From assembly GCF_022370835.2 (NCBI RefSeq), contig NZ_CP092365.1:1116001-1180000 (forward strand): a DNA stretch of 64,000 nucleotides, given 5' to 3'. Positions 1-64,000 of the stretch are shown here, in pieces. Each line of letters starts with the position of its first letter. Within the stretch, counting starts at the first letter, position 1. The DNA comes from Mycolicibacillus parakoreensis (lineage in GTDB: Bacteria > Actinomycetota > Actinomycetes > Mycobacteriales > Mycobacteriaceae). A program made the translations under genes and the position numbers. The notes below the pieces were generated by a model, which was not told where the DNA came from, did no database searches, and saw only the letters and a list, made by a program, of their open reading frames with translations.

Positions 1-808
1 ACAGCGCCGGTGACATGCCCAATCCGGTGATCAGCGCCGCCGGGGCGGCGAGGAAGATCGTCGTGAAATAGGCCAACAGCTGAAGCCCGTTGTAGGCGAC
101 CCACCCGTTGTCGTCGGGCCAATTCAACGAGAGGTATTGCACCGCCACCGATGCCGCGTTGGGGAAAACCTCCCAGCTGGTCGGCACCACGTGACGCCAG
201 TGCCCGGTGGTGAACAGCAGTACATAGAACACCGCTCCGTTGAGCAGCCAGAGCATATCCAGGCCCAGATGCCACCAGCGTGCCAAGCCGATGGAGTGCC
301 GGATACCGGGCAGGCCGAATTGTCCTGGCAGACCGACTGAGTCATCCTTGGCCGTCCACAACGGGTCGTCGGGGACCGGCTTGGCGATCCGCAGCCATTC
401 GTCTTTGCCGGGGGTGGCGTTGCGGCTCACATACAGCCGTGGATGATCGGCGAGTATCTGGATGCCCGATCGGATGATGAACATCATCAAAAACAGGTTG
501 AAAAAGTGGGTCCAATTCGCCCACCACGGCATGCCTTCGGGCCCGGCTGTGGCGGGGTCGCTGCCCGGATGGCGTTCGATGAAGGCCTGTACCGCGGGGT
601 TGTTGTACAACCCCTTGCCGACGGCGACCGCGGCGACGAGAACGACGAAACCGAGCGGGGCCAGCCACAGCACGTTGAACCATTTGTCGCGGCCGACACG
701 CACGCGCGGAGCGATCGCCTGTTTGTTTTCGAGGCCGCCAGCCCAGGTTTCCGAATTAACCTCGTGTTCAGCAGGTTTCAGTTCCGAACGAAAGCTAGTG
801 GTACTCAC
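1..808 (-). CDS. Molybdopterin oxidoreductase with cytochrome-b-like membrane domain (partial, runs off window)
   Basis: The frame is open from GTG 808 to the window edge, so only about the first 269 codons are present; the C-terminal molybdopterin domain lies outside. Along its whole visible length it matches the N-terminal half of the next gene upstream (876-2759): a short charged N-terminus, a TM segment, then the histidine-containing membrane region that in this family resembles cytochrome b561. No in-frame start precedes GTG 808, and an AGGAGA lies about 20 bases upstream, which is rather far. Only 67 bases separate it from the upstream paralogue on the same strand, so the two look like a tandem duplication in one operon. 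Substrate unknown. Confidence 0.8.
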   Translation of the reverse strand, partial: MSTTSFRSELKPAEHEVNSETWAGGLENKQAIAPRVRVGRDKWFNVLWLAPLGFVVLVAAVAVGKGLYNNPAVQAFIERHPGSDPATAGPEGMPWWANWTHFFNLFLMMFIIRSGIQILADHPRLYVSRNATPGKDEWLRIAKPVPDDPLWTAKDDSVGLPGQFGLPGIRHSIGLARWWHLGLDMLWLLNGAVFYVLLFTTGHWRHVVPTSWEVFPNAASVAVQYLSLNWPDDNGWVAYNGLQLLAYFTTIFLAAPAALITGLGMSPAL

Positions 809-875
809 GTACCGGACTCTACGCTCGATTTCTCCTGTTGAAAATCAGTCGCCGCTGAAAAACAGCTGGCGGTTG

Positions 876-2759
876 TCAGATCGTTTGGTGGCGACCGAAG
901 TATTTGTGGTCTTCACTGTAGCCTCCATGGCCACTGCCGATGTCTTTGTAGCTCGACAAGAATTCGATGCCCTTGATCCATTTGACCTGTTTGAAACCGT
1001 GCTGCAATTCATTGCGCAACCGCAGGGGCTTTCCGTGCATGTAGGGCAGGGGCTGGTCGTTCATGTTGTAGGCCAGCATCGTCATGTGGTTGCTCATCTG
1101 CTGAATCGGATGCACGTTGTAGTAGATTCCACCGGTGGCGCCCAACCCCATCGAGTAGAACGCCACCCACTTGGCCTCCGGCAGCGGTTTGACGATGTCC
1201 ATGATGGTCTGCATCGTCACCCCGCCCCATTTGGCCACCCCCGACCAGGCCTGAATGCAGAAGTGCTGGGTGATCTGATCGTGGTAGGGCAGCTCTTTGA
1301 GCTCGTCCAACGACAGCGAAACCGGGTTCTCGACCAAGCCGTAGACCTGCAGGCGCCAGTCTTCGAAGTCGTTCTTCTCCAACTCCTGGTACTCCGGGGT
1401 CTCCGGCAGCCGGCCGTTGCGCCAGTGGTACGGAGAGATGTCCTCCTCGGTGAACGCCCCCGGTTCGGGGTTGAATCGCTCCAACACACGCTGGAACGGG
1501 CCGATCAGCGCATACCCGACCCGCTGGACGACACGCGGGTGCTTGATGGTGAACGGTGTGGCCCACACCCAGGCCACGACCACCACCGCCATCGCGGCGG
1601 TGAAGACCCAGAATCCGGCGTAGCTGTGGCAGTGCGGTTCGTCACCGATGCCGCAGCCGCGCGCCGCGAACATGTGGTTGAGGTTGTCGGCGGCGTCGGT
1701 GGCGAACACCATCGTGACGTGGACGAGGATGAAGAACAGGAAGTACACCAACACCAGGAAGTGCAGTGAGCGGGCCACCTGGATGTTGAGCCGCTTGCTG
1801 ATCATCGTCAGGCGCTGCGACAGCGCCGGCGACATGCCCAGCCCGGTGATCAGCGCCGCCGGCGCGGCGATGAACACGGTCATGAAGTACGAGAGCAGCT
1901 GCAGCGAGTTGTAGTTGACCCAGGTGTGGTCGTCGGGCCACTGCAGCGCCATGTACTGGATCGCCGTCGACAGCGCGTTGGGGAAGACATCCCAGCTGGT
2001 CGGAACGATGCGGCGCCACTGGTCGGTGCTGAACAGCAACACGTAGAAGACCGCACCGTTGAGCAGCCACAGCGTGTCGACGCCGAGGTGCCACCAGCGG
2101 GCGAGCCCGATGGAGTGCCGGAATCCCGGCAGGCCGAACTGGGGCGGCAGGGCGACGGTGTCGGCGTTGGCCGTCCACAGCGGGTCGTCGGGCACCGGTG
2201 GGGCCACCCGCAGCCATTCGTCCTTACCGGGGGTGGAGTTGCGGCTGAAGTACAGCCGCGGGTGATCGCAGAGGATCTGGATGCCGGAGCGGATGATGAA
2301 CATCATCAAAAAGAGGTTGAAAAAGTGCGTCCACCCCGCCCAGGCGGGAATCCCACTGTCGACCCGGGAGGACTCGCTGGCGCCGGGGTAGCGCTGGATG
2401 AACTCATACACCGTCGGGTTCTGGTAGAGGATCTTGCCGATCGCCACCGAGGCGAGCAGCCCGACGAAACCGATCGGCAGCAGCCACAGCAGGTTGAGCC
2501 AGCGGTCTTTGCCCACGCGCAACCGCGGTGCGATCGCGCGGCGGGTCAGGTCGAATCCGCCGCCGTACTCCTCCACGTCGACGGAGTCATGGGCCTCATG
2601 GATCTCGGCAGCGTAGTCCTGCAGCTCGTTGGGCTTCTGGCGGAACTCCAGTTCGAGCTCGACCAGCTCGGCCTCGGAGAGCTTGCCGGACTCCTCCGCG
2701 GGGGCGGCGGTGTCGACGGCGCTGACCGGTTTGGTCGGTTGGTGGTCTTCGCTGCTCAC
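876..2759 (-). CDS. Molybdopterin-dependent oxidoreductase fused to a cytochrome-b-like membrane domain
   Basis: 627 aa from GTG 2759, which has a GGAGG 10 bases upstream; longer in-frame extensions lack an RBS. After an acidic N-terminus of about 80 residues come several TM helices with paired histidines (a b-type haem membrane anchor is inferred). From about residue 400 there is a sulfite-oxidase-type (SUOX) domain with the motif HFCIQAWSGV, whose Cys is the expected molybdenum ligand. Family knowledge predicts a membrane-bound oxidoreductase passing electrons between the Mo cofactor and haem or quinone, similar in layout to Mtb Rv0218. The tandem paralogue at 1-808 follows. Substrate cannot be told from sequence. 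Confidence 0.85.
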   Translation of the reverse strand: MSSEDHQPTKPVSAVDTAAPAEESGKLSEAELVELELEFRQKPNELQDYAAEIHEAHDSVDVEEYGGGFDLTRRAIAPRLRVGKDRWLNLLWLLPIGFVGLLASVAIGKILYQNPTVYEFIQRYPGASESSRVDSGIPAWAGWTHFFNLFLMMFIIRSGIQILCDHPRLYFSRNSTPGKDEWLRVAPPVPDDPLWTANADTVALPPQFGLPGFRHSIGLARWWHLGVDTLWLLNGAVFYVLLFSTDQWRRIVPTSWDVFPNALSTAIQYMALQWPDDHTWVNYNSLQLLSYFMTVFIAAPAALITGLGMSPALSQRLTMISKRLNIQVARSLHFLVLVYFLFFILVHVTMVFATDAADNLNHMFAARGCGIGDEPHCHSYAGFWVFTAAMAVVVVAWVWATPFTIKHPRVVQRVGYALIGPFQRVLERFNPEPGAFTEEDISPYHWRNGRLPETPEYQELEKNDFEDWRLQVYGLVENPVSLSLDELKELPYHDQITQHFCIQAWSGVAKWGGVTMQTIMDIVKPLPEAKWVAFYSMGLGATGGIYYNVHPIQQMSNHMTMLAYNMNDQPLPYMHGKPLRLRNELQHGFKQVKWIKGIEFLSSYKDIGSGHGGYSEDHKYFGRHQTI

Positions 2760-3389
2760 TATGACTCTCCCTCCAGCGGTCGACATACGCAGGCGCGCAC
2801 GCATGCCGGGGGACGGGGACCACACAGGTGCTTTCCCGGCAGCTTTGGCTAAACCGTACCTCCTTCTTAGCCCATGGTGGTGGGGGTGTCCAACATTGTG
2901 CGGCAAACCCTTCCGGGTCGCGGACGTGGGCCTGCGGGCCGGTGGCGAACGGTCGGCCCGGCGCGGGATAGCTGGCGGCGACCGCGGCGCCGCCGCCGGC
3001 CGAAAACACCGAGATCGAATTTATCGAAATCTATTGCGGCATTTGCTAGAAGGCTTTCGGGGGATCGCGGCGCGGTCGGTTCGGATCGAGAAACGCGGGT
3101 CGCTGACACGTTGCTGCGCATCGTCGGACGATCCGCTGACCGGCTGGTCGCCCCGGTGTTGGACGGCGGTGTCGGGCGTGTCGAGGCCGCGTCGTAGCTA
3201 AGCACGCGCCCGGCTGAGCAGGGCGACGCGGTCACGGTGAAATTTGTCATAGTGCCGGCCGGCACGTGAGTCCGGCCTCGGTCCGTCGGTACCCCTCACG
3301 GTGGCGCCGACACCAGGTGAGGGCGTCGACGCCGCCCTCGCACCGGCGACTCCGGTGATCGGCGACGCACGCGATTGGCCGGCCTGCGC
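2760..3389. other. Intergenic region, no convincing gene
   Basis: About 630 bases between the molybdoenzyme start and the end of malQ. Arginine- and proline-rich open frames exist on both strands, but none has an RBS, a leaderless promoter or a recognisable product. A perfect 14-base palindrome (GTGCCGGCCGGCAC, 3252-3265) sits about 125 bases beyond the malQ stop and could be part of a transcription end, although no T-run follows. The promoter of the molybdoenzyme genes should lie at the left end of this region. Confidence 0.5.
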
Positions 3390-5561
3390 TCATCGCGGCC
3401 GACCCTCGCCGCCGCGTGCGGTTGCCACCGCCTCGCGCATGATCGCGCCCACGGCGTTCGCCTGCGGATCGGTGAAGATCTCCTCGAGTAGCCGGATGGT
3501 GCCGTCGGGACCGCCCAGGGGAACACGCCAATTCGGGTACTCGTCGATGGTGCCGGGCTGATTCTGGGTGCGACGTTCCCCGACCGCGTCGGGCAGCGCC
3601 ACCGCCAGCATCCGCGAGGGAGTGCGGCACAGATACCGATACAGCGCGTTCACCAGCGCGGCGATGTCCACGGCCGGGTCGGCGAGGTCCGGCAGCGTCG
3701 GGATCAGGCCGACCCGGTGCACTTCGGTCAACCACGCGGTCAGTGCGGCACGGTCGGCGTGCAGCTCCTCGCCGACCGGCCGGGTCAGCAACCCCAGCTC
3801 GGCGCGCAGGCGCACGTGCTCGCCGGCCAGGTACCCCGCGGTGGGCGGAAGGTCGTGGGTGGTCACCGCCGAGAGGCAGTAGTGGCGCCACTGCTCGGCG
3901 GGGCGGGGACGCCCGTCGCCGTCGGATTCGAACCACAGGATCGAGGTGCCCAGCAGGCCGCGTTCCCGCAGATAGTCGCGTACCCACGGCTCCACGGTCC
4001 CCAGGTCTTCGCCGATGACCAGCGCCCCCGCCCGGTGTGCCTCCAACGCGACGATGCCGATGAGCGCCTCATGGTCGTAGTGCACATAGGTGCCGGCGGT
4101 CGGCGGCGCTCCCGCCGGGATCCACCACAGCCGAAACAACCCGATGATGTGATCGATGCGGACACCGCCGCTGGAGCGCAGCACCGCGGTGATCATCGCG
4201 CGAAACGGCCGGTACTCCTGCTCGGCGAGCCGATCGGGGCGCCACGGCGGCTGCGACCAGTCCTGGCCGAGCTGATTGAACTCGTCCGGCGGGGCGCCCG
4301 CGGTCACCCCGGTGGCCAACGCGTCGTGCAACGACCACGCGTCGGCGCCGGTCGGGTGGACCCCGACCGCGAGGTCGTGGACGATGCCCACCGTCATGCC
4401 CGCCCGCCGGGCCCGGGACTGGGCGGCGGCGAGCTGCTCATCGAGTTGCCACTGCAGCCACCGGTGAAAATCCACCGCACCCGTGTGGGCGGCGGCGAAC
4501 TCGGCGACCGCCGCCGAATCGGGGTGCTGCAGTGCGGTGGGCCAACGGTGCCAGTCGGGGCCGTACCGGTCGGCCAGGGCGCACCACACGGCGAAGTCCT
4601 CCAGCGCGGCACCTTCGCGCCGGCGGTACGCGGCATACGCCCATTGCCGCCCGGCGGACCGGGGCAGCTGGTGGACGAGTTCAAGGACCTGCCGTTTCGC
4701 CGCCCAGGCCATGTCGCGGTCGAGGAGTCGAGACCGTTCGGCGTGCTGCTGGACCTGGGCGCGCAGGTGGCGCGCCGGGCTGTGTCGGGGCAGGTCGGCG
4801 AACTCGGTGATCTCCTCGATGCGCAGGTACAGGGGATTGACGTAGCGCCGCGACGTCGGCAGATAGGGGGAGGGCTCCATCGGTGGTGATGTCGCCGCGG
4901 CGTGCAACGGGTTGACCAGGAGAAAATCGGCGCCGTGACGTGCGGTCGACCACACGGCCAGGTCGGTCAGGTCCGTGAGGTCGCCGACTCCCCACGAGGC
5001 GCGGGAACGCACGCTGTACAGCTGGGCGGTCAGGCCCCAGCAGCGCCGGGCGCCCAGGCGCTCCGGCAGGCCCAACCAGGCCGGCGTCACGATCAGGGCG
5101 GTGTCGTGCTCCTCGGTGCCCGACCGCAGCGCGACCCGGTGATAACCCAGGGGCAGATCGGACGGCAGGACGAAGCTGGCCTCGCCGACCAGGCGGTCGG
5201 CGAGGCGGAACGGCGCGGTGAAATTGTCGATCTGGCGCACGTCGCCGCGTCGGGTGCCGTCTTCGAGGCGCACCTCCACCTCGGCCGGGTGCCCATGGGT
5301 CACGTGCGCCCAGAACGTGGTCGGCGCCCCTTCGCGGGCGACGACCGTGGCCGGCAGGGCACGCGTCCAGTACCTGCGATCCAGCTCGGCGAGGGCCGCG
5401 CGCCGTTCGGGTTCGGTTGCCGCGGCCACCCCCAGTGCGGCCAGCACCGCCACCACCGTGGCGGGTGGGACCGCGACCAGGCGCTGCGAGCCGTCCCGGT
5501 ACTCGGTGGCCACGCCGAGCCGGTGGGCCAGATCCCGCAACGACGGTGCCGGGTCGGTCAT
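3390..5561 (-). CDS. malQ: 4-alpha-glucanotransferase (amylomaltase, GH77)
   Basis: 723 aa, the usual actinobacterial MalQ length (Mtb Rv1781c about 724). It transfers alpha-1,4-glucan segments between malto-oligosaccharides in the cytosol, in glycogen and maltodextrin metabolism. Start ATG 5561 has a strong GGAGGAG; an open extension further upstream has none. GH77 hallmarks are visible: GVRIDHIIGLFRLWW with the nucleophile Asp, VIGEDLGTVEPWV with the acid/base Glu, and TTHDLPPTAGYL with the third acidic residue. The N-terminal 150 residues are the extra domain of long bacterial MalQ enzymes. Position just left of eccB5 in divergent orientation matches the Mtb ESX-5 border, which anchors the locus identity. 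Confidence 0.95.
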   Translation of the reverse strand: MTDPAPSLRDLAHRLGVATEYRDGSQRLVAVPPATVVAVLAALGVAAATEPERRAALAELDRRYWTRALPATVVAREGAPTTFWAHVTHGHPAEVEVRLEDGTRRGDVRQIDNFTAPFRLADRLVGEASFVLPSDLPLGYHRVALRSGTEEHDTALIVTPAWLGLPERLGARRCWGLTAQLYSVRSRASWGVGDLTDLTDLAVWSTARHGADFLLVNPLHAAATSPPMEPSPYLPTSRRYVNPLYLRIEEITEFADLPRHSPARHLRAQVQQHAERSRLLDRDMAWAAKRQVLELVHQLPRSAGRQWAYAAYRRREGAALEDFAVWCALADRYGPDWHRWPTALQHPDSAAVAEFAAAHTGAVDFHRWLQWQLDEQLAAAQSRARRAGMTVGIVHDLAVGVHPTGADAWSLHDALATGVTAGAPPDEFNQLGQDWSQPPWRPDRLAEQEYRPFRAMITAVLRSSGGVRIDHIIGLFRLWWIPAGAPPTAGTYVHYDHEALIGIVALEAHRAGALVIGEDLGTVEPWVRDYLRERGLLGTSILWFESDGDGRPRPAEQWRHYCLSAVTTHDLPPTAGYLAGEHVRLRAELGLLTRPVGEELHADRAALTAWLTEVHRVGLIPTLPDLADPAVDIAALVNALYRYLCRTPSRMLAVALPDAVGERRTQNQPGTIDEYPNWRVPLGGPDGTIRLLEEIFTDPQANAVGAIMREAVATARGGEGRPR

Positions 5562-5793
5562 GCCGATCTCCTCCCGCGTGGGCCGGTCGCGCCCACGTCG
5601 ACGATCGCCCCATCGTCCACAGCCGACGCCCGGTGCGTCCAGGCCCGCCGCCGGCGCACCACGGCACACCGGCCGCCGGCGAGCGAAGCGATGCCCCCGA
5701 CTCTATTTCGACGTCTGGACGACCTGCGGGTGAACGGCAGGTGACGAGCGGGAACGCCGCGGCCAGGGTGTGCGCGCCACCCCGCGGGTGGCC

Positions 5794-5799
5794 TACGGT
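5794..5799 (+). promoter_or_regulatory. Putative -10 element upstream of eccB5
   Basis: TACGGT fits the mycobacterial SigA -10 consensus TANNNT and lies 7 bases before GTG 5807, the spacing of leaderless promoters. It is in the 318-base divergent region between malQ and eccB5 and is the best candidate promoter for the ESX-5 core operon. The same TACGGT plus 7 bases plus GTG layout recurs at 57789-57804. Confidence 0.5.
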
Positions 5800-5806
5800 A
5801 TTGGGT

Positions 5807-5890
5807 GTGAATCGCAGGTTGACGCCGCAATCGGGCGGCTACGTGCTCCCGGTCCCGACCGGCCGGATTGCGGGGCGTCGTGGCCGCTGA
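5807..5890 (+). CDS. Candidate leaderless upstream ORF overlapping the eccB5 start (27 aa)
   Basis: GTG 5807 lies 7 bases after the TACGGT -10 candidate and opens a 27-codon frame that ends at TGA 5888-5890, 11 bases inside eccB5, in a different frame. The peptide (MNRRLTPQSGGY...) resembles no family I know. Leaderless short ORFs are common in mycobacteria and can couple translation to the next gene; terminating ribosomes would finish right at the eccB5 start, which lacks a good Shine-Dalgarno. This is an inference from geometry only. It could equally be untranslated leader. Confidence 0.4.
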   Translation: MNRRLTPQSGGYVLPVPTGRIAGRRGR

Positions 5891-7403
5891 TCAGGAGCGC
5901 AGGCGACCCGAACAGGGCGCCGGGCTGGGGCTGTCGACCCGGACCCAGATGACCGGTCACCAGTTTCTGGCGCGCCGGACCGCGCTGGCGTTGACCCAGT
6001 GGCGGGTCCGCATGGAAGTCGAGCCGGGCCGTCGCCAGTCGCTGGCGGTCTTGGCGTCGATCTCGGCGGCGTGCCTGGTCTGCATCGGAGCCCTGCTGTG
6101 GTCGTTTCTGAGCCCGGCAGGCCAGCTGGGGGACTCGCCGATCATCCAGGACCGCGACTCCGGTGCCCTCTACGTGCGGGTGGGCGAGACCTTGTATCCG
6201 GCGCTGAACCTGGCGTCGGCGCGGCTGATCTCCGGTCGGGCGGACAACCCGCACCAGGTGCGGTCAAGCCAGATCGCCGAGCAACCCCACGGCCCGCTGG
6301 TGGGCATCCCCGGCGCCCCCTCGGACTTCTCGCCGGTCGACCCGGGCACCTCGTCGTGGCTGATCTGCGACGCGGTCACCACCACCTTGGGCGCCGGGGT
6401 CACCGAGCCGGTGACCACGACCGTGATCGACGGCGTCCCGGATCTCTCCGAGCGTCGCCGGGTGCTCGACGACCAGGACGCGGTGGTGCTGCGCTACGAC
6501 GACGAGGCGTGGGTGATCCGGCAGGGCCGGCGTTCCCGGATCGACGCCGCCGACCGCCCGGTGCTGCTGCCGCTGGGGCTCACCCCCGAGCAGGTGGCGC
6601 GCGCCCGGCCGATGAGCCGGGCGCTCTACGACGCGCTGCTGCCCGGCCCGGAGCTGTCGGTGCCGCAGGTGCCCAATGTCGGCCAGCCGGCGGCATTCCC
6701 GAATGCGCCCGGGCCGGTCGGCACGGTGATCGTCACCCCCCAGGTCAGCGGACCCCAGCAGTACTCGGTGGTGCTCACCGACGGCGTGCAGACGATCTCG
6801 CCGGTGGTCGCGCAGATCCTGCAGAATGCCGGGATCACCCCGGACGGCAAACCGGCCACCGTCCAACCCCCCGATCTGGGCGACATGCCGGTGGTCGACG
6901 GGCTGGACCTGTCGGCCTACCCGACCAGCCCGTTGCATGTGGTCGACACCCGGGAGAATCCGGCCACGTGCTGGTGGTGGGAGCGTGCCGACGGCGAGGA
7001 GTTGGCCCGCGTGCAGGTGATCTCCGGGCCGACGGTGCCGGTGGCCGATACGCACAAGGTGGTGTCGTTGGTCAAGGCCGGCGCCTCGGAGGACGACCCG
7101 ACGGCCGACCGGGTCTACTTCGGTCCCAGCTACGCGAACTTCATCGTCGCCACCGGCAACGACCCGGCCGCCGAGACCACGGAGTCGCTGTGGTGGCTGT
7201 CGCGGTCGGGGGTGCGCTACGGCGTGGAGAGTAGCGATGAGGCGCGGAAAGCCTTGGGGCTCACCGAGGCGCCCACTCACGCGCCATGGGTGGCGTTGCG
7301 TCTGCTGGCGCATGGGCCCGTCCTGTCGCGCGCTGATGCACTGGTGCAGCACGACACGCTACCGACCGATATGAAGCCTGAAGAATTGGTGGTACCGAGG
7401 TGA
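5880..7403 (+). CDS. eccB5: ESX-5 membrane complex component EccB5
   Basis: 507 aa (Mtb Rv1782, 506). A cytosolic N-terminus (LSTRTQMTGHQFLARRTALAL) precedes a single TM helix at about residues 55-75, and the rest is periplasmic with the beta-rich repeats of the family; the conserved NPATCWWWER and NAPGPVGTVIVTPQ stretches are present. EccB subunits sit at the periplasmic face of the type VII secretion complex. GTG 5880 was chosen because it gives the Mtb-like N-terminus; no strong RBS is visible, and an upstream ORF ends 11 bases inside the gene. eccC5 follows with a 4-base overlap, so the pair is translationally coupled. Confidence 0.96.
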   Translation: MAADQERRRPEQGAGLGLSTRTQMTGHQFLARRTALALTQWRVRMEVEPGRRQSLAVLASISAACLVCIGALLWSFLSPAGQLGDSPIIQDRDSGALYVRVGETLYPALNLASARLISGRADNPHQVRSSQIAEQPHGPLVGIPGAPSDFSPVDPGTSSWLICDAVTTTLGAGVTEPVTTTVIDGVPDLSERRRVLDDQDAVVLRYDDEAWVIRQGRRSRIDAADRPVLLPLGLTPEQVARARPMSRALYDALLPGPELSVPQVPNVGQPAAFPNAPGPVGTVIVTPQVSGPQQYSVVLTDGVQTISPVVAQILQNAGITPDGKPATVQPPDLGDMPVVDGLDLSAYPTSPLHVVDTRENPATCWWWERADGEELARVQVISGPTVPVADTHKVVSLVKAGASEDDPTADRVYFGPSYANFIVATGNDPAAETTESLWWLSRSGVRYGVESSDEARKALGLTEAPTHAPWVALRLLAHGPVLSRADALVQHDTLPTDMKPEELVVPR

Positions 7404-10400
7404 AGCGTGGATTTGCGCGCCCGACACCGGCGCCGGCGCCGACCGTCAAACCGGAGAACCTGGGCCTGCCGACACCGCTGAGTGTCCCTCCCCCGGAGGA
7501 GAAGCCGTGGTGGCTGGTGGTGATCGGCGTCCTGGTGGTCGGCCTGGTGGTCGGCATGGTCGCGATGACGGTCGCCAGCGGGTCGCGGATGTTCCTCGGT
7601 GCCGGGGCGATCTTCCCGATCTTCATGATCGGCGGTGTCGCGATGATGATGTTCAGCGGACGCTTCGGCGGCGGCCAGCAGCAGATGAGCCGGCCCAAGC
7701 TCGACGCGATGCGCGGGCAGTTCATGGTGATGCTCGACCGGCTGCGCCGGACCGCCGGCGAGTCCGCCGATTCCATGGACGCCAACTACCGGTGGTTCCA
7801 CCCGGCGCCGCGGAGCCTGACCGCCGCGGTCGGATCCAACCGGATGTGGGAGCGCCGACCCGACGGCATGGACCTCAACTTCGGTGTCGCGCGCATCGGT
7901 GTCGGCATGGTGCGCCCCGAGGTGACCTGGGGCGAGCCCAACGACATGCCCACCGACATCGAACTGGAGCCGGTGACCGGTAAGGCGTTGCAGGAGTTCG
8001 GCCACTACCAGAGCGTGGTCTACAACCTGCCGAAGATGGTCTCGCTGCTCGCTGAGCCCGGCTACGCGCTGGTCGGGGAACGCGAACAGGTCCTCGCGTT
8101 GGTTCGGTCCGTGATCTGCCAGCTCGCCTTCTCGCACGGGCCCGACCACTTGCGCATGATCGTGGTGAGTTCTGATGTGGCCGAATGGGATTGGGTCAAA
8201 TGGCTGCCGCATTTCGGTGACCCGCGACGTCACGACGCCGCGGGTAACGCGCGGATGGTGTACCCGTCGGTGCAGGAATTCGGTGCCGAGCACGGTGACC
8301 TGTTCGCCGGACGGGGCTCGTTTATGCCCCGCTTCGCCAATGCGCAGTCGGAGCTGCCGACGCCGCACTATGTGATCATCGCCGATGTCGCCACCGAGGA
8401 GTGGGGTTATGCGATCAGCGGCGACGGCATCGACGGGATGACGTTCATCGACGTGACCGGTTCCTCGGTGCCGGCCTGCGCCGCACCGGAACGAACACTG
8501 CGGTTCACCGACGACCACGGAGTGATCGAGGCGCTGCCGCGTGACCGCGACACCTGGATGGTCATCGACGACAACGAATGGTTCTTCGCCCTCGCCGACC
8601 AGATCAGCGTGCTCGATGCCGAGCGGTTCGCCCAGCGGATGGCGCACTGGCGCCTGGCCGAGGCATACGAGGAGATCGGTCAGCGGGTTGCCTACATCGG
8701 CGCACGAGACATTCTGTCCTACTACGGTATCGAAGACGCCGGCAGCATCGATTTCGAAGCGCTGTGGGCCAGCCGCAGTGCGATGCTGTCCCGCGACCGG
8801 CTGCGGATCCCGTTCGGAAACCGCTCCGACAACGGCGAACTGCTGTTCTTGGACATGAAGTCGCTCGACGAGGGCGGCGACGGCCCGCACGGGGTGATGT
8901 CCGGAACGACCGGATCGGGTAAGTCGACGCTGGTGCGGACGGTGATCGAATCGCTGCTGCTGGCCCACCCACCGGACCAGTTGCAGTTCGTGCTGGCCGA
9001 CCTCAAGGGTGGTTCGGCGGTCAAGCCTTTCGCCGGTGTGCCGCACGTCTCCCGCATCATCACCGACCTGGAGGAAGACCAGGCACTGATGGAGCGGTTC
9101 CTGGAGGCGATGTGGGGTGAGATCGCGCGTCGTAAAGCGGTCTGCGACACCGCCGGTGCCGACGACGCACGCGAATACAACGAGATTCGCGCCCGCATGC
9201 GGGCCCGCGGCGAGGACATGGAGCCGCTTCCGATGCTGGTGGTGGTCATCGATGAGTTCTACGAGTGGTTCCGCATCATGCCCACCGCGGTGGAGGTCCT
9301 CGACTCGATCGGACGCCAGGGACGCGCCTACTGGATCCACCTGATGATGGCCTCCCAGACGATCGAGAGTCGCGCGGAAAAGCTGATGGAGAACATGGGG
9401 TACCGGCTGGTCCTCAAGGCGCGCACCGCCGGCGCGGCGCAGGCCGCGGGCGTGCCGAATGCGGTGAACCTACCCGCCCAGGCCGGTTTGGGTTACTTCC
9501 GCAAGAGCGGCGACGAGGTGACCCGGTTTCAGGCGGAGTTCCTGTGGCGGGATTATCGACGGGGTCGCTCCCTGGTGGATGGCGATGCGCCACTGACCCA
9601 TTCGGTCGACTACATCCGCCCGCAGCTGTTCACCACCGGATTCACGCCGGTGGAGGTCGCCATCGGCGGTCAGGACATCGAGCCGGTCGTCGAGCAGACG
9701 CCACCGGTCATCGAACCCGACGAGGAGGACGAAGAGGAGCACATCCGCACGCCGAAGGTCGGCACGGTGATCATCGACCAGCTGCGCAGGATGGACTTCG
9801 AGCCGTACCGGCTGTGGCAGCCGCCGTTGGACGTTCCCCTGGCGGTCGATGAATTGGTCAACCGCTTTCTCGGGCGTCCGTGGCAGGAGAACTACGCGGC
9901 CGACGCCAACCTGATCTTTCCGGTCGGGGTCATCGACCGGCCGTACAAGCACGACCAGCCGCCGTGGACGGTGGACACCTCCGGTCCCGGCGCCAACTTG
10001 TTGATCCTGGGTGCCGGCGGGGCCGGAAAGACCACCGCCCTGCAGACCCTGATCTGCTCGGCGGCCCTGACCCACACCCCCGAGCAGGTGCAGTTCTACT
10101 GCCTGGCCTACAGCGGGACCGCGTTGATGACGGTGTCCGGGCTGCCCCACGTCGGTGGGGTAGCCGGCCCCACCGACCCCGACGGGGTGCGGCGCACCGT
10201 CGCGGAGATGCTGGCGCTGGTGCGTGACCGCAAACGCAGCTTCCTGGAGTACGACGTCGCCTCGATGGAGGTGTTCCGGGCCCGCCGATTCGGCGGCGAG
10301 CCCGGGAGCGTGCCCGATGACGGGTTCGCCGACGTCTTCCTGGTGATCGACAACTACCGGGCGCTGGCCGAGGAGAACGAAGTCCTCATCGAGCAGGTGA

Positions 10401-11596
10401 ACCAGATCATCAACCAGGGGCCGTCGTTCGGGGTGCACGTGGTGGTCACCGCCGACCGCGAGTCTGAGTTGCGCCCGCCGGTGCGCAGTGGCTTCGGCTC
10501 CCGCATCGAGCTGCGGCTGTCGGCGGTCGAAGACGCCAAACTGGTGCGTTCGCGCTTCGCCAAGGACGTCCCGGTCAAACCCGGGCGGGGCATGGTTCCG
10601 GTGAACTATGTGCGGCTGGACAGCGACCCGCAGTCCGGGTTGCACACCTTGGTGGCGCGGCCGGCGGCGGCGAGCACCTCCGAGCGGGTGTTCGAATCCG
10701 ACAGCATCGTGCGGGAGGTCGCCCAGGTCGCGACCGGCCGGGCTCGCCCGGTGCGCCGGCTGCCGTCCTGGTTCGAGCTCGACCAGCTGCGTGAGCTGGC
10801 CGCCGCCGATCACCGCGAGGGCGTCGGCGCCGGCGGGATCGCGTGGGCCATCTCCGAACTGGACCTGCAGCCGGTCTATCTGAACTTCGCCGAGAACTCG
10901 CACCTGATGGTCACCGGCCGTCGCGAATGCGGTCGTACCACCACGTTGGCGACGATCATGGCCGAGATCAGCCGGGTGTACGCCCCCGGCGGCAGCACCG
11001 CGCCGCCGACCACCCAACCGAGCGCGCAGGTGTGGCTGATCGACCCGCGCCGCCAGTTGCTGACCACCTTGGGCTCGGACTACATCGAACGGTTCGCCTA
11101 CAACCTCGACGGGGTCAACGCCCTCGTCGACGAGCTGGCGGTCACCCTGGCCGGGCGTGAACCGCCACCGGGGTTGTCGGCGGAGGAGCTGATGAGCCAG
11201 TCCTGGTGGAGCGGGCCGGAGATCTTTTTGATCATCGACGACATCCAGCAGTTGCCGGCCGGCTTCGACTCGCCGCTGCACAAGGCCGCTGCATGGGTCA
11301 ACCGCGCCTCCGACGTCGGCCTGCACGTCATCGCCACCCGCACCTTCGGTGGGTGGGCCTCGGCCGGCAGCGACCCGGTGCTGCGTGCCCTGCACCAGGC
11401 CAACACGCCGCTGTTGGTGATGGACGCCGACCCCGACGAGGGGTTCATCCGCGGCAGGATGAAGGGCGGTCCGCTGCCGCGCGGCCGGGGCCTGCTGATG
11501 GCCGAGGACACCGGGGTGTTCGTCCAGGTGGCGGCGACCGAGTTACGCCGCCCGGCGGCGACCGGAGAACAGCCGGTAGCGAAGCCGACCCCGTGA
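7400..11596 (+). CDS. eccC5: ESX-5 FtsK/SpoIIIE-type secretion ATPase EccC5
   Basis: 1398 aa (Mtb Rv1783 about 1391), one polypeptide as in all ESX-5 loci. Two TM helices at about residues 35-85 are followed by three P-loop ATPase domains: Walker A GTTGSGKST at 502-510, GAGGAGKTT at 871-879 and GRRECGRTT at 1173-1181. In the third the P-loop lysine is replaced by arginine, in keeping with the degenerate distal domains described for EccC. It recognises C-terminal signals of Esx and PE-PPE clients and powers export at the inner membrane. It starts at GTG 7400, overlapping the eccB5 stop (GTGA). Confidence 0.97.
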   Translation: MKRGFARPTPAPAPTVKPENLGLPTPLSVPPPEEKPWWLVVIGVLVVGLVVGMVAMTVASGSRMFLGAGAIFPIFMIGGVAMMMFSGRFGGGQQQMSRPKLDAMRGQFMVMLDRLRRTAGESADSMDANYRWFHPAPRSLTAAVGSNRMWERRPDGMDLNFGVARIGVGMVRPEVTWGEPNDMPTDIELEPVTGKALQEFGHYQSVVYNLPKMVSLLAEPGYALVGEREQVLALVRSVICQLAFSHGPDHLRMIVVSSDVAEWDWVKWLPHFGDPRRHDAAGNARMVYPSVQEFGAEHGDLFAGRGSFMPRFANAQSELPTPHYVIIADVATEEWGYAISGDGIDGMTFIDVTGSSVPACAAPERTLRFTDDHGVIEALPRDRDTWMVIDDNEWFFALADQISVLDAERFAQRMAHWRLAEAYEEIGQRVAYIGARDILSYYGIEDAGSIDFEALWASRSAMLSRDRLRIPFGNRSDNGELLFLDMKSLDEGGDGPHGVMSGTTGSGKSTLVRTVIESLLLAHPPDQLQFVLADLKGGSAVKPFAGVPHVSRIITDLEEDQALMERFLEAMWGEIARRKAVCDTAGADDAREYNEIRARMRARGEDMEPLPMLVVVIDEFYEWFRIMPTAVEVLDSIGRQGRAYWIHLMMASQTIESRAEKLMENMGYRLVLKARTAGAAQAAGVPNAVNLPAQAGLGYFRKSGDEVTRFQAEFLWRDYRRGRSLVDGDAPLTHSVDYIRPQLFTTGFTPVEVAIGGQDIEPVVEQTPPVIEPDEEDEEEHIRTPKVGTVIIDQLRRMDFEPYRLWQPPLDVPLAVDELVNRFLGRPWQENYAADANLIFPVGVIDRPYKHDQPPWTVDTSGPGANLLILGAGGAGKTTALQTLICSAALTHTPEQVQFYCLAYSGTALMTVSGLPHVGGVAGPTDPDGVRRTVAEMLALVRDRKRSFLEYDVASMEVFRARRFGGEPGSVPDDGFADVFLVIDNYRALAEENEVLIEQVNQIINQGPSFGVHVVVTADRESELRPPVRSGFGSRIELRLSAVEDAKLVRSRFAKDVPVKPGRGMVPVNYVRLDSDPQSGLHTLVARPAAASTSERVFESDSIVREVAQVATGRARPVRRLPSWFELDQLRELAAADHREGVGAGGIAWAISELDLQPVYLNFAENSHLMVTGRRECGRTTTLATIMAEISRVYAPGGSTAPPTTQPSAQVWLIDPRRQLLTTLGSDYIERFAYNLDGVNALVDELAVTLAGREPPPGLSAEELMSQSWWSGPEIFLIIDDIQQLPAGFDSPLHKAAAWVNRASDVGLHVIATRTFGGWASAGSDPVLRALHQANTPLLVMDADPDEGFIRGRMKGGPLPRGRGLLMAEDTGVFVQVAATELRRPAATGEQPVAKPTP

Positions 11597-11844
11597 CGGC
11601 GCGCCGGCCGGTGACCGGTGCGCAAAGCGGGTTCGGGTGTGTGCCCGATCACCGGCGGGAGCTTGCTGGGTGGATGTCGGCGAGACCGGCCCGAGGGTTA
11701 ATCGCGCCCTGATTCTTACCGGCGGCACGCACTCCGCGCGGCGGCGCGACCCCCGGGGAGTCGAGCGACGGGCGCGATATCGGCACCGGTGGCCAGCGTT
11801 TTCGGCGGCGCGGCCCGGCGAGTGTGACCGGGCGCGCACTCCGG

Positions 11845-11874
11845 GTGAACAGTGGTCAACGCCGGGTGAACAGT
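11845..11874 (+). promoter_or_regulatory. Direct repeat GTGAACAGT x2, candidate regulator site
   Basis: Two copies of GTGAACAGT (11845-11853 and 11866-11874) are spaced 21 bases start to start, two helical turns. The same pair with the same spacing occurs at 13574-13603, inside a conserved stretch in front of the next PE gene. Both pairs end about 36 bases before a TANNNT -10 element, a typical activator position. The binding protein is unknown. Confidence 0.5.
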
Positions 11875-11909
11875 TGGCGTCCTGGGCTGATCTAACGGAG
11901 TTTGCCCAC

Positions 11910-11915
11910 TAATCT
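11910..11915 (+). promoter_or_regulatory. Putative -10 element for the PE/PPE genes
   Basis: TAATCT, preceded by a conserved TTTGCCC, matches the arrangement TTTGCCC...TAATGT before the PE at 13687. The predicted start of transcription near 11922 would give a leader of about 40 bases before the truncated PE at 11961. The rest of the 364-base gap after eccC5 (11597-11844) shows no gene. Confidence 0.5.
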
Positions 11916-11960
11916 CGGTGCCAGAGTGATTGCTTCGGGCCGTCGAGCGAAGGGGAGTGG

Positions 11961-12041
11961 ATGTCGGTGTTGGCTGCTGAACCGGACTGGTTGACCACTG
12001 CGACGGTGGGCTCCGCGACGGTTGTTTCGGCGGTTGTGTAG
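11961..12041 (+). pseudogene. Truncated PE gene (26 codons)
   Basis: ATG 11961 has a strong AAGGGGAG and opens MSVLAAEPDWLTTA, which matches the start of the intact PE at 13687 (MSLLTVEPELLTAA). After about 15 residues the frame diverges and stops at TAG 12039. Only 29 bases remain before the PPE, so the other 70 or so codons of a PE are deleted, not merely frameshifted. The upstream promoter block is shared with the intact PE gene, supporting descent from a duplicated PE-PPE cassette. It may now act only as a leader peptide for the PPE, which is left without an adjacent PE partner. Confidence 0.7.
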
Positions 12042-12070
12042 GCGATTGTTCAGGTAGGCCAAGGGCGAGC

Positions 12071-13264
12071 ATGTTCATGGACTTCGGGCTGTTGCCGCCC
12101 GAGATCAACGCGATCCGTATCTACACCGGTCCCGGCGCGGCCCCGTTGCTGGCAGCGTCGACGGCCTGGCAGGGACTTGCCGGGGAGTTGAGCGCGGCGT
12201 CGGCGGCGTATCAGGGTGAGATCAGTGGCCTGGCGGCGGGCTGGCACGGCGTGGGCAGTGAGCGCATGACCGCGGCGGCCGCGCCGCACATCCGGTGGTT
12301 GAACCAGATGTCGGCGCAGGCCGAGCAGGTGGCTCTGCAGGCGGCGGCGCAGGCGGCCTCCTACGAGGCGGCGTTCGTGTCGACCACCCCACCGCCGGTC
12401 ATCGCGGCCAACCGCAGTCTGAACATGTCGCTGATCGCGACCAACATCCTCGGGCAGAACACCCCGGCGATCATGGCGACCGAGGCGTTGTACCTGGAGA
12501 TGTGGGCGCAGTGCGCCGCGGCGATGTACGCCTATGCGGCGGCCACCGAACAGTCCAGTGCGTTGCCGCAGTTCAGTCCGGACCAGCAGAACACCAATCC
12601 GGCCGGGCAGGCATCCCAGGCGCTGTCGGCCGGTAAGGCCGGAGCCGACACCGCGACGCGGACCGTGCTGGGCAGCATGGGCACCTCCACCGGAGGCCAG
12701 ACCGGTGCCGCCGGCGCCGCGCAGGGCACGTTTCCGATCCTGGGTGCCCTGCCCGAATCGTGGAGCAAATACCTTCCCGGCCTCAGCGACTTGGGTGGGG
12801 CCCCCTACGATTCGCTCGCCGTCGGCTACCACCTCATGTCGGTGATTTCGTCCATCGCGCCGGCACTGCTGGCGCCGGCGTCGATGACCGGTGGCGCGAC
12901 CGGGGGGCTGCTCGGCGGCACCGGCGTAATCACGCCGGGACTGCTGGGGGGCTGGGGCAACGCCGGAGCGTTGGGTGCCGCGCGGGCCGCGGCGCCGATC
13001 GCGGCGAAACTGGCCGGCTCGCCGCGGTTGGGCGGATTGTCGGTGCCGGGCAGTTGGGCCGCCGCCGCCAAGGGGCTCACCCCCGGCGGGGGTCTGTCGT
13101 CGGCGGCCGCCGGTGTCGGCGGGTCCCACGGTGCCGGGCCGATGCTCGGCGGGATGCCGTTGGCGGGCATGCGCGGGGCGGGCCAGGGGGCGGCCGGCGG
13201 CGACGGCGTCGTCCGCGTGGGGCCCCGCCCGTTCGTCATGTCGCGACCGCTCTCCGCCGGCTAG
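12071..13264 (+). CDS. PPE family protein (PPE-SVP type), ESX-5 locus copy 1
   Basis: 397 aa. The PPE domain (residues 1-180) opens with FMDFGLLPPEIN and contains the WxG-like and conserved MWAQCAAAMYAYAA segments; the C-terminal half is Gly/Ala-rich with the SVP signature GGLSVPGSWAAAA near residue 320. This places it with the PPE25-27 group at the Mtb ESX-5 locus. PPE proteins pair with PE partners and are exported by ESX-5. ATG 12071 has AGGGCGAG upstream; ATG 12077 (MDFG) is equally possible. Its expected PE partner is truncated, so it may pair with the PE at 13687. It is closely related to the PPE at 14017. Confidence 0.93.
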   Translation: MFMDFGLLPPEINAIRIYTGPGAAPLLAASTAWQGLAGELSAASAAYQGEISGLAAGWHGVGSERMTAAAAPHIRWLNQMSAQAEQVALQAAAQAASYEAAFVSTTPPPVIAANRSLNMSLIATNILGQNTPAIMATEALYLEMWAQCAAAMYAYAAATEQSSALPQFSPDQQNTNPAGQASQALSAGKAGADTATRTVLGSMGTSTGGQTGAAGAAQGTFPILGALPESWSKYLPGLSDLGGAPYDSLAVGYHLMSVISSIAPALLAPASMTGGATGGLLGGTGVITPGLLGGWGNAGALGAARAAAPIAAKLAGSPRLGGLSVPGSWAAAAKGLTPGGGLSSAAAGVGGSHGAGPMLGGMPLAGMRGAGQGAAGGDGVVRVGPRPFVMSRPLSAG

Positions 13265-13573
13265 CGACCGGCCGGTCTGCCGCTGATCGGCGCGGCTCGG
13301 CTCCCGGCCCGACTCGGGTGCACTGTGACGCGGCGCGCATCGGCCGGCGACCGTGGCTCCGATCACCGTGAAAACGTTGCTGGGTGGCGGTCGCCGACGC
13401 CCGGTCACCGGGTTTGTCGCGCCCTGAATTTTTCTCGCGGCGGGCGGCGATCGGCCCCGCGCCCGACGGTGTCCGGTCGCCTCCCGTCATCGCCGTCGAT
13501 GTTAAATCGACACAGGTGGCCAGCGTTTTTCGGGGGTCTGCGGCACCGGTGGATTACCGGACCGTTACCCAAG

Positions 13574-13603
13574 GTGAACAGTTGTCGACGTCGGGTGAAC
13601 AGT
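13574..13603 (+). promoter_or_regulatory. Direct repeat GTGAACAGT x2, second copy
   Basis: GTGAACAGT at 13574-13582 and 13595-13603, again 21 bases apart. The flanks (GGCGTCCTG downstream, GGTGGCCAGCGTTTT further upstream) also match the region before 11961, so the whole promoter block was duplicated with the PE-PPE cassette. The remainder of the gap 13265-13573 shows no gene. Confidence 0.5.
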
Positions 13604-13638
13604 AGGCGTCCTGAGCTGATCCGGGCGAGTTTGCCCTC

Positions 13639-13644
13639 TAATGT
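13639..13644 (+). promoter_or_regulatory. Putative -10 element for PE/PPE/esx genes
   Basis: TAATGT at the same distance from the GTGAACAGT repeats as its twin at 11910, with a predicted transcription start about 35 bases before the PE start at 13687. It could drive the PE-PPE-esxM-esxN unit separately from the eccB5 promoter. Confidence 0.45.
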
Positions 13645-13686
13645 CTGGGGCAGAGAGATTGCTGCTGACAATCGGGAGAGGATGCA

Positions 13687-13986
13687 ATGTCGTTGTTGAC
13701 GGTTGAGCCGGAGCTGTTGACCGCTGCGGCCTTCGAGTTGGAGTCGATCGGTACCGCGCTGAACGCCGGGAACGCGGCTGCGGCGGCACCGACGACGGGT
13801 GTGGTTCCGGCGGCGGTCGACGACGTGTCGACGTTCGCGGCGTCACGGTTCGCCCAGGCGGGTCAGATGTATCAGGCGGTGGCGGCCCAGGCTGCGGCGA
13901 TCCACGAGGAGTTCGTGGCGACGTTGCAGGCCAGCGCGGGATCGTATGCGCTGACCGAAGCCGCGAACCGGGCGTCGGTTCTTTAG
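13687..13986 (+). CDS. PE family protein, ESX-5 locus
   Basis: 99 aa, the length of a stand-alone PE domain protein (PE18/PE19 group in Mtb). It opens MSLLTVEPELLTAAAFELES and has the two-helix hairpin with the YxxxD/E-type secretion signal region near the C-terminus (YALTEAANRAS). ATG 13687 follows GGGAGAGGATGCA. PE proteins heterodimerise with a PPE; the PPE at 14017 starts 30 bases downstream, so they are a probable pair exported by ESX-5 with EspG5 as chaperone. Confidence 0.94.
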   Translation: MSLLTVEPELLTAAAFELESIGTALNAGNAAAAAPTTGVVPAAVDDVSTFAASRFAQAGQMYQAVAAQAAAIHEEFVATLQASAGSYALTEAANRASVL

Positions 13987-14016
13987 GCGGTTCTCCGGAT
14001 AGATCGAGGGTCAGTC

Positions 14017-15150
14017 ATGTTCATGGACTTCGGGGCAGTACCTCCCGAGATCAATGCGGCCCGGATATACACCGGTCCGGGCGCGGCGCCACTGCTGGAG
14101 GCGGCGTCGGCGTGGCAGGCTTTGGCCAAGGAATTGAGCACCGCGGCGGCGGCCTACCAGAGCCAGGTCAGTGGCCTGACGGCGAAATGGCACGGTCTGT
14201 CGGGCCAGCGGATGGCGGCGGCGGCGGCGCCGCACATTCAGTGGTTGAACCAGACGTCGGCGCAGGCGGGGCAGGCCGGCATGCAGGCGGCCACCCAGGC
14301 GGCCGCCTACGAGACCGCGTTCGCGTCGATGGTGCCGCCCCCGGTGATCGCGGCCAACCGCAGCCAGAAGATGGCGCTGATCTCGACGAATTTCCTCAAC
14401 CGCAACGCGCCGGCGATCATGGCCACCGACGCGGCGTACATGCAGATGTGGGAGCAGTGCGCGGCGGCGATGTACAGCTACGCGGCGAGCACCGAGCAGT
14501 CCAGTACGCTCCCGCAGTTCAGTGTCGACCGGGAGAACACCAACCAGTCCTCCCAGGCGGCAGCCACCGCCAAGGCCGCCGCCGATGGCGCTGCAGGGGC
14601 GGAGGACAAGGCCACCAACCCGGTGACCGATTACCTCAGCAACCTGTACGACGGGTACACGCCCAACGACGCGCTCAACGACACCCTCGAACCGCCCTAC
14701 CGTCTGGCCGGCATCTTCAAAAACAGCCAGGGGCTGCTCCAGAGCATGACCAAGACGTCGAGTTCGTCCAGCGATGCCGTCAGCGATGCGGTCACCGGGC
14801 CCACCATGGTGACGATCCCGGGGTTGGCCGCCGCGATGGGACAGGGCGGCGGCGCGCTGGGGTCGGCACCGGCGGCGTCCGCGCCCCTGTCGGCGAGCAT
14901 GGCCAACGCGTCCCGGTTGGGCGGGCTGTCGGTGCCGGGCGGCTGGGCCGGGGCCGCCAAGGCGCTCAACCCCACACTGGCCGCACCCAACCTCGGTTCG
15001 GCGCTGAGCACGCCGAACACGGCGGGGCACATGCTGGGTGGGGTGCCACTGTCCGGGGCCGGCGCCGGTGCCGGTCGCGGCATCGGCGATGGTGTCCTGC
15101 GGATCGGGCCCCGCTCGTTCACCATGCCACGACCGCTGTCTGCCGGGTAA
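14017..15150 (+). CDS. PPE family protein (PPE-SVP type), ESX-5 locus copy 2
   Basis: 377 aa. PPE domain at residues 1-180 (FMDFGAVPPEINAARIYTGP), hydrophobic tip segment, and C-terminal SVP motif GGLSVPGGWAGAA near residue 310. The end PRSFTMPRPLSAG matches that of the PPE at 12071, confirming duplication. The middle region (residues 180-260) differs and is rich in Ala, Asp and Ser. It follows the PE at 13687 by 30 bases as a PE-PPE pair. It is probably an ESX-5 substrate displayed at or beyond the outer membrane. Confidence 0.94.
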   Translation: MFMDFGAVPPEINAARIYTGPGAAPLLEAASAWQALAKELSTAAAAYQSQVSGLTAKWHGLSGQRMAAAAAPHIQWLNQTSAQAGQAGMQAATQAAAYETAFASMVPPPVIAANRSQKMALISTNFLNRNAPAIMATDAAYMQMWEQCAAAMYSYAASTEQSSTLPQFSVDRENTNQSSQAAATAKAAADGAAGAEDKATNPVTDYLSNLYDGYTPNDALNDTLEPPYRLAGIFKNSQGLLQSMTKTSSSSSDAVSDAVTGPTMVTIPGLAAAMGQGGGALGSAPAASAPLSASMANASRLGGLSVPGGWAGAAKALNPTLAAPNLGSALSTPNTAGHMLGGVPLSGAGAGAGRGIGDGVLRIGPRSFTMPRPLSAG

Positions 15151-15244
15151 CGGGAAAGGGGCGTATCAACCAGCGGATATGCGATCATTGTCGGTAAGAA
15201 AAACAGCAGGAACGACACGACTTTTCCAGTAAGGAGTTGCCAAG

Positions 15245-15541
15245 ATGGCTTCGCGTTTGATGACTGATCCGCAGTTGATGCGGGATATGGCCGGCCGGTT
15301 TGAGGTGCATGCTCAGACGGTTGAGGATGAGGCGCGGCGGATGTTCGCGTCGTCGCAGAGTATTTCGGGGGCCGGGTGGACCGGGATCGCCGAGCGGACG
15401 TCGTTGGACACGATGGGGCAGATGCAGACGGCGTTTCGCAACATCGTGAACATGCTGCACGGGGTGCGTGACGGGTTGGTGCGTGACGCGAACGTCTATG
15501 AGCAGCAGGAAGCCGCGGCGCAGTCGTCGCTGAGCAGCTGA
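15245..15541 (+). CDS. esxM: ESAT-6-like WXG100 protein EsxM
   Basis: 98 aa, very close to Mtb EsxM (Rv1792 group): [20 protein letters not shown], a W-x-G-type turn (GAGWTGIAE) and the C-terminal secretion motif region YEQQEAAAQ. It forms a helical-hairpin heterodimer with EsxN and is exported by ESX-5. ATG 15245 has AAGGAG 8 bases upstream. A second copy with an identical protein sequence is at 25350-25646. Confidence 0.96.
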
Positions 15542-15570
15542 GATCCGACTTTTATCGAAGGGATTTGACG

Positions 15571-15855
15571 ATGACGATTAACTACCAGTTCGGTGATGTC
15601 AATGCTCATGGGGCGTTGATCAAGGCGCAGGCGGCGTCGTTGGAGGCCGAGCATCAGGCGATCATCCGCGATGTGGTGGCGGCCGGGGACTTCTGGGGTG
15701 GTGCCGGTTCGGCGGCCTGCCAGGAGTTCATCACCCAGTTGGGTCGCAACTTCCAGGTGATCTACCAGCAGGCGGCCACCCACGGCTCCAAGGTGCAAAA
15801 CGCCGGCAACAACATGGCTTCCACCGATTCGGCGGTCGGCTCCAGCTGGCTCTAA
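15571..15855 (+). CDS. esxN: ESAT-6-like WXG100 protein EsxN
   Basis: 94 aa, matching Mtb EsxN: MTINYQFGDVNAHGALIKAQ, W-G turn DFWGGAGS and C-terminal DSAVGSSWL. It is the partner of EsxM and an ESX-5 substrate. ATG 15571 is preferred over TTG 15565 because it reproduces the known N-terminus; AAGGGA lies 8 bases upstream. A large stem-loop follows at once. An identical protein is encoded at 25676-25960. Confidence 0.96.
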   Translation: MTINYQFGDVNAHGALIKAQAASLEAEHQAIIRDVVAAGDFWGGAGSAACQEFITQLGRNFQVIYQQAATHGSKVQNAGNNMASTDSAVGSSWL

Positions 15856-15865
15856 CCTCAACCCC

Positions 15866-15900
15866 AACGCGGCAGCACACGCCGAGTGTGCTGCCGCGTT
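15866..15900 (+). terminator. 15-bp perfect stem-loop after esxN
   Basis: Arms AACGCGGCAGCACAC (15866-15880) and GTGTGCTGCCGCGTT (15886-15900) pair perfectly around the loop GCCGA. There is no long T-run, so it may be a weak terminator, an attenuator or an RNA-stabilising 3' end that keeps esxMN transcript levels above those of espG5-eccA5. It is absent after the second esxN copy. Confidence 0.65.
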
Positions 15901-15934
15901 GCGGCGTCCCGGCCAGACCAACCCCGGAGTAGCG

Positions 15935-16897
15935 ATGGAGCAACAACACAGCCGTACCGACATCACCGTCAACGTCGAAGGCTTTTGGCTTCTGCAAGCG
16001 TTGTTGGACATCCGTCACGTGGCACCGGAGCTGCGTTGCCGGCCGTTCGTGTCGACGTCGGAATCCACCGACTGGCTCAAAGAGCACCCCGGCATGGCGG
16101 TGATGCGCGAGCAGGGCATCGTCGTCGACGACGACCTCACCGTCAACGAGGAGGTCGCCGAACGGATGGGGGTGCTGGCCGTGCCCGACATCGAGGTGGT
16201 GGCGCTGCTGTCCTACGGCAAACTGCGCTACGGCGTCAGTGAGGACGCGATCCAGCGACACCAGGACAACCCCGACCAGGGGGAGCAGCCCGCCGTCGAT
16301 GACAAACAGGTCGGCTCCCGCGACATCCCCGACAATGAGTTCCGGGTGGTACTGGCCCGCCGTGACGACCACTGGGTCTCGGCGGTGCGGGTCGGCACCG
16401 ACATCACCGTCGATGACGTGTCGGTCGACGATGCCGCGTCGATCGCCGCGCTGGTGACCGGCGCCATGGAGTCGATCAACCACGCGGACCCGGCGGTGAT
16501 CACCGCGGTCAATGTGCCGCTCGACGAGATGCTGTCGGTCACCAAAGCCTGGCAGGCCGCCGGGTTCAACGTGTTCTCCAGCGGCGATCTCCGCCGCATC
16601 GGACTCACCGCGGCAACGATCGCCGCCCTCGGCCAGGCCTTGTCCGAACCGGCGGCGGAGGCGGCGATCTACGCGCGCCAGTATCGCGACGACGCCCGCG
16701 AGTCCAGCGCGTCGGTGCTCTCGCTCAAGGACGGGTCGGCGGGCCGCCTGGCGATGTATCAGCAGGCCCGTACCGTCGGATCCAGCCAGAAGTGGCTGGC
16801 GATCTGCCCGGCCACCCCGCAGCTGGTGCAGGTGGGTGTGCAGACGGTGCTCGACACCGTGCCGTTCGGATCGTGGAAGACCCATCGGCGGGTCTGA
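15935..16897 (+). CDS. espG5: ESX-5 PE-PPE chaperone EspG5
   Basis: 320 aa, cytosolic. EspG5 binds the tip of PPE proteins in PE-PPE dimers and keeps them soluble for ESX-5 (family knowledge). ATG 15935 gives MEQQHSRTDITVNVEGFWLL, near-identical to the Mtb Rv1794 start; the frame is open for 36 bases upstream without an RBS. The family core (SRDIPDNEFRVVLARR, ICPATPQLVQVGVQTVLDT) is intact. It is about 20 residues longer than the Mtb protein, apparently because of a polar insertion around residues 105-125 (QRHQDNPDQGEQPAV). It lies between the esx genes and the membrane-complex genes, as in Mtb. Confidence 0.94.
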   Translation: MEQQHSRTDITVNVEGFWLLQALLDIRHVAPELRCRPFVSTSESTDWLKEHPGMAVMREQGIVVDDDLTVNEEVAERMGVLAVPDIEVVALLSYGKLRYGVSEDAIQRHQDNPDQGEQPAVDDKQVGSRDIPDNEFRVVLARRDDHWVSAVRVGTDITVDDVSVDDAASIAALVTGAMESINHADPAVITAVNVPLDEMLSVTKAWQAAGFNVFSSGDLRRIGLTAATIAALGQALSEPAAEAAIYARQYRDDARESSASVLSLKDGSAGRLAMYQQARTVGSSQKWLAICPATPQLVQVGVQTVLDTVPFGSWKTHRRV

Positions 16898-16959
16898 GCG
16901 GATCGCCGCCCGGGGGTGATCGGCGGGCCCGGCGGGATGCCGTCGGCGCCGCCCGACTC

Positions 16960-16965
16960 TAGGAT
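16960..16965 (+). promoter_or_regulatory. Putative -10 element inside ESX-5, before eccD5
   Basis: TAGGAT (TANNNT type) lies in the 130-base gap between espG5 and eccD5, 9 bases before ATG 16975. It suggests an internal promoter allowing eccD5-mycP5-eccE5-eccA5 to be transcribed independently of the PE/PPE genes. Confidence 0.4.
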
Positions 16966-16974
16966 GACAACGAC

Positions 16975-17031
16975 ATGACGAACCACGAGGTAGAGCAGAT
17001 GAATTCGGACTTGCAGCCGGTGCGGCGATGA
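16975..17031 (+). CDS. Candidate upstream ORF coupled to eccD5 (18 aa)
   Basis: ATG 16975 opens the 18-residue frame MTNHEVEQMNSDLQPVRR, whose stop TGA (17029-17031) overlaps the eccD5 start as ATGA. eccD5 has no visible Shine-Dalgarno of its own, so reinitiation from this ORF is a plausible way to translate it. The TAGGAT 9 bases upstream could make the ORF leaderless. Not confirmed as translated. Confidence 0.45.
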   Translation: MTNHEVEQMNSDLQPVRR

Positions 17032-18542
17032 CCGCGATGGTAGCGGACCCGTCCCAGCCCGACGGTCACGCCGCCAGCGCTCCGCGGGCGGCGGTGGTGG
17101 CCATCATGGCCGGCGACGGCGTCCAGATCGGGATGCTGCTCGACGCCGAAGCGCCGGTGTCGGTGATGATCGACCCGTTGCTGACCGTGGTCAACGACCG
17201 CCTGCTGGAGCTGGAGGAGTCCCCGCTGCAGGCCGAGGGCCGGGGCCGGTGGGTGCTGTGCCGTGTCGACGGCACCGCGTTGCGTTCCGCCCAATCGCTG
17301 ACCGAACAACGCGTGTATGACGGGGACCGGCTCTGGCTACGGTATGTCGAGGACCCCGAGCACCGGTCCCCGGTCATCGAACACATCTCCACGGCGGTGG
17401 CCGTCACCCTGGCCCAACGGTTCAAACCGCTCACCGCCGGCTCGGCGGTTCAGGTCGGGGTGGCTCTGCTGGCCGGCGGGGTGCTGTTGGTCACCGGCCT
17501 GCTCGGCTGGTGGCGGTACGGCCACGACAGTTGGCTGCCCGCGGTGTACGGCGGGATCGTGGCGGTGCTGGTGCTGGTGACGGCGGCGTTGATGCTGGTC
17601 CGGGCCGAGACGCTGCGCGATTACCGACTCGCCGACACGCTGCTGGTCGGCTCCCTGCCCCCGCTGTCGGTGGCGGCGGCGGCCGCGGTGCCCGGGCCGG
17701 TGGCGGCGGCCCACGCCGCACTCGGATTCGGAGTGGCCGGTGTCGCCGCGCTGTTGATGCTGCGGTTCACCGGGCGTCGGCTGGCGCTGTACTCCACGGT
17801 GATCGTGCTCGGGCTGGCGGTCACGGTGGCCGCGGTGCTGCGGATGACCCTGCTGACCGGCGCGGTGACCCTGCTGACCTGCGTGCTGCTGCTCAGCATG
17901 TTCTTCTACCACACGGCGGCGTCCCTGGTCCGGTGGCTGGCCGGCATCCGGCTGCCGGTGTTCCCGTCGGCCACCAGCCAATGGGTGTTCGAGGTCCGGC
18001 CGGACCTGCCCACCACGGTGGTGACCGCGGCCGACCAGGCGCCGGTCTTGGAGGGCCCCGAATCGATCCGACAGGTCATGCTGCACGCCGAACGCGCTCG
18101 TGGTCTGCTCTCCGGTCTGCTCGTGGCCCTGGGGGTGCTGGTGGTGGTGACCACCGTCGGGTTGGCCGACCCGCATGCCGAGCGGCGCTGGCTGCCGCTG
18201 CTGATCGCGACCCTGGTGGCCACCGTCCTGCTGCTGCGCGGCCGGTCGTTCCGCGATCGGGGCCAGTCGATCACGGTGACCCTCACCGCGGTCTTCGTCG
18301 TGGTCGGCGTGGTGGTGCGCTACATCGTGGAGCTGCAGACCCCGGCCATGCTCTCGGCGGGGGTGGCCCTGCTGTTGCTGCTGCCGGCCGGGGGGCTGAT
18401 CGCCGCGGCCGTGGTGCCCAACACCGTCTACAGTCCGCTGTTCCGCAAGCTGGTGGAGTGGATCGAGTACCTGTGCTTGATGCCGATCTTCCCACTGGGC
18501 TTCTGGTTGATGAATGTCTATGAAGCGATCCGGTATCGGTAG
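17028..18542 (+). CDS. eccD5: ESX-5 membrane channel component EccD5
   Basis: 504 aa (Mtb Rv1795, 503). A ubiquitin-like cytosolic N-domain (residues about 20-110, DGVQIGMLLDAEAPVSVMI) is followed by 11 predicted TM helices; EccD dimers form the membrane vestibule of type VII systems. The conserved LAGIRLPVFPSATSQWVFE and the end EWIEYLCLMPIFP are present. The start is fixed by the ATGA overlap with an upstream short ORF and by agreement with the Mtb N-terminus. It overlaps mycP5 by 29 bases. Confidence 0.96.
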   Translation: MTAMVADPSQPDGHAASAPRAAVVAIMAGDGVQIGMLLDAEAPVSVMIDPLLTVVNDRLLELEESPLQAEGRGRWVLCRVDGTALRSAQSLTEQRVYDGDRLWLRYVEDPEHRSPVIEHISTAVAVTLAQRFKPLTAGSAVQVGVALLAGGVLLVTGLLGWWRYGHDSWLPAVYGGIVAVLVLVTAALMLVRAETLRDYRLADTLLVGSLPPLSVAAAAAVPGPVAAAHAALGFGVAGVAALLMLRFTGRRLALYSTVIVLGLAVTVAAVLRMTLLTGAVTLLTCVLLLSMFFYHTAASLVRWLAGIRLPVFPSATSQWVFEVRPDLPTTVVTAADQAPVLEGPESIRQVMLHAERARGLLSGLLVALGVLVVVTTVGLADPHAERRWLPLLIATLVATVLLLRGRSFRDRGQSITVTLTAVFVVVGVVVRYIVELQTPAMLSAGVALLLLLPAGGLIAAAVVPNTVYSPLFRKLVEWIEYLCLMPIFPLGFWLMNVYEAIRYR

Positions 18543-20256
18543 GCGGGTGGCGGCGGCGACCAGCACGGTGGCGATGATCGCGGCCCATCCGCTGCTCGCC
18601 GCCCCGACCGCGCTCGCCATCGCGCCGCCGGTCATCGACGTGGGGGCGACGCCGCCGGACGGCCCGCCCGGCCCGGAACAGGAGATGCGACAGAGTGCCT
18701 ACTGCGTCGACGGGGCGGTCGCGCCGGGCAGCGACTTCCGCGTGCAGCCGAAGTTCATGGACATGCTCAATCTCCCGGAGGCGTGGCGGTTCGGCCGGGG
18801 CGCCGGGGTGAAGGTGGCGGTCATCGACACCGGGGTGACGCCGCATCCGCGGCTGCCGAACCTCACCGGCGGCGGTGACTATGTCATGGCCGGCGGGGAC
18901 GGGCTCTCCGACTGCGACGCCCACGGCACGGTGGTGGCCTCCCTGATCGGTGCGGCGCCGGCGGGCGCGATCGCTCCGCTGCCCCCACCGCGGGAGACCC
19001 GCCGGCCGCCGACGGTGCCGACGACCGAGGCGCCGCCGCCACCGCCCCCGCCGCAGACCATCACCCTGGAGGTCCCCACGCCGGTGCCGGTACCGGCCGA
19101 GGAGCCGGCGCCGGCCGAGCCGGCCCCGCCGGAACCCGGCCAAGGCCCCCCGCAGGGCCCGCCTGCGCCGCAACCCGGCCCGGCCGCCAACAACCGGTCG
19201 GGGCTGGTGACCGGTGGCGCCTATTCCGGGGGCGGACACGTCGCCGCGGTCGACAACGTCGTCGAGGCGCCGGCCAACCCGCCACCACCTACCGGACCGG
19301 ACGCCTTCAACGGGGTCGCACCCGACGTCGAGTTGATCTCGATCAGGCAGTCCAGTGCGGCTTTCAGTCCCAAAGACGCGTTCGGCGACCAGGATCCGCA
19401 GGTGCGGGAGAAGATCGACAATATGCGCACCATGGCGCGCGCGATCGTGCACGCCGCCAACCTCGGCGCCCGGGTGATCAACATCTCCACCGTCACGTGC
19501 ATGAACACCCGCACCATGATCGACGTCCCCGAACTCGGCGCGGCGGTGCACTACGCGGCGGTCGACAAGGACGCCGTCATCGTGGTGGCGGCCGGCGACA
19601 TCGGCCAGCGCGACTGCAAGAAGAACCCGGCCTACGACCCCTTGCGGCCCAACGACCCTCGCAATTGGAACGGTGTTAATACAGTGGTGACCCCGGCGTG
19701 GTTCGACGATTACGTGTTGACGGTGGGCGCGGTGAACTCCGACGGCGTGCCGCTGGCCGACTTGAGCCTCTCCGGCCCGTGGGTGTCGATCGCCGCGCCG
19801 GGCTCCGACATCGTCGGGCTGTCCAACCGCGACGACGGGCTGATCAACGCCTTCGACGGCCCGGACAACACGCAACTGGTCCCGGCCGGTCCCGCCTACT
19901 CCGCCGCGATCGTCTCGGGGGTCGCCGCTCTGGTGCGCGCCAGGTATCCCGACCTCACCTACCACCAGATCATCCACCGGCTCACCAGCACGGCGCACCC
20001 GCCGGCGCGCGGGGTGGACAACCAGGTCGGTTACGGCGTCATCGATCCGGTGGCGGCGTTGACCTGGGATGTGCCCGCCGGGCCCGCACAGCCACCGGAA
20101 CGGCTCTCGGCGCCCTTGGAGCTGCCCCCACCGGAGACGCCGCGCAACATGGTGCCGATCTACGTGGCTGCCGGCGGCTTGGCGGCTGCCCTGCTCATCG
20201 CCGGTGCGGTGCTGGGCGCGACCGCGATGGTGCGCCGGTCGGAGGACCAGCAGTGA
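18514..20256 (+). CDS. mycP5: Mycosin MycP5 (subtilisin family), catalytic Ser replaced by Ala
   Basis: 580 aa. Signal peptide at residues 1-36 (ending near PTALA), subtilase domain, a Pro-rich loop at about 155-235 and a C-terminal TM anchor at about 550-572. Catalytic Asp105 (VIDTGV) and His137 (DAHGT) are present. The serine motif, GTSFSA in Mtb MycP5 as I recall it, reads GPAYSA here, so residue 461 is Ala (codon GCC, 19894-19896) and Thr460 is Pro. The frame is intact and flanks are conserved, so this is not decay. Mycosins are needed for ESX complex stability independently of proteolysis, so secretion can still be expected. It overlaps both neighbours. Confidence 0.95.
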   Translation: MSMKRSGIGRRVAAATSTVAMIAAHPLLAAPTALAIAPPVIDVGATPPDGPPGPEQEMRQSAYCVDGAVAPGSDFRVQPKFMDMLNLPEAWRFGRGAGVKVAVIDTGVTPHPRLPNLTGGGDYVMAGGDGLSDCDAHGTVVASLIGAAPAGAIAPLPPPRETRRPPTVPTTEAPPPPPPPQTITLEVPTPVPVPAEEPAPAEPAPPEPGQGPPQGPPAPQPGPAANNRSGLVTGGAYSGGGHVAAVDNVVEAPANPPPPTGPDAFNGVAPDVELISIRQSSAAFSPKDAFGDQDPQVREKIDNMRTMARAIVHAANLGARVINISTVTCMNTRTMIDVPELGAAVHYAAVDKDAVIVVAAGDIGQRDCKKNPAYDPLRPNDPRNWNGVNTVVTPAWFDDYVLTVGAVNSDGVPLADLSLSGPWVSIAAPGSDIVGLSNRDDGLINAFDGPDNTQLVPAGPAYSAAIVSGVAALVRARYPDLTYHQIIHRLTSTAHPPARGVDNQVGYGVIDPVAALTWDVPAGPAQPPERLSAPLELPPPETPRNMVPIYVAAGGLAAALLIAGAVLGATAMVRRSEDQQ

Positions 20257-21389
20257 AGGCGCAGCGTCGGTTGGGGCTGGCGGTCGGCTGGCTGCCGCTG
20301 ACCGTGGTCTTTCTCATCGACGTCGCGATCATGGTGCTGGTCAGCAATTGGCCGGGTACCTGGCGACCCGACATCGCCTGGTGGGTTGGGATCGGTGTCG
20401 CCGCGGTGCTCGCGTTGATGGTGCTGCTGGCAGTCCGCGGGGTGTCGTTGAGCACGCTCGTCGGCCGTTGGGTGCGCAACTTCTTCACCAAGGTGGAGCC
20501 GAAACTGGCGGCCGGGCGCACGGCGGCCATCGACCATCATCGACGCTACGGTCACGCCACCGTCGGGGTGCGCGAGTACCGCGGCGGGCTGGTGGCCGTG
20601 GTTGCGGTCGCGACGCCGGTGGAGGCCGCCGCGGGCCGGCACAGTCGGCCCGACTCCGCCGACGCCGCTGACCTACCGGTGCAGGTGATCGCCGACGGTC
20701 TGCAGCAGTTCGACGTCCACCTCGACGAAATCGACATCCTCACCGTCGCCACCACCGACGCTGACACCACCGCAGTTCGACCCGGTGCCTGGCTGGTGCT
20801 GCGGATGAACCCGCAAAGCAACGTCGGTGCGATAGCGGTGCGCGATTCGGTTGCCTCCACCGTCGCGGCCGCCGCCGAACGGATCGCCGACGACCTCGGT
20901 CGGCGGCGCTTCGACGCGTGGCCGCTCACCGCCGACGAGATCGGCGAGTTGGACACTCTGGTGCTGGCCGGCTTGCAGCCGGCCGACAGTCGGGTGCGGC
21001 TGCGGTTCATCAAGCAGCGCCGGGACGCCAAAACCGTCAGCTATGTGACGTCGTTCTGGGTCTCACCGAAGGACATCGACGTCGAGACGTTCGACCAGCT
21101 CGCCGAATCCGACACCGACGCGACGGTGGTGACCGTGCGGCTCCGGCAGCGACACGGGGAGGTTCAGGTGTCGGCCTGGGTGCGACAGCACAGTGCGGAC
21201 CGACTGGCGAAGAAGGCGTGGAAAGGGCTGAATCGTCTTACCGGGCAACAACTTCGCGCGGTATCGGCCAGTCTTCCGGTGCCATCACGGACGTTGACGT
21301 TGCCCAGCCGTGCTCTTGGACGCGACGAAGACCTGAGCGTGCCGTTGCACCAGAGGGAGACGCCGAGCCCGGTCGAGGCTGGGCAATGA
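20253..21389 (+). CDS. eccE5: ESX-5 membrane complex component EccE5
   Basis: 378 aa, somewhat shorter than Mtb Rv1797 (about 406). Two TM helices near the N-terminus (residues about 10-30 and 40-60) are followed by a cytosolic domain; EccE lies at the periphery of the type VII complex. It starts at GTG 20253, overlapping the mycP5 stop (GTGA), giving MKAQRRLGLAVGWLPLTVVF, the expected family start. The C-terminal tail after residue 345 is Arg/Pro-rich and poorly conserved. eccA5 follows with another 4-base overlap. Confidence 0.95.
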   Translation: MKAQRRLGLAVGWLPLTVVFLIDVAIMVLVSNWPGTWRPDIAWWVGIGVAAVLALMVLLAVRGVSLSTLVGRWVRNFFTKVEPKLAAGRTAAIDHHRRYGHATVGVREYRGGLVAVVAVATPVEAAAGRHSRPDSADAADLPVQVIADGLQQFDVHLDEIDILTVATTDADTTAVRPGAWLVLRMNPQSNVGAIAVRDSVASTVAAAAERIADDLGRRRFDAWPLTADEIGELDTLVLAGLQPADSRVRLRFIKQRRDAKTVSYVTSFWVSPKDIDVETFDQLAESDTDATVVTVRLRQRHGEVQVSAWVRQHSADRLAKKAWKGLNRLTGQQLRAVSASLPVPSRTLTLPSRALGRDEDLSVPLHQRETPSPVEAGQ

Positions 21390-23224
21390 CCGGTCCACAG
21401 TCCAGCGGAAGCGACGCCCGCAACGCGATGGTCGCCGGGCTGTTGGCCTCCGGGATCTCGGTCAACGGGTTGCAGCCGAGCAACAACCCCAAGGTGGCCG
21501 CCCAGATGTTCAGCACCGCCACCGCGCTGGATCCGAGCATGTGCGACGCGTGGCTGGCCCGCATCCTGGCCGGTGACGACAGTCTCGAGGTGGTCGCCAA
21601 CGCCTGGGCCGCGGTGAAGACCTTCGGGTGGGAGACCCGGCGGCTCGGCGTGGCCGACCTGCAGTTTCGTCCCGAGGTCTCCGACGGGCTGTTTCTGCGG
21701 CTGGCGATCGGCAGTGTCGAATCATTGGCCGCCGCCTATGCCGCCGCGCTCCTGGAGGCCAAACGCTATGACGAGGCGGCCCGACTGCTCGATGAGACCA
21801 CCGCGCGTCAGCCGATCGATGCCGAAGTGCTCAGCTACGTGCGGGGTCTGCTGTATTTCCGTACCGGGCGCTGGCCCGACGTACTGACCCAGTTCCCCGC
21901 CGCGACGATGTGGCGCAGCCCCGAGTTGAAGGCCGCGGCCGCGGCGATGGCCACCACCGCCCTGGCCTCCCTGGGGGTCTTCGAGGAGGCCACTCGGCGC
22001 GCATCGGAAGCCATCGAAGGCGACCGCGTCCCGGCGGCCGCCAACGTCGCGCTCTACACCCAGGGGCTGTGCCTGCGCCATCTGGGCCGTGAGGACGAGG
22101 CGGTGGAGTTGCTGCGCCGGGTGTACTCCCGCGACGCCACCTTCGGCCCGGCCCGTGAGGCGCTGGAGAACCGCGAGTACGGGTTGATCATCACCGACCC
22201 GGAGACGATCGAGGCACGCACCGACCCGTGGGACGTCGACAGCGCGCCGACCCGCGAGCAGGCCGAGGCGGCGCGGCACGCCGAGACCGCGGCGAAGTAT
22301 CTGGCCGAGGGCGACGCCGAACTCAACGCCATGTTGGGCATGGAGCGGGCCAAACGCGAGATCCGGTTGATCAAATCCACCACCAAGGTGAACCTGGCCC
22401 GCGAGAAGATGGGCCTGCCGGTTCCGGTCAGCTCCCGCCATGCGCTGCTGCTCGGCCCGCCCGGGACCGGCAAAACGTCCGTGGCGCGCGCGTTCACCAA
22501 ACAGCTGTGCGGGCTCACGGTGCTGCGCAAACCCCTGGTCGTGGAGACCAGCCGCACCAAGCTGTTGGGCCGCCACATGGCCGATGCGGAGAAGAACACC
22601 GAGGAGATGCTCGAAGGGGCTCTCGGTGGAGCGGTCTTCTTCGACGAGATGCACACCCTGCACGAGCGCGGCTACTCCCAGGGCGACCCGTACGGCAACG
22701 CCATCATCAACACCGTGCTGCTGTACATGGAGAACCACCGCGACGAACTCGTGGTCTTCGGTGCCGGATACGCCAACGCGATGGAGAAGATGCTCGACGT
22801 CAACCCCGGGCTGCGGCGACGGTTCTCCACGGTCATCGAGTTCTACAGCTACACCCCGCCGGAGTTGATCGCGCTGACCCAGCTGATGGGGCGCGAAAAC
22901 GAGGACGTCATCACCGACGAGGCGGTGGCGGTGCTGTTGCCCTCCTACACGGAGTTCTACGAGGAGGAGAACTACTCCGAGGACGGCGATCTCATCCGCG
23001 GGATCGACGTCTTGGGCAACGCCGGCTTCGTGCGCAACGTCGTGGAGAAGGCCCGCGATCACCGCAACGCCCGTCTCGACGACGAGGACCTGGACGCGCT
23101 GCTGGCCAGCGACCTGACCGAGTTCGACGAAAGCCAGCTGTTGCGCTTCAAAGAACTCACCGCCGAGGACTTGGCGGAGGGACTGAACGCAGCGGTCGCC
23201 GAAAACAAGAACAGCGCATCGTAG
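21386..23224 (+). CDS. eccA5: ESX-5 cytosolic AAA+ ATPase EccA5
   Basis: 612 aa (Mtb Rv1798, 610). An N-terminal TPR-like helical domain (residues 1-280) precedes a CbxX/CfqX-type AAA+ domain with Walker A GPPGTGKT (357-364), Walker B AVFFDEMHTL and an arginine-finger segment (PGLRRRFSTVIEF). It is thought to release PE-PPE clients from EspG5 for delivery to EccC5. ATG 21386 overlaps the eccE5 stop (ATGA); longer in-frame extensions run inside eccE5 and are not used. It is the last gene of the ESX-5 core; the following 97 bases hold the M-box promoter. Confidence 0.97.
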   Translation: MTGPQSSGSDARNAMVAGLLASGISVNGLQPSNNPKVAAQMFSTATALDPSMCDAWLARILAGDDSLEVVANAWAAVKTFGWETRRLGVADLQFRPEVSDGLFLRLAIGSVESLAAAYAAALLEAKRYDEAARLLDETTARQPIDAEVLSYVRGLLYFRTGRWPDVLTQFPAATMWRSPELKAAAAAMATTALASLGVFEEATRRASEAIEGDRVPAAANVALYTQGLCLRHLGREDEAVELLRRVYSRDATFGPAREALENREYGLIITDPETIEARTDPWDVDSAPTREQAEAARHAETAAKYLAEGDAELNAMLGMERAKREIRLIKSTTKVNLAREKMGLPVPVSSRHALLLGPPGTGKTSVARAFTKQLCGLTVLRKPLVVETSRTKLLGRHMADAEKNTEEMLEGALGGAVFFDEMHTLHERGYSQGDPYGNAIINTVLLYMENHRDELVVFGAGYANAMEKMLDVNPGLRRRFSTVIEFYSYTPPELIALTQLMGRENEDVITDEAVAVLLPSYTEFYEEENYSEDGDLIRGIDVLGNAGFVRNVVEKARDHRNARLDDEDLDALLASDLTEFDESQLLRFKELTAEDLAEGLNAAVAENKNSAS

Positions 23225-23285
23225 TTCGCTCCACGCCGGGTCAGCCGCACGGACTCCGCGGCCGGGCCCTGGTCAGCGCGTCGAG

Positions 23286-23291
23286 TTGACG
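23286..23291 (+). promoter_or_regulatory. Putative -35 element of the M-box transcript
   Basis: TTGACG lies about 35 bases before the first bases of the M-box aptamer. The matching -10 is probably within CAGTATTGC (23309-23317); spacing is 17 to 20 bases depending on the choice. It indicates transcription independent of the ESX-5 core operon. Confidence 0.45.
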
Positions 23292-23321
23292 GCGAGCGCA
23301 GACGGTGTCAGTATTGCTGTT

Positions 23322-23490
23322 GCATGCACCTCGCTAGGTGAGGCGTCTGCATGGACAAAGGCCACTGACCTTGAACGTCGAGAGACGCCCCGGGTCAGGA
23401 CAGCTCCTCCCGGCTTAAGGGTTGAGCCCAAGTGGCTTTCGGGAGAACCGGATACGCCGTGCAGTGCCGAAACTCAGACGAGAGGGGTGC
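23322..23490 (+). ncRNA. M-box (ykoK leader) Mg2+ riboswitch aptamer
   Basis: The conserved M-box blocks occur in order: CTCGCTAGGTGAGGC (23330-23344), the GCATGGA segment, ACGTCGAGAGACGCC with GGGTCA (23375-23398), a helix around CTCCCGGCTTAAGGG, and GTGCCGAAACTC with CGAGAGGGG at the 3' end. This riboswitch senses Mg2+; in Mtb copies precede Rv1535 and the PE20-PPE31 operon. Here it precedes PE-PPE-esxM-esxN-PPE. A terminator hairpin follows within 5 bases, fitting an OFF-at-high-Mg2+ switch. Edges are approximate; identification is by motif recall, not by a covariance search. Confidence 0.9.
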
Positions 23491-23494
23491 GGCG

Positions 23495-23521
23495 CCCGAC
23501 ACATCAGTCGGGTTGCTTCTT
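23495..23521 (+). terminator. Intrinsic terminator of the M-box expression platform
   Basis: CCCGAC (23495-23500), loop ACATCA, GTCGGG (23507-23512), then the T-rich TTGCTTCTT. It sits directly after the aptamer, so Mg2+-bound aptamer would favour termination and low Mg2+ read-through into the PE/PPE/esx genes 270 bases downstream. Confidence 0.7.
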
Positions 23522-23585
23522 CCCCTGACTGTGCACGCGTGGCGACACCCCCGTGTGTCCTGGCTGTGAGGAGGTGAGGGCGAGA

Positions 23586-23666
23586 TTGAGTCCCAGCGAT
23601 AGTCATTATCCGGCTTCGATGATCAGTCCGTTCCGATCCGGCTCCAGCATCATCTCCGCTGCCTGA
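23586..23666 (+). CDS. Candidate leader peptide between M-box and PE (26 aa)
   Basis: TTG 23586 opens MSPSDSHYPASMISPFRSGS and stops at TGA 23664 after 26 codons. A strong GAGGAGG lies about 11 bases upstream and serves no other recognisable gene in a leader where coding is otherwise absent. Leader peptides are known in Mg2+-regulated mgt leaders of enterobacteria, so a role in control is conceivable, but this peptide matches nothing I recognise. The TTG start and long spacing lower confidence. Confidence 0.35.
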   Translation: MSPSDSHYPASMISPFRSGSSIISAA

Positions 23667-23792
23667 AAAAGACTGGCTCCCCGCCGTTTTCGTGCGCGCT
23701 CGCTGTGTGTGAGCGTGCCGATCCTGCGGGCATGCCTGCGGCGGAAACGCGGGAGGCGTTGATCGGCGCTGCGTTCCGTCAGGAGGTAACCC

Positions 23793-24092
23793 ATGTCCTT
23801 CGTCTTCACTCAACCCGAGTTTCTGACCGCCGCCGCCGCGGAACTGACCGGTATCGGCTCCGCCGTGCAGGCCGGCAACACCGCTGCGGCCGGTCCGACC
23901 ACCGGGGTCTTCCCCGCCGGCGCCGACGAGGTGTCGATGTTGACCACCGCGCAGTTCGTGGCCCACGCCCAGCATTACCAGGCGGTGGCCGCCCAGGCCA
24001 CAGCCATCCACGAGCAGTTCGTTGCTGTGTTGAGCGGCAACGCCGACGCCTACGCGGTGACCGAAGCCGCGAACGCGGCAGGTGCTGCCTAA
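23793..24092 (+). CDS. PE family protein, M-box-controlled cluster
   Basis: 99 aa PE-only protein: MSFVFTQPEFLTAAAAELTG, helical hairpin and YAVTEAANAAG at the C-terminus. ATG 23793 has a near-ideal AGGAGG five bases upstream. It is the first structural gene after the M-box leader. The PPE at 24110 starts 17 bases after its stop, so they form a PE-PPE pair, an expected ESX-5/EspG5 client. It differs from the PE at 13687 in many positions, so it is not a recent duplicate, unlike the nearby esx genes. Confidence 0.94.
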   Translation: MSFVFTQPEFLTAAAAELTGIGSAVQAGNTAAAGPTTGVFPAGADEVSMLTTAQFVAHAQHYQAVAAQATAIHEQFVAVLSGNADAYAVTEAANAAGAA

Positions 24093-24109
24093 ACCGGAAG
24101 GGGCCGGTG

Positions 24110-25303
24110 ATGTTTGTTGACTTTGGCGCACGTCCACCGGAGATCAACGCCGCCTTGATCTACGGCGGTGATGGTTCGGCGACGATGCAGGCCGCGGCCG
24201 CCGCCTGGGACGGGTTGTCGGCCAACCTGCAGTCGACGTCGAATTCGTACAAGGCCGTGATCTCGCGGCTGGCGACCGAGGAGTGGTTGGGCCCGTCGTC
24301 GGCGGCGATGGCGACGAAGGTCACGCCGCACCTGATGTGGATGGATACCGCCGCGACCCAAGCCGAGCAGACCGCGATGCAGGCACGTGCGGTGGTGGCG
24401 GCGTTCGACGGGGCCTTCGCGTTGACGACGCCGCCGCCGGTGATCGCAGCCAATCGGAGCCTGCAGGCGTCGTTGATCGCGACGAATTTCCTGGGGCAGA
24501 ACACCGGGGCGATCATGGCCACTGAGGCGCTCTACATGGAGATGTGGGCGCAGTGCGCCACGGCGATGTACGGTTACGCCGCCAGCGCCGGGGCCGCCGC
24601 CCAACTGGCGCCGTTTGCTACGCCGACCCAGAACGCCAACCCCGCCGGGCAGGGGCTGCAGGAGGCGGCGAAGAGCGAAGCGGGGGCTCGATCCGGCGCG
24701 GGAGGCACCCAGAACGTGCTGTCGGGTCTGCTCGGAAGTCTGTTCAACTCCGGGGAGTCCGGGGGCATCCTCGGCGACGCCGGGGCCGCGGGCATCGGAC
24801 CGAACGCCAACATCTGGAACACGTTGACCTCCACCGGGATGATCAACCCGGCGGTGGCCAGTTCGATGATCGCCGACATGGCGGTCGTGCAGGAGTTCAA
24901 CGAGGCCGTGCCGGGGCGCTTTGCACCCGGCAGCTTCGCGCCGGCTCTGCCCGCCGTCCAACCGGCCACCACGGCGATGTTGGCCAGTGCCGGCCTACCG
25001 GCCTCGGCGACCGGCGGGCTGGGCTCGGCCCCGGCATCGGTGTCGGCGGGGATGGCGCGGGCAACCCCGGTCGGTGTTCTGTCGGTGCCCGCATCGTGGA
25101 ACGCGGCGACGCCGACCGCGGCTGCGGCCAACGTGTTGCCCGGGCACAGCCCGGCGGCGGCACCGACCGGTGGCCACGGTGCTCCCGGTGTGCCACTGGC
25201 GGGAATGGCTCGCGGCGGCAGTGCCGCCGGACCGCGCTACGGGATCCGGCCGACCGTGATGGCGCGGCCACCGGCGGCCGGATACGCACCGGAGTTGTTC
25301 TGA
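24110..25303 (+). CDS. PPE family protein (PPE-SVP type), M-box-controlled cluster
   Basis: 397 aa. PPE domain at residues 1-180 (MFVDFGARPPEINAALIYGG; MWAQCATAMYGYAAS), SVP motif VGVLSVPASWNAA near residue 325 and a C-terminus PTVMARPPAAGYAPELF shared with the PPE at 26168. ATG 24110 follows GGAAGGGG; GTG 24107 directly before it is possible. It pairs with the PE at 23793. The middle segment contains the NPNANIWNTLTSTGMINPA-like conserved block also found in the 26168 PPE, showing these two are paralogues distinct from the 12071/14017 pair. Confidence 0.94.
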   Translation: MFVDFGARPPEINAALIYGGDGSATMQAAAAAWDGLSANLQSTSNSYKAVISRLATEEWLGPSSAAMATKVTPHLMWMDTAATQAEQTAMQARAVVAAFDGAFALTTPPPVIAANRSLQASLIATNFLGQNTGAIMATEALYMEMWAQCATAMYGYAASAGAAAQLAPFATPTQNANPAGQGLQEAAKSEAGARSGAGGTQNVLSGLLGSLFNSGESGGILGDAGAAGIGPNANIWNTLTSTGMINPAVASSMIADMAVVQEFNEAVPGRFAPGSFAPALPAVQPATTAMLASAGLPASATGGLGSAPASVSAGMARATPVGVLSVPASWNAATPTAAAANVLPGHSPAAAPTGGHGAPGVPLAGMARGGSAAGPRYGIRPTVMARPPAAGYAPELF

Positions 25304-25306
25304 CAG

Positions 25307-25334
25307 TGATGATTACACAATGATGGTTACACAG
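25307..25334 (+). repeat. Tandem 14-bp repeat before esxM copy 2
   Basis: TGATGATTACACAA (25307-25320) is followed directly by TGATGGTTACACAG (25321-25334). The repeat fills most of the 46-base gap between the PPE stop and esxM and ends near its RBS (GGGAGAGG). It could modulate translation or mark the junction of the esxMN duplication; the first copy of esxM has a different upstream sequence. Confidence 0.6.
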
Positions 25335-25349
25335 TAGGGAGAGGCGATT

Positions 25350-25646
25350 ATGGCTTCGCGTTTGATGACTGATCCGCAGTTGATGCGGGATATGGCCGGC
25401 CGGTTTGAGGTGCATGCTCAGACGGTTGAGGATGAGGCGCGGCGGATGTTCGCGTCGTCGCAGAGTATTTCCGGTGCCGGGTGGACCGGGATCGCCGAGC
25501 GGACGTCGTTGGACACGATGGGGCAGATGCAGACGGCGTTTCGCAACATCGTGAACATGCTGCACGGGGTGCGTGACGGGTTGGTGCGTGACGCGAACGT
25601 CTATGAGCAGCAGGAGGCCGCGGCGCAGTCGTCGCTGAGCAGCTGA
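25350..25646 (+). CDS. EsxM-like WXG100 protein, second copy
   Basis: 98 aa, protein identical to that of 15245-15541. The DNA differs at only a few silent sites (for example TTCCGGTGCC for TTCGGGGGCC). It pairs with the EsxN copy downstream as an ESX-5 substrate. ATG 25350 with AGGGAGAGG upstream. The near-identity together with its own upstream region indicates recent duplication or gene conversion; the functional difference is probably in expression, since this copy lies behind the M-box. Confidence 0.95.
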
Positions 25647-25675
25647 GATCCGGCTTTTATCGAAGGGATTTGACG

Positions 25676-25960
25676 ATGACGATTAACTACCAGTTCGGTG
25701 ATGTCAATGCTCATGGGGCGTTGATCAAGGCGCAGGCGGCGTCGTTGGAGGCCGAGCATCAGGCGATCATCCGCGATGTGGTGGCGGCCGGGGACTTCTG
25801 GGGTGGTGCCGGTTCGGCGGCCTGCCAGGAGTTCATCACCCAGTTGGGTCGCAACTTCCAGGTGATCTATCAGCAGGCGGCCACCCACGGCTCCAAGGTG
25901 CAAAACGCCGGCAACAACATGGCTTCCACCGACTCGGCGGTCGGCTCCAGCTGGCTGTAG
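25676..25960 (+). CDS. EsxN-like WXG100 protein, second copy
   Basis: 94 aa, protein identical to 15571-15855. The identity of DNA extends from the esxM start to the stop of esxN, including the 29-base spacer with one change. The stop codon and everything after it differ, and the 15-bp stem-loop that follows the first copy is absent. Expected to dimerise with EsxM and be secreted by ESX-5. Confidence 0.95.
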   Translation: MTINYQFGDVNAHGALIKAQAASLEAEHQAIIRDVVAAGDFWGGAGSAACQEFITQLGRNFQVIYQQAATHGSKVQNAGNNMASTDSAVGSSWL

Positions 25961-26109
25961 GCCGTCTAGGCCGCTCTCGATCACGCCGGTGGCGCGTGTC
26001 CATACCCCCGGCCGCGCACCGGATCTGACGCGCCCCGACATCGCCGGCGAGATCGTGTGCTGCGTGCCGATTTCGCTCGGTTTGCGACTCAGGACCAAGG
26101 AGAACAACC

Positions 26110-26163
26110 ATGACCGGCACCGTGTATTCGTCTGTATCGGCAACCGGATCGCCGGACGGGTGA
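26110..26163 (+). CDS. Candidate short upstream ORF before an unpaired PPE (17 aa)
   Basis: ATG 26110 has a strong CAAGGAG and opens MTGTVYSSVSATGSPDG, stopping at TGA 26161-26163, four bases before the GTG of the PPE. The PPE start itself has no clear RBS, so translation by reinitiation is likely. The position is where a PE partner would be expected, but the peptide shows no clear PE signature, unlike the remnant at 11961. Confidence 0.45.
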   Translation: MTGTVYSSVSATGSPDG

Positions 26164-26167
26164 TCGC

Positions 26168-27349
26168 GTGTTCACGCCCAACTTCGCCGCGCGGCCACCC
26201 GAGGTCAACGCCACGTTGATCCACGGTGGTGACGGGTCGGCGACATTGCTGCTCGCAGCATCGGCGTGGGACGCATTGGCGCTGAACCTGCGGTCGGCCG
26301 CGCACTCCTACCGCGGTGTCGTCACCCGCCTGACCACCGAGCAATGGTTCGGGGCCTCCTCGGCGGCAATGGCCGGCAAGCTCATGCCCTACGTTCGGTG
26401 GACGGAGACCACGGCGAGCGCCGCCGAACACACAGCGCTACAAGCGAAGAACGCAGCCGGCGCTTTCGAGGCCGCGATCGCGGTGACGGTGCCGCCCACA
26501 GCGATCGTCGCGAACCGAACCCATGTGGAGAGCTTGTTGGCGACGAACGTTTTCGGCCAGAACACCGCGGCGATCCTGGCCGCCGAGGCGCGGTACCTGG
26601 AGATGTGGGCGCAGTGCGCCGCCGCGATGTACGGCTATGCTGCCGGCGCGTCGACGGCGGTGCAGCTGACGGAATTCTGCCCACCCGGTGGGCAGAATTC
26701 CGGGCCCACCGACTCGTCGGCGACAGAAAAGACGGCACAGCAAGCGGCGCGGGCCGATGCGGCCGGACCGACAGAGTCGGGCCCGTTGGCGACGATCCTG
26801 GGTCGGCTGTGGGACTCCTCGCCGTCCGACGGATGGCTCGGCGACCCCGGTGGCGGCGGGATCGGGCCCAACGCCAACTTCTGGAACACGTTGACCTCCA
26901 CCGACATGGTCAATCCGGCGATGATCACCTCGGTGCTGGCTGATCTGGCGGTGGTGCAGGAATTCAACGAGGCGGCACCGGGCGCATTCGCGCCGGGCGG
27001 TGTGGCTCCGGTGGCGCCGCCGGTGAGTTCGGCCGGGTTGGTCAACGCGAGTGTGCCGCCGGCGACCGCGCCGGCGGCCCCCGCATCCGTGACCGCCGGG
27101 ATGGGGCGGGCGTTGCCGGTCGGAACACTGTCGGCGCCGGCGGCGTGGGGTGCGGTCGCGCCGACCGCGCCGAGCACCACGGTGCTGCCCGGGCACAGCC
27201 CGGCCGCCACGCCACACGGCGGGCACGGCGCCCCGGGGGTGCCGCTGGCCGCCCGCAACGGGGGCACCGCCGGCGGCCCGCGCTATGGGGTGCGGCCGAC
27301 CGTGATGGCCCGACCCCCGGCCGCCGGGTATGCACCGGAGCTGTTCTGA
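26168..27349 (+). CDS. PPE family protein with divergent N-terminus, no adjacent PE
   Basis: 393 aa. It opens MFTPNFAARPPEVNATLIHG instead of the usual MxxDFxxxPPE, but the PPE fold (MWAQCAAAMYGYAAG at about residue 145) and the C-terminal block ending PTVMARPPAAGYAPELF match the PPE at 24110. The SVP motif is altered to TLSAPAAWGAV. It lacks a neighbouring PE, so it must use another partner, perhaps the PE at 23793. Residues 168-178 (EFCPPGGQNSG) are encoded by a perfect 31-base palindrome not present in the paralogue. GTG 26168 follows a short ORF by four bases. Confidence 0.92.
   Translation: MFTPNFAARPPEVNATLIHGGDGSATLLLAASAWDALALNLRSAAHSYRGVVTRLTTEQWFGASSAAMAGKLMPYVRWTETTASAAEHTALQAKNAAGAFEAAIAVTVPPTAIVANRTHVESLLATNVFGQNTAAILAAEARYLEMWAQCAAAMYGYAAGASTAVQLTEFCPPGGQNSGPTDSSATEKTAQQAARADAAGPTESGPLATILGRLWDSSPSDGWLGDPGGGGIGPNANFWNTLTSTDMVNPAMITSVLADLAVVQEFNEAAPGAFAPGGVAPVAPPVSSAGLVNASVPPATAPAAPASVTAGMGRALPVGTLSAPAAWGAVAPTAPSTTVLPGHSPAATPHGGHGAPGVPLAARNGGTAGGPRYGVRPTVMARPPAAGYAPELF
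26671..26701 (+). repeat. Perfect 31-bp palindrome inside the PPE coding region
   Basis: Arms GGAATTCTGCCCACC (26671-26685) and GGTGGGCAGAATTCC (26687-26701) flank a single central C. The stretch is in frame and codes for an insertion-like segment relative to the PPE at 24110. It would form a strong cruciform or RNA hairpin. Confidence 0.75.
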
Positions 27350-27399
27350 GCGGGTGCGCACCACGGCCCCGCAGCCGCGGGCGATCGATCCCCCGTTAC

Positions 27400-29079
27400 C
27401 TATCCGGCGTCGTGCTCGGCCTGTTCGCGGGCCCAGCGGTAGTCGGCCTTGCCCGACGGGCTGCGCAGGAGCGTCGGGCGGAACACCACCGCCTTGGGCA
27501 GCTTGTAGCGGGCGATCGACTTCGCCGCGTGCTCGACAAGGGCGGCGGAATCGGCGACCGCCCCCTCGGCCAGCGCCACCACCGCGACCACTTCTTGGCC
27601 CCACCGCTCGGAGGGGCGGCTGGACACCACCACGTCGGCCACCGCCGGGTGCGACGCGAGCGCCGACTCCACCTCCTCGGCGAAGATCTTCTCCCCGCCG
27701 GAGTTGATCGTCACCGAGTCGCGGCCCAGCAGCTCGATCGTCCCGCCGTCGAGGTGGCGGGCCCGATCGCCGGGCACGGCGTGGCGCACCCCGCCGATGA
27801 CCGGGAAGGTGGCGGCGGTTTTGGTGGCGTCGCCCTTGTATCCGAGCGGAACATAGCCCCGCTGGGCCAACCAGCCCAGACCGGGGTGGGCGGGCTCGAG
27901 GATCGAACCGAGATCCTCGGCCACCACGCAGGTGTCGGGTCCGGCGGCGAACGTCCCGGTCGACACCGCGCCCGACGTCGACAGGTGATGCATCTGCGCG
28001 CCGGTCTCCGAGGATCCCACGGCGTCGATCACCGTCGCGTTCGGCAGCACCTCGACAACCTGCTCCTTGACCGCCGGGGTCAACATGGCGCCGCCGTTGG
28101 CCAGCACCGCCAACGACGACACGTCGGCGTGGCCGCTTTTGATCGCGGCGACCAGTGGGCGCACCATGGCGTCGCCGACCACCGACACCGACAGCACCTT
28201 CTCGCGTTCGATGGTGGCCACCACGTCGTCGGCGTCGAAGTGGTCGACGATCGACGGGAACACCAAGGTCTGCCCGCCGGTGATCGCGGTCATCACCGCC
28301 CACTGGGCGGCACCGTGAATCAGCGGCGGCAGGATCATCAGTTTCACGCCCGGGTTCTCGCGCACCCGCGCGACGATGTCGTCGATGGTCCGGACCGGTT
28401 CGCCGGTCATGATGTTGCGGCCGCCGAACGAGGCCATGAAGATGTCGTGCTGACGCCAGAGCACCCCTTTGGGCATCCCGGTCGTACCCCCGGTGTAGAG
28501 CACGTAGAGGTCATCGGGGGAGGGGGTGACCGGCGGCGGCTCGGGTGCGCTCTCGGCGAGGATCGTCTCGTAGTCGACCGCGCCGTCGAGCAGGGCGTTG
28601 CCGGAGTCGTCGGCGATCTGGATGAGCACCCGCAGCTGCGGCACCTTCGGCAGTACCTCGGCCAGGGTGGGGGCGAACGCGGCGTGGTAGACCAGCGCGG
28701 TCGCGCCCGAGTCGTTGAGCAGGTAGGCCAGCTCGTTTTCGACGTAGCGGTAGTTGACGTTGAACGGTGCCACCCGGGACCGGAAGGAGCCCAGCAGGGC
28801 CTCGATGAACTCGTTGCCGTTGTAGGCGTAGATGCCCAGCAGGTCCTGGCCGCACTCGTGACCGCTCAAACCGTCCCGTTCGGCGTGGCAGCCCAATCCC
28901 TGCGTGTGCAGGTAGGACGCCAGCCGGTTGGCCCGCTCACCGATCTGGCCGTAGGTGAACCGGCGGTCGCCCTGGACAACCAGTTCGCGATCGGGGATCG
29001 CGGCGACGATGGCGTCCACAACGGACGGGACGGTGAACTGTGTCAAGGACGTCACCGACGGCTCGGCGGTCTCGGACAT
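27400..29079 (-). CDS. Acyl-CoA synthetase (FadD, ANL superfamily)
   Basis: 559 aa. AMP-binding signature LYTGGTTGMPKGVLW, acidic motif and C-terminal GRDSVTINSGGEKIFAEEV with catalytic-lysine region SPSGKADYRW. It activates a carboxylic acid to its CoA thioester via an acyl-adenylate. The segment GLGCHxxxxGLSGHxxGQD after residue 75 is shared with the FadD at 56075 and marks this subgroup, which resembles FadD19-type steroid or long-chain acid ligases; the substrate is not certain. ATG 29079 has TTGGAGG 6 bases upstream. Convergent with the PPE at 26168 and alone on its strand. Confidence 0.9.
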   Translation of the reverse strand: MSETAEPSVTSLTQFTVPSVVDAIVAAIPDRELVVQGDRRFTYGQIGERANRLASYLHTQGLGCHAERDGLSGHECGQDLLGIYAYNGNEFIEALLGSFRSRVAPFNVNYRYVENELAYLLNDSGATALVYHAAFAPTLAEVLPKVPQLRVLIQIADDSGNALLDGAVDYETILAESAPEPPPVTPSPDDLYVLYTGGTTGMPKGVLWRQHDIFMASFGGRNIMTGEPVRTIDDIVARVRENPGVKLMILPPLIHGAAQWAVMTAITGGQTLVFPSIVDHFDADDVVATIEREKVLSVSVVGDAMVRPLVAAIKSGHADVSSLAVLANGGAMLTPAVKEQVVEVLPNATVIDAVGSSETGAQMHHLSTSGAVSTGTFAAGPDTCVVAEDLGSILEPAHPGLGWLAQRGYVPLGYKGDATKTAATFPVIGGVRHAVPGDRARHLDGGTIELLGRDSVTINSGGEKIFAEEVESALASHPAVADVVVSSRPSERWGQEVVAVVALAEGAVADSAALVEHAAKSIARYKLPKAVVFRPTLLRSPSGKADYRWAREQAEHDAG

Positions 29080-29176
29080 CGTGCCTCCAAGTGCGGGGGG
29101 TGATTCGCACAGCACGGTACCGCTGCCCCACGGCGGTGGTGGCCGCAGGTCGGTGCGCCTCGGTGCGGGCCGGTCG

Positions 29177-29566
29177 CTACCGCCGCCGCCAGGTCAAGGT
29201 GGCGCGGCGGGGGGCGCCGCCGGCTCCGGTCGTGGTCGCCGCGAGCGTCAGGCGATCACCGTCGAGGTGGGCGTGGCGCAGCTGGGGAGACGCCAGCAGC
29301 TCCGGCACCGTGGCCATCATCACGTCGTGGTGCACGGTGGCGGTGCTGCCGTCGGCGTCGGCCTCGACGCGGAACCGGCCGCCGTAGGCCAGGTATCCGC
29401 TGCCGTCGGCGCGGGCCAACTGCGCGGACATGTGACCGTCGGCGGTGTAGAGGATGAGGCCCTGCGGTCTCTCGCCCAGCGGGGTCGACGCCGCGCCGGT
29501 GTCGACGTCGACGGCGTGAAATGACTCCAGATGCCAGCCGCCCAGCATCGCGTCGGCCAGTCCCAT
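29177..29566 (-). CDS. Lipocalin-like domain protein
   Basis: 129 aa. The pattern GGWHLESFHAVD...GLILYTADGHMSAQL is typical of the lipocalin-like (Lipocalin_5) proteins often encoded beside regulators or oxidoreductases; function unknown. ATG 29566 overlaps the stop of the AraC-type regulator by one base (TGATG), so the two are co-translated. No signal peptide, so cytosolic. Confidence 0.8.
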   Translation of the reverse strand: MGLADAMLGGWHLESFHAVDVDTGAASTPLGERPQGLILYTADGHMSAQLARADGSGYLAYGGRFRVEADADGSTATVHHDVMMATVPELLASPQLRHAHLDGDRLTLAATTTGAGGAPRRATLTWRRR

Positions 29567-30306
29567 CAGCGTCCCACCGCCTTCCCCGGGGTGTGTCCCA
29601 GCACCCGACGGTAGCTGTCGATGAACGCACTCGGTGTCGCCCACCCGCACCGGCCGGCCACGGTGGTGACGTCGTGATGCTCGGCGAGCAGAGCCAACGC
29701 GTGGTGCAGGCGCAGTTGGGTGCGCCACTGCGGGTAGGTCAGCGCGAACTCGTCGTGAAACAGCCGGCTCAACGTGCGTTCCGCGACGGCGATGCGCCGC
29801 GCGATCTGGGCCAGGGTCAGCGGCGTCGCCAGGTCCGCGGCGACCAGCGCACAGGCCCGCCGCAACCGGTCATCGACCGGGGTCGGCAACCACACCGGCT
29901 GGCGTCCGTCGGTGGCGCCGAGCTGATCGTGCAGCACGGCAAGCATCCGATGATGTGCGGCGGCCTCGGTGTCGACGCTGTGGGAACAGGCGATGATCAA
30001 CTCCCGCACCAGCGGACTGACCGCGAGCACCGCCGGGGTGGGCGGTCCGCCGGCATAGCGGTGCGGATCCAGCGCGACACCGTGAAACTGGGTCTGGCCG
30101 TGAAAGCGGTGTTGATGCCACTGGCCGGCCGGAATCCAGATGGCGCGGTTGGCCGGGGTGATCCAGGTGCCCGCCGCCGTGGTCACCGACACCGCACCGC
30201 GGGAGGGATAGACGATTTGGTGCAGCCGGTGGCGATGGCGCTCGATGTGGGCGCCCGGTTGCAGGGTCAACACCGCGGTCGCCGCCTCGTGGCTGATTTC
30301 CAACAT
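29566..30306 (-). CDS. AraC-family transcriptional regulator with cupin sensor domain
   Basis: 246 aa. The N-terminal cupin (HRHRLHQIVYPSRGAVSV; WIPAGQWHQHRF) probably binds a small ligand; the C-terminal third is a double helix-turn-helix (LAQIARRIAVAERTLSRLF and VAGRCGWATPSAFIDSYRRV). ATG 30306 is chosen because TAATCT lies 8 bases upstream on the same strand, the geometry of a leaderless promoter; the longer frame to 30450 would run into the methyltransferase gene. It likely controls itself, the lipocalin-like gene and perhaps the divergent methyltransferase. Confidence 0.88.
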   Translation of the reverse strand: MLEISHEAATAVLTLQPGAHIERHRHRLHQIVYPSRGAVSVTTAAGTWITPANRAIWIPAGQWHQHRFHGQTQFHGVALDPHRYAGGPPTPAVLAVSPLVRELIIACSHSVDTEAAAHHRMLAVLHDQLGATDGRQPVWLPTPVDDRLRRACALVAADLATPLTLAQIARRIAVAERTLSRLFHDEFALTYPQWRTQLRLHHALALLAEHHDVTTVAGRCGWATPSAFIDSYRRVLGHTPGKAVGR

Positions 30307-30397
30307 AACTGTGCAGATTACCGAAAGCCCGCAGCCCGGTGTCCGCCGTACCGTAACGGGCACAGTGACGTGACCATGCAGAGAAAGGGCCGTGGCG

Positions 30398-30970
30398 ATG
30401 GCGATGAACCTGCTGCACCGGTGGTTGTGCAGTTCCGAGCTGTGGGCCAACAGTGTGCGGGACGGACTGCTGCCGTGGGCGCTCGAGGGTGTCGAGTTGG
30501 GTCCGCGGACCCTGGAGATCGGTCCCGGCTACGGCGCCACGCTGCGGGTGCTCATCGAGCGCGCGAGCGAGGTGACCGCCGTGGAGGTGGACACGGTGAT
30601 GGCGCAGCGGCTTCAGCACCGCTACGGTGATCGAGCCCGGGTGCTGCACGCCGACGGCACCGCCACCGGGCTGCCCGACGAGCAGTTCAGCTCGGTGGTG
30701 TGTTTCACGATGCTGCACCATCTTCCGACCGCGCAGCTGCAGGAGCGGTTGTTCGCCGAGGCCTTCCGGGTGCTGGCGCCCGGCGGGGTGTTCGCCGGCA
30801 GCGACAGCCTGTCGTCGCTGCCGTTTCGGCTCATTCACCTCGGCGACGTCTGCAATCCGCTGAGCCCGCAGAACCTGCGCGCCAAACTTCTCGCGGCGGG
30901 CTTCACCGACGTCACCGTCGAGGCGTCCGGATCACGGCAACGCTGGCGGGCGTCGAAAGCACCGGCCTGA
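30398..30970 (+). CDS. Class I SAM-dependent methyltransferase
   Basis: 190 aa. Motif I LEIGPGYGATLRVL, acidic end of beta-2 (VTAVEVD), motif HADGTATGLPDEQFSSVV and post-motif LHHLP and RVLAPGGVF identify the Methyltransf_11 fold. Substrate unknown. ATG 30398 is about 9 bases after AAAGG; GTG 30392 and ATG 30404 are alternatives. Divergent from the AraC regulator across a 90-base gap, so shared control is likely. Confidence 0.88.
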   Translation: MAMNLLHRWLCSSELWANSVRDGLLPWALEGVELGPRTLEIGPGYGATLRVLIERASEVTAVEVDTVMAQRLQHRYGDRARVLHADGTATGLPDEQFSSVVCFTMLHHLPTAQLQERLFAEAFRVLAPGGVFAGSDSLSSLPFRLIHLGDVCNPLSPQNLRAKLLAAGFTDVTVEASGSRQRWRASKAPA

Positions 30971-31001
30971 GGGGCCCGCGCGGTGACGGGCCGCGCGCCG
31001 A

Positions 31002-32273
31002 TCAGTGGTCGGTGCGGCTGATCGGCGTGGGCTCCATGCGGCGACGGACATGTTCGTCGAAGCCGGCGGCACCGACCTTGCCGCCGGCGACCACGACCCC
31101 GGTGGCCGCGAGGGCCCAGACCGCGAACAGCGGCAGCCAGGCCAGCCGGAACGCGGTGAACGAATAGCCCCCGGCGGCGGTGAGAATCCAGCCCATCGCC
31201 AGCATCACCATCAGCGAGGCGGTGAACCCGCCCATGTTGACGGTGCCCTGCGCGGTGCCCAAGGTGGCGGGCGGGTTGAAATCGCGTGCGAAATCGAACG
31301 CCAGCAACGACACGGGTTGCGCCGCGGAGAGCACGACCACCAATGCGACCAACAACCACAGCGGAGCCGTCGACGGTAGCGCCAGCACCGCCGCCCAGGT
31401 CAGCGCGCAGGCCGCGATCGTCGCCAACACCAGCGGCGGGCGATACCGGGGGTGACGGCCGCTGAACATCCCGACCAGCACACCGACCAGGATGAACACC
31501 GCCGTGGACAGGGTCAGCAGCCCGCTGGCGGCGCCTCGTGAGAGACCCTGCGCCTTGGTCAGATACGGCACACCCCACATCAGCGCGAACACCGTCAACG
31601 GTGACTGGGTGCCCATGTGGGTGAAAAAACCCAGTCGGGTGCCCGGGCGGGCCCACACCGTGGTGACCGCGGCCAGCCGCTCTCGCAGCCCGGTCGGTTC
31701 GGTGGCCTCGACGTGCTCGCGGGGGGTGTCGCGCACCAGCGCCAGGGTCAACGTGATCGACATGACGCCGAGCGCGGCGACCGACACGTAGGCCACCGTC
31801 CAGCCCGCATGCTGCAGCAGCGCCAAAAACGGCACCGCCGAGAGCACCTGGCCGCTCTGGCCGCACAGGGCCGTCAATTGGGTGATCAACGGCGCCCGGG
31901 TGGGGGCGAACCAATTCGGAATGAGCCGGATGACGGCGATGAAGATGAACGCGTCGCCGAGACCGACCAGCGCATAGGCGGCGATCGCCACCGGCAGCGA
32001 CACGGTCAGGCCCAGGCCCAGCTGGCCCGCCGACATCAGGCAGCCGCCGGTGACGATCATCCGTTTCGGCCCGAAGTGGTCCAGCAGCACACCGCCGGGG
32101 ATCTGCATCGCGGCGTAGACCACGACCTGCAGCACCACGAACCAGGACAGCACGCCCGGGCTGGCGGTGAACCGTTCGGCGGCGTCCAGGCCGGAGACAC
32201 CGAAACTGGTGCGGTTGAGCACCGCGACGGTGTAGGCGAACAGGCCGGTTGACCAGACGATCCAGGGGCGCAC
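31002..32273 (-). CDS. Major facilitator superfamily transporter
   Basis: 423 aa with about 12 TM helices. MFS signature between TM2 and TM3: GGVLLDHFGPKRMIVTGG. The start GTG 32273 places the first TM helix (RPWIVWSTGLFAYTVAVLNR) right at the N-terminus; CACAAT lies 6 bases upstream as a possible leaderless -10. Earlier GTGs (for example 32351) only add Arg/Gly-rich sequence. The substrate is not evident. It is divergent from the ATP-grasp gene across about 200 bases, which might mean common regulation. Confidence 0.88.
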   Translation of the reverse strand: MRPWIVWSTGLFAYTVAVLNRTSFGVSGLDAAERFTASPGVLSWFVVLQVVVYAAMQIPGGVLLDHFGPKRMIVTGGCLMSAGQLGLGLTVSLPVAIAAYALVGLGDAFIFIAVIRLIPNWFAPTRAPLITQLTALCGQSGQVLSAVPFLALLQHAGWTVAYVSVAALGVMSITLTLALVRDTPREHVEATEPTGLRERLAAVTTVWARPGTRLGFFTHMGTQSPLTVFALMWGVPYLTKAQGLSRGAASGLLTLSTAVFILVGVLVGMFSGRHPRYRPPLVLATIAACALTWAAVLALPSTAPLWLLVALVVVLSAAQPVSLLAFDFARDFNPPATLGTAQGTVNMGGFTASLMVMLAMGWILTAAGGYSFTAFRLAWLPLFAVWALAATGVVVAGGKVGAAGFDEHVRRRMEPTPISRTDH

Positions 32274-32476
32274 CCGTCGATTGTGCCTGCCACGGCGCGG
32301 TGCTCGCGCCGGCCCGCACGCAGCGAAACGCCCACCCCCGATGTCGGGCACCGTCGCCCACCCCCCGCTCGCGTCGCCGTCGGACCTGGTCACACCGCTG
32401 TTCCGCGGCGCGGGGGAGGCAATCGGGTAGCGTGGGCGAGCCCCGCTCAACGAACACTCGACGAGATGGAGGTCTC

Positions 32477-33742
32477 TTGCCGAATTCGGTTGACGAATCG
32501 ACCAATCCTGCTCCGCAACGACGGCGCAACCCCGACAAGGGCTATATCGCGTTGCTGGGCTGGAGCCTGAATGCGATCGACGCCGTGGATCGCTTCGATC
32601 GCCGCTACGTGGTGGTGGCGCCCGATTGGGCCGAGGAGTACTGCCAGCAGCACGACATCCCCTATATCGCCTGGAATTTTGAGCGACTCAACGAGCGCTC
32701 GATGGAGATCGCCGAAACGTTGAAGGACCGCGGGGTCGACGTGGCGATCCCGTTGTTCGAAGAGACCGTCGAGTGGGCGGGGGCGATCAACTCGGTGCTG
32801 CTGGACAATCCGCGGCTGCTGGGTCAAGCGATGCTGCTGCGCGACAAGTCACTGATGAAGCGGCGCGCCCAACTCGGCGGCATCCGCGTCGGGATCTTCG
32901 AGGAAGCCCTGGACCGCGACGACGTCATCCGCTTCCTCAAACGGGTCAACCAGACCCTGCTCAAACTTGACGGCGACCCCAACGACCCGATTCACGTCAA
33001 GGCGTTCGACAAGGCGGGCTGTCTGGGCCACCGGGTGATCCGCACCCCCGACGAGGTCGACTCGATTCCCGAAGAGGAGTTTCCGGTCCTGATGGAGTCG
33101 CACCTGGACGGCTGGGAGTTCGCCGTCGAAGCCTGGGTGCACAACGGCAAGATCTGGTTCCTCAACATCTCCGAGTACGTGACGTTGGGCTATTCGGTGT
33201 TCGTCCCGGCCTCGCCGGAACTGGAGAAGTACCGCCCGGAGATCACCCGCCAGATCGAGAAACTGATCAAGACCTTCGAGATCGACTTCGGGTTCGTCCA
33301 CCCCGAGTACTTCGTCACCAGCGACGGCGAGATGTACTTCGGTGAGGTGGCCTACCGGCCGCCGGGCTTCAAGGTCTTCGAGTTGCTCGAGCGTGCCTAC
33401 GGTTTCAACGCCTACCAGGCGCTGGTCTTGGCGTTCGATCCGAAGACCACCGACGAGGAGCTGCGGGACTTCTTCCCCACCGAGGTGGTCGACGCCACCG
33501 GGCACTCGGGCTGCTTCGGGGTGTATCCGCGGCGCCGGGTGGTCAGCAAGCTGGCGATGCCGGAGGAGACCGAGGACCACGAGTACTTCGAATCCCACGA
33601 ACTCACCCCGCCTCAGGAGGAGACCGTCACCAAGCGCACCGCGTTCGGCACCCACTGGGGTCTGGTCTACTTCTTCGGGGAGGATCCCTACGAGATGCGG
33701 CATGTGCTCAAGCGCCAGGAAGAACTCGACTTCTACATCTGA
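32477..33742 (+). CDS. ATP-grasp domain enzyme of unknown substrate
   Basis: 421 aa. ATP-grasp features: RDKSLMKRR (lid region), IHVKAFDKAGCLGHRV (ATP lysine strand), ESHLDGWEFAVEAWV and the Mg-binding GEMYFGEVAYRPPGF, a variant of the ExNxRxGG motif. Such enzymes join a carboxylate to an amine or thiol via an acyl-phosphate. TTG 32477 is chosen for GGAGG four bases upstream; the frame is open farther but without an RBS. The gene at 33785 starts 42 bases downstream, so the pair is probably one operon and may act on one substrate. No close Mtb counterpart comes to mind. Confidence 0.82.
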   Translation: MPNSVDESTNPAPQRRRNPDKGYIALLGWSLNAIDAVDRFDRRYVVVAPDWAEEYCQQHDIPYIAWNFERLNERSMEIAETLKDRGVDVAIPLFEETVEWAGAINSVLLDNPRLLGQAMLLRDKSLMKRRAQLGGIRVGIFEEALDRDDVIRFLKRVNQTLLKLDGDPNDPIHVKAFDKAGCLGHRVIRTPDEVDSIPEEEFPVLMESHLDGWEFAVEAWVHNGKIWFLNISEYVTLGYSVFVPASPELEKYRPEITRQIEKLIKTFEIDFGFVHPEYFVTSDGEMYFGEVAYRPPGFKVFELLERAYGFNAYQALVLAFDPKTTDEELRDFFPTEVVDATGHSGCFGVYPRRRVVSKLAMPEETEDHEYFESHELTPPQEETVTKRTAFGTHWGLVYFFGEDPYEMRHVLKRQEELDFYI

Positions 33743-33784
33743 CTGCTCGACACTGACCTCTATCCGACATGCTGAGGAACCCGG

Positions 33785-35821
33785 TTGAATAGCGACGTGA
33801 GCCCCGAAGGCGCGGTGTTGGAGAAGCGGCTGGTCAAGCTCACCGACGCCACCCGATCGTTGGCCGAGGCCGGCGAGGTCGGGAAGCCCGGCCGGTTGCG
33901 CCGCGTCCTCGACGGTCTGCGCCTGGCGTTGCTGCAGCCCGGCGGCTGCGCGGCCATCCAGCAGCGGACCGCCGAACTGGAGGCGGCGGGGCTGTTTTTG
34001 GGCACCGACTGGGATGCCCCGGACACCTTGTTGCCGGCGTTGAGCATCGGGTCGCTCAACAGCGACAATCCGGACACGGTGGTGTTGGAGGCGGTCAACG
34101 AGCTGCGGTTCCTGGCGATCGCCACCGGCCAGTACCCGCACCCGTTGATCTCCGCCGAACAGGCCCGCCACCACCTGTCACAGGTGCTGGCGTTGAACCT
34201 GTCGCTGCTGTTCACCCCGCCCACCGAGGCGCAACGCGAACAGCAGGGCCGGATGGCCACCGTCACCCGGGACCTGTTCCGCTACCTGGTCGACGAGATC
34301 GGCTACGAGGGCGTCCTGGATCACCTCGTCGAGGAGATCTGGCGCATGCTGCGCCAGCGTCCCATCCAGGTCGACCCGATCAAGGAGATGATCACCCAGA
34401 TCTCGATCGCGCGGGCCGACCCCGACATCGACCTGGGCAACGGCGGCCGTGGGGTCGACCGGCTGATCACCAGCCTCTACGGCACCACCGAGGCCTGCCG
34501 GGAGGACCCGGGGGTCGAGGTCTACCGGTCGCGGCTGGAGTCGATGGACGAGCCCACCCTGCAGTACGAGGCCGCGGGCTTCGCCCGCTCCATGCACGAC
34601 ACCGGCCTGGTCTCGCCCTACCACGCCACCCTGCTGCGGTTCCTGCTGGAGAAGGGGCCGTACCTCATCGGTGAGGCGTTGGGCCTGTCGAGCACCGGCC
34701 GGGACTGCCTGCTCTGCTACCACGACCTGGTGCACGCCCTGATCGCCACCGTCGTGCACACCGAGACCGCCCAGTGCATCTACGGGCTGGCGCTGTTGCT
34801 CGAGCGCGGCATCCTCTACCAGCCGCCGGTGGCCCCGTCGCTCTGGCGGCAGCTCGCGTTGCCGCTGTCGCAGTACTCCCGGGACCGGCTCACGTTGGCC
34901 TTCGGGTCGGGCCAGGAGCCTCGGACCTGGCTGCTGGCCGGGACCCTGTCGATGCTCGGGTTGCCGCTGGGCGTGGGCCAGGGCGACAACCCGACCTGTC
35001 AGTCCGCCCGGGCGATGTCGATGTGGTCCTACAACGACCCGGACTATCTGTTGCAGATCATCACCTGGGCGGCCCGCGACGACGAGATCGTCATGCACTT
35101 CGAGGGCCGGCCGCTGTCCTCCCGGCAGAGCTCCGGCGGGGTCGCCACCCGGCTGCCGATCGACCTGGACCCGGTGTCCCTGCTGGTGGTGCCGCATCTG
35201 GACCGCATCTACGCGGAGATGGGCCGGCGATGCGTCGGGCGCGAGGGTGATCCGCACCGGTGGGTGAACCCCGAGTTCCACGGCTGGTGGGCCGGGCGGG
35301 GTTTTCGGATCAATGTCGACGTGGCCACCGGCAACCTGGTCGACCTCGACGGGTTCCTGCGGCACTTCTACGGGGCCTATCACCCCTTCTACAACGGCAA
35401 CCAGCCGCTGATCCACCCCCAACCCGCGGGCGTGGCGGTCACCGACAGCGCCGCCCGGTTCATCGGCTGGCATGCCATCACCGTGCTGCGGGTGAGCCTG
35501 GATCCCGACGAGGTGATGCGGGTGTACTTCTACAACCCCAACAACGACAGCGGGCAGGACTGGGGCGACGGGGTGGTGGTGCGCACCGCCGGGCACGGGG
35601 AGCGGTTCGGGGAGGCCTCCCTGCCGTTCGAGCAGTTCGCCTCGCGGCTCTACATCTTCCACTTCGACCCGTTGGAACCCGGTAAACCGGCCGCGGTCAC
35701 CCAGGAGGAACTCGACCGGGTGCAGGGATACATCAAGCGGAGCTGGGGCGCGGGACGCATGCCCGACCTCGTCGAGGCGGCGGCCGCCGAACCCGGTGCC
35801 GGTGGGCCTGCCCGGGAGTGA
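33785..35821 (+). CDS. Large conserved protein with candidate papain-like Cys-His-Asn triad
   Basis: 678 aa, cytosolic (no signal peptide or TM). I do not recognise the family. The N-terminal 270 residues are helical. Residues 395-440 include GQGDNPTCQSARAMSMWS with Cys405 at a helix start after a Gly-rich turn; His563 lies in GWHAITVLRVSL and Asn584 in RVYFYNPNNDSGQDW. This C...HA...N order is the layout of papain-like peptidases, amidases and transglutaminase-like enzymes, so a thiol enzyme is inferred. TTG 33785 has GAGGA 6 bases upstream. It is paired with the ATP-grasp gene, suggesting opposing or sequential chemistry on one amide bond. Confidence 0.7.
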   Translation: MNSDVSPEGAVLEKRLVKLTDATRSLAEAGEVGKPGRLRRVLDGLRLALLQPGGCAAIQQRTAELEAAGLFLGTDWDAPDTLLPALSIGSLNSDNPDTVVLEAVNELRFLAIATGQYPHPLISAEQARHHLSQVLALNLSLLFTPPTEAQREQQGRMATVTRDLFRYLVDEIGYEGVLDHLVEEIWRMLRQRPIQVDPIKEMITQISIARADPDIDLGNGGRGVDRLITSLYGTTEACREDPGVEVYRSRLESMDEPTLQYEAAGFARSMHDTGLVSPYHATLLRFLLEKGPYLIGEALGLSSTGRDCLLCYHDLVHALIATVVHTETAQCIYGLALLLERGILYQPPVAPSLWRQLALPLSQYSRDRLTLAFGSGQEPRTWLLAGTLSMLGLPLGVGQGDNPTCQSARAMSMWSYNDPDYLLQIITWAARDDEIVMHFEGRPLSSRQSSGGVATRLPIDLDPVSLLVVPHLDRIYAEMGRRCVGREGDPHRWVNPEFHGWWAGRGFRINVDVATGNLVDLDGFLRHFYGAYHPFYNGNQPLIHPQPAGVAVTDSAARFIGWHAITVLRVSLDPDEVMRVYFYNPNNDSGQDWGDGVVVRTAGHGERFGEASLPFEQFASRLYIFHFDPLEPGKPAAVTQEELDRVQGYIKRSWGAGRMPDLVEAAAAEPGAGGPARE

Positions 35822-35844
35822 CCCCGCGGGCCCCGGATTTGTTT

Positions 35845-35863
35845 ATAACGATTTGATAACGAT
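35845..35863 (+). repeat. ATAACGAT direct repeat upstream of fas
   Basis: ATAACGAT at 35845-35852 and 35856-35863, 11 bases apart (one helical turn), in an AT-rich patch within the otherwise GC-rich 365-base gap before fas. It could be a regulator site or part of an upstream promoter. Confidence 0.4.
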
Positions 35864-35956
35864 GCAGCTGTGATCTGCGGAATTTGGCTACTCGACCGTA
35901 ACCACGTCCATGCAGGACGTTTGTCCGACACCCCGTCGGCCGTGGTCAGACGTGGT

Positions 35957-36002
35957 GTTACCCGCAGCACGGGTTACTGATGCGTAGAACTGATGGGTAA
36001 CC
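35957..36002 (+). promoter_or_regulatory. GTTAC/GTAAC repeats, candidate fas operator
   Basis: GTTACCC (35957-35963), GGTTAC (35972-35977) and GGGTAACC (35995-36002) give two nested inverted arrangements about 185 to 230 bases before the fas start. Mycobacterial fas-acpS is activated by FasR through inverted repeats in this region; I do not remember the site sequence well enough to assign it. The remaining 180 bases to the gene hold the promoter, with no ORF I trust. Confidence 0.35.
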
Positions 36003-36185
36003 AAATCGAGGGTCGGACCACCCGGTTTCTTATGCCACGCTTAATGAGATGCCGCTCGGCGCAGATCGGCCGCCGAGGACGGACACGGGGGTCGGTGAGA
36101 CCGGGGTTCGATGAGGAATTCCAGGCCCCGACACGCCCGGCACAGACACGACGCACGACACCAACATCGCAGGGAGATACACAAC

Positions 36186-39100
36186 GTGACGATCTATGAG
36201 CACGACCGGGTGTCCGCTGACCGTGACGGGACGTCGCCGCAAACCCATGCTCTGGTCGATCGTCTCAACGCCGGCGAGCCCTACGCGGTGGCCTTCGGGG
36301 GTCAGGGCAGCGCCTGGCTGGAGACCCTGGAGGAATTGGTCTCCTCGGCCGGCATCGAGGCCGAGCTGACCACGCTGGCCGGTGAGGCCGAGCTGCTCCT
36401 CGAGCCGGTCGCCCGCGAACTCGTGGTGGTGCGTCCGATCGGGTTCGCCCCGCTGACGTGGGTGCGGGCGCTGGCCGCCGAGGACCCGATCCCGTCGGAG
36501 AAGCAGTTGACCTCGGCGGCGGTGTCGGTGCCCGGGGTGCTGCTGACCCAGATCGCCGCGGTGCGCGCGCTGGCCCGCCAGGGCCTGGACGTCTCGGCCA
36601 CCCCGCCGGTGGCGCTGGCCGGGCACTCGCAGGGCGTCCTGGCCGTGGAGTCCCTGCGAGCCGGGGGCGTCAACGACGTCGAGCTGGTGGCGATGGCCCA
36701 GCTGATCGGTGCGGCCGGGACCCTGGTGGCCCGGCGACGCGGCATCACGGTCTCCGGGGACCGTCCGCCGATGGTGTCGGTGACCAACGTCGACCCGGAA
36801 CGGATGTTCCAGTTGCTCGAGGAGTTCGCCACCGACGTGCGCACGGTGCTGCCGCCGGTGCTGTCGATCCGCAACGGCCGGCGGGCCGTGGTGATCACCG
36901 GGACCCCCGAGCAGCTCTCCCGGTTCGAGCTGTACTGCGACCAGATCGCCGAGAAGGAGGCGGCCGAGCGCAAGAACAAGCAGCGCGGTGGCGCCGTGTT
37001 CGCGCCGGTCTTCGAACCGGTGCAGGTCGAGGTCGGGTTCCACTCGCCGCGGCTGGCCGACGGCATCGACCTGGTGGGCCGGTGGGCCGCCACGATCGGG
37101 TTGAGCGAGCAGATGGTGGCGGTGGCCCGGCAGATGACCGAGGCCATCCTGGTGCGTCAGGTCGACTGGGTCGATGAGATCACCGAACTGCACCAGGCCG
37201 GGGCGCACTGGATCCTGGACCTGGGCCCCGGCGACATCCTGACCCGGTTGACCGCGCCGGTGGTGCGCGGACTGGGCATCGGTGTGGTGCCGGTGGCGAC
37301 CCGCGGCGGACAGCGCAACCTGTTCACCGTCGGTGCGGTGCCGGAGGTGGCCGCGCCGTGGTCGAGTTACGCCCCGCGCGCGGTGCGGCTACCCGACGGG
37401 CGGATCAAACTCGACACCAAATTCACCCGGCTCACCGGGCGGTCGCCGATCCTGCTGGCCGGGATGACCCCGACCACCGTCGACGCCGAGATCGTCGCCG
37501 CCGCGGCCAACGCCGGGCACTGGGCCGAGCTGGCCGGCGGCGGGCAGGTCACCGAGGAGATCTTCACCGACCGCATCGAGGAGCTCGCGGGGCTGCTGGA
37601 GCCGGGCCGCACCATCGCGTTCAACACCTTGTTCCTCGACCCCTACCTGTGGAAGCTGCAGGTCGGCGGCAAACGCCTGGTGCAGAAGGCGCGCGCCTCC
37701 GGCGCCCCGATCGACGGGGTGGTGGTCAGTGCCGGCATCCCCGATCTGGAAGAGGCCGTCGAACTCATCGACGAACTGCGCGACACCGGCATCAGCCACG
37801 TGGTGTTCAAACCGGGCACCATCGAACAGATCCGCTCGGTGATCCGCATCGCCGCCGAGGTGCCCACCAAACCGGTCATCGCCCACGTCGAGGGCGGCCG
37901 CGCGGGGGGCCACCACTCCTGGGAAGACCTCGATGATCTGCTGTTGACCACCTACTCCGAGCTGCGCTCGCAGCCCAACATCACCGTCTGCGTGGGCGGC
38001 GGGATCGGCACCCCCGAACGCGCCGCGGAGTACCTGACCGGCCGGTGGGCCGAACCGTACGGGTTCCCGTCGATGCCGGTCGACGGCATCCTGGTCGGCA
38101 CCGCCGCGATGGCGACCAAGGAGGCCACCACCTCACCGGCGGTGAAGCAGATGCTGGTGGAGACCACCGGCACCGACCGCTGGATCCGCGCCGGGGGCGC
38201 GCAGGGCGGCATGGCGTCGAGCCGCAGTCAACTCGGCGCCGACATCCACGAGATCGACAACACCGCCTCCCGCTGCGGGCGGCTGCTCGACGAGGTGGCC
38301 GGTGACGCCGAGGCGGTCGCCGCCCGCCGCGACGAACTCATCGCCGCGATGGCCGACACCGCCAAGCCCTACTTCGGCGACGTCGCCGAGATGACCTACG
38401 GCACCTGGCTGCGCCGGTATGTCGAGCTGGCGATCGGCGCCGGCGATTCGACCGCCGACACCGCCTCCCCGGACAGCCCGTGGCTGGCCGACACCTGGCG
38501 CGACCGGTTCGGGTCGATGCTGCAGCGCGCCGAGGCCCGGCTGCACCCGGTCGAGTCCGGACCCGTCGAGACCCTGTTCGCCGACACCGAGTCGGGCCGC
38601 GCCCTGCTGGAGCGCCCGGCCGAGGCCATCGCCGCCCTGCTGGCCCGCTACCCCGAGGCGGACACGGTGCTGCTGCACCCCGCCGACGTGCCGTACTTCA
38701 CCCAGCTGTGCAAGACCCCGGGCAAGCCGGTGAACTTCGTGCCGGTCATCGACAAGGACGTGCGCCGCTGGTGGCGCAGCGACTCGCTGTGGCAGGCGCA
38801 CGACGCCCGCTACGCCGCCGACCAGGTGTGCATCATCCCCGGCACCGCCGCGGTCGCCGGGATCACCCGGGTCGACGAGCCGGTCGGGGAGCTGCTCGAC
38901 CGCTTCGAGCAGGCCACCATCGACGACGTGGTCGCCGGAGACGGCGACCCGCGGCCGGTGACCGCGCGGCGAACCGGCCGCACCGACGTCGCCGGGCCGT
39001 TGGCCGTCGCGCTCGACGCCCCCGACGTGCTGTGGGCCGGGCGCACCGCCACCAACCCGGTCCACCGCCTCGGCGCCGCCGACCAGTGGCAGGTGCACGA

Positions 39101-42100
39101 CGGCTCCGATGACCGCAGCGCCACCCACCCCGCCACCGGGGCCCGGCTGGAGCTGGTCTCGGATCCGGAGGCCGCCGACGCGCCGAATACGGCCACTGTG
39201 CTGCTCAGCGTGCCGCTGTCGGACACCTGGATTCAGATCCCGCTGACCCTGCCCGCCGGTGTCGCCGACGGGGTGACCCCGATGGTGCACACCGACGACG
39301 CGGCCGCGGCCATGCGCGCGGTGCTGGCGATCGCCGCCGGAGCCGACGGGCCCGACGCGTTGGCGCCGGTCACCGACGGGGCGACCACCGTCACCGTCGC
39401 CTGGGATCCCGAACGGGTCGCCGACCACACCGGGGTCACCGCCGTGTTCGGCGCGCCGCTGGCCCCCGGGCTGACCCCGGTGCCCGACACCCTGGTCGGC
39501 CGCTGCTGGCCCGCGGTGTTCGCCGCGATCGGCGCAGCATCCACCGCGGCCGGTTCCCCGGTCGTCGAGGGCCTGTTGTCGCTGGTGCACCTCGATCACG
39601 CCGCCCGGCTGCTGGCCCCGCTGCCGGCCGAGCCGGCGGAGCTGACCGTCACCGCCCGTGCCGCCACGGCCACCGACACCGAGGTCGGTCGGGTGGTCCC
39701 GGTCGAGGTGACCGTGACCGGGCCCGACGGCACCGTGCTGGCCACGCTGGCGGAACGGTTCGCGATCCGGGGGCGCACCGGCACCCTGGAGCTGACCGAC
39801 CCGGCGCGTGCCGGGGGAGCGGTGTCGCAGAACGCCACCGACACCCCGCGGCGGCGCCGTCGCGACGTCACCGTCACCGCCCCGGTGGACATGCGCCCGT
39901 TCGCGGTGGTCTCCGGTGACCACAACCCGATCCACACCGACCGGGCCGCCGCGCTGCTCGCCGGCCTGGAGTCCCCGATCGTGCACGGCATGTGGCTGTC
40001 GGCCGCCGCGCAGCACGCGGTGACCGCCACCGACGGGCAGGCCCGTCCGCCGGCGCGGCTGATCGGCTGGACGGCGAGGTTTTTGGGCATGGTCCGCCCC
40101 GGCGACGAGGTGGACTTCCGCGTCGACCGCGTCGGCATCGATCAGGGCGCCGAGGTGCTCGAGGTGGCCGCCCGGGTCGGCTCGGAGCTGGTGATGGCCG
40201 CCACCGCGCGGCTGGCCGCGCCCAAAACCGTCTACGCCTTCCCCGGCCAGGGCATTCAGCACAAGGGCATGGGCATGGAGGTCCGGGCCCGCTCCAAGGC
40301 CGCCCGCAAGGTGTGGGACTCCGCGGATAAGTTCACCCGCGACACACTGGGCTTCTCGGTGCTGCATGTGGTGCGCGACAACCCGACCAGCCTGATCGCC
40401 TCCGGGGTGCACTACCAGCACCCGGAGGGGGTGCTGTATCTGACCCAGTTCACCCAGGTGGCGATGGCGACCGTGGCCGCCGCCCAGGTCGCCGAGATGC
40501 GCGAGCAGGGGGCGTTCGTCGAGGACGCCATCGCCTGCGGGCACTCGGTGGGCGAGTACACCGCGCTGGCCTGCGTCAGCGGGGTCTACGAGCTGGAGGC
40601 GCTGCTGGAGGTGGTGTTCCACCGCGGCTCCAAGATGCACGACATCGTGCCGCGCGACGCGTTCGGCCGGTCCAACTACCGCCTGGCCGCCATCCGCCCG
40701 TCGCAGATCGACCTCGACGACGCCGACGTCACCGCCTTCGTCGCCGAGATCGCCGAGCGCACCGGGGAGTTCCTGCAGATCGTCAACTTCAACCTGCGTG
40801 GCTCGCAGTACGCGATCGCGGGCACGGTGCGCGGCCTGGAGGAGCTGGAGGCCGAGGTCGAGCGGCGCCGCGAACGCACCGGCGGGCGGCGCTCGTTCAT
40901 CATGGTGCCCGGCATCGACGTGCCGTTCCACTCCGAGGTGCTGCGCGTCGGGGTCGACGACTTCCGCCGCTCGCTGGAGCGGGTGATGCCCCGCGACCAG
41001 GACCCGGCGCTGATCGTCGGTCGCTACATCCCCAACCTGGTGCCCAAGCCGTTCAGCCTGGACCGCGCGTTCATCCAGGAGATCCGCGACCTGGTGCCGG
41101 CCGAACCGCTGGACGAAATCCTCGCCGACTACGACACCTGGCGCAACGAGAAGCCGCGTGAGCTGTGCCGCAAGATCGTCATCGAGCTGCTGGCCTGGCA
41201 GTTCGCCAGCCCGGTGCGCTGGATCGAGACCCAGGACCTGCTGTTCATCGAGGCGGCCGCCGGCGGACTCGGGGTGGAACGCTTCGTCGAGATCGGGGTG
41301 AAGCCGGCCCCGACGGTGGCCGGACTGGCCACCAACACCCTCAAACTGCCCGAATACGCCCACAGCACGGTGCAGGTGCTCAACGTCGAACGCGACGCCT
41401 CGGTGCTGTTCGCCACCGACACCGACCCCGAACCCGAGGACGACGACGACGGCCTGCCCGAGGAGGCCCCCGCCGCCGAGGCGGCGCCACCGGAGGCCGT
41501 GGCCGCGGCCGCCCCGGCCGCCCCGGCCGCCCCCTCGGGGGCGCCGCGCCCCGACGACCTCGGCTTCGACGCCGCCGACGCCACCCTGGCGATGATCGCG
41601 CTCTCGGCGAAGATGCGCCTGGACCAGATCGAACCGCTGGACTCGATCGAGTCGATCACCGACGGGGCGTCGTCGCGGCGCAACCAACTGCTGGTCGACC
41701 TGGGCTCGGAGTTGAACCTCGGCGCCATCGACGGTGCGGCCGAAGCCGACCTGGCCGGTCTGCGCTCGCAGGTCACCAAGCTGGCGCGCACCTACAAGCC
41801 ATTCGGGCCGGTGCTCTCCGATTCGATCAACGACCAGCTGCGCACCGTGTTCGGTCCGTCCGGCAAGCGGCCGGCCGCGATCGCCGAACGGGTCAAAAAG
41901 ACCTGGGAGCTCGGTGACGGCTGGGCCAAACACGTCACCGTCGAGGTGGCGCTGGGCACCCGGGAGGGAACCAGCGTGCGCGGCGGGGCGCTCGGCGGGC
42001 TGCACGAGGGCGCGCTGGCCGACACCGCCGCCGTCGACCAGGTCATCGACGCCGCGGTGGCCGCCGTCGCCGCCCGCCACGGGGTGGCCGTCGGGCTGCC

Positions 42101-45100
42101 GTCGTCCGGCGCCGGCGCCGGCGCCGCGACCGTCGACGCCGCGGCGCTCAGCGAGTTCACCGACCAGATCACCGGCCGCGACGGCGTGCTGGCCTCGGCG
42201 GCGCGGCTGGTGCTCGGCCAACTCGGCCTCGACGACCCGGTCACCGTGGAGTCGGCCGGCACCGACGCCGAGCTGATCGACTTGGTCACCGCCGAACTCG
42301 GGTCGGACTGGCCGCGGCTGGTCGCGCCGGTCTTCGACGCGAAGAAGGCCGTCGTCTTCGACGACCGTTGGGCCAGCGCCCGGGAGGATCTGGCCACCCT
42401 GTGGCTGGCCGAGGACGCCGACGTCGACGCCGACTGGGGCCGCCTCGCGGAGCGTTTCGAGGGCGCCGGGCACACCGTCGCCACCCAGGCCACCTGGTGG
42501 CAGGGCAAGGCGCTGGCCGCCGGGCGCACCATCCACGCCTCGCTGTACGGGCGGATCGCCGCCGGGGCGGAGAACCCCGGCAAGGGCGTGCACAGCGACG
42601 AGGTCGCGGTGGTCACCGGCGCGTCGAAGGGCTCGATCGCCGCCGCGGTCGTCGGCCGACTCCTCGACGGCGGTGCCACCGTCATCGCCACCACCTCCCG
42701 GCTCGACGACGACCGGCTGGCGTTTTACCGCGCCCTCTACCGCGAGCACGCCCGGTTCGGGGCGCGCCTGTGGGTGGTGCCGGCGAACATGGCCTCCTAC
42801 AACGACATCGACGCGCTCGCCGACTGGATCGGCAGTGAACAGGTGGAGAACCTGGGGCCGGTCTCGATCCACCTCAAGGATGCCCAGACCCCGACGCTGC
42901 TGTTCCCGTTCGCCGCGCCCCGGGTGGCCGGCGACCTGTCGGAGGCCGGTGCGCGCTCCGAGATGGAGATGAAGGTGCTGCTGTGGGCCGTGCAGCGGCT
43001 CATCGGTGGCCTGTCGAGGATCGGCGCCGAACGCGACATCGCCTCCCGGCTGCACGTGGTGCTGCCCGGTTCGCCCAACCGCGGGACCTTCGGCGGCGAC
43101 GGCGCCTACGGGGAGGCCAAGTCCGCCCTGGACGCGGTGGTGGCCCGCTGGAGTGCCGAATCGTCGTGGGCCGAGCGGGTCAGCCTGGCGCACGCCCTGA
43201 TCGGCTGGACCCGCGGCACCGGCCTGATGGGCCACAACGACGCGATCGTCTCCGCGGTCGAAGAGGCCGGGGTGCGGACCTACTCCACCGCGGAGATGGC
43301 CGCGATGCTGGTCGGTCTCTGCGACGTGGAGTCCAAGGTCGCGGCGGCCGGCGCCCCGATCGAGGCGGACCTCACCGGCGGGCTGGCCGAGGCGGACCTC
43401 GACATGGGCGAGCTGGCCGCGAAGGCCCGCGCGGAGATGACCGCCGAGACCGTCGAGGACGACCCGGCGGCCGCGGCGACCACCATCGCCGCGCTGCCGT
43501 CGCCGCCGCGGCTGCCGGCGCCGGCGCCCGCGCCGGAGTGGACCGACCTCGACGTCGACCCCGCCGATCTGGTCGTCATCGTCGGGGGCGCCGAACTCGG
43601 CCCGCTGGGCTCCTCGCGCACCCGCTACGAGATGGAGGTCGACGACGAGCTGTCGGCGGCCGGGGTGCTGGAGTTGGCCTGGACCACCGGTCTGGTCCGC
43701 TGGGAGGACGACCCGACGCCGGGCTGGTATGACACCGACTCCGGTGACCTGGTCGACGAATCGGAGCTGGTGGAGCGCTACCACGACGCGGTCGTCGAGC
43801 GGGTCGGCATCCGTGAGTTCGTCGACGACGGCGCCATCGACCCCGATCACGCCTCCCCGCTGCTGGTGAGTGTCTTTTTGGACAAGGACTTCTCGTTCGT
43901 GGTGTCCAGTGAGGCCGATGCGCGGGCGTTCGTCGAGTTCGACCCCGAACACACCGTCATCCGGCCGGTGCCCGATTCCGGTGACTGGGAGGTGATCCGC
44001 AAGGCCGGCACCGAGATTCGGGTGCCGCGCAAAACGAAGCTGTCGCGCACCGTCGGTGCGCAGATCCCGACCGGGTTCGACCCGACCGTGTGGGGCATCT
44101 CGCAGGACATGGCGACCTCGATCGACCGGGTGGCGCTGTGGAACATCGTGGCGACTGTCGATGCGTTCCTGTCGGCCGGGTTCACCCCCGCCGAGCTGAT
44201 GCGCTGGGTGCACCCCTCGCTGGTGGCCAGCACCCAGGGCACCGGGATGGGCGGCATGACCTCGATGCAGACCATGTACCACGGCAACCTGCTGGGGCGG
44301 TCCAAGCCGAACGACATCCTGCAGGAGGTGTTGCCCAACGTCGTCGCCGCCCACGTGGTGCAGTCCTACATCGGGTCCTACGGCGCGATGATCCACCCGG
44401 TCGCCGCGTGCGCGACCGCCGCGGTCTCGGTCGAGGAGGGTGTGGACAAGATCCGGTTGGGCAAGGCCGAACTCGTCGTCACCGGTGGCTTCGACGACCT
44501 GACCCTGGAGGCGATCATCGGCTTCGGGGACATGGCGGCCACCGCCGACACCGAGATGATGCGCGCCAAGGGCATCAGCGATGCCAGGTTCTCCCGCGCC
44601 AACGACCGGCGCCGGCTGGGCTTCGTGGAGGCCCAGGGCGGCGGCACGATCCTGCTGGCCCGCGGTGATCTGGCCGCCAAGATGGGTCTGCCGGTGCTCG
44701 CGGTGGTGGGCTACGCACAGAGCTTCGGCGACGGTGTGCACACCTCGATCCCGGCGCCGGGACTCGGCGCGCTGGGCGCCGGGCGCGGCGGCCGCGACTC
44801 GATGCTGGCCCGATCGCTGAACAAGCTCGGGGTGGGCGCCGACGACATCGCGGTGATCTCCAAGCACGACACCTCGACGCTGGCCAACGACCCCAACGAA
44901 ACCGAGTTGCACGAACGGCTGGCGGCCGCGCTGGGCCGCTCGGCGGGCGCTCCGCTGTTCGTGGTGAGCCAGAAGACGCTGACCGGGCACGCCAAGGGCG
45001 GCGCGGCTGTCTTCCAGATCATGGGGATGTGCCAGATCCTGCGCGACGGGGTGATCCCGCCCAACCGCAGCCTGGACTGTGTCGACGACGAACTGGCCTC

Positions 45101-45461
45101 CTCGGAGCACTTCGTGTGGGTGCGTGAGACGCTGCGGCTCGGGCAGCGGTTGCCGCTCAAGGCCGGGCTGGTGACCAGCCTCGGATTCGGGCACGTCTCG
45201 GGTCTGGTCGCGTTGGTGCACCCGCAGGCGTTCCTGGCGGCACTGGCCCCCGAGCAGCGTCGCGACTACACCGAGCGGGCCAACGCCCGCCTGCTGGCCG
45301 GCCAGCGCCGCCTGGCGGCGGCGATCGCCGGCGGCCCGGCCATGTACGAACGGCCCGCGAATCGCCGCTTCGACAAGGACGGGTCGGAGAAACGCCAGGA
45401 AGCGTCGATGTTGATCAATGCGGCCGCACGCCTCGGCGATGGTGAGGTCTACATCGGTTAG
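36186..45461 (+). CDS. fas: Type I fatty acid synthase
   Basis: 3091 aa (Mtb Rv2524c 3069). Order of domains: acetyltransferase (GHSQG, Ser148), enoyl reductase (about 400-900), dehydratase (MaoC-like, VSGDHNPIHTDRAAA), malonyl/palmitoyl transferase (GHSVGEYTA, Ser1454), ACP with the phosphopantetheine serine in GASSRRNQ (1829/1830), ketoreductase (VTGASKGSIAAAV, about 2140) and ketosynthase (Cys2742 in AACATAAVS, His in KTLTGHAKGG). It makes C16-C18 and C24-C26 acyl-CoA for membrane lipids and mycolate synthesis. GTG 36186 has GGGAG 10 bases upstream and yields MTIYEHDRVSAD, the Mtb-like start. acpS follows. Confidence 0.98.
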   Translation: MTIYEHDRVSADRDGTSPQTHALVDRLNAGEPYAVAFGGQGSAWLETLEELVSSAGIEAELTTLAGEAELLLEPVARELVVVRPIGFAPLTWVRALAAEDPIPSEKQLTSAAVSVPGVLLTQIAAVRALARQGLDVSATPPVALAGHSQGVLAVESLRAGGVNDVELVAMAQLIGAAGTLVARRRGITVSGDRPPMVSVTNVDPERMFQLLEEFATDVRTVLPPVLSIRNGRRAVVITGTPEQLSRFELYCDQIAEKEAAERKNKQRGGAVFAPVFEPVQVEVGFHSPRLADGIDLVGRWAATIGLSEQMVAVARQMTEAILVRQVDWVDEITELHQAGAHWILDLGPGDILTRLTAPVVRGLGIGVVPVATRGGQRNLFTVGAVPEVAAPWSSYAPRAVRLPDGRIKLDTKFTRLTGRSPILLAGMTPTTVDAEIVAAAANAGHWAELAGGGQVTEEIFTDRIEELAGLLEPGRTIAFNTLFLDPYLWKLQVGGKRLVQKARASGAPIDGVVVSAGIPDLEEAVELIDELRDTGISHVVFKPGTIEQIRSVIRIAAEVPTKPVIAHVEGGRAGGHHSWEDLDDLLLTTYSELRSQPNITVCVGGGIGTPERAAEYLTGRWAEPYGFPSMPVDGILVGTAAMATKEATTSPAVKQMLVETTGTDRWIRAGGAQGGMASSRSQLGADIHEIDNTASRCGRLLDEVAGDAEAVAARRDELIAAMADTAKPYFGDVAEMTYGTWLRRYVELAIGAGDSTADTASPDSPWLADTWRDRFGSMLQRAEARLHPVESGPVETLFADTESGRALLERPAEAIAALLARYPEADTVLLHPADVPYFTQLCKTPGKPVNFVPVIDKDVRRWWRSDSLWQAHDARYAADQVCIIPGTAAVAGITRVDEPVGELLDRFEQATIDDVVAGDGDPRPVTARRTGRTDVAGPLAVALDAPDVLWAGRTATNPVHRLGAADQWQVHDGSDDRSATHPATGARLELVSDPEAADAPNTATVLLSVPLSDTWIQIPLTLPAGVADGVTPMVHTDDAAAAMRAVLAIAAGADGPDALAPVTDGATTVTVAWDPERVADHTGVTAVFGAPLAPGLTPVPDTLVGRCWPAVFAAIGAASTAAGSPVVEGLLSLVHLDHAARLLAPLPAEPAELTVTARAATATDTEVGRVVPVEVTVTGPDGTVLATLAERFAIRGRTGTLELTDPARAGGAVSQNATDTPRRRRRDVTVTAPVDMRPFAVVSGDHNPIHTDRAAALLAGLESPIVHGMWLSAAAQHAVTATDGQARPPARLIGWTARFLGMVRPGDEVDFRVDRVGIDQGAEVLEVAARVGSELVMAATARLAAPKTVYAFPGQGIQHKGMGMEVRARSKAARKVWDSADKFTRDTLGFSVLHVVRDNPTSLIASGVHYQHPEGVLYLTQFTQVAMATVAAAQVAEMREQGAFVEDAIACGHSVGEYTALACVSGVYELEALLEVVFHRGSKMHDIVPRDAFGRSNYRLAAIRPSQIDLDDADVTAFVAEIAERTGEFLQIVNFNLRGSQYAIAGTVRGLEELEAEVERRRERTGGRRSFIMVPGIDVPFHSEVLRVGVDDFRRSLERVMPRDQDPALIVGRYIPNLVPKPFSLDRAFIQEIRDLVPAEPLDEILADYDTWRNEKPRELCRKIVIELLAWQFASPVRWIETQDLLFIEAAAGGLGVERFVEIGVKPAPTVAGLATNTLKLPEYAHSTVQVLNVERDASVLFATDTDPEPEDDDDGLPEEAPAAEAAPPEAVAAAAPAAPAAPSGAPRPDDLGFDAADATLAMIALSAKMRLDQIEPLDSIESITDGASSRRNQLLVDLGSELNLGAIDGAAEADLAGLRSQVTKLARTYKPFGPVLSDSINDQLRTVFGPSGKRPAAIAERVKKTWELGDGWAKHVTVEVALGTREGTSVRGGALGGLHEGALADTAAVDQVIDAAVAAVAARHGVAVGLPSSGAGAGAATVDAAALSEFTDQITGRDGVLASAARLVLGQLGLDDPVTVESAGTDAELIDLVTAELGSDWPRLVAPVFDAKKAVVFDDRWASAREDLATLWLAEDADVDADWGRLAERFEGAGHTVATQATWWQGKALAAGRTIHASLYGRIAAGAENPGKGVHSDEVAVVTGASKGSIAAAVVGRLLDGGATVIATTSRLDDDRLAFYRALYREHARFGARLWVVPANMASYNDIDALADWIGSEQVENLGPVSIHLKDAQTPTLLFPFAAPRVAGDLSEAGARSEMEMKVLLWAVQRLIGGLSRIGAERDIASRLHVVLPGSPNRGTFGGDGAYGEAKSALDAVVARWSAESSWAERVSLAHALIGWTRGTGLMGHNDAIVSAVEEAGVRTYSTAEMAAMLVGLCDVESKVAAAGAPIEADLTGGLAEADLDMGELAAKARAEMTAETVEDDPAAAATTIAALPSPPRLPAPAPAPEWTDLDVDPADLVVIVGGAELGPLGSSRTRYEMEVDDELSAAGVLELAWTTGLVRWEDDPTPGWYDTDSGDLVDESELVERYHDAVVERVGIREFVDDGAIDPDHASPLLVSVFLDKDFSFVVSSEADARAFVEFDPEHTVIRPVPDSGDWEVIRKAGTEIRVPRKTKLSRTVGAQIPTGFDPTVWGISQDMATSIDRVALWNIVATVDAFLSAGFTPAELMRWVHPSLVASTQGTGMGGMTSMQTMYHGNLLGRSKPNDILQEVLPNVVAAHVVQSYIGSYGAMIHPVAACATAAVSVEEGVDKIRLGKAELVVTGGFDDLTLEAIIGFGDMAATADTEMMRAKGISDARFSRANDRRRLGFVEAQGGGTILLARGDLAAKMGLPVLAVVGYAQSFGDGVHTSIPAPGLGALGAGRGGRDSMLARSLNKLGVGADDIAVISKHDTSTLANDPNETELHERLAAALGRSAGAPLFVVSQKTLTGHAKGGAAVFQIMGMCQILRDGVIPPNRSLDCVDDELASSEHFVWVRETLRLGQRLPLKAGLVTSLGFGHVSGLVALVHPQAFLAALAPEQRRDYTERANARLLAGQRRLAAAIAGGPAMYERPANRRFDKDGSEKRQEASMLINAAARLGDGEVYIG

Positions 45462-45513
45462 CGTTAGCGGCTATGGTCCCCGAAGATGAGCGCAGGCAAG
45501 CAGGAGCGCAGGC

Positions 45514-45906
45514 ATGAGCATCGTCGGCGTGGGGATCGACCTGGTCAGCATCCCGGACTTCGCGGAACAGGTCGATCAGCCCGGAACAGTGTTCGCCGAG
45601 ACCTTCACCCCCGGTGAGCGTCGCGACGCCTCGGACAAGAGTTCGTCGGCGGCGCGGCACCTGGCGGCCCGCTGGGCGGCCAAGGAGGCGGTCATCAAGG
45701 CGTGGTCGGGGTCGCGGTTCGCCCAGAAGCCGGTGCTGCCGGAGGCGATCCACCGCGACATCGAGGTCGTCACCGACATGTGGGGCCGTCCGCGGGTTCG
45801 ATTGACCGGTGAGATCGCCCAACATCTGGCCGATGTCACCATCCACGTGTCGCTGACCCACGAGAACGACACCGCCGCCGCCGTGGCGATCCTGGAAATC
45901 CTGTAG
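45514..45906 (+). CDS. acpS: Holo-[acyl-carrier-protein] synthase AcpS
   Basis: 130 aa, same length as Mtb Rv2523c. It transfers 4'-phosphopantetheine from CoA to the ACP domain of FAS-I and to the FAS-II ACP. The Mg-binding GIDLVSIPDF Asp and the RWAAKEAVIKAW motif are intact. ATG 45514 has AGGAG upstream. It is 52 bases downstream of fas, the conserved fas-acpS operon; a TATGGT at 45472-45477 may add an internal promoter. Confidence 0.97.
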   Translation: MSIVGVGIDLVSIPDFAEQVDQPGTVFAETFTPGERRDASDKSSSAARHLAARWAAKEAVIKAWSGSRFAQKPVLPEAIHRDIEVVTDMWGRPRVRLTGEIAQHLADVTIHVSLTHENDTAAAVAILEIL

Positions 45907-45940
45907 TCGCGGTGAACGCCGAGGCGGGCCCGACTGCCCG

Positions 45941-46960
45941 CTAGGCGCCGTCGGTGCGCGATCGCTGCCCGGACGGTACTGCCACGGTCGCCGGTAACCC
46001 GAATGCGGAGAACAACTCCGGGGCGAACCACGCGGTGACGTGGTGGACGCCGCCGGCGCCGATGCTGAGCTGCTGCAACTGGAAGGCCCGGTGCACCCCG
46101 TCGGTGTCGCGCAGATAGACGGCGAAAACCGGCAGGCCGTTGGCGGCGGTGCGCCGCAGGAGCATGTCGCCGGGGTGGCGGGCCGGGCACCAGGTGGCGA
46201 TCAAGGTCGCGATCTGGGCGGCGCCGTGGTACCAGCCCGCGAACGGCGGCATCTCCCACACCGCGTCGGCGGCCAACACCTCGACGAGTGCGGCCATGTC
46301 GTAGCGTTCGAACGCCCGCAGGTAGGCGTCGAGCAGGCGCCGGTCGGCGGGCCTCTGCGGCAGCGCCGGCAGCGCCGTGGCGTCGACCGCGCTCAGGCGG
46401 ACGCGGGCCCGGTGCAGCGTCGAATTCACCCCGGCCACCGACATGTCCAACACCTCGGCGACCTCGCGCGCCGTGCACCCCACCACGTCGCGCAGCAACA
46501 GCACGGCGCGCGGACGGGCGCCGAGGTGATGCAGCGCGGCGACGAACGCGATCCGCACCGAGTCCCGACCGACCGCGTGCTCACCGGGGTCGACGGGCGC
46601 GGCCGACCACAGCCACGCGTCGGGCATCGGCTCCACCCATGCGCCCGGGCCCTCCCGGGGGCGCCGCCGTGGATCGGCGGGCGCGGTGCCCAGCCCGGTC
46701 GGCAGGGGGCGTCGGGACCGCTGCCCCAGATGGGTCAGGCACACGTTGGTCGCGATCCGATACAACCACGTGCGCAGCGACGACCGGTGTTCAAAGCCCG
46801 GGAACGCACGCCACGCCCGCAGGTAGGTTTCCTGGGTCAGGTCCTCCGCGTCGTGCACACAGCCGGTCATCCGGTAGCAGTGCGCCCGGATCTCCCGGCG
46901 GAACGGGGCGAGAACCGCCGCGATATCGGCCGGGTCGCCGAGTCGCGTCGAGACGGGCAC
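45941..46960 (-). CDS. ECF sigma factor with C-terminal SnoaL-like domain (SigG-like)
   Basis: 339 aa. Sigma region 2 (IRAHCYRMTGCVHDAEDLTQETYLRAW), region 4 (LRDVVGCTAREVAEVLDMSVAGVNSTLHRAR) and a C-terminal SnoaL/NTF2-like domain (YDMAALVEVLAADAVWEMPPFAGWYHGAA) give the architecture of Mtb SigG. In such factors the C-terminal domain modulates activity in place of a separate anti-sigma. GTG 46960 has TAGCGT 7 bases upstream on its strand, leaderless geometry; TTG 47002 is an alternative. It lies just downstream of a VOC-family gene. The pair occupies the place of Rv2522c in the Mtb fas-acpS-bcp order, so it looks inserted. Confidence 0.88.
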   Translation of the reverse strand: MPVSTRLGDPADIAAVLAPFRREIRAHCYRMTGCVHDAEDLTQETYLRAWRAFPGFEHRSSLRTWLYRIATNVCLTHLGQRSRRPLPTGLGTAPADPRRRPREGPGAWVEPMPDAWLWSAAPVDPGEHAVGRDSVRIAFVAALHHLGARPRAVLLLRDVVGCTAREVAEVLDMSVAGVNSTLHRARVRLSAVDATALPALPQRPADRRLLDAYLRAFERYDMAALVEVLAADAVWEMPPFAGWYHGAAQIATLIATWCPARHPGDMLLRRTAANGLPVFAVYLRDTDGVHRAFQLQQLSIGAGGVHHVTAWFAPELFSAFGLPATVAVPSGQRSRTDGA

Positions 46961-47014
46961 CGGGCCGACGCTACCGGCTTGTGCTCGCGATGACCAGCAC
47001 AAGCCCGGCCCGGA

Positions 47015-47488
47015 TCACCCGGCGTCGGCGGCGGCCTCCAGGGCGGCGACGTCGAGTTTCACCATCGTGAACATCGCCTGCTTGACCCGCTGCACCCGGT
47101 CGGGGTCGGCATCGACCATCAGCTCCGCCAGCCGCTGCGGGATGACCTGCCAGGGCAGCCCGTAGCGGTCGGTGACCCACCCGCACTGGATCTCCTGGCC
47201 GCCGCGGGCCAGCGCGTCCCAGTAGTAGTCGACCTCGGCCTGGTCGGCGCAGTAGATCTGGATCGATGCCGCCTGATCGAAGGTGTATCCCGGGCCGCCG
47301 TTGATCGCCGAGAAGCCCCGTCCATCGAGGTCGAACAGAACCTCCAGCGGGCTGCCGTCACGGTCGGGGGCCTCCGGCCCCCAGTAGGAGACGGCGGTGA
47401 TCGCCGAGTTGGGAAAGATCGACACGTAGTACTCGGCGGCCTCCAGCGCCTGGGTGTCGAACCACAGGCTCAGGCGGGTGATCGGCAT
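47015..47488 (-). CDS. VOC superfamily protein (PhnB/3-demethylubiquinone methyltransferase-like)
   Basis: 157 aa. LSLWFDTQALEAAEYYVSIFPNSAITAV and WVTDRYGLPWQVIPQRLAELM are hallmarks of the PhnB-like glyoxalase-fold proteins, which despite older names are mostly of unknown reaction. ATG 47488 has AAGGAGC 6 bases upstream. It is followed by the SigG-like gene, a combination seen in other actinobacteria, so it may be a target or companion of that regulator. Confidence 0.85.
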   Translation of the reverse strand: MPITRLSLWFDTQALEAAEYYVSIFPNSAITAVSYWGPEAPDRDGSPLEVLFDLDGRGFSAINGGPGYTFDQAASIQIYCADQAEVDYYWDALARGGQEIQCGWVTDRYGLPWQVIPQRLAELMVDADPDRVQRVKQAMFTMVKLDVAALEAAADAG

Positions 47489-47572
47489 GGGCGTGCTCCT
47501 TGTCGTCGGCGGTGGGCTTCGCCCATACCGACCGTGCCGGCGACCAGAACTGTGCGGGTCGGCGACAGCGAA

Positions 47573-48040
47573 TCACACCGCCAGGTCGCGACGCAGTTTG
47601 GCGACGTGCCCGGTGGCGCGCACGTTGTACTGGGCGAGTGCGATCGTGCCGTCGGCGTCGACCAGGAAGGTCGAGCGGATCACCCCCTGCACGGTCTTGC
47701 CGTACATTTTCTTCTCCCCGAACGCGCCCCACGCGGTCATCACGGCACGCTCCGGGTCGCTGAGCAGCGGGAAGGTCAGCGCCTCGGCGTCGCGGAACTT
47801 CGCCAGCTTCTCCGGTTTGTCCGGGGAGATCCCGACGACGTCGAGGCCTGCGGCATTGAGTTCCTGCAGGTTGTCGCGGAAATCGTCGGCCTGTTTGGTG
47901 CAGCCGGGTGTGGCGGCCGCCGGGTAGAAGTACACGATCACCCGCCGGCCCGCATAGTCGGCCAGCGACACCGGGTTGGCGTCGGCGTCGGGCAAGGTGA
48001 AGGCCGGTGCGGTGTCGCCGGGCTGTAGCCGCTGGGTCAA
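47573..48040 (-). CDS. bcp: Peroxiredoxin Bcp, apparent 1-Cys form
   Basis: 155 aa, close to Mtb Bcp (Rv2521). It reduces hydroperoxides through a peroxidatic cysteine, Cys47 in ATPGCTKQ. The usual resolving cysteine five residues later (CTKQAC in Mtb, as recalled) is Asp52 here, and Cys47 is the only cysteine in the protein, so recycling must use another thiol. TTG 48040 is chosen because GGGAG lies 5 bases upstream. Divergent from the DUF3618 gene, as in Mtb. Confidence 0.93.
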   Translation of the reverse strand: MTQRLQPGDTAPAFTLPDADANPVSLADYAGRRVIVYFYPAAATPGCTKQADDFRDNLQELNAAGLDVVGISPDKPEKLAKFRDAEALTFPLLSDPERAVMTAWGAFGEKKMYGKTVQGVIRSTFLVDADGTIALAQYNVRATGHVAKLRRDLAV

Positions 48041-48147
48041 GGCAACTCCCTTTCTGTTCCCCACGGCACCGCAGTCGGCGCCGCCTGTTCTAGGGTAGTG
48101 CGGATCGAGCCATCAAGCGGACGGCAGCGGACTAGGCGGAGGTGACC

Positions 48148-48375
48148 GTGGCGGATCGTGATCCCGACACCATCAAAAAGGACATCGATCAGGCCCGCGA
48201 CCAGCTGGCATCGACCGTGGACCTGCTGGCCGAGCGGGCGAACCCGCGTCGGCTCGCCGACGATGTCAAGGCCACCGCGGTGCGGATCCTCAAAAAGCCC
48301 GCGGTGACGGTCTCGCTGGCCGGTGCCGGTGTGCTGGTTGTGGCGTTGACCGTCCGCAAGATCCGAAACCGCTGA
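48148..48375 (+). CDS. DUF3618 small membrane protein (Rv2520c-like)
   Basis: 75 aa: an acidic helical N-terminus (MADRDPDTIKKDIDQARDQL), the ANPRRLADD block and one TM helix at residues about 48-66, ending KIRNR. Function unknown; Mtb Rv2520c, also next to bcp, has the same layout. GTG 48148 is preferred over GTG 48142 because GGAGG (48138-48142) is then correctly spaced. A strong terminator follows. Confidence 0.88.
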   Translation: MADRDPDTIKKDIDQARDQLASTVDLLAERANPRRLADDVKATAVRILKKPAVTVSLAGAGVLVVALTVRKIRNR

Positions 48376-48382
48376 TCAGCCG

Positions 48383-48424
48383 GGCCCCACCGACAACACG
48401 ATCGCCCCGAGTGGGGCCTCTTTT
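48383..48424 (+). terminator. Intrinsic terminator after the DUF3618 gene
   Basis: GGCCCCAC (48383-48390) pairs with GTGGGGCC (48411-48418), followed by TCTTTT. It lies 8 bases after the stop codon. Confidence 0.8.
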
Positions 48425-48453
48425 GACAGATCGGACGCATGAGGCTCTATGGT
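48423..48453 (+). promoter_or_regulatory. Promoter of the GH16 gene
   Basis: TTGACA (48423-48428) and TATGGT (48448-48453) are separated by 19 bases. The -10 lies 6 bases before GTG 48460, so the transcript is probably leaderless. Confidence 0.6.
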
Positions 48454-48459
48454 CTAGCT

Positions 48460-49320
48460 GTGCAAGAGATCAATCGTCGCAACATGATGCTGATGTCGGG
48501 GTTGGGTCTGCTGGGCGCGGGCGCGTTGGCTGCGCCCGGCGCGCAGGCGCAGCCCGCCCGGCCGCAGGCCCCGGTGGCGCCGCTGCCGGCCGAACCGCCC
48601 GGCGCGGCCCCCAGCCTGCTGTTCTTCGACGAGTTCGACGGTGCGGCGGGATCCGCGCCGGACCCGGCGAACTGGTCGATCGCCACGGCCCGCGAGACCA
48701 TCAAAAACCCGGTCTTCTGGGACCGTCCGGAGAACATGGGTCAGTACCGCAACGACCGTGAGCACGTCTTCGTCGACGGCAACTCCAACCTCGTCATCCG
48801 GGCCACCCGCAACGATGACGGCAAGTACGTCAGCGGCAAGGTGCTGGGCAACTGGAGCGGCGGGATGGGCACCACCTGGGAGGCCCGCATCAAGCTCAAC
48901 TGCCTCACCGCCGGGTGCTGGCCGGCCTGGTGGCTGTCGCACAGCGAGGACCCCTTCGTCGGCGGCGAGATCGACCTGATGGAGTGGTACGGCAACGGTG
49001 AGTGGCCGTCGGGCACCACCGTGCACGCCCGCCCCGACGGCACCTCGTTTGCCACCCACCCGTACCCGGTGGACGGTGACTGGCACCTGTGGCGGGTGAG
49101 CTGGACCGACCGTGGCCTGTTCTTCTGGCAGGACTACACCCCGGGCAAGGAGCCCTACTTCGAGGTTCCGGCGTTCTCCATCGATGACTGGCCGTTCAGC
49201 GACCCCGGCTACACCATGTTCCCGGTGCTGAACCTGGCCGTCGCCGGTTCTGGTGGCGGCGACCCGGCCGGCGGTGACTACCCGGCCGAAATGTTGGTCG
49301 ACTGGGTGCGGGTCTTCTAG
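48460..49320 (+). CDS. Secreted GH16 beta-1,3-glucanase-like protein (Rv0315-like)
   Basis: 286 aa from the leaderless GTG 48460; ATG 48439 would add seven residues but falls within the promoter. Signal peptide at residues 1-30 with twin arginines (INRRNMMLMSGLGLLGAGAL), possibly Tat-type. The GH16 domain has the catalytic GGEIDLMEWYG (nucleophile Glu, Asp, acid/base Glu). Strong resemblance to Mtb Rv0315, an extracellular glucanase-like antigen. It sits where Mtb has PE26 between the Rv2520c and ldtB homologues. Confidence 0.92.
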   Translation: MQEINRRNMMLMSGLGLLGAGALAAPGAQAQPARPQAPVAPLPAEPPGAAPSLLFFDEFDGAAGSAPDPANWSIATARETIKNPVFWDRPENMGQYRNDREHVFVDGNSNLVIRATRNDDGKYVSGKVLGNWSGGMGTTWEARIKLNCLTAGCWPAWWLSHSEDPFVGGEIDLMEWYGNGEWPSGTTVHARPDGTSFATHPYPVDGDWHLWRVSWTDRGLFFWQDYTPGKEPYFEVPAFSIDDWPFSDPGYTMFPVLNLAVAGSGGGDPAGGDYPAEMLVDWVRVF

Positions 49321-49380
49321 CGACGCGCCGGCCCGCACCGGCGTCGGCCGTGAGACTTCTCACTGCCGCCGACGCGGATA

Positions 49381-49414
49381 GGAAAAATCCCCCACCGTGG
49401 TGGGGGATTTTTCC
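49381..49414. terminator. Bidirectional intrinsic terminator
   Basis: GGAAAAATCCCCCACC and GGTGGGGGATTTTTCC form a perfect 16-bp stem around GT. With A-tracts on one side and T-tracts on the other it can end both the GH16 transcript (plus) and the tRNA-Lys transcript (minus). Confidence 0.92.
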
Positions 49415-49415
49415 G

Positions 49416-49491
<76 letters not shown>

Positions 49492-49610
49492 GAACCGCGT
49501 GTGCGAGAATAACAGGCAACGTGCCGCACTACGAAATGCGGTGCAGCCGATCCCCACGTCAGACCGACGACAGACTGACCGCGCCGTCGAGAAACCGGTG
49601 CGTGGAGCCA

Positions 49611-49690
49611 TAGACTGGAGCGCGGTGGGGGCCAATCCGGGATCCTCCCGCGGTGTCAACCGGGAAGAGTCCGCGCGACAGACGCGGTAG
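49611..49690 (+). promoter_or_regulatory. Leader of the L,D-transpeptidase gene with possible leaderless short ORF
   Basis: TAGACT (49611-49616) is a TANNNT -10 candidate; 8 bases later GTG 49625 opens a 21-codon frame (MGANPGSSRGVNREESARQ) ending TAG 49688-49690, 18 bases before the ldtB start. It may be a leader peptide or simply untranslated leader. Confidence 0.35.
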
Positions 49691-49708
49691 TGAAAGGGAC
49701 AACACGGC

Positions 49709-50929
49709 ATGGGGCAGGTCGTTTCCAGGGTGCGGCGGCGCCGGACGCGAATCGGTCTGATCGTCGCGGCGCTGCTGCCGATCCTGGTGTTCGGCCTCAG
49801 CGCGTGCGGCGGGGATCCCGCCCCGGAGCCGCCGGAGATCATCTCCGACAAGGGCACCCCCTATGACGATCTGTTGGTGCCCAAACTCACCGCCAGCGTC
49901 AAAGACGGTGACGTCGACGTCGCCGTCGATACGCCGGTGGAGGTGACCGCCGAGGACGGGGTGCTGGGGTCGGTGACGATGGTCAACGACTACGGCAGAC
50001 AGGTCGACGGGGCGCTGAGCACCGACGGACGGGTCTGGAGCACCACCGAGCCGCTGGGATACAACAAGCGCTACACGGTCAACGCCACAGCGCTGGGGTT
50101 GGCGGGTGCGACGACCAAGAAGTTGACGTTCCGCACCCATTCGCCGGCCAACCTCGCGATGCCCTACGCCTACCCCAGCAAGGGCGAGGTGGTCGGTGTC
50201 GGCCAACCGGTGATGATCCGTTTCGACGAGAACATCAGCGACCGCACCGCCGCCGAGAAGGCGATCACGGTGACCACCGAGCCGGAGGTCGAAGGGGCGT
50301 TCTACTGGTTGAACAACCGCGAACTGCGGTGGCGCCCGGAGCATTACTGGAAACCGGGGACCGAGGTCGCCGTCAAGGTCGACACCTACGGTGTCGACCT
50401 CGGCGACGGCGTGTTCGGCCAGGACAGTGCCGCCACCGAGTTCACCATCGGCGATGAGGTGATCGCCACCGCCGACGATAAAACCAAGATGATCACCGTG
50501 CGGGTCAACGGCGAGGTGGTCAAGACGATGCCGACGTCGATGGGCAAGGACGCGACCCCGACCGACAACGGGACCTACATCGTCGGCGAGCGGTTCGAAC
50601 ACATGGTGATGGACTCGTCGACCTACGGGGTCCCGGTGAACTCCCCGGACGGTTACCGCACCGAGGTGGACTGGGCCACCCAGATGTCCTACAGCGGAAT
50701 CTACGTGCACTCGGCACCGTGGTCGATCGGCGCGCAGGGCAACACCAACACCAGCCACGGCTGTTTGAACGTCAGCCCCACCGACGCGATCTGGTTCTAC
50801 GACCACACCAAGCGCGGTGACCTCGTCGAGGTCGTCAACACCGTCGGCCCGACCCTGCCGGGCACCGACGGGCTGGGGGACTGGAACATCCCCTGGTCGC
50901 AGTGGGAAGCCGGCAACGCCGACGCCTGA
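49709..50929 (+). CDS. ldtB: L,D-transpeptidase, LdtMt2 type lipoprotein
   Basis: 406 aa (Mtb Rv2518c/LppS, 408). It forms 3-3 cross-links in peptidoglycan and is a carbapenem target. N-terminal signal with lipobox LSAC, two Ig-like domains (about 50-250) and a YkuD catalytic domain with His334 (YVHSAP) and Cys352 (TSHGCLNVS), matching the HxxxxSHGCxN signature. ATG 49709 follows GAAAGGGACAACACGGC. The gene neighbourhood with bcp and Rv2520c homologues agrees with Mtb, but the GH16 gene replaces PE26. Confidence 0.95.
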
Positions 50930-51008
50930 TCGCCGGCGGTGCCGCCGCGCTCTCGCCACCGACCGGCTGCGGTCGGGCCGGGCCGCGGGACGGTGGCCGC
51001 ACCGGCTG

Positions 51009-51629
51009 TCACCTACGCGCCGGCCCGGGAGCCGTCGTAGCACCGCTTGCCGCTGTCACCGCCGGCGCGATCCAACACCGCAGCAGGCGGCGCAACTCGT
51101 CGCCCGATGCGGGCAGAGGCGCCAGGATGAAGGACTGCAACGTGCGCAGGATCATCTCGATGATGTCGTCGATGGCCTGCGCGCTGAACACCGTCCAGTC
51201 CACGTCGATGCGGTCGAGGATCGAGCGGCCAAACAGGCGGGCGGTATCTGTGGTGACGGTCTGGGCGAATGCACTTGAGCGCTGCGAACGCAATAGCAGA
51301 CCGACATAGGGGTCCCCCGGGAGTCGCTCCAAGGTGATGGCTATGCCTTCGACGACAGCCTCACCCGGATCGGTGATGCCGGTCAGCGCCTCGGCGAGCT
51401 GGTCGAGAAAGCCGCTGGCGCCGTCGGCCGCGGTCGCCGACAACAGCTCGTCGGTGCTGGGGAAATAACGGTAGACGGTTTGGCGAGTGACCCCGAGCTT
51501 GCGGGCGACATCGGCGATACGGGTTTGCTCACCGTGCTCATCGATGGTGCGTCGGGTCGCTTCCAATATCCGGGCCACCGCCTCGTCGTCGCTGGCCGGT
51601 ACATTGCCGCCCCAGCCGCGGGTTCGCAT
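51009..51629 (-). CDS. TetR-family regulator of the P450 operon
   Basis: 206 aa. The N-terminal helix-turn-helix (TRIADVARKLGVTRQTVYRYFPSTDELL) is typical of TetR; the C-terminal domain, which binds the ligand, is not assignable. It is divergent from the P450 operon with a 129-base gap containing an inverted repeat, so it likely represses the operon and itself until a lipid or sterol-like inducer binds (inference from context). Confidence 0.9.
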   Translation of the reverse strand: MRTRGWGGNVPASDDEAVARILEATRRTIDEHGEQTRIADVARKLGVTRQTVYRYFPSTDELLSATAADGASGFLDQLAEALTGITDPGEAVVEGIAITLERLPGDPYVGLLLRSQRSSAFAQTVTTDTARLFGRSILDRIDVDWTVFSAQAIDDIIEMILRTLQSFILAPLPASGDELRRLLRCWIAPAVTAASGATTAPGPARR

Positions 51630-51700
51630 CAGCGATCCCGCCCGCGGTCTGCACGTCGACTCATGCCTGGAACGGTAACCGATCGCCTCACACTCTTACG

Positions 51701-51726
51701 TCATACACTCATAGCCATGTGTATGA
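51701..51726. promoter_or_regulatory. Candidate TetR operator
   Basis: TCATACAC-N10-GTGTATGA, perfect 8-base arms, lies between the divergent tetR and P450 genes, 33 bases before the P450 start. It is the only clear palindrome in the gap. Confidence 0.65.
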
Positions 51727-51758
51727 TCGGCTGATCGCGTCAGACAGAGAGGCCGCCG

Positions 51759-52994
51759 ATGCAAACCACGACATGTCCGTTCGGCCCGGGATTCGACTTC
51801 ACCAGTCCGGACCTTCTGCAGTCCGGCCTGCCGCTGCGCGAATTCGCAGAACTACGCAGAACGGCGCCGGTGTGGTGGAACGCCCAAGCCCCCGGCACCG
51901 GTGGCTTTCGCGACGGTGGCTACTGGGTGATCAGCCGACACGAGGACATCAAGACGATCTCGCGGGATAACGACACCTGGTCGGCAAACCGCAACGGCGT
52001 GGTGGTCCGCTTTCACGACGAGATGACCCCCGAGCAGATCGAATTGACCAAGGCTCTGCTGATCAACCACGACCCCCCAGCGCACACTCGCTTGCGCAAA
52101 CTGGTGTCGCGGCTGTTCACCCCGCGTTCGGTGGCAGTTCTGGAAGCCAAACTGGATGCCGCCGCGCGCCGCATCGTGGCTGAGGCCGCCCAAAGAGACG
52201 CCGGAAACTTCGTGGAGGACATCGCGGTCGGGCTGCCGCTACTGGCGATAGCGGATCTCCTCGGCGTGCCCGAGGAAGACCGTGAGCAGATATTCCACTG
52301 GACCAACATGATCCTCAACGCCGACGACCCCGACTACCCCGAAGATCCGGCCGTGGCCAATGCCGAAATACTCGGCTACGCCTACCGCATGGCCGAGGAA
52401 CGCCGGCGTTGTCCGGCCGACGACATCGTCACCCGGCTGGTGAACGCCGACATCGACGGAGAATCCCTCGACGAGACCGAATTCGGATTCTTCGTGATTC
52501 TATTGGCGGTCGCCGGCAACGAAACGACACGCAACGCCATGACTCACGGCATGAATGCGTTCCTGGATCGTCCCGAGCAGTGGGAGCTGTTCAAGCGGGA
52601 GCGACCGGCCACCACAGCCGATGAGATCGTGCGCTGGGCCACGCCGGTGCACTGTTTCCAGCGGACCGCTCTGCGCGACACTGAGATCGGCGGAACGGCG
52701 ATAAGGGAAGGCCAGCGTGTGGGCCTGTTTTACAGTTCGGGAAACTACGACGAAGAAGTCTTCGAGAACCCGTTCGACTTCGACATCCTGCGCGACAAGA
52801 ATCCGCATCTGGGTTTCGGCGGCCACGGCGCGCACTACTGCATCGGCGCCAACCTGGCCCGCATGGAGATCATGCTCATGTTCAATGCGATCGCCGACAT
52901 GCTCCCCAACATTGAAAAGCTCGGTGAACCCAAGCGCCTGCGCCACGGCTGGATCCATGGCGTCAAAGATCTTCCCGTGCGCTACAACGCCTAA
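51759..52994 (+). CDS. Cytochrome P450, CYP125-like
   Basis: 411 aa. Oxygen-binding helix AVAGNETTRN, ExxR (EIVR) and haem-binding FGGHGAHYCIGANLAR with Cys361. Many stretches match the steroid C26-monooxygenase CYP125A1 of Mtb (PPGFDFT-like start, PVWWNAQ, NHDPPAHTRLRKLVSRLFTPR, RWATPVHCFQRTALRD), but it is not the orthologue in its usual cholesterol locus. A terminal hydroxylase for a sterol or branched lipid is inferred. ATG 51759 follows GAGAGG. First gene of a six-gene operon. Confidence 0.92.
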   Translation: MQTTTCPFGPGFDFTSPDLLQSGLPLREFAELRRTAPVWWNAQAPGTGGFRDGGYWVISRHEDIKTISRDNDTWSANRNGVVVRFHDEMTPEQIELTKALLINHDPPAHTRLRKLVSRLFTPRSVAVLEAKLDAAARRIVAEAAQRDAGNFVEDIAVGLPLLAIADLLGVPEEDREQIFHWTNMILNADDPDYPEDPAVANAEILGYAYRMAEERRRCPADDIVTRLVNADIDGESLDETEFGFFVILLAVAGNETTRNAMTHGMNAFLDRPEQWELFKRERPATTADEIVRWATPVHCFQRTALRDTEIGGTAIREGQRVGLFYSSGNYDEEVFENPFDFDILRDKNPHLGFGGHGAHYCIGANLARMEIMLMFNAIADMLPNIEKLGEPKRLRHGWIHGVKDLPVRYNA

Positions 52995-53041
52995 CGCACG
53001 GCGGCCAGCCAGACCACTCAAATGACCGATAAGGATGCGCG

Positions 53042-54391
53042 ATGACTGTGACTGAGGTGCCACGGGTCTCCGGAGGCCACGAAGAATACGGCCACCTGGA
53101 GGAATTCCGGAGTGACCCGATCGGCCTGATGAATCGAGTACGCCGAGAGTGCGGTGACGTCGGTTGGTTCGAACTCGCCGACAAGCACGTCATCTTGCTC
53201 TCCGGCGCTCAAGCCAACGAATTCTTTTTTCGCTCCGACGATTCCGACCTTGACCAGGGCGAGGCCTACCCATTCATGACGCCGATCTTCGGCAAGGGTG
53301 TCGTATTCGACACCGACCCGGAACGCCGCAAAGAGATGCTGCACAACTCGGCGCTGCGTGGCGAACAGATGAAGGGGCACGCGGCCACCATCGAACGTGA
53401 AGTACGCCGGATGATCGCCGACTGGGGCGACGAAGGCGAGATCGACCTACTGGAGTTCTTCGCTGAACTGACCATATACACCAGCTCAGCGTGTCTGATC
53501 GGCCCCAAATTCCGCGACCAGCTCGACGGTCGCTTCGCTCGGCTCTATCACGAACTGGAACGCGGCACCGACCCGCTGGCCTACGTGGACCCGTATCTGC
53601 CGATCGAAAGCTTCCGCCGTCGCGACGAAGCCAGAATCGGTTTGGTGGCGCTGGTTCAGCAGATCATGGACGAACGCCGTGCTGATCCTCCCGGCGGCAA
53701 GAGCGATCGCGACATGCTCGACGTGCTGATCACCATCACCGACAGTCAGGGAAATCCGCGGTTTTCCGCCGACGAGATCACCGGCATGTTCATATCAATG
53801 ATGTTCGCCGGGCACCACACCAGCTCCGGCACCGCGTCGTGGACACTGATCGAATTGCTGCGCCACCCCGAGATCCATTCTGAGGTGATCGCGGAGCTCG
53901 ATGAGCTGTATGCCGACGGCCAAGAGGTGAGTTTTCACGCGTTGCGGCAGATCCCGCGGCTGGAGAATGTGCTCAAAGAGACATTGCGGCTGCATCCTCC
54001 GCTGATCATCCTGATGCGAGTAGCCAAGGGTGACTTCGAACTCCAAGGCCTCCCCATCCGTCAGGGCGACCTGGTGGCGGCCTCGCCCGCGGTGTCCAAC
54101 CGCATCGCCGAGGACTTCCCCGACCCCGATGCGTTCGACCCGGATCGCTACAACAAACCACGCCAGGAAGACCTCATTAACCGCTGGACCTGGATTCCGT
54201 TCGGAGCCGGCCGACACCGGTGTGTGGGTTCCGCATTCGCCACCATGCAGATCAAGGCCATCTTCTCGGTACTTCTGCGGGAATACGATTTCGAGATGGC
54301 CCAGCCCGCCGACACCTACCGCAACGATCACTCGAAAATGGTGGTGCAGCTGGCCCAACCGGCCCGCGTCCGCTACCGCAAGCGCGTCTAG
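53042..54391 (+). CDS. cyp51: Sterol 14-alpha-demethylase CYP51
   Basis: 449 aa. Very close to Mtb CYP51 (Rv0764c): PRVSGGHEEYGHLEEFRSDP, YPFMTPIFGKGVVFD, MFAGHHTSSGTASW (I-helix) and FGAGRHRCVGSAFA with Cys394, the same residue number as in Mtb. The family removes the 14-alpha-methyl of lanosterol-type sterols. ATG 53042 follows AAGGATGCGCG. It lies after the CYP125-like gene and before its ferredoxin. Whether it is the only CYP51 of the genome or a second copy cannot be seen from here. Confidence 0.95.
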   Translation: MTVTEVPRVSGGHEEYGHLEEFRSDPIGLMNRVRRECGDVGWFELADKHVILLSGAQANEFFFRSDDSDLDQGEAYPFMTPIFGKGVVFDTDPERRKEMLHNSALRGEQMKGHAATIEREVRRMIADWGDEGEIDLLEFFAELTIYTSSACLIGPKFRDQLDGRFARLYHELERGTDPLAYVDPYLPIESFRRRDEARIGLVALVQQIMDERRADPPGGKSDRDMLDVLITITDSQGNPRFSADEITGMFISMMFAGHHTSSGTASWTLIELLRHPEIHSEVIAELDELYADGQEVSFHALRQIPRLENVLKETLRLHPPLIILMRVAKGDFELQGLPIRQGDLVAASPAVSNRIAEDFPDPDAFDPDRYNKPRQEDLINRWTWIPFGAGRHRCVGSAFATMQIKAIFSVLLREYDFEMAQPADTYRNDHSKMVVQLAQPARVRYRKRV

Positions 54392-54616
<225 letters not shown>

Positions 54617-54619
54617 ACC

Positions 54620-55204
54620 ATGGCTCAACCAGCAAGATTCTCGCGTGAGGAACTCGACGACGTCGTCGAGCGATGGCTGGAAGCCAACCTGGCGGCCGAG
54701 CGCAGCGGCGACTGGCGCCCACTGGCGGACTTCTTCACCGATGACGCCAGCTACGGCTGGAACATCGGTCCGACCGACGACGTCATGTGCGTCGGCATCG
54801 ACGAGATCCGCGAGATCGCATTCGGGCAGGAAATGGAAGGCCTACTCGGCTGGCGCTACCCCTACCAGCGAGTGCTCGTCGACGAACGGCTCGGCGAAGT
54901 CGTCGGCTTCTGGAAACAGGTTGCCACCGACACCACCGGAGCCGACCACGAGATCTACGGCCTCGGTGGCAGTTGGTTCGGCTACGCCGGCGGTGGCAAA
55001 TGGGCCTGGCAGCGCGACTTCTTCGACTTCGGCCACGTCAGCGAGCTGTACCTGATGCTGTTGAAGTCCGGGAACGTAACCAAGGAGTTCTCTGAGCGGG
55101 TCGCCAAAAACGCCACGGGCCAACGCCTCCCGGGCTGGTATCCGCGTGGTACGGCCCCAGCGCCCATCTGGCCGCCGAACACCGGTCACGGCTCTGCATC
55201 GTGA
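54620..55204 (+). CDS. SnoaL/NTF2-like protein
   Basis: 194 aa. The NTF2 fold is suggested by VVERWLEANLAAERSGDWRPLADFFTDDASYGW near the N-terminus and the WAWQRDFFDFGHVSELYLMLL C-terminal strand. Proteins of this family include ketosteroid isomerase-like enzymes, and Rv0760c of that fold lies near cyp51 in Mtb, although this one is longer. Role unknown. ATG 54620 starts three bases after the ferredoxin stop; the next gene overlaps by four bases. Confidence 0.85.
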   Translation: MAQPARFSREELDDVVERWLEANLAAERSGDWRPLADFFTDDASYGWNIGPTDDVMCVGIDEIREIAFGQEMEGLLGWRYPYQRVLVDERLGEVVGFWKQVATDTTGADHEIYGLGGSWFGYAGGGKWAWQRDFFDFGHVSELYLMLLKSGNVTKEFSERVAKNATGQRLPGWYPRGTAPAPIWPPNTGHGSAS

Positions 55205-56064
55205 AGGTCTACATCAGCACCGGATTTCTGCCGACCGCCGACATCCTTACTCTCGTGGCGGCCGCCGACCGACTCGGCTACGACGGTGTCGGCATCCCCG
55301 ACCACGTCGTCAACTTCGCCGAACTCACCACCCGATACCCCTACACCGCAGACGGCGAACGCCGCTGGCCGCCGTTCACCGACTGGCCCGACCCCTGGGT
55401 TCTCATCGGAGCGTTGGCTCAGACCACCAGCCGGATCCGGTTCGTTACCACCGTCTACGTCGCCGCTCTGCGTGATCCCTACTCGGCCGCCAAATCGATC
55501 GGGACCGCGGCGCTGCTGGCCGCCGGCAGGCTGGAACTCGGTCTGGGTGTGGGATGGTGCGAAGAAGAGTTCGCGCTCATGGACCAGCCGTTTGCCGGCC
55601 GCGGGAAACGCACCGAGGAAGCCGTCGAACTCATGCGTGCCCTCTGGGAACCCGGTTGGACCGAACATCACGGTCAGCACTACCGCACCCCCCGGCTGGA
55701 GATGACTCCCAACCCACCGCAGATCCCCGTGCTGTTCGGCGGCCTGACCGACCTCGCCCTGCGCCGGGCCGCCCACTACGACGGCTGGGTCGGTGACCTG
55801 ATGACCACCGATCAGGCCATTGAGATCGTCGGGAAGCTGCGGGAGCACCGTGAGGCCATCGGACGCGCCGCCGATAAATTCACCGTCCTTGCACCGCTTA
55901 TCGACGTGTTCGGCCCCGATGATCTGGCCCGTGCCGAAGCCGGCGGTATCACCCACATCCTCACTCAGCCCTGGGCGTACTACTGCAAACCCGATGCTCC
56001 CGTCGCCGCCAAGATCGACGCGATGGCGGCCTACCGTCGCGACTTCCGACTCGACAGCCGCTAG
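55201..56064 (+). CDS. LLM-class F420-dependent oxidoreductase
   Basis: 287 aa luciferase-like monooxygenase fold: MKVYISTGFLPTADILTLVA, GYDGVGIPDHV, RIRFVTTVYVAALRDPYSAAK, LGLGVGWCEEEF and PVLFGG. Members of this TIGR03619-like group in mycobacteria use cofactor F420 for hydride transfer. GTG 55201 overlaps the previous stop (GTGA). In this operon it may oxidise an alcohol or reduce a double bond made by the P450s. Confidence 0.9.
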   Translation: MKVYISTGFLPTADILTLVAAADRLGYDGVGIPDHVVNFAELTTRYPYTADGERRWPPFTDWPDPWVLIGALAQTTSRIRFVTTVYVAALRDPYSAAKSIGTAALLAAGRLELGLGVGWCEEEFALMDQPFAGRGKRTEEAVELMRALWEPGWTEHHGQHYRTPRLEMTPNPPQIPVLFGGLTDLALRRAAHYDGWVGDLMTTDQAIEIVGKLREHREAIGRAADKFTVLAPLIDVFGPDDLARAEAGGITHILTQPWAYYCKPDAPVAAKIDAMAAYRRDFRLDSR

Positions 56065-56074
56065 GAGGACGCAG

Positions 56075-57712
56075 ATGACCCGATTCGACCTGTCCTCGGT
56101 CTTCGCGACCGTGGCCGACGCGATCCACGAACACACCCTGCTGGTCTGGCGGGGCCGCAACTACAGTTACGGCGAGATCAACACCCGGGTCGACGGTGTG
56201 GCGCGTTACCTGACACTGCGGGGCCTGGGCTGCCATACCGTGCGAGAGCAGCTCGCCGGCCACCAGTCCGGCCAAGACCACGTCGGAATCTACCTGCGCA
56301 ACGGCAATCAGTATCTGGAGACGATGCTGGCCGGATTCCGTTCCCGCGTGGCACCGTTCAACGTCAGCTACCGCTACGTTGAAGACGAGCTGCTCTACCT
56401 GCTCGACAACGCCGACGCCCGTGCACTGGTCTATGGCGCTGAATTCGCGCCTACAGTGGCGTCAATCCGTGACCGGCTATCGAACCTCGAAGTGCTGATC
56501 CAGGTCGCCGACGACAGCGGCAACGCCCTGCTCCCCGGCGCGGTGGACTACGAGTCGATCACCACCACCACCGCACCGGCCGCTGAGATCCCCACCCCGA
56601 ACCCCGACGACCTCTCCATTCTCTATACCGGCGGAACCACCGGCATGCCCAAAGGCGTGCTGTGGCGCCAACACGACATCTTCATGGCGTCGATGGGCGG
56701 ACGACCTTTCGGAAGCGAAACCCCGTTGGCGTCCTACGCCGAACTCGCCATCCAGGCCAGCCAGGCCCCCGGCGCACTGTCGATCCTGATGCTGCCCCCG
56801 CTCATGCACGGCGCCGCCCAATGGGCCGCATTCAACATCATCACCCGGGGTGGTCGCATCGTGATCCCCGACGATGTCCACCGACTGCGACCCGCTGAGG
56901 TGCTGCGTCTGGCGGAACGGGAAAAGGTACTCAACATCCCCGTCGTCGGCGACGCGATCGCCCGACCGCTCATCGAAGAGATCGAAACCGGGTCCTATGA
57001 CCTGTCGTCCCTGCTGACCATCAGTAACGGCGGAGCACCGCTGTCTCCGACGCTGCGAGAACGCATCGTCACGGCCTTGCCTCACATCATGATTCTCGAC
57101 GCCGTCGGCGCCTCTGAATCGGGCCTGCAGATGAACACCATGGCCGACAAGGACACCGAGGCCGCGGTCTTCAAACCCGCGTCTGACACCAGCGTCATCG
57201 CATCGGAATTCACCCATGTGCTGCAACCCGGCGAGGGGGAAGGTTGGCTGGCCCGGCGAGACCACATCCCCCTGGGCTATCTCGGCGACGAGGACAAAAC
57301 CGCCGCAACCTTCCCCACCATCGGCGGCGTGCGCTGGTCCGTACCGGGAGACCGAGCCGAATACCTGGCCGATGGTCAGATCCGACTTCTGGGGCGAAAC
57401 TCATTGACCATCAACTCCGGGGGCGAGAAGATCTTCGTCGAAGAAGTCGAGCGAGCCGTCGCTGCGCACCCCGCCGTCTATGACACGGTCGTCGTCGGCC
57501 GGCCCTCGCAGCGCTGGGGCAGCGAAGTCGTCGCCATCGTCCAACTCGCCGTGGACGCTGCTGCCGTCACCGACGAGGAAATCCTCAGTACCTGCCGCCG
57601 TCACATCGCCGGGTACAAGGTGCCCAAAGCGGTGATCCGCGCTCCCAAGATCATGCGCTCACCGGTCGGCAAAGCCGACTACCGCTGGGCCAGCGACCTC
57701 GCCACGAGATAG
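56075..57712 (+). CDS. Acyl-CoA synthetase (FadD), last gene of the P450 operon
   Basis: 545 aa. AMP-binding motif LYTGGTTGMPKGVLW and C-terminal NSLTINSGGEKIFVEEV with SPVGKADYRW. It is a close paralogue of the FadD at 27400, including the GLGCHxxREQLAGHQSGQD insertion, and is related to FadD19, which activates the C26 acid of cholesterol. ATG 56075 with AGGAGG 6 bases upstream; the frame is open back to 55820 inside the F420 gene but without reason to start there. The order P450, then CoA ligase, suggests omega-oxidation followed by CoA activation. Confidence 0.92.
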   Translation: MTRFDLSSVFATVADAIHEHTLLVWRGRNYSYGEINTRVDGVARYLTLRGLGCHTVREQLAGHQSGQDHVGIYLRNGNQYLETMLAGFRSRVAPFNVSYRYVEDELLYLLDNADARALVYGAEFAPTVASIRDRLSNLEVLIQVADDSGNALLPGAVDYESITTTTAPAAEIPTPNPDDLSILYTGGTTGMPKGVLWRQHDIFMASMGGRPFGSETPLASYAELAIQASQAPGALSILMLPPLMHGAAQWAAFNIITRGGRIVIPDDVHRLRPAEVLRLAEREKVLNIPVVGDAIARPLIEEIETGSYDLSSLLTISNGGAPLSPTLRERIVTALPHIMILDAVGASESGLQMNTMADKDTEAAVFKPASDTSVIASEFTHVLQPGEGEGWLARRDHIPLGYLGDEDKTAATFPTIGGVRWSVPGDRAEYLADGQIRLLGRNSLTINSGGEKIFVEEVERAVAAHPAVYDTVVVGRPSQRWGSEVVAIVQLAVDAAAVTDEEILSTCRRHIAGYKVPKAVIRAPKIMRSPVGKADYRWASDLATR

Positions 57713-57801
57713 TGCCCGTGGGGTGGCCGGAGTCCAGTGGCCGGGTCACCGACACCTGAGCCGCCGCCGTAATGCGGTGGGGCCGCAGTACGGTTCTGGG
57801 T

Positions 57802-57933
57802 GTGGAACCCGACGACGACCATCCACCCAGGTGGTTCCGCAGACTCGAATGCGACCTGCGCAAACCCTTACGTCGCGACGTCGGGTGGCGTTGTGCGCTG
57901 GCGGCGGCGAATTCGCGCAGATCGTGTACCTGA
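57802..57933 (+). CDS. Candidate leaderless small protein (43 aa)
   Basis: TACGGT at 57789-57794 lies 7 bases before GTG 57802, the leaderless geometry also seen before eccB5. The frame codes MEPDDDHPPRWFRRLECDLR and further basic residues, ending at TGA 57931. No family recognised. Otherwise the 465-base gap between the fadD and mmpS holds no gene apart from the mmpS promoter. Confidence 0.35.
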   Translation: MEPDDDHPPRWFRRLECDLRKPLRRDVGWRCALAAANSRRSCT

Positions 57934-58080
57934 CGTCACACGCGACCGCCCCGGTTGCCGGGCAGGACCCGCCGGTCGCCCACCCGTCGGCCTGACCGTC
58001 TCGCAGACTGACCCGCCTGCCGCCGATGAGGTCGACCCTCTTGCCCTGATCGTCTCAACCGGGCGGCGATCACCCGTCTA

Positions 58081-58098
58081 AATACCCTAGGGGGTATT
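58081..58098. promoter_or_regulatory. CsoR/FrmR-type operator-like palindrome before mmpS-mmpL
   Basis: AATACCCTAGGGGGTATT; on the other strand AATACCCCCTAGGGTATT, the classic asymmetric operator of CsoR/RcnR/FrmR/CstR repressors. It overlaps a -10-like TATTAT (58095-58100), a position suited to repression of mmpS-mmpL. No such repressor gene is in the window. Confidence 0.55.
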
Positions 58099-58177
58099 AT
58101 GTCGGAATCGGACGCGATGCGCGTCATGGCCGGGATTGTCGCCACCGACAATCCCCCGAGAAAGGGGGCGGGCTGAG

Positions 58178-58603
58178 ATGACAGTGCTCAAACGGGCATG
58201 GATTCCGCTGCTGGTGGCTGGGGCCCTCATGCTCGGCACGCTCGGCGTGACCCATTTTCGCGCCCTGTTCGGCTCCGATCCGGTTTTCACCCAGCCGACC
58301 GGGACCGAGTCGATCGTCTCGGTGAACGTCAAAGAGGTGCGCTACGAGGTCTACGGCCCGCCGGGAACCGTCGGAAAGGTGAGCTACCTCGATGAGTACA
58401 GCGAGAACCGTTCCGACCGATTCTCCACCTTGCCCTGGACGCACACCCTGAGCACCACCTTGCCGGTGGTGGTCGCGCAGATCGTCGCCCAGGGCGACAG
58501 CGCCGCACTCGGCTGCCGCATCACCGTCAACGGCGTGGTCAAAGACGACCGCTCGGCCACCGGGCACGGCGCCCAGGCCTCCTGTCTGGTCAAAGCGGCA
58601 TGA
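58178..58603 (+). CDS. MmpS family membrane protein
   Basis: 141 aa. One TM helix at residues 5-27 (KRAWIPLLVAGALMLGTLGV) and a periplasmic beta domain with VNVKEVRYEVYGPPGTVGKVSYLDE and the ending GAQASCLVKAA, as in MmpS4/MmpS5. MmpS proteins act with their MmpL partners in lipid, siderophore or drug export. ATG 58178 with AAAGGGGG upstream; a 25-codon frame (ATG 58099) ends two bases before it. mmpL overlaps its stop. Confidence 0.93.
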   Translation: MTVLKRAWIPLLVAGALMLGTLGVTHFRALFGSDPVFTQPTGTESIVSVNVKEVRYEVYGPPGTVGKVSYLDEYSENRSDRFSTLPWTHTLSTTLPVVVAQIVAQGDSAALGCRITVNGVVKDDRSATGHGAQASCLVKAA

Positions 58604-61464
58604 GCGGCCTCGAGAAGCCACCTTCTCGGCTGATGCGCGCGATGCGCGCGCTGGCCTGGCCGATCCTCATCGGATGGGTGCTGCTGACGGTCGCGGTCAA
58701 CGTGTTCGTCCCGCAGATCGAGGCGGTCGCCCGGCAGCATGCGGTGTCGATGTCGCCGGAGGACGCCCCCGCGGTGATCGCCGCGAAGGAGATCGGGGCG
58801 AAATTCGACGAGTCCGATTCCGACAGCATCGTCATGATCGTCCTCGAGAGCGACGACGAACTCGGCGAGGCGGCGCGACGCTACTACGACACGCTGGTGG
58901 CCCGACTCGGCGAGGACCCCACCCACGTGCAACACGTGCACAACCTGTGGGGTGACCTCGTCACCGCCGGCGGAGTGCAGAGCGCCGACGGCAAGGCCGC
59001 CTACACCCAGGTCAACGTGGCCGGTAACCAGGGCAGCACGTTGGGCATCGCATCGGTGGACGCCGTGCGCCGCATCGTCGACGAGACCACACCCCCGCCC
59101 GGGGTGCGGGTGCATGTGACCGGTCCGGCCGCGCTGACCGCGGACATGACCGAGGCCGCCGACAAGAGCATGTTCACGATGATGGGCGTCACCGGCGTCG
59201 TCATCATCGTCATGTTGGCGTTGACCTATCGCTCGGTGAGCACCACGGTGCTGGCGTTGGTCATGGTCGGTGTCGAGATGGGCACCGCCCGCGGGGTGGT
59301 GGCCCTGCTCGGTGATCTCGGGCTGCTCGGGTTCTCCACGTTCGTGGTCGCACTGCTGTCGTCGTTGGCGATCGCTGCGGGCACCGACTACGCCATCTTT
59401 CTCATCGGCCGCTACCAGGAGGCGCGCCAAGCCGGACAGGACCCGAAGACCGCGTATTACACGATGATCCGCGGAACGGCGCACGTCATCGTCGGGTCGG
59501 GGTTGACGATCGCCGGCGCGACGGCGTGCCTGCACCTGGCCCGTCTGGACTACTTCAAGACCCTGGGGCTGCCCTCTGCGCTGGGCATGCTGATCGTCAT
59601 CGCCGGGGCGATGACCGCCGGGCCCGCGGTGGTCGCGATCGGCAGCCGCTTCGGGTTGCTCGAGCCGCGTCGCAAGGCCACCGCACACCGGTGGCGCCGG
59701 ATCGGTACCGCGGCGGTCCGTTGGCCCGCACCGGTGTTCGCGGCGTCGTTGGTCACGGTCGTCATCGGGGTGTTGATCATGCCGACGATGAAGATCAGCT
59801 TCAACGACCGCTATTACATCCCCTCCGATCTGCCCTCCAACGTCGGCTACGACGCCGCCGAGCAGCATTTCTCCGCGGCGAGGCTCAACCCCGACATCTT
59901 GATGATCGAAGCCGACCACGACATGCGCACGCCGGCGGACATGATCATCTTGGACCGCATCGCCAAGGACATCTTCCGGCTGCCCGGAATCGCCCGGGTG
60001 CAAAGCATCACCCGGCCGCTGGGCGGGCCGATCGAACACAGCTCGATTCCGGCCAACCTGCAGTTCATGAAGGACCGGATGGCCGACATGCTCACGATGA
60101 GCGACGATCTGGGCACCATGATCGGCTCGATGGAGCGGCTGCAGTCGTTGATGGCGACGATGAGCGGTACCACAGGCGACATGGTTGGTCACATGGACAC
60201 GGTGAAGAACACCATCGACGAGATGCGCGACCACCTCGCCGATTTCGACGAGTTCTGGCGGCCGGTGCGCAACTACCTGGTGTGGGAGCCACACTGCTAC
60301 ACCATTCCCCTGTGCTGGTCGACGCGATCGGTTTTCGACGCCCTCGACGACGTCGACAAGTTCAGCGAGAACATGGAGGCGTTGATCGGAGACGTCGGTG
60401 CCATGGACACCGTGGTCAACCAGATGACCGCCGAGTTCGCGCCGATGATCGCCGTCGCCAAGACCATGCGGGGCACCCTGTTGACGTTGCACAGCAGTTT
60501 CGACGGGATGGTCACCCAGATGGAGCGGATGACCGACACGGCCGCCGCCATGGGACAGGCGTTCGACGCGGCGAAGAACGACGACTACTTCTACCTGCCG
60601 CCGGAAGCGTTCGACAACCCCGACTTCCAACGTGGCCTGGAGATCTTCCTGTCCCCGGACGGCAAGGCGGCGCGGTTCTTCGTCACCTTGGACGCCGATC
60701 CGGCCACCCCGGCCGGGATCGCCTCGGTCAAACCGGAGTTGGAGACCGCCCGTCACGCGGTGAAGGGCACCCCGTTGGCCGACGCCGAATTCTTCCTGAC
60801 CGGAACCGCGGCCATATACAACGACATTCAGTCCGGCTCCACCTACGACATCGTGCTGGTCGGATTGGCGGCACTGACACTGATCTTCATCGTGATGCTG
60901 GTCATCATCCGCTCGTTGGTGGCGGCCTTGGTGATCGTGGGCACGGTGGTGCTGTCACTGGGCGCGGCATTCGGACTCTCCGTGCTGGTGTGGCAGCACA
61001 TCCTCGGGCTCGAACTGAACTGGATCACACCGGTGTTCGGGGTGATCGTGTTGCTCGCGGTCGGCTCGGACTACAACCTGCTGCTGGTGTCCCGATTCAA
61101 AGAGGAGATCGGTGCGGGTCTCAAGACCGGCATCATCCGGTCGATGGGCGGCACCGGTGGTGTGGTCACCGCCGCGGGGCTGGTGTTCGCCTTCACCATG
61201 ATGTCGATGGTCGCCAGCGATCTGCGCTCGATCGGACAGGCCGGCAGCACGATCGGAATCGGGTTGCTGTTCGACACGTTGATCGTCCGCTCGCTGATGA
61301 CCCCGTCGATGGCCGCGCTGCTGGGACGCTGGTTCTGGTGGCCACAGGTGGTGCGACCCCGCCCGGCGAGCACCATGCTGCGGCCCTACGGTCCGCGCCC
61401 GTTGGTGCGTGCACTGCTCGGCGAAAGCGCCCCACACGCGCAGACGGTCGATGACATGACCTGA
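58600..61464 (+). CDS. MmpL family RND transporter
   Basis: 954 aa, 12 TM RND architecture: TM1 at about 15-35, a porter domain, TM2-6 at 185-340 (including AGTDYAIFLIGRYQEARQAG), a second periplasmic domain with a coiled-coil insertion at about 480-690 and TM7-12 at 750-920 (VGSDYNLLLVSRFKEE). The GTDYAIF and GSDYNLL Asp-Tyr pairs are the proton-relay residues of MmpL proteins. Group: MmpL4/MmpL5-like. It starts at ATG 58600, overlapping the mmpS stop (ATGA). Substrate not deducible; the presumed operator suggests induction by a metal or reactive small molecule. Confidence 0.95.
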   Translation: MSGLEKPPSRLMRAMRALAWPILIGWVLLTVAVNVFVPQIEAVARQHAVSMSPEDAPAVIAAKEIGAKFDESDSDSIVMIVLESDDELGEAARRYYDTLVARLGEDPTHVQHVHNLWGDLVTAGGVQSADGKAAYTQVNVAGNQGSTLGIASVDAVRRIVDETTPPPGVRVHVTGPAALTADMTEAADKSMFTMMGVTGVVIIVMLALTYRSVSTTVLALVMVGVEMGTARGVVALLGDLGLLGFSTFVVALLSSLAIAAGTDYAIFLIGRYQEARQAGQDPKTAYYTMIRGTAHVIVGSGLTIAGATACLHLARLDYFKTLGLPSALGMLIVIAGAMTAGPAVVAIGSRFGLLEPRRKATAHRWRRIGTAAVRWPAPVFAASLVTVVIGVLIMPTMKISFNDRYYIPSDLPSNVGYDAAEQHFSAARLNPDILMIEADHDMRTPADMIILDRIAKDIFRLPGIARVQSITRPLGGPIEHSSIPANLQFMKDRMADMLTMSDDLGTMIGSMERLQSLMATMSGTTGDMVGHMDTVKNTIDEMRDHLADFDEFWRPVRNYLVWEPHCYTIPLCWSTRSVFDALDDVDKFSENMEALIGDVGAMDTVVNQMTAEFAPMIAVAKTMRGTLLTLHSSFDGMVTQMERMTDTAAAMGQAFDAAKNDDYFYLPPEAFDNPDFQRGLEIFLSPDGKAARFFVTLDADPATPAGIASVKPELETARHAVKGTPLADAEFFLTGTAAIYNDIQSGSTYDIVLVGLAALTLIFIVMLVIIRSLVAALVIVGTVVLSLGAAFGLSVLVWQHILGLELNWITPVFGVIVLLAVGSDYNLLLVSRFKEEIGAGLKTGIIRSMGGTGGVVTAAGLVFAFTMMSMVASDLRSIGQAGSTIGIGLLFDTLIVRSLMTPSMAALLGRWFWWPQVVRPRPASTMLRPYGPRPLVRALLGESAPHAQTVDDMT

Positions 61465-61516
61465 GACGATCAGCAGGCGATCACCCGTGTGGTGCAACGG
61501 CCGGACAACGCATCGG

Positions 61517-62146
61517 TCACTGCCGCCGACCGGTATCCACCCCTGAGGTCAGCACGCTCTGAATCGCCGGCGCAACAATGGCCACGACCGATTCGACATC
61601 CGCCTCGGCAAGGACGGGCACTTCGACGATGCGTCGCCCGACGACGATGCCGACCAGCATTGCCGACGCCAGTCCGGCGCGCCGTGCGGCGTCGTCGTGG
61701 TCGGCGGCGCGTGAGCCGATGCCGTCGAGCAGGTGTGCCTGAATGAATTCGCGCAGCCGTTCGCGTGCCTGCTCGTTGACCATGGCGCCGCGCAGCATCG
61801 CCGTTAACGGCTCCGAATCGTAAGGCGGCCCCTCCCACGCGCTCAGATAGGCGCGGACCACCCGTTCGCCGAGATGGTCCTCGGGGCCCTCGAAGACGGT
61901 GTTGAAGCGTGCCAGCGTATCCGGCGATATCGACATCACCGCGGCGAAGAGCCCGTTCTTCGATCCGAAGAACTGCATCACCAGCGCCGGGTCGACTCCG
62001 GCGTCGCGCGCTACCTGCCGGATCGTCGTCGCAGCAAAACCGTCGTCGGCGAACCGGGCCCGGGCCGCATCCAGGATGGCCTGCCGTGTCCCACTCGGGC
62101 CCGGCCGACGACCGCGGCGCGGGCCGGTCGATGGTGTGCCGCTCAC
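61517..62146 (-). CDS. TetR-family regulator
   Basis: 209 aa. Helix-turn-helix ATTIRQVARDAGVDPALVMQFFGSKNGLF; the C-terminal TetR_C domain is Ala/Arg-rich. GTG 62146 is supported by TAAGGT 8 bases upstream on its strand (leaderless geometry); the longer frame from 62182 would overlap the palindrome at 62178. It ends 52 bases from the convergent mmpL stop and is divergent from the CocE hydrolase, its most likely target; control of mmpS-mmpL is also possible. Confidence 0.9.
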   Translation of the reverse strand: MSGTPSTGPRRGRRPGPSGTRQAILDAARARFADDGFAATTIRQVARDAGVDPALVMQFFGSKNGLFAAVMSISPDTLARFNTVFEGPEDHLGERVVRAYLSAWEGPPYDSEPLTAMLRGAMVNEQARERLREFIQAHLLDGIGSRAADHDDAARRAGLASAMLVGIVVGRRIVEVPVLAEADVESVVAIVAPAIQSVLTSGVDTGRRQ

Positions 62147-62177
62147 GACCCATGACCTTACCGCCACCGACATCGAT

Positions 62178-62193
62178 ATCAACGTATGTTGAT
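62178..62193. promoter_or_regulatory. Candidate TetR operator
   Basis: ATCAAC-GTAT-GTTGAT with perfect 6-base arms, midway between the divergent tetR (start 62146) and hydrolase (start 62224). It lies about 20 bases upstream of the -10 of each gene. Confidence 0.6.
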
Positions 62194-62223
62194 TTAATCT
62201 CGGGTGGCTTCTACCATCGCGAT

Positions 62224-63966
62224 ATGACCCAGGTGCAGAAAGTGTTCGTGCCGTCGCAACCGTTGGAGCCGGGCGACCGGTACGGGGTGCTGAGCGGGTA
62301 CGACCCGGGGGTGCGGACCCTGCCGGCCGGGTTTCGACTCGCCCCGCCGTTTCGTGAACTGCCCATCGACATCGTGCTGGACAAAGACGTCGCGGTCACC
62401 CTGCGTGACGGGGTGACGACCTATGTCGACATCCTGCGCCCCGCGGGCGCCCAGAAGGTTCCGGTGATCGTGGCATGGAGTCCCTACGGCAAAGGCGAGG
62501 GCAGCGCTCCGGCCGCGATGGGCGTGTTCGACCTGGTCGGTTTGGACAACGCCATCGTGTCGGGACTGCAGAAGTTCGAGGGGCCTGACCCCGCGTATTG
62601 GTGCGCCCACGGCTATGCGATCTGCAACCCCGATGTTCGCGGCGTCGCCGATAGCGACGGCGACAGCGTGTTGTGGGACCGGCAGGAGGGTCGGGACTCC
62701 TATGACCTGATCGAGTGGCTGGCACGCCAGCACTGGTGCACCGGGAAGGTCGCGATGAGCGGCACCTCGTATCTGGCTGTCGCGCAGTGGTTCGCCGCGG
62801 CGGAGCAGCCGCCGCATCTGGCGGCGATCAACCCGTGGGAGGGTGTCAGCGACGTCTACCGCGACCTGGTGATGCGGGGCGGCATGCCCGACACCGGTTT
62901 CGCCCGGCAGCTGCGGGACCACAGTTACTGGGGCAACGGGCGTAAGGAGGACATCCTCGCCGAGGTGGAGCGGTATCCGCTCATCAACGAGCTGTGGGAG
63001 CAGAAGATCCCGGCCTTCGAACGGATCACCGTGCCGGCGTACGTCGTGGCCAGCTACTCCAACACGCTGCACACCGCCGGGACGTTCCGCGCGTGGCGCC
63101 GCATCGGGTCGTCGGCCAAGTGGCTGCGCATCCACAACAGCCAGGAGTGGCCCGACTACTACGACGAAGCGAGACGCGACGATCTGCGCCGGTTCTTCGA
63201 TCATTTCCTCAAAGGCGAGGACAACGGTTGGGATCAGACTCCCCGGGTCCGCTACGCCGTTCTTGATCTCGACGGCGGCGACCGGGTCGACGTCGCGGCC
63301 GACGAGTTCCCGCCGCCGGAGGTGACCTACCGCAAGTACTACCTCGAGGCGCGGCAGCGCACCCTGGTCACCGAGGCGCCCACGCAGGAGGCGACCGCGG
63401 ACTACGACACCGGGGCGACGGCGAACCTGGTGTCGTTCCTCGTGCGTTTCGCGCAAGAAACCACCGTGGTCGGTTATCCGAAGGTGCGGCTGTGGGTGCA
63501 GGCCGACGGCGCCGACGACATGGACCTGTTCGTCGTTGTTCAGAAGCTCAACGCCCACGGCACGCCGTTGCAGGTGTTCACCGTGCCCAACCGGAGCGCC
63601 AGGATCCACGATGCCACCGAGCGGGGTGCGTCGATTCTGCGGTACAAGGGCTCGCAGGGGCGCCTACGGGTGTCGATGCGACACCTGGACCCGGTGGTGT
63701 CGACCGACGAGGTTCCCGCCCACAGCTTCGACCGGGTCCAGAAGTTGAGCCCCGGTGAGGTCGTCGACGTTGAAATCGATCTGTTGCCGGTCGGGTTGGT
63801 GTTCCGTGCGGGCGAGCAGCTGCGGCTCGTGATCAGTGCCCGGGACCCGTTCGGGCCGTGGATGCCCGGTCTGCGCGAATACCGCCCACGCAACAGTGGG
63901 CGCCACATTGTGCACACCGGGGGAGCGCGTCACTCGTATCTGCAACTGCCGATCACGGCGCGGTGA
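62224..63966 (+). CDS. CocE/NonD family alpha/beta hydrolase
   Basis: 580 aa. Peptidase S15-like alpha/beta hydrolase with the nucleophile serine in MSGTSYLAVAQW, preceded by the D/WY motif region PVIVAWSPYGKGEG, and a C-terminal jelly-roll domain (from about 390; VRLWVQADGADDMDLFVVV). The family contains cocaine esterase, X-Pro dipeptidyl peptidases and glutaryl-7-ACA acylases; the substrate here is unknown. ATG 62224 has TACCAT 6 bases upstream, a leaderless promoter. The gene is complete, ending 34 bases before the window edge. Confidence 0.9.
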   Translation: MTQVQKVFVPSQPLEPGDRYGVLSGYDPGVRTLPAGFRLAPPFRELPIDIVLDKDVAVTLRDGVTTYVDILRPAGAQKVPVIVAWSPYGKGEGSAPAAMGVFDLVGLDNAIVSGLQKFEGPDPAYWCAHGYAICNPDVRGVADSDGDSVLWDRQEGRDSYDLIEWLARQHWCTGKVAMSGTSYLAVAQWFAAAEQPPHLAAINPWEGVSDVYRDLVMRGGMPDTGFARQLRDHSYWGNGRKEDILAEVERYPLINELWEQKIPAFERITVPAYVVASYSNTLHTAGTFRAWRRIGSSAKWLRIHNSQEWPDYYDEARRDDLRRFFDHFLKGEDNGWDQTPRVRYAVLDLDGGDRVDVAADEFPPPEVTYRKYYLEARQRTLVTEAPTQEATADYDTGATANLVSFLVRFAQETTVVGYPKVRLWVQADGADDMDLFVVVQKLNAHGTPLQVFTVPNRSARIHDATERGASILRYKGSQGRLRVSMRHLDPVVSTDEVPAHSFDRVQKLSPGEVVDVEIDLLPVGLVFRAGEQLRLVISARDPFGPWMPGLREYRPRNSGRHIVHTGGARHSYLQLPITAR

Positions 63967-64000
63967 AGGCGCGCAAAATACGCCCCGGCGCACGGCGGCG

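Follow-up and report, generated by a model that had tools for sequence, protein, structure and literature searches.

In Bacillus subtilis, the ykoK M-box uses an intrinsic terminator placed before a Mg2+ transporter gene (PMC12810186). For Mycobacterium tuberculosis, the main text of the same paper describes the pe20 M-box as masking the start of uORF2 (Rv1805A), a short open reading frame, in a mechanism coupled to Rho; it places a canonical intrinsic terminator at neither M-box termination site of that species, and Rho depletion raises read-through at pe20 and only marginally at rv1535. The uORF2 family carries a conserved proline at residue 7, and the pe20 transcript extends to mgtC (PMC12810186). 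PE20 and PPE31 are reported to be needed for Mg2+ uptake (PMC12607722, PMC12209268).

The stretch analysed here (the window), 64,000 nucleotides of the genome of the slow grower Mycolicibacillus parakoreensis (contig NZ_CP092365.1, positions 1,116,001 to 1,180,000), carries an M-box that resembles that of the M. tuberculosis pe20 (Rv1806) operon in aptamer class, in the SD1/anti-SD/SD2 layout, in the presence of uORF2 and in the PE and PPE genes that follow (PMC12810186). Unlike the pe20 operon, the window cluster includes esxM-esxN, has no mgtC among the genes between the M-box and position 27349, and begins with a uORF2 that has a TTG start and histidine at position 7. With B. subtilis ykoK it shares the aptamer family RF00380, but it has no supported terminator and leads into PE, PPE and Esx genes. 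We consider it likely that the locus is a pe20-type M-box operon whose lineage-specific cargo, a second PE-PPE-esxM-esxN quartet together with one PPE gene, is switched by Mg2+ through a translational and Rho-dependent route. This kind of riboswitch, and its connection with PE/PPE genes and with Mg2+, have already been described (PMC12810186, PMC12607722, PMC12209268); the new element is the cargo, namely esxM-esxN in an M-box operon. An Esx pair in such an operon was not found in the open-licence literature searched, and the main text of PMC12810186 contains no occurrence of esx, type VII, ESX-5 or T7SS.

The M-box and its leader

An Rfam covariance-model search placed RF00380 on the plus strand at 23323-23493, covering model positions 1-169 of 169 at 144.8 bits (E 8.6e-33) against a gathering threshold of 44 bits. 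The M-box proposed in an initial annotation of this DNA was thus borne out, at full length, by an Infernal-type check. The eccA5 frame ends at 23224 and the M-box begins 98 bases later; a probable promoter lies between them, from which transcription would start near 23321. The leader contains the following parts:

23286..23314, plus strand: probable promoter, TTGACG (23286-23291), 17 nt, CAGTAT (23309-23314); kept in relatives
23323..23493, plus strand: M-box (ykoK) Mg2+ riboswitch aptamer; RF00380, 144.8 bits
23480..23489, plus strand: SD1, or anti-anti-SD (GAGAGGGGTG), in the 3' strand of aptamer helix P1; from the sequence, the closing-helix pairing of the covariance-model alignment and its recurrence in aligned leaders
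23494..23513, plus strand: hairpin named a terminator in the initial annotation; a hairpin at this site is common, a T-rich tail is not
23516..23525, plus strand: anti-SD pyrimidine tract (CTTCTTCCCC), from RNAalifold; has two possible partners, SD1 or else SD2 together with the start of uORF2
23544..23559, plus strand: second conserved hairpin, GACAC...GTGTC in the window; RNAalifold, 53 leaders
23568..23574, plus strand: SD2 (GAGGAGG), ribosome site of uORF2; alignment and sequence
23586..23666, plus strand: uORF2, Rv1805A homologue, TTG start, 26 aa (MSPSDSHYPASMISPFRSGSSIISAA); alignment and translation

For comparison, M-boxes were collected from named eccA5 loci, from further fetched stretches (100 chosen among the best matches listed) and from the window, giving 163 distinct M-boxes after 5 of 168 had been removed as exact DNA duplicates, with related strains counted separately. 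Short loci (L001-L003, L006-L035 and L116-L135) and matches of 100 bits or less (relics, for example L041, L052 and L062) were left out. In 77 of the 163, referred to below as pe/ppe-type, the first gene recognised within 6.5 kb was a PE or PPE gene, recognition being by comparison with the window proteins only. A candidate second aptamer type ending in CGAGGTGC proved to be the antisense of minus-strand M-boxes and was rejected, as was, for the same reason, an M-box 3 in front of thiC; later counts took in M-boxes on either strand that scored above 100 bits.

The nearest relative by EccA5 is Mycolicibacillus koreensis (97% identical). TTGACG and the promoter spacing are the same in M. koreensis and M. 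trivialis, with the second hexamer reading CAGTAT in the former and CACTAT in the latter. Promoter scores averaged 8.0 of 12 over the 77 pe/ppe-type M-boxes, compared with 4.35 in shuffles, and the window scored 8; a stricter 9-of-12 scan for promoters found no site. Alignment of the window with these two relatives showed strong conservation from the aptamer through uORF2, the first hairpin excepted.

From the aptamer start onwards, SD1, anti-SD and SD2 follow one another as in the pe20 leader, and SD2 and uORF2 (23568-23666) had been absent from the initial annotation. Since this layout matches the pe20 platform, uORF2 would be the first regulated reading frame. Its start region is conserved, with Pro7 replaced by histidine in the window and three near relatives; among 65 automatic calls behind pe/ppe-type M-boxes, 49 had Pro at residue 7, 10 had Ser, 5 had His and 1 had Asp.

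Consensus folding with RNAalifold used 53 leaders, the remainder of 73 pe/ppe-type leaders once near copies had been removed. It paired the GGGG of SD1 with the CCCC of the pyrimidine tract, one pair being A-U for G-C in 4 sequences, and gave a short helix of three pairs involving the 3' part of SD2. In the second hairpin, which elsewhere mostly reads GGCAY...RTGCC, one pair changed from G-C to A-T in 3 sequences and another from A-T to G-C in 1; the leader sequences are related, hence these compensatory changes represent few events.

The source genome (3.94 Mb, 2 contigs) holds three M-boxes, the window copy included. The other two lie at 6940-7107 of L004 and 10117-10286 of L005 (minus strand), and both are followed by an SD2 and a uORF2-like frame and then by unannotated small frames, with a DUF222/HNH gene farther behind the L004 M-box.

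Termination and translation in the leader

In the model of the initial annotation, the Mg2+-bound aptamer lets the hairpin at 23494-23513 work as an intrinsic terminator, a route with a precedent in B. subtilis ykoK (PMC12810186). The hairpin exists: it has 7 bp and is followed by TGCTTCTTCC, with 5 T in an 8-base window, and the M. koreensis leader gives a similar terminator match. Within the 75 nt after SD1 the window scores as a terminator match, and so does 1 of 20 shuffles, a borderline result. The combination of hairpin and T-rich tail, however, stayed at chance level, with 2 terminator-like sites over 4.8 kb compared with 2.3 in shuffles. Within their first 45 nt, 56 of the 77 pe/ppe-type leaders had a hairpin of 6 bp or more (30.2 in shuffles), yet one with at least 5 T of 8 occurred in only 4 of the 77 against 4.4 in shuffles, and one with at least 6 T of 8 in none, so that an intrinsic terminator was rejected as a conserved feature of these leaders. 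The terminator match is also missing in the leaders of M. trivialis (L138) and L137, and the T-rich tail of the window hairpin is the anti-SD tract itself. The M. tuberculosis findings on pe20, with Rho-sensitive read-through and no canonical terminator described in PMC12810186, argue in the same direction. We therefore retain the hairpin and regard terminator control by the bound aptamer as very improbable, a weak intrinsic terminator in the window being possible.

Over all leader types, 25 of 154 gave a match in the 75 nt after SD1 (7.7 expected). This excess, which counts in favour of the terminator model, sits in leaders without PE/PPE genes (21/82, compared with 5.6 in shuffles); some other mycobacterial M-boxes, those with SD1-bearing leaders and no PE/PPE, may use intrinsic termination.

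In the translational and Rho-dependent reading that we prefer, ample Mg2+ would close the aptamer, and helix P1 would hold SD1. With SD1 held in P1, the unoccupied anti-SD tract could cover SD2 and the start of uORF2, and the untranslated RNA would be terminated by Rho. When Mg2+ is scarce, P1 would open and SD1 would pair with the anti-SD tract; the freed SD2 would allow uORF2 to be translated and transcription to continue into PE, PPE, esxM and esxN. The translational platform and Rho are taken from M. tuberculosis, while the aptamer, leader parts, gene order and Esx identity were observed in the window. By this analogy the window copy would respond to Mg2+, and its transcript would be expected to reach esxN. 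The likely benefit would be more of a PE/PPE pair aiding Mg2+ uptake, as reported for PE20/PPE31, plus extra EsxM-EsxN.

Folding support for the switch was weak. In partition-function calculations on the 53 leaders, SD2 was more accessible when SD1 was included than when it was omitted in 47, and more accessible than with a scrambled SD1 in only 36. When the measure was extended to the entire start region of uORF2, the intact SD1 gave greater openness than its omission in 40 leaders and than its scrambling in 34, and scrambling the anti-SD region opened this stretch in only 24. The window behaved opposite to expectation at SD2 (openness 0.397 with SD1, 0.434 without) and as expected over the uORF2 start region (0.509 and 0.445, respectively). 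Duplex energies of SD1 and of SD2 with the spacer were barely better than those of shuffles across 154 leaders (mean z -0.29 and -0.42); in the window they were poorer than in shuffles (+0.40 and +0.89). Because these tests were weak and mixed, the case for the switch is carried by conservation and by the M. tuberculosis results, not by folding.

Cargo genes and their core paralogue

Upstream of the M-box lie genes for EccC, PPE, PE, PPE, EsxM, EsxN, EspG, EccD, a mycosin and EccA, in a locus that we take, from its gene order, to be ESX-5, with eccE5 before eccA5; the M. tuberculosis pe20 M-box presumably occupies the same position downstream of its ESX-5 locus. Reading frames and domain matches confirmed the order given in the initial annotation, with the M-box placed after eccA5 and heading PE-PPE-esxM-esxN-PPE, and its view that the secretion core is outside the switch agrees with the position of the secretion machinery genes upstream of the M-box. 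Past 27349 the next gene is a minus-strand frame for an acyl-CoA synthetase. The cluster and its paralogue are as follows:

13687..15855, plus strand: core paralogue PE-PPE-esxM-esxN within the ESX-5 locus, without an M-box; 628 bp esxM-esxN match
23793..24092, plus strand: PE protein gene; PF00934, E 3.7e-32
24110..25303, plus strand: PPE protein gene (PPE-SVP type); PF00823, E 1.9e-57, and PF12484, E 1.9e-16
25350..25646, plus strand: esxM, second copy; TIGR03930, E 5.7e-17, above cut-off
25676..25960, plus strand: esxN, second copy; TIGR03930, E 3.9e-06, below cut-off; protein identical to the core copy
26168..27349, plus strand: PPE protein gene, last in the cluster; PF00823, E 1.9e-52

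In the NCBIfam WXG100 model, the EsxM-like protein scored 61.7 bits against a cut-off of 44.85 and the EsxN-like protein 27.0, under the cut-off. Both Esx products match core proteins exactly, EsxM (25350-25646) that at 15245-15541 and EsxN (25676-25960) that at 15571-15855, an identity with the products of 15245-15855 that the initial annotation lacked. It had spoken of a full ESX-5 cargo set; PE-PPE-esxM-esxN-PPE does stand behind the M-box, but the core keeps its own PE-PPE-esxM-esxN, in the same gene order, 10 kb upstream in the eccC5-espG5 interval and outside the switch. The two esxM-esxN blocks are 97.9% identical over 628 bp, and the PE-PPE DNA is 66% alike over 762 bp. EsxN has four matches in the source genome at E up to 1e-20, three of them 100% and one 99% identical over 94 residues. 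The switch would add Esx dose, not a unique Esx protein.

The gaps from PE through PPE and esxM to esxN are 17, 46 and 29 bp, and 207 bp separate esxN from the listed start of the last PPE gene, which is a less certain member of the transcript. In trees of PPE N-termini, the window PPEs behind the M-box grouped with the window core PPEs (support 0.98) and fell outside the clade of PPEs behind the M-boxes of kansasii-type species, in a set picked by a motif missing some PPEs and with many low inner supports. This grouping, in trees drawn without M. tuberculosis PPE31 itself, speaks against orthology of the window PPEs to PPE31. The simplest reading of these sequence comparisons is an old M-box leader followed by a paralogue of the core quartet.

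Distribution among mycobacteria and competing readings

RF00380 was present in 99 of 198 genomes of the genus. At named eccA5 loci (the best 80 of 141, many on short contigs), an M-box above 100 bits was found in 51, and a further 3 had only weaker matches; the pe20-type M-box is common beside eccA5 in slow growers. An esx-like match preceded the next M-box in 16 of the 77 pe/ppe-type cases. Intact esxM and esxN frames in the order PE-PPE(-PPE)-esxM-esxN occurred in 7 (the window, L137, L138, L143, L170, L177 and L207), with two PPE genes before esxM in L170. In 2 the contig ends inside esxM (L036, L172), in 1 esxN is broken (L141), and 6 have no more than esxN-like fragments or a remote match (L063, L078, L090, L100, L103, L113). 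L138 is M. trivialis and L137 fits Mycobacterium sp. 1274756.6, both near relatives of the window; fitting names for the others are M. xenopi (L177), M. noviomagense (L170), M. branderi (L207) and Mycobacterium sp. MFM001 (L143). Being intact in 7 genomes, the M-box-PE-PPE-esxM-esxN arrangement extends beyond a single species, and the esx pieces behind other M-boxes hint at its older, wider presence.

After eccA5, L143 carries three successive M-boxes (1923-2091, 4215-4382 and 8801-8968, minus orientation), each followed by PE and PPE and the middle one also by esxM-esxN, with identities of 73-77% between the modules over about 1.3 kb. In L142 and L207 the tandem consists of two modules. These repeats suggest that leader and PE-PPE cargo may duplicate and spread as one unit.

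Several other arrangements were seen near eccA5 or around M-boxes. In the Mycolicibacter cluster, PE and esxM-esxN directly follow eccA5 as in the window, but no M-box was found ahead of them; in L085, L095 and L109 the M-box lies farther on, before another PPE gene. L071 (8149-10476) has eccA5-PE-PPE-esxM-esxN with no M-box detected, a natural contrast to the window. L177 and L170 each carry two diverging, back-to-back M-boxes, one heading PE-PPE(-PPE)-esxMN and the other a stretch without a PE/PPE match. Weak matches of 26-47 bits, likely M-box relics, occur just after eccA5 in kansasii/szulgai-type loci (L039, L040, L041, L042, L043, L045, L046, L050), all with a full M-box farther on except L041, whose contig ends early. 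Reduced M-boxes follow eccA5 in M. leprae (L052, 11919-12078, 84 bits) and M. lepromatosis (L062, 11908-12074, 97 bits); both precede PE and PPE matches, which in L062 are fragmented.

Two readings would leave the Esx pair without a part in the Mg2+ response. The M-box might govern only uORF2, PE and PPE, with esxM-esxN and the last PPE gene transcribed from promoters of their own and Esx cargo independent of Mg2+; the 207-bp gap fits this, as does a terminator-like site between PE and PPE (24093-24108) that is within chance. The short spacing from PE to esxN, the equal gene order behind M-boxes in other species and the M. tuberculosis pe20 transcript reaching mgtC (PMC12810186) all stand against it, and we judge it improbable. 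Alternatively, the Esx pair may be a passenger, part of a duplicated PE-PPE-esxM-esxN module that arrived downstream of an M-box already in place and that gene conversion has kept from diverging, with no Mg2+ role. The near-identity of the esxM-esxN blocks beside the diverged PE-PPE DNA, the four near-identical EsxN copies, the clustering of the window M-box PPEs with the core PPEs and the esxN pieces behind the M-boxes of other species all fit such a history; against it, 7 genomes (three close to Mycolicibacillus, plus four more) retain intact esx frames after the M-box. We see this as a real possibility, though a doubtful one. A further reading, speculative and in our estimate unlikely, makes M-box-uORF2-PE-PPE, with or without esxM-esxN, a self-contained cassette copied in tandem next to eccA5, which would put whole ESX-5 cargo quartets under Mg2+ control; Mg2+ starvation would then alter what is secreted and not the machine, the Esx pair being induced as needed to export or install the PE/PPE proteins of Mg2+ uptake.

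The Mg2+-switched pe20-type operon remains the reading we favour, and by analogy with M. tuberculosis, Mg2+ shortage may raise the supply of ESX-5 cargo. A known Mg2+ switch would thereby be extended from PE/PPE genes to the WXG100 pair EsxM-EsxN, tying an ion-sensing RNA to ESX-5 substrate supply. The locus offers a test case for the role of uORF2, and one for the several identical esxMN copies kept by mycobacteria, in which the same protein would come under different control.
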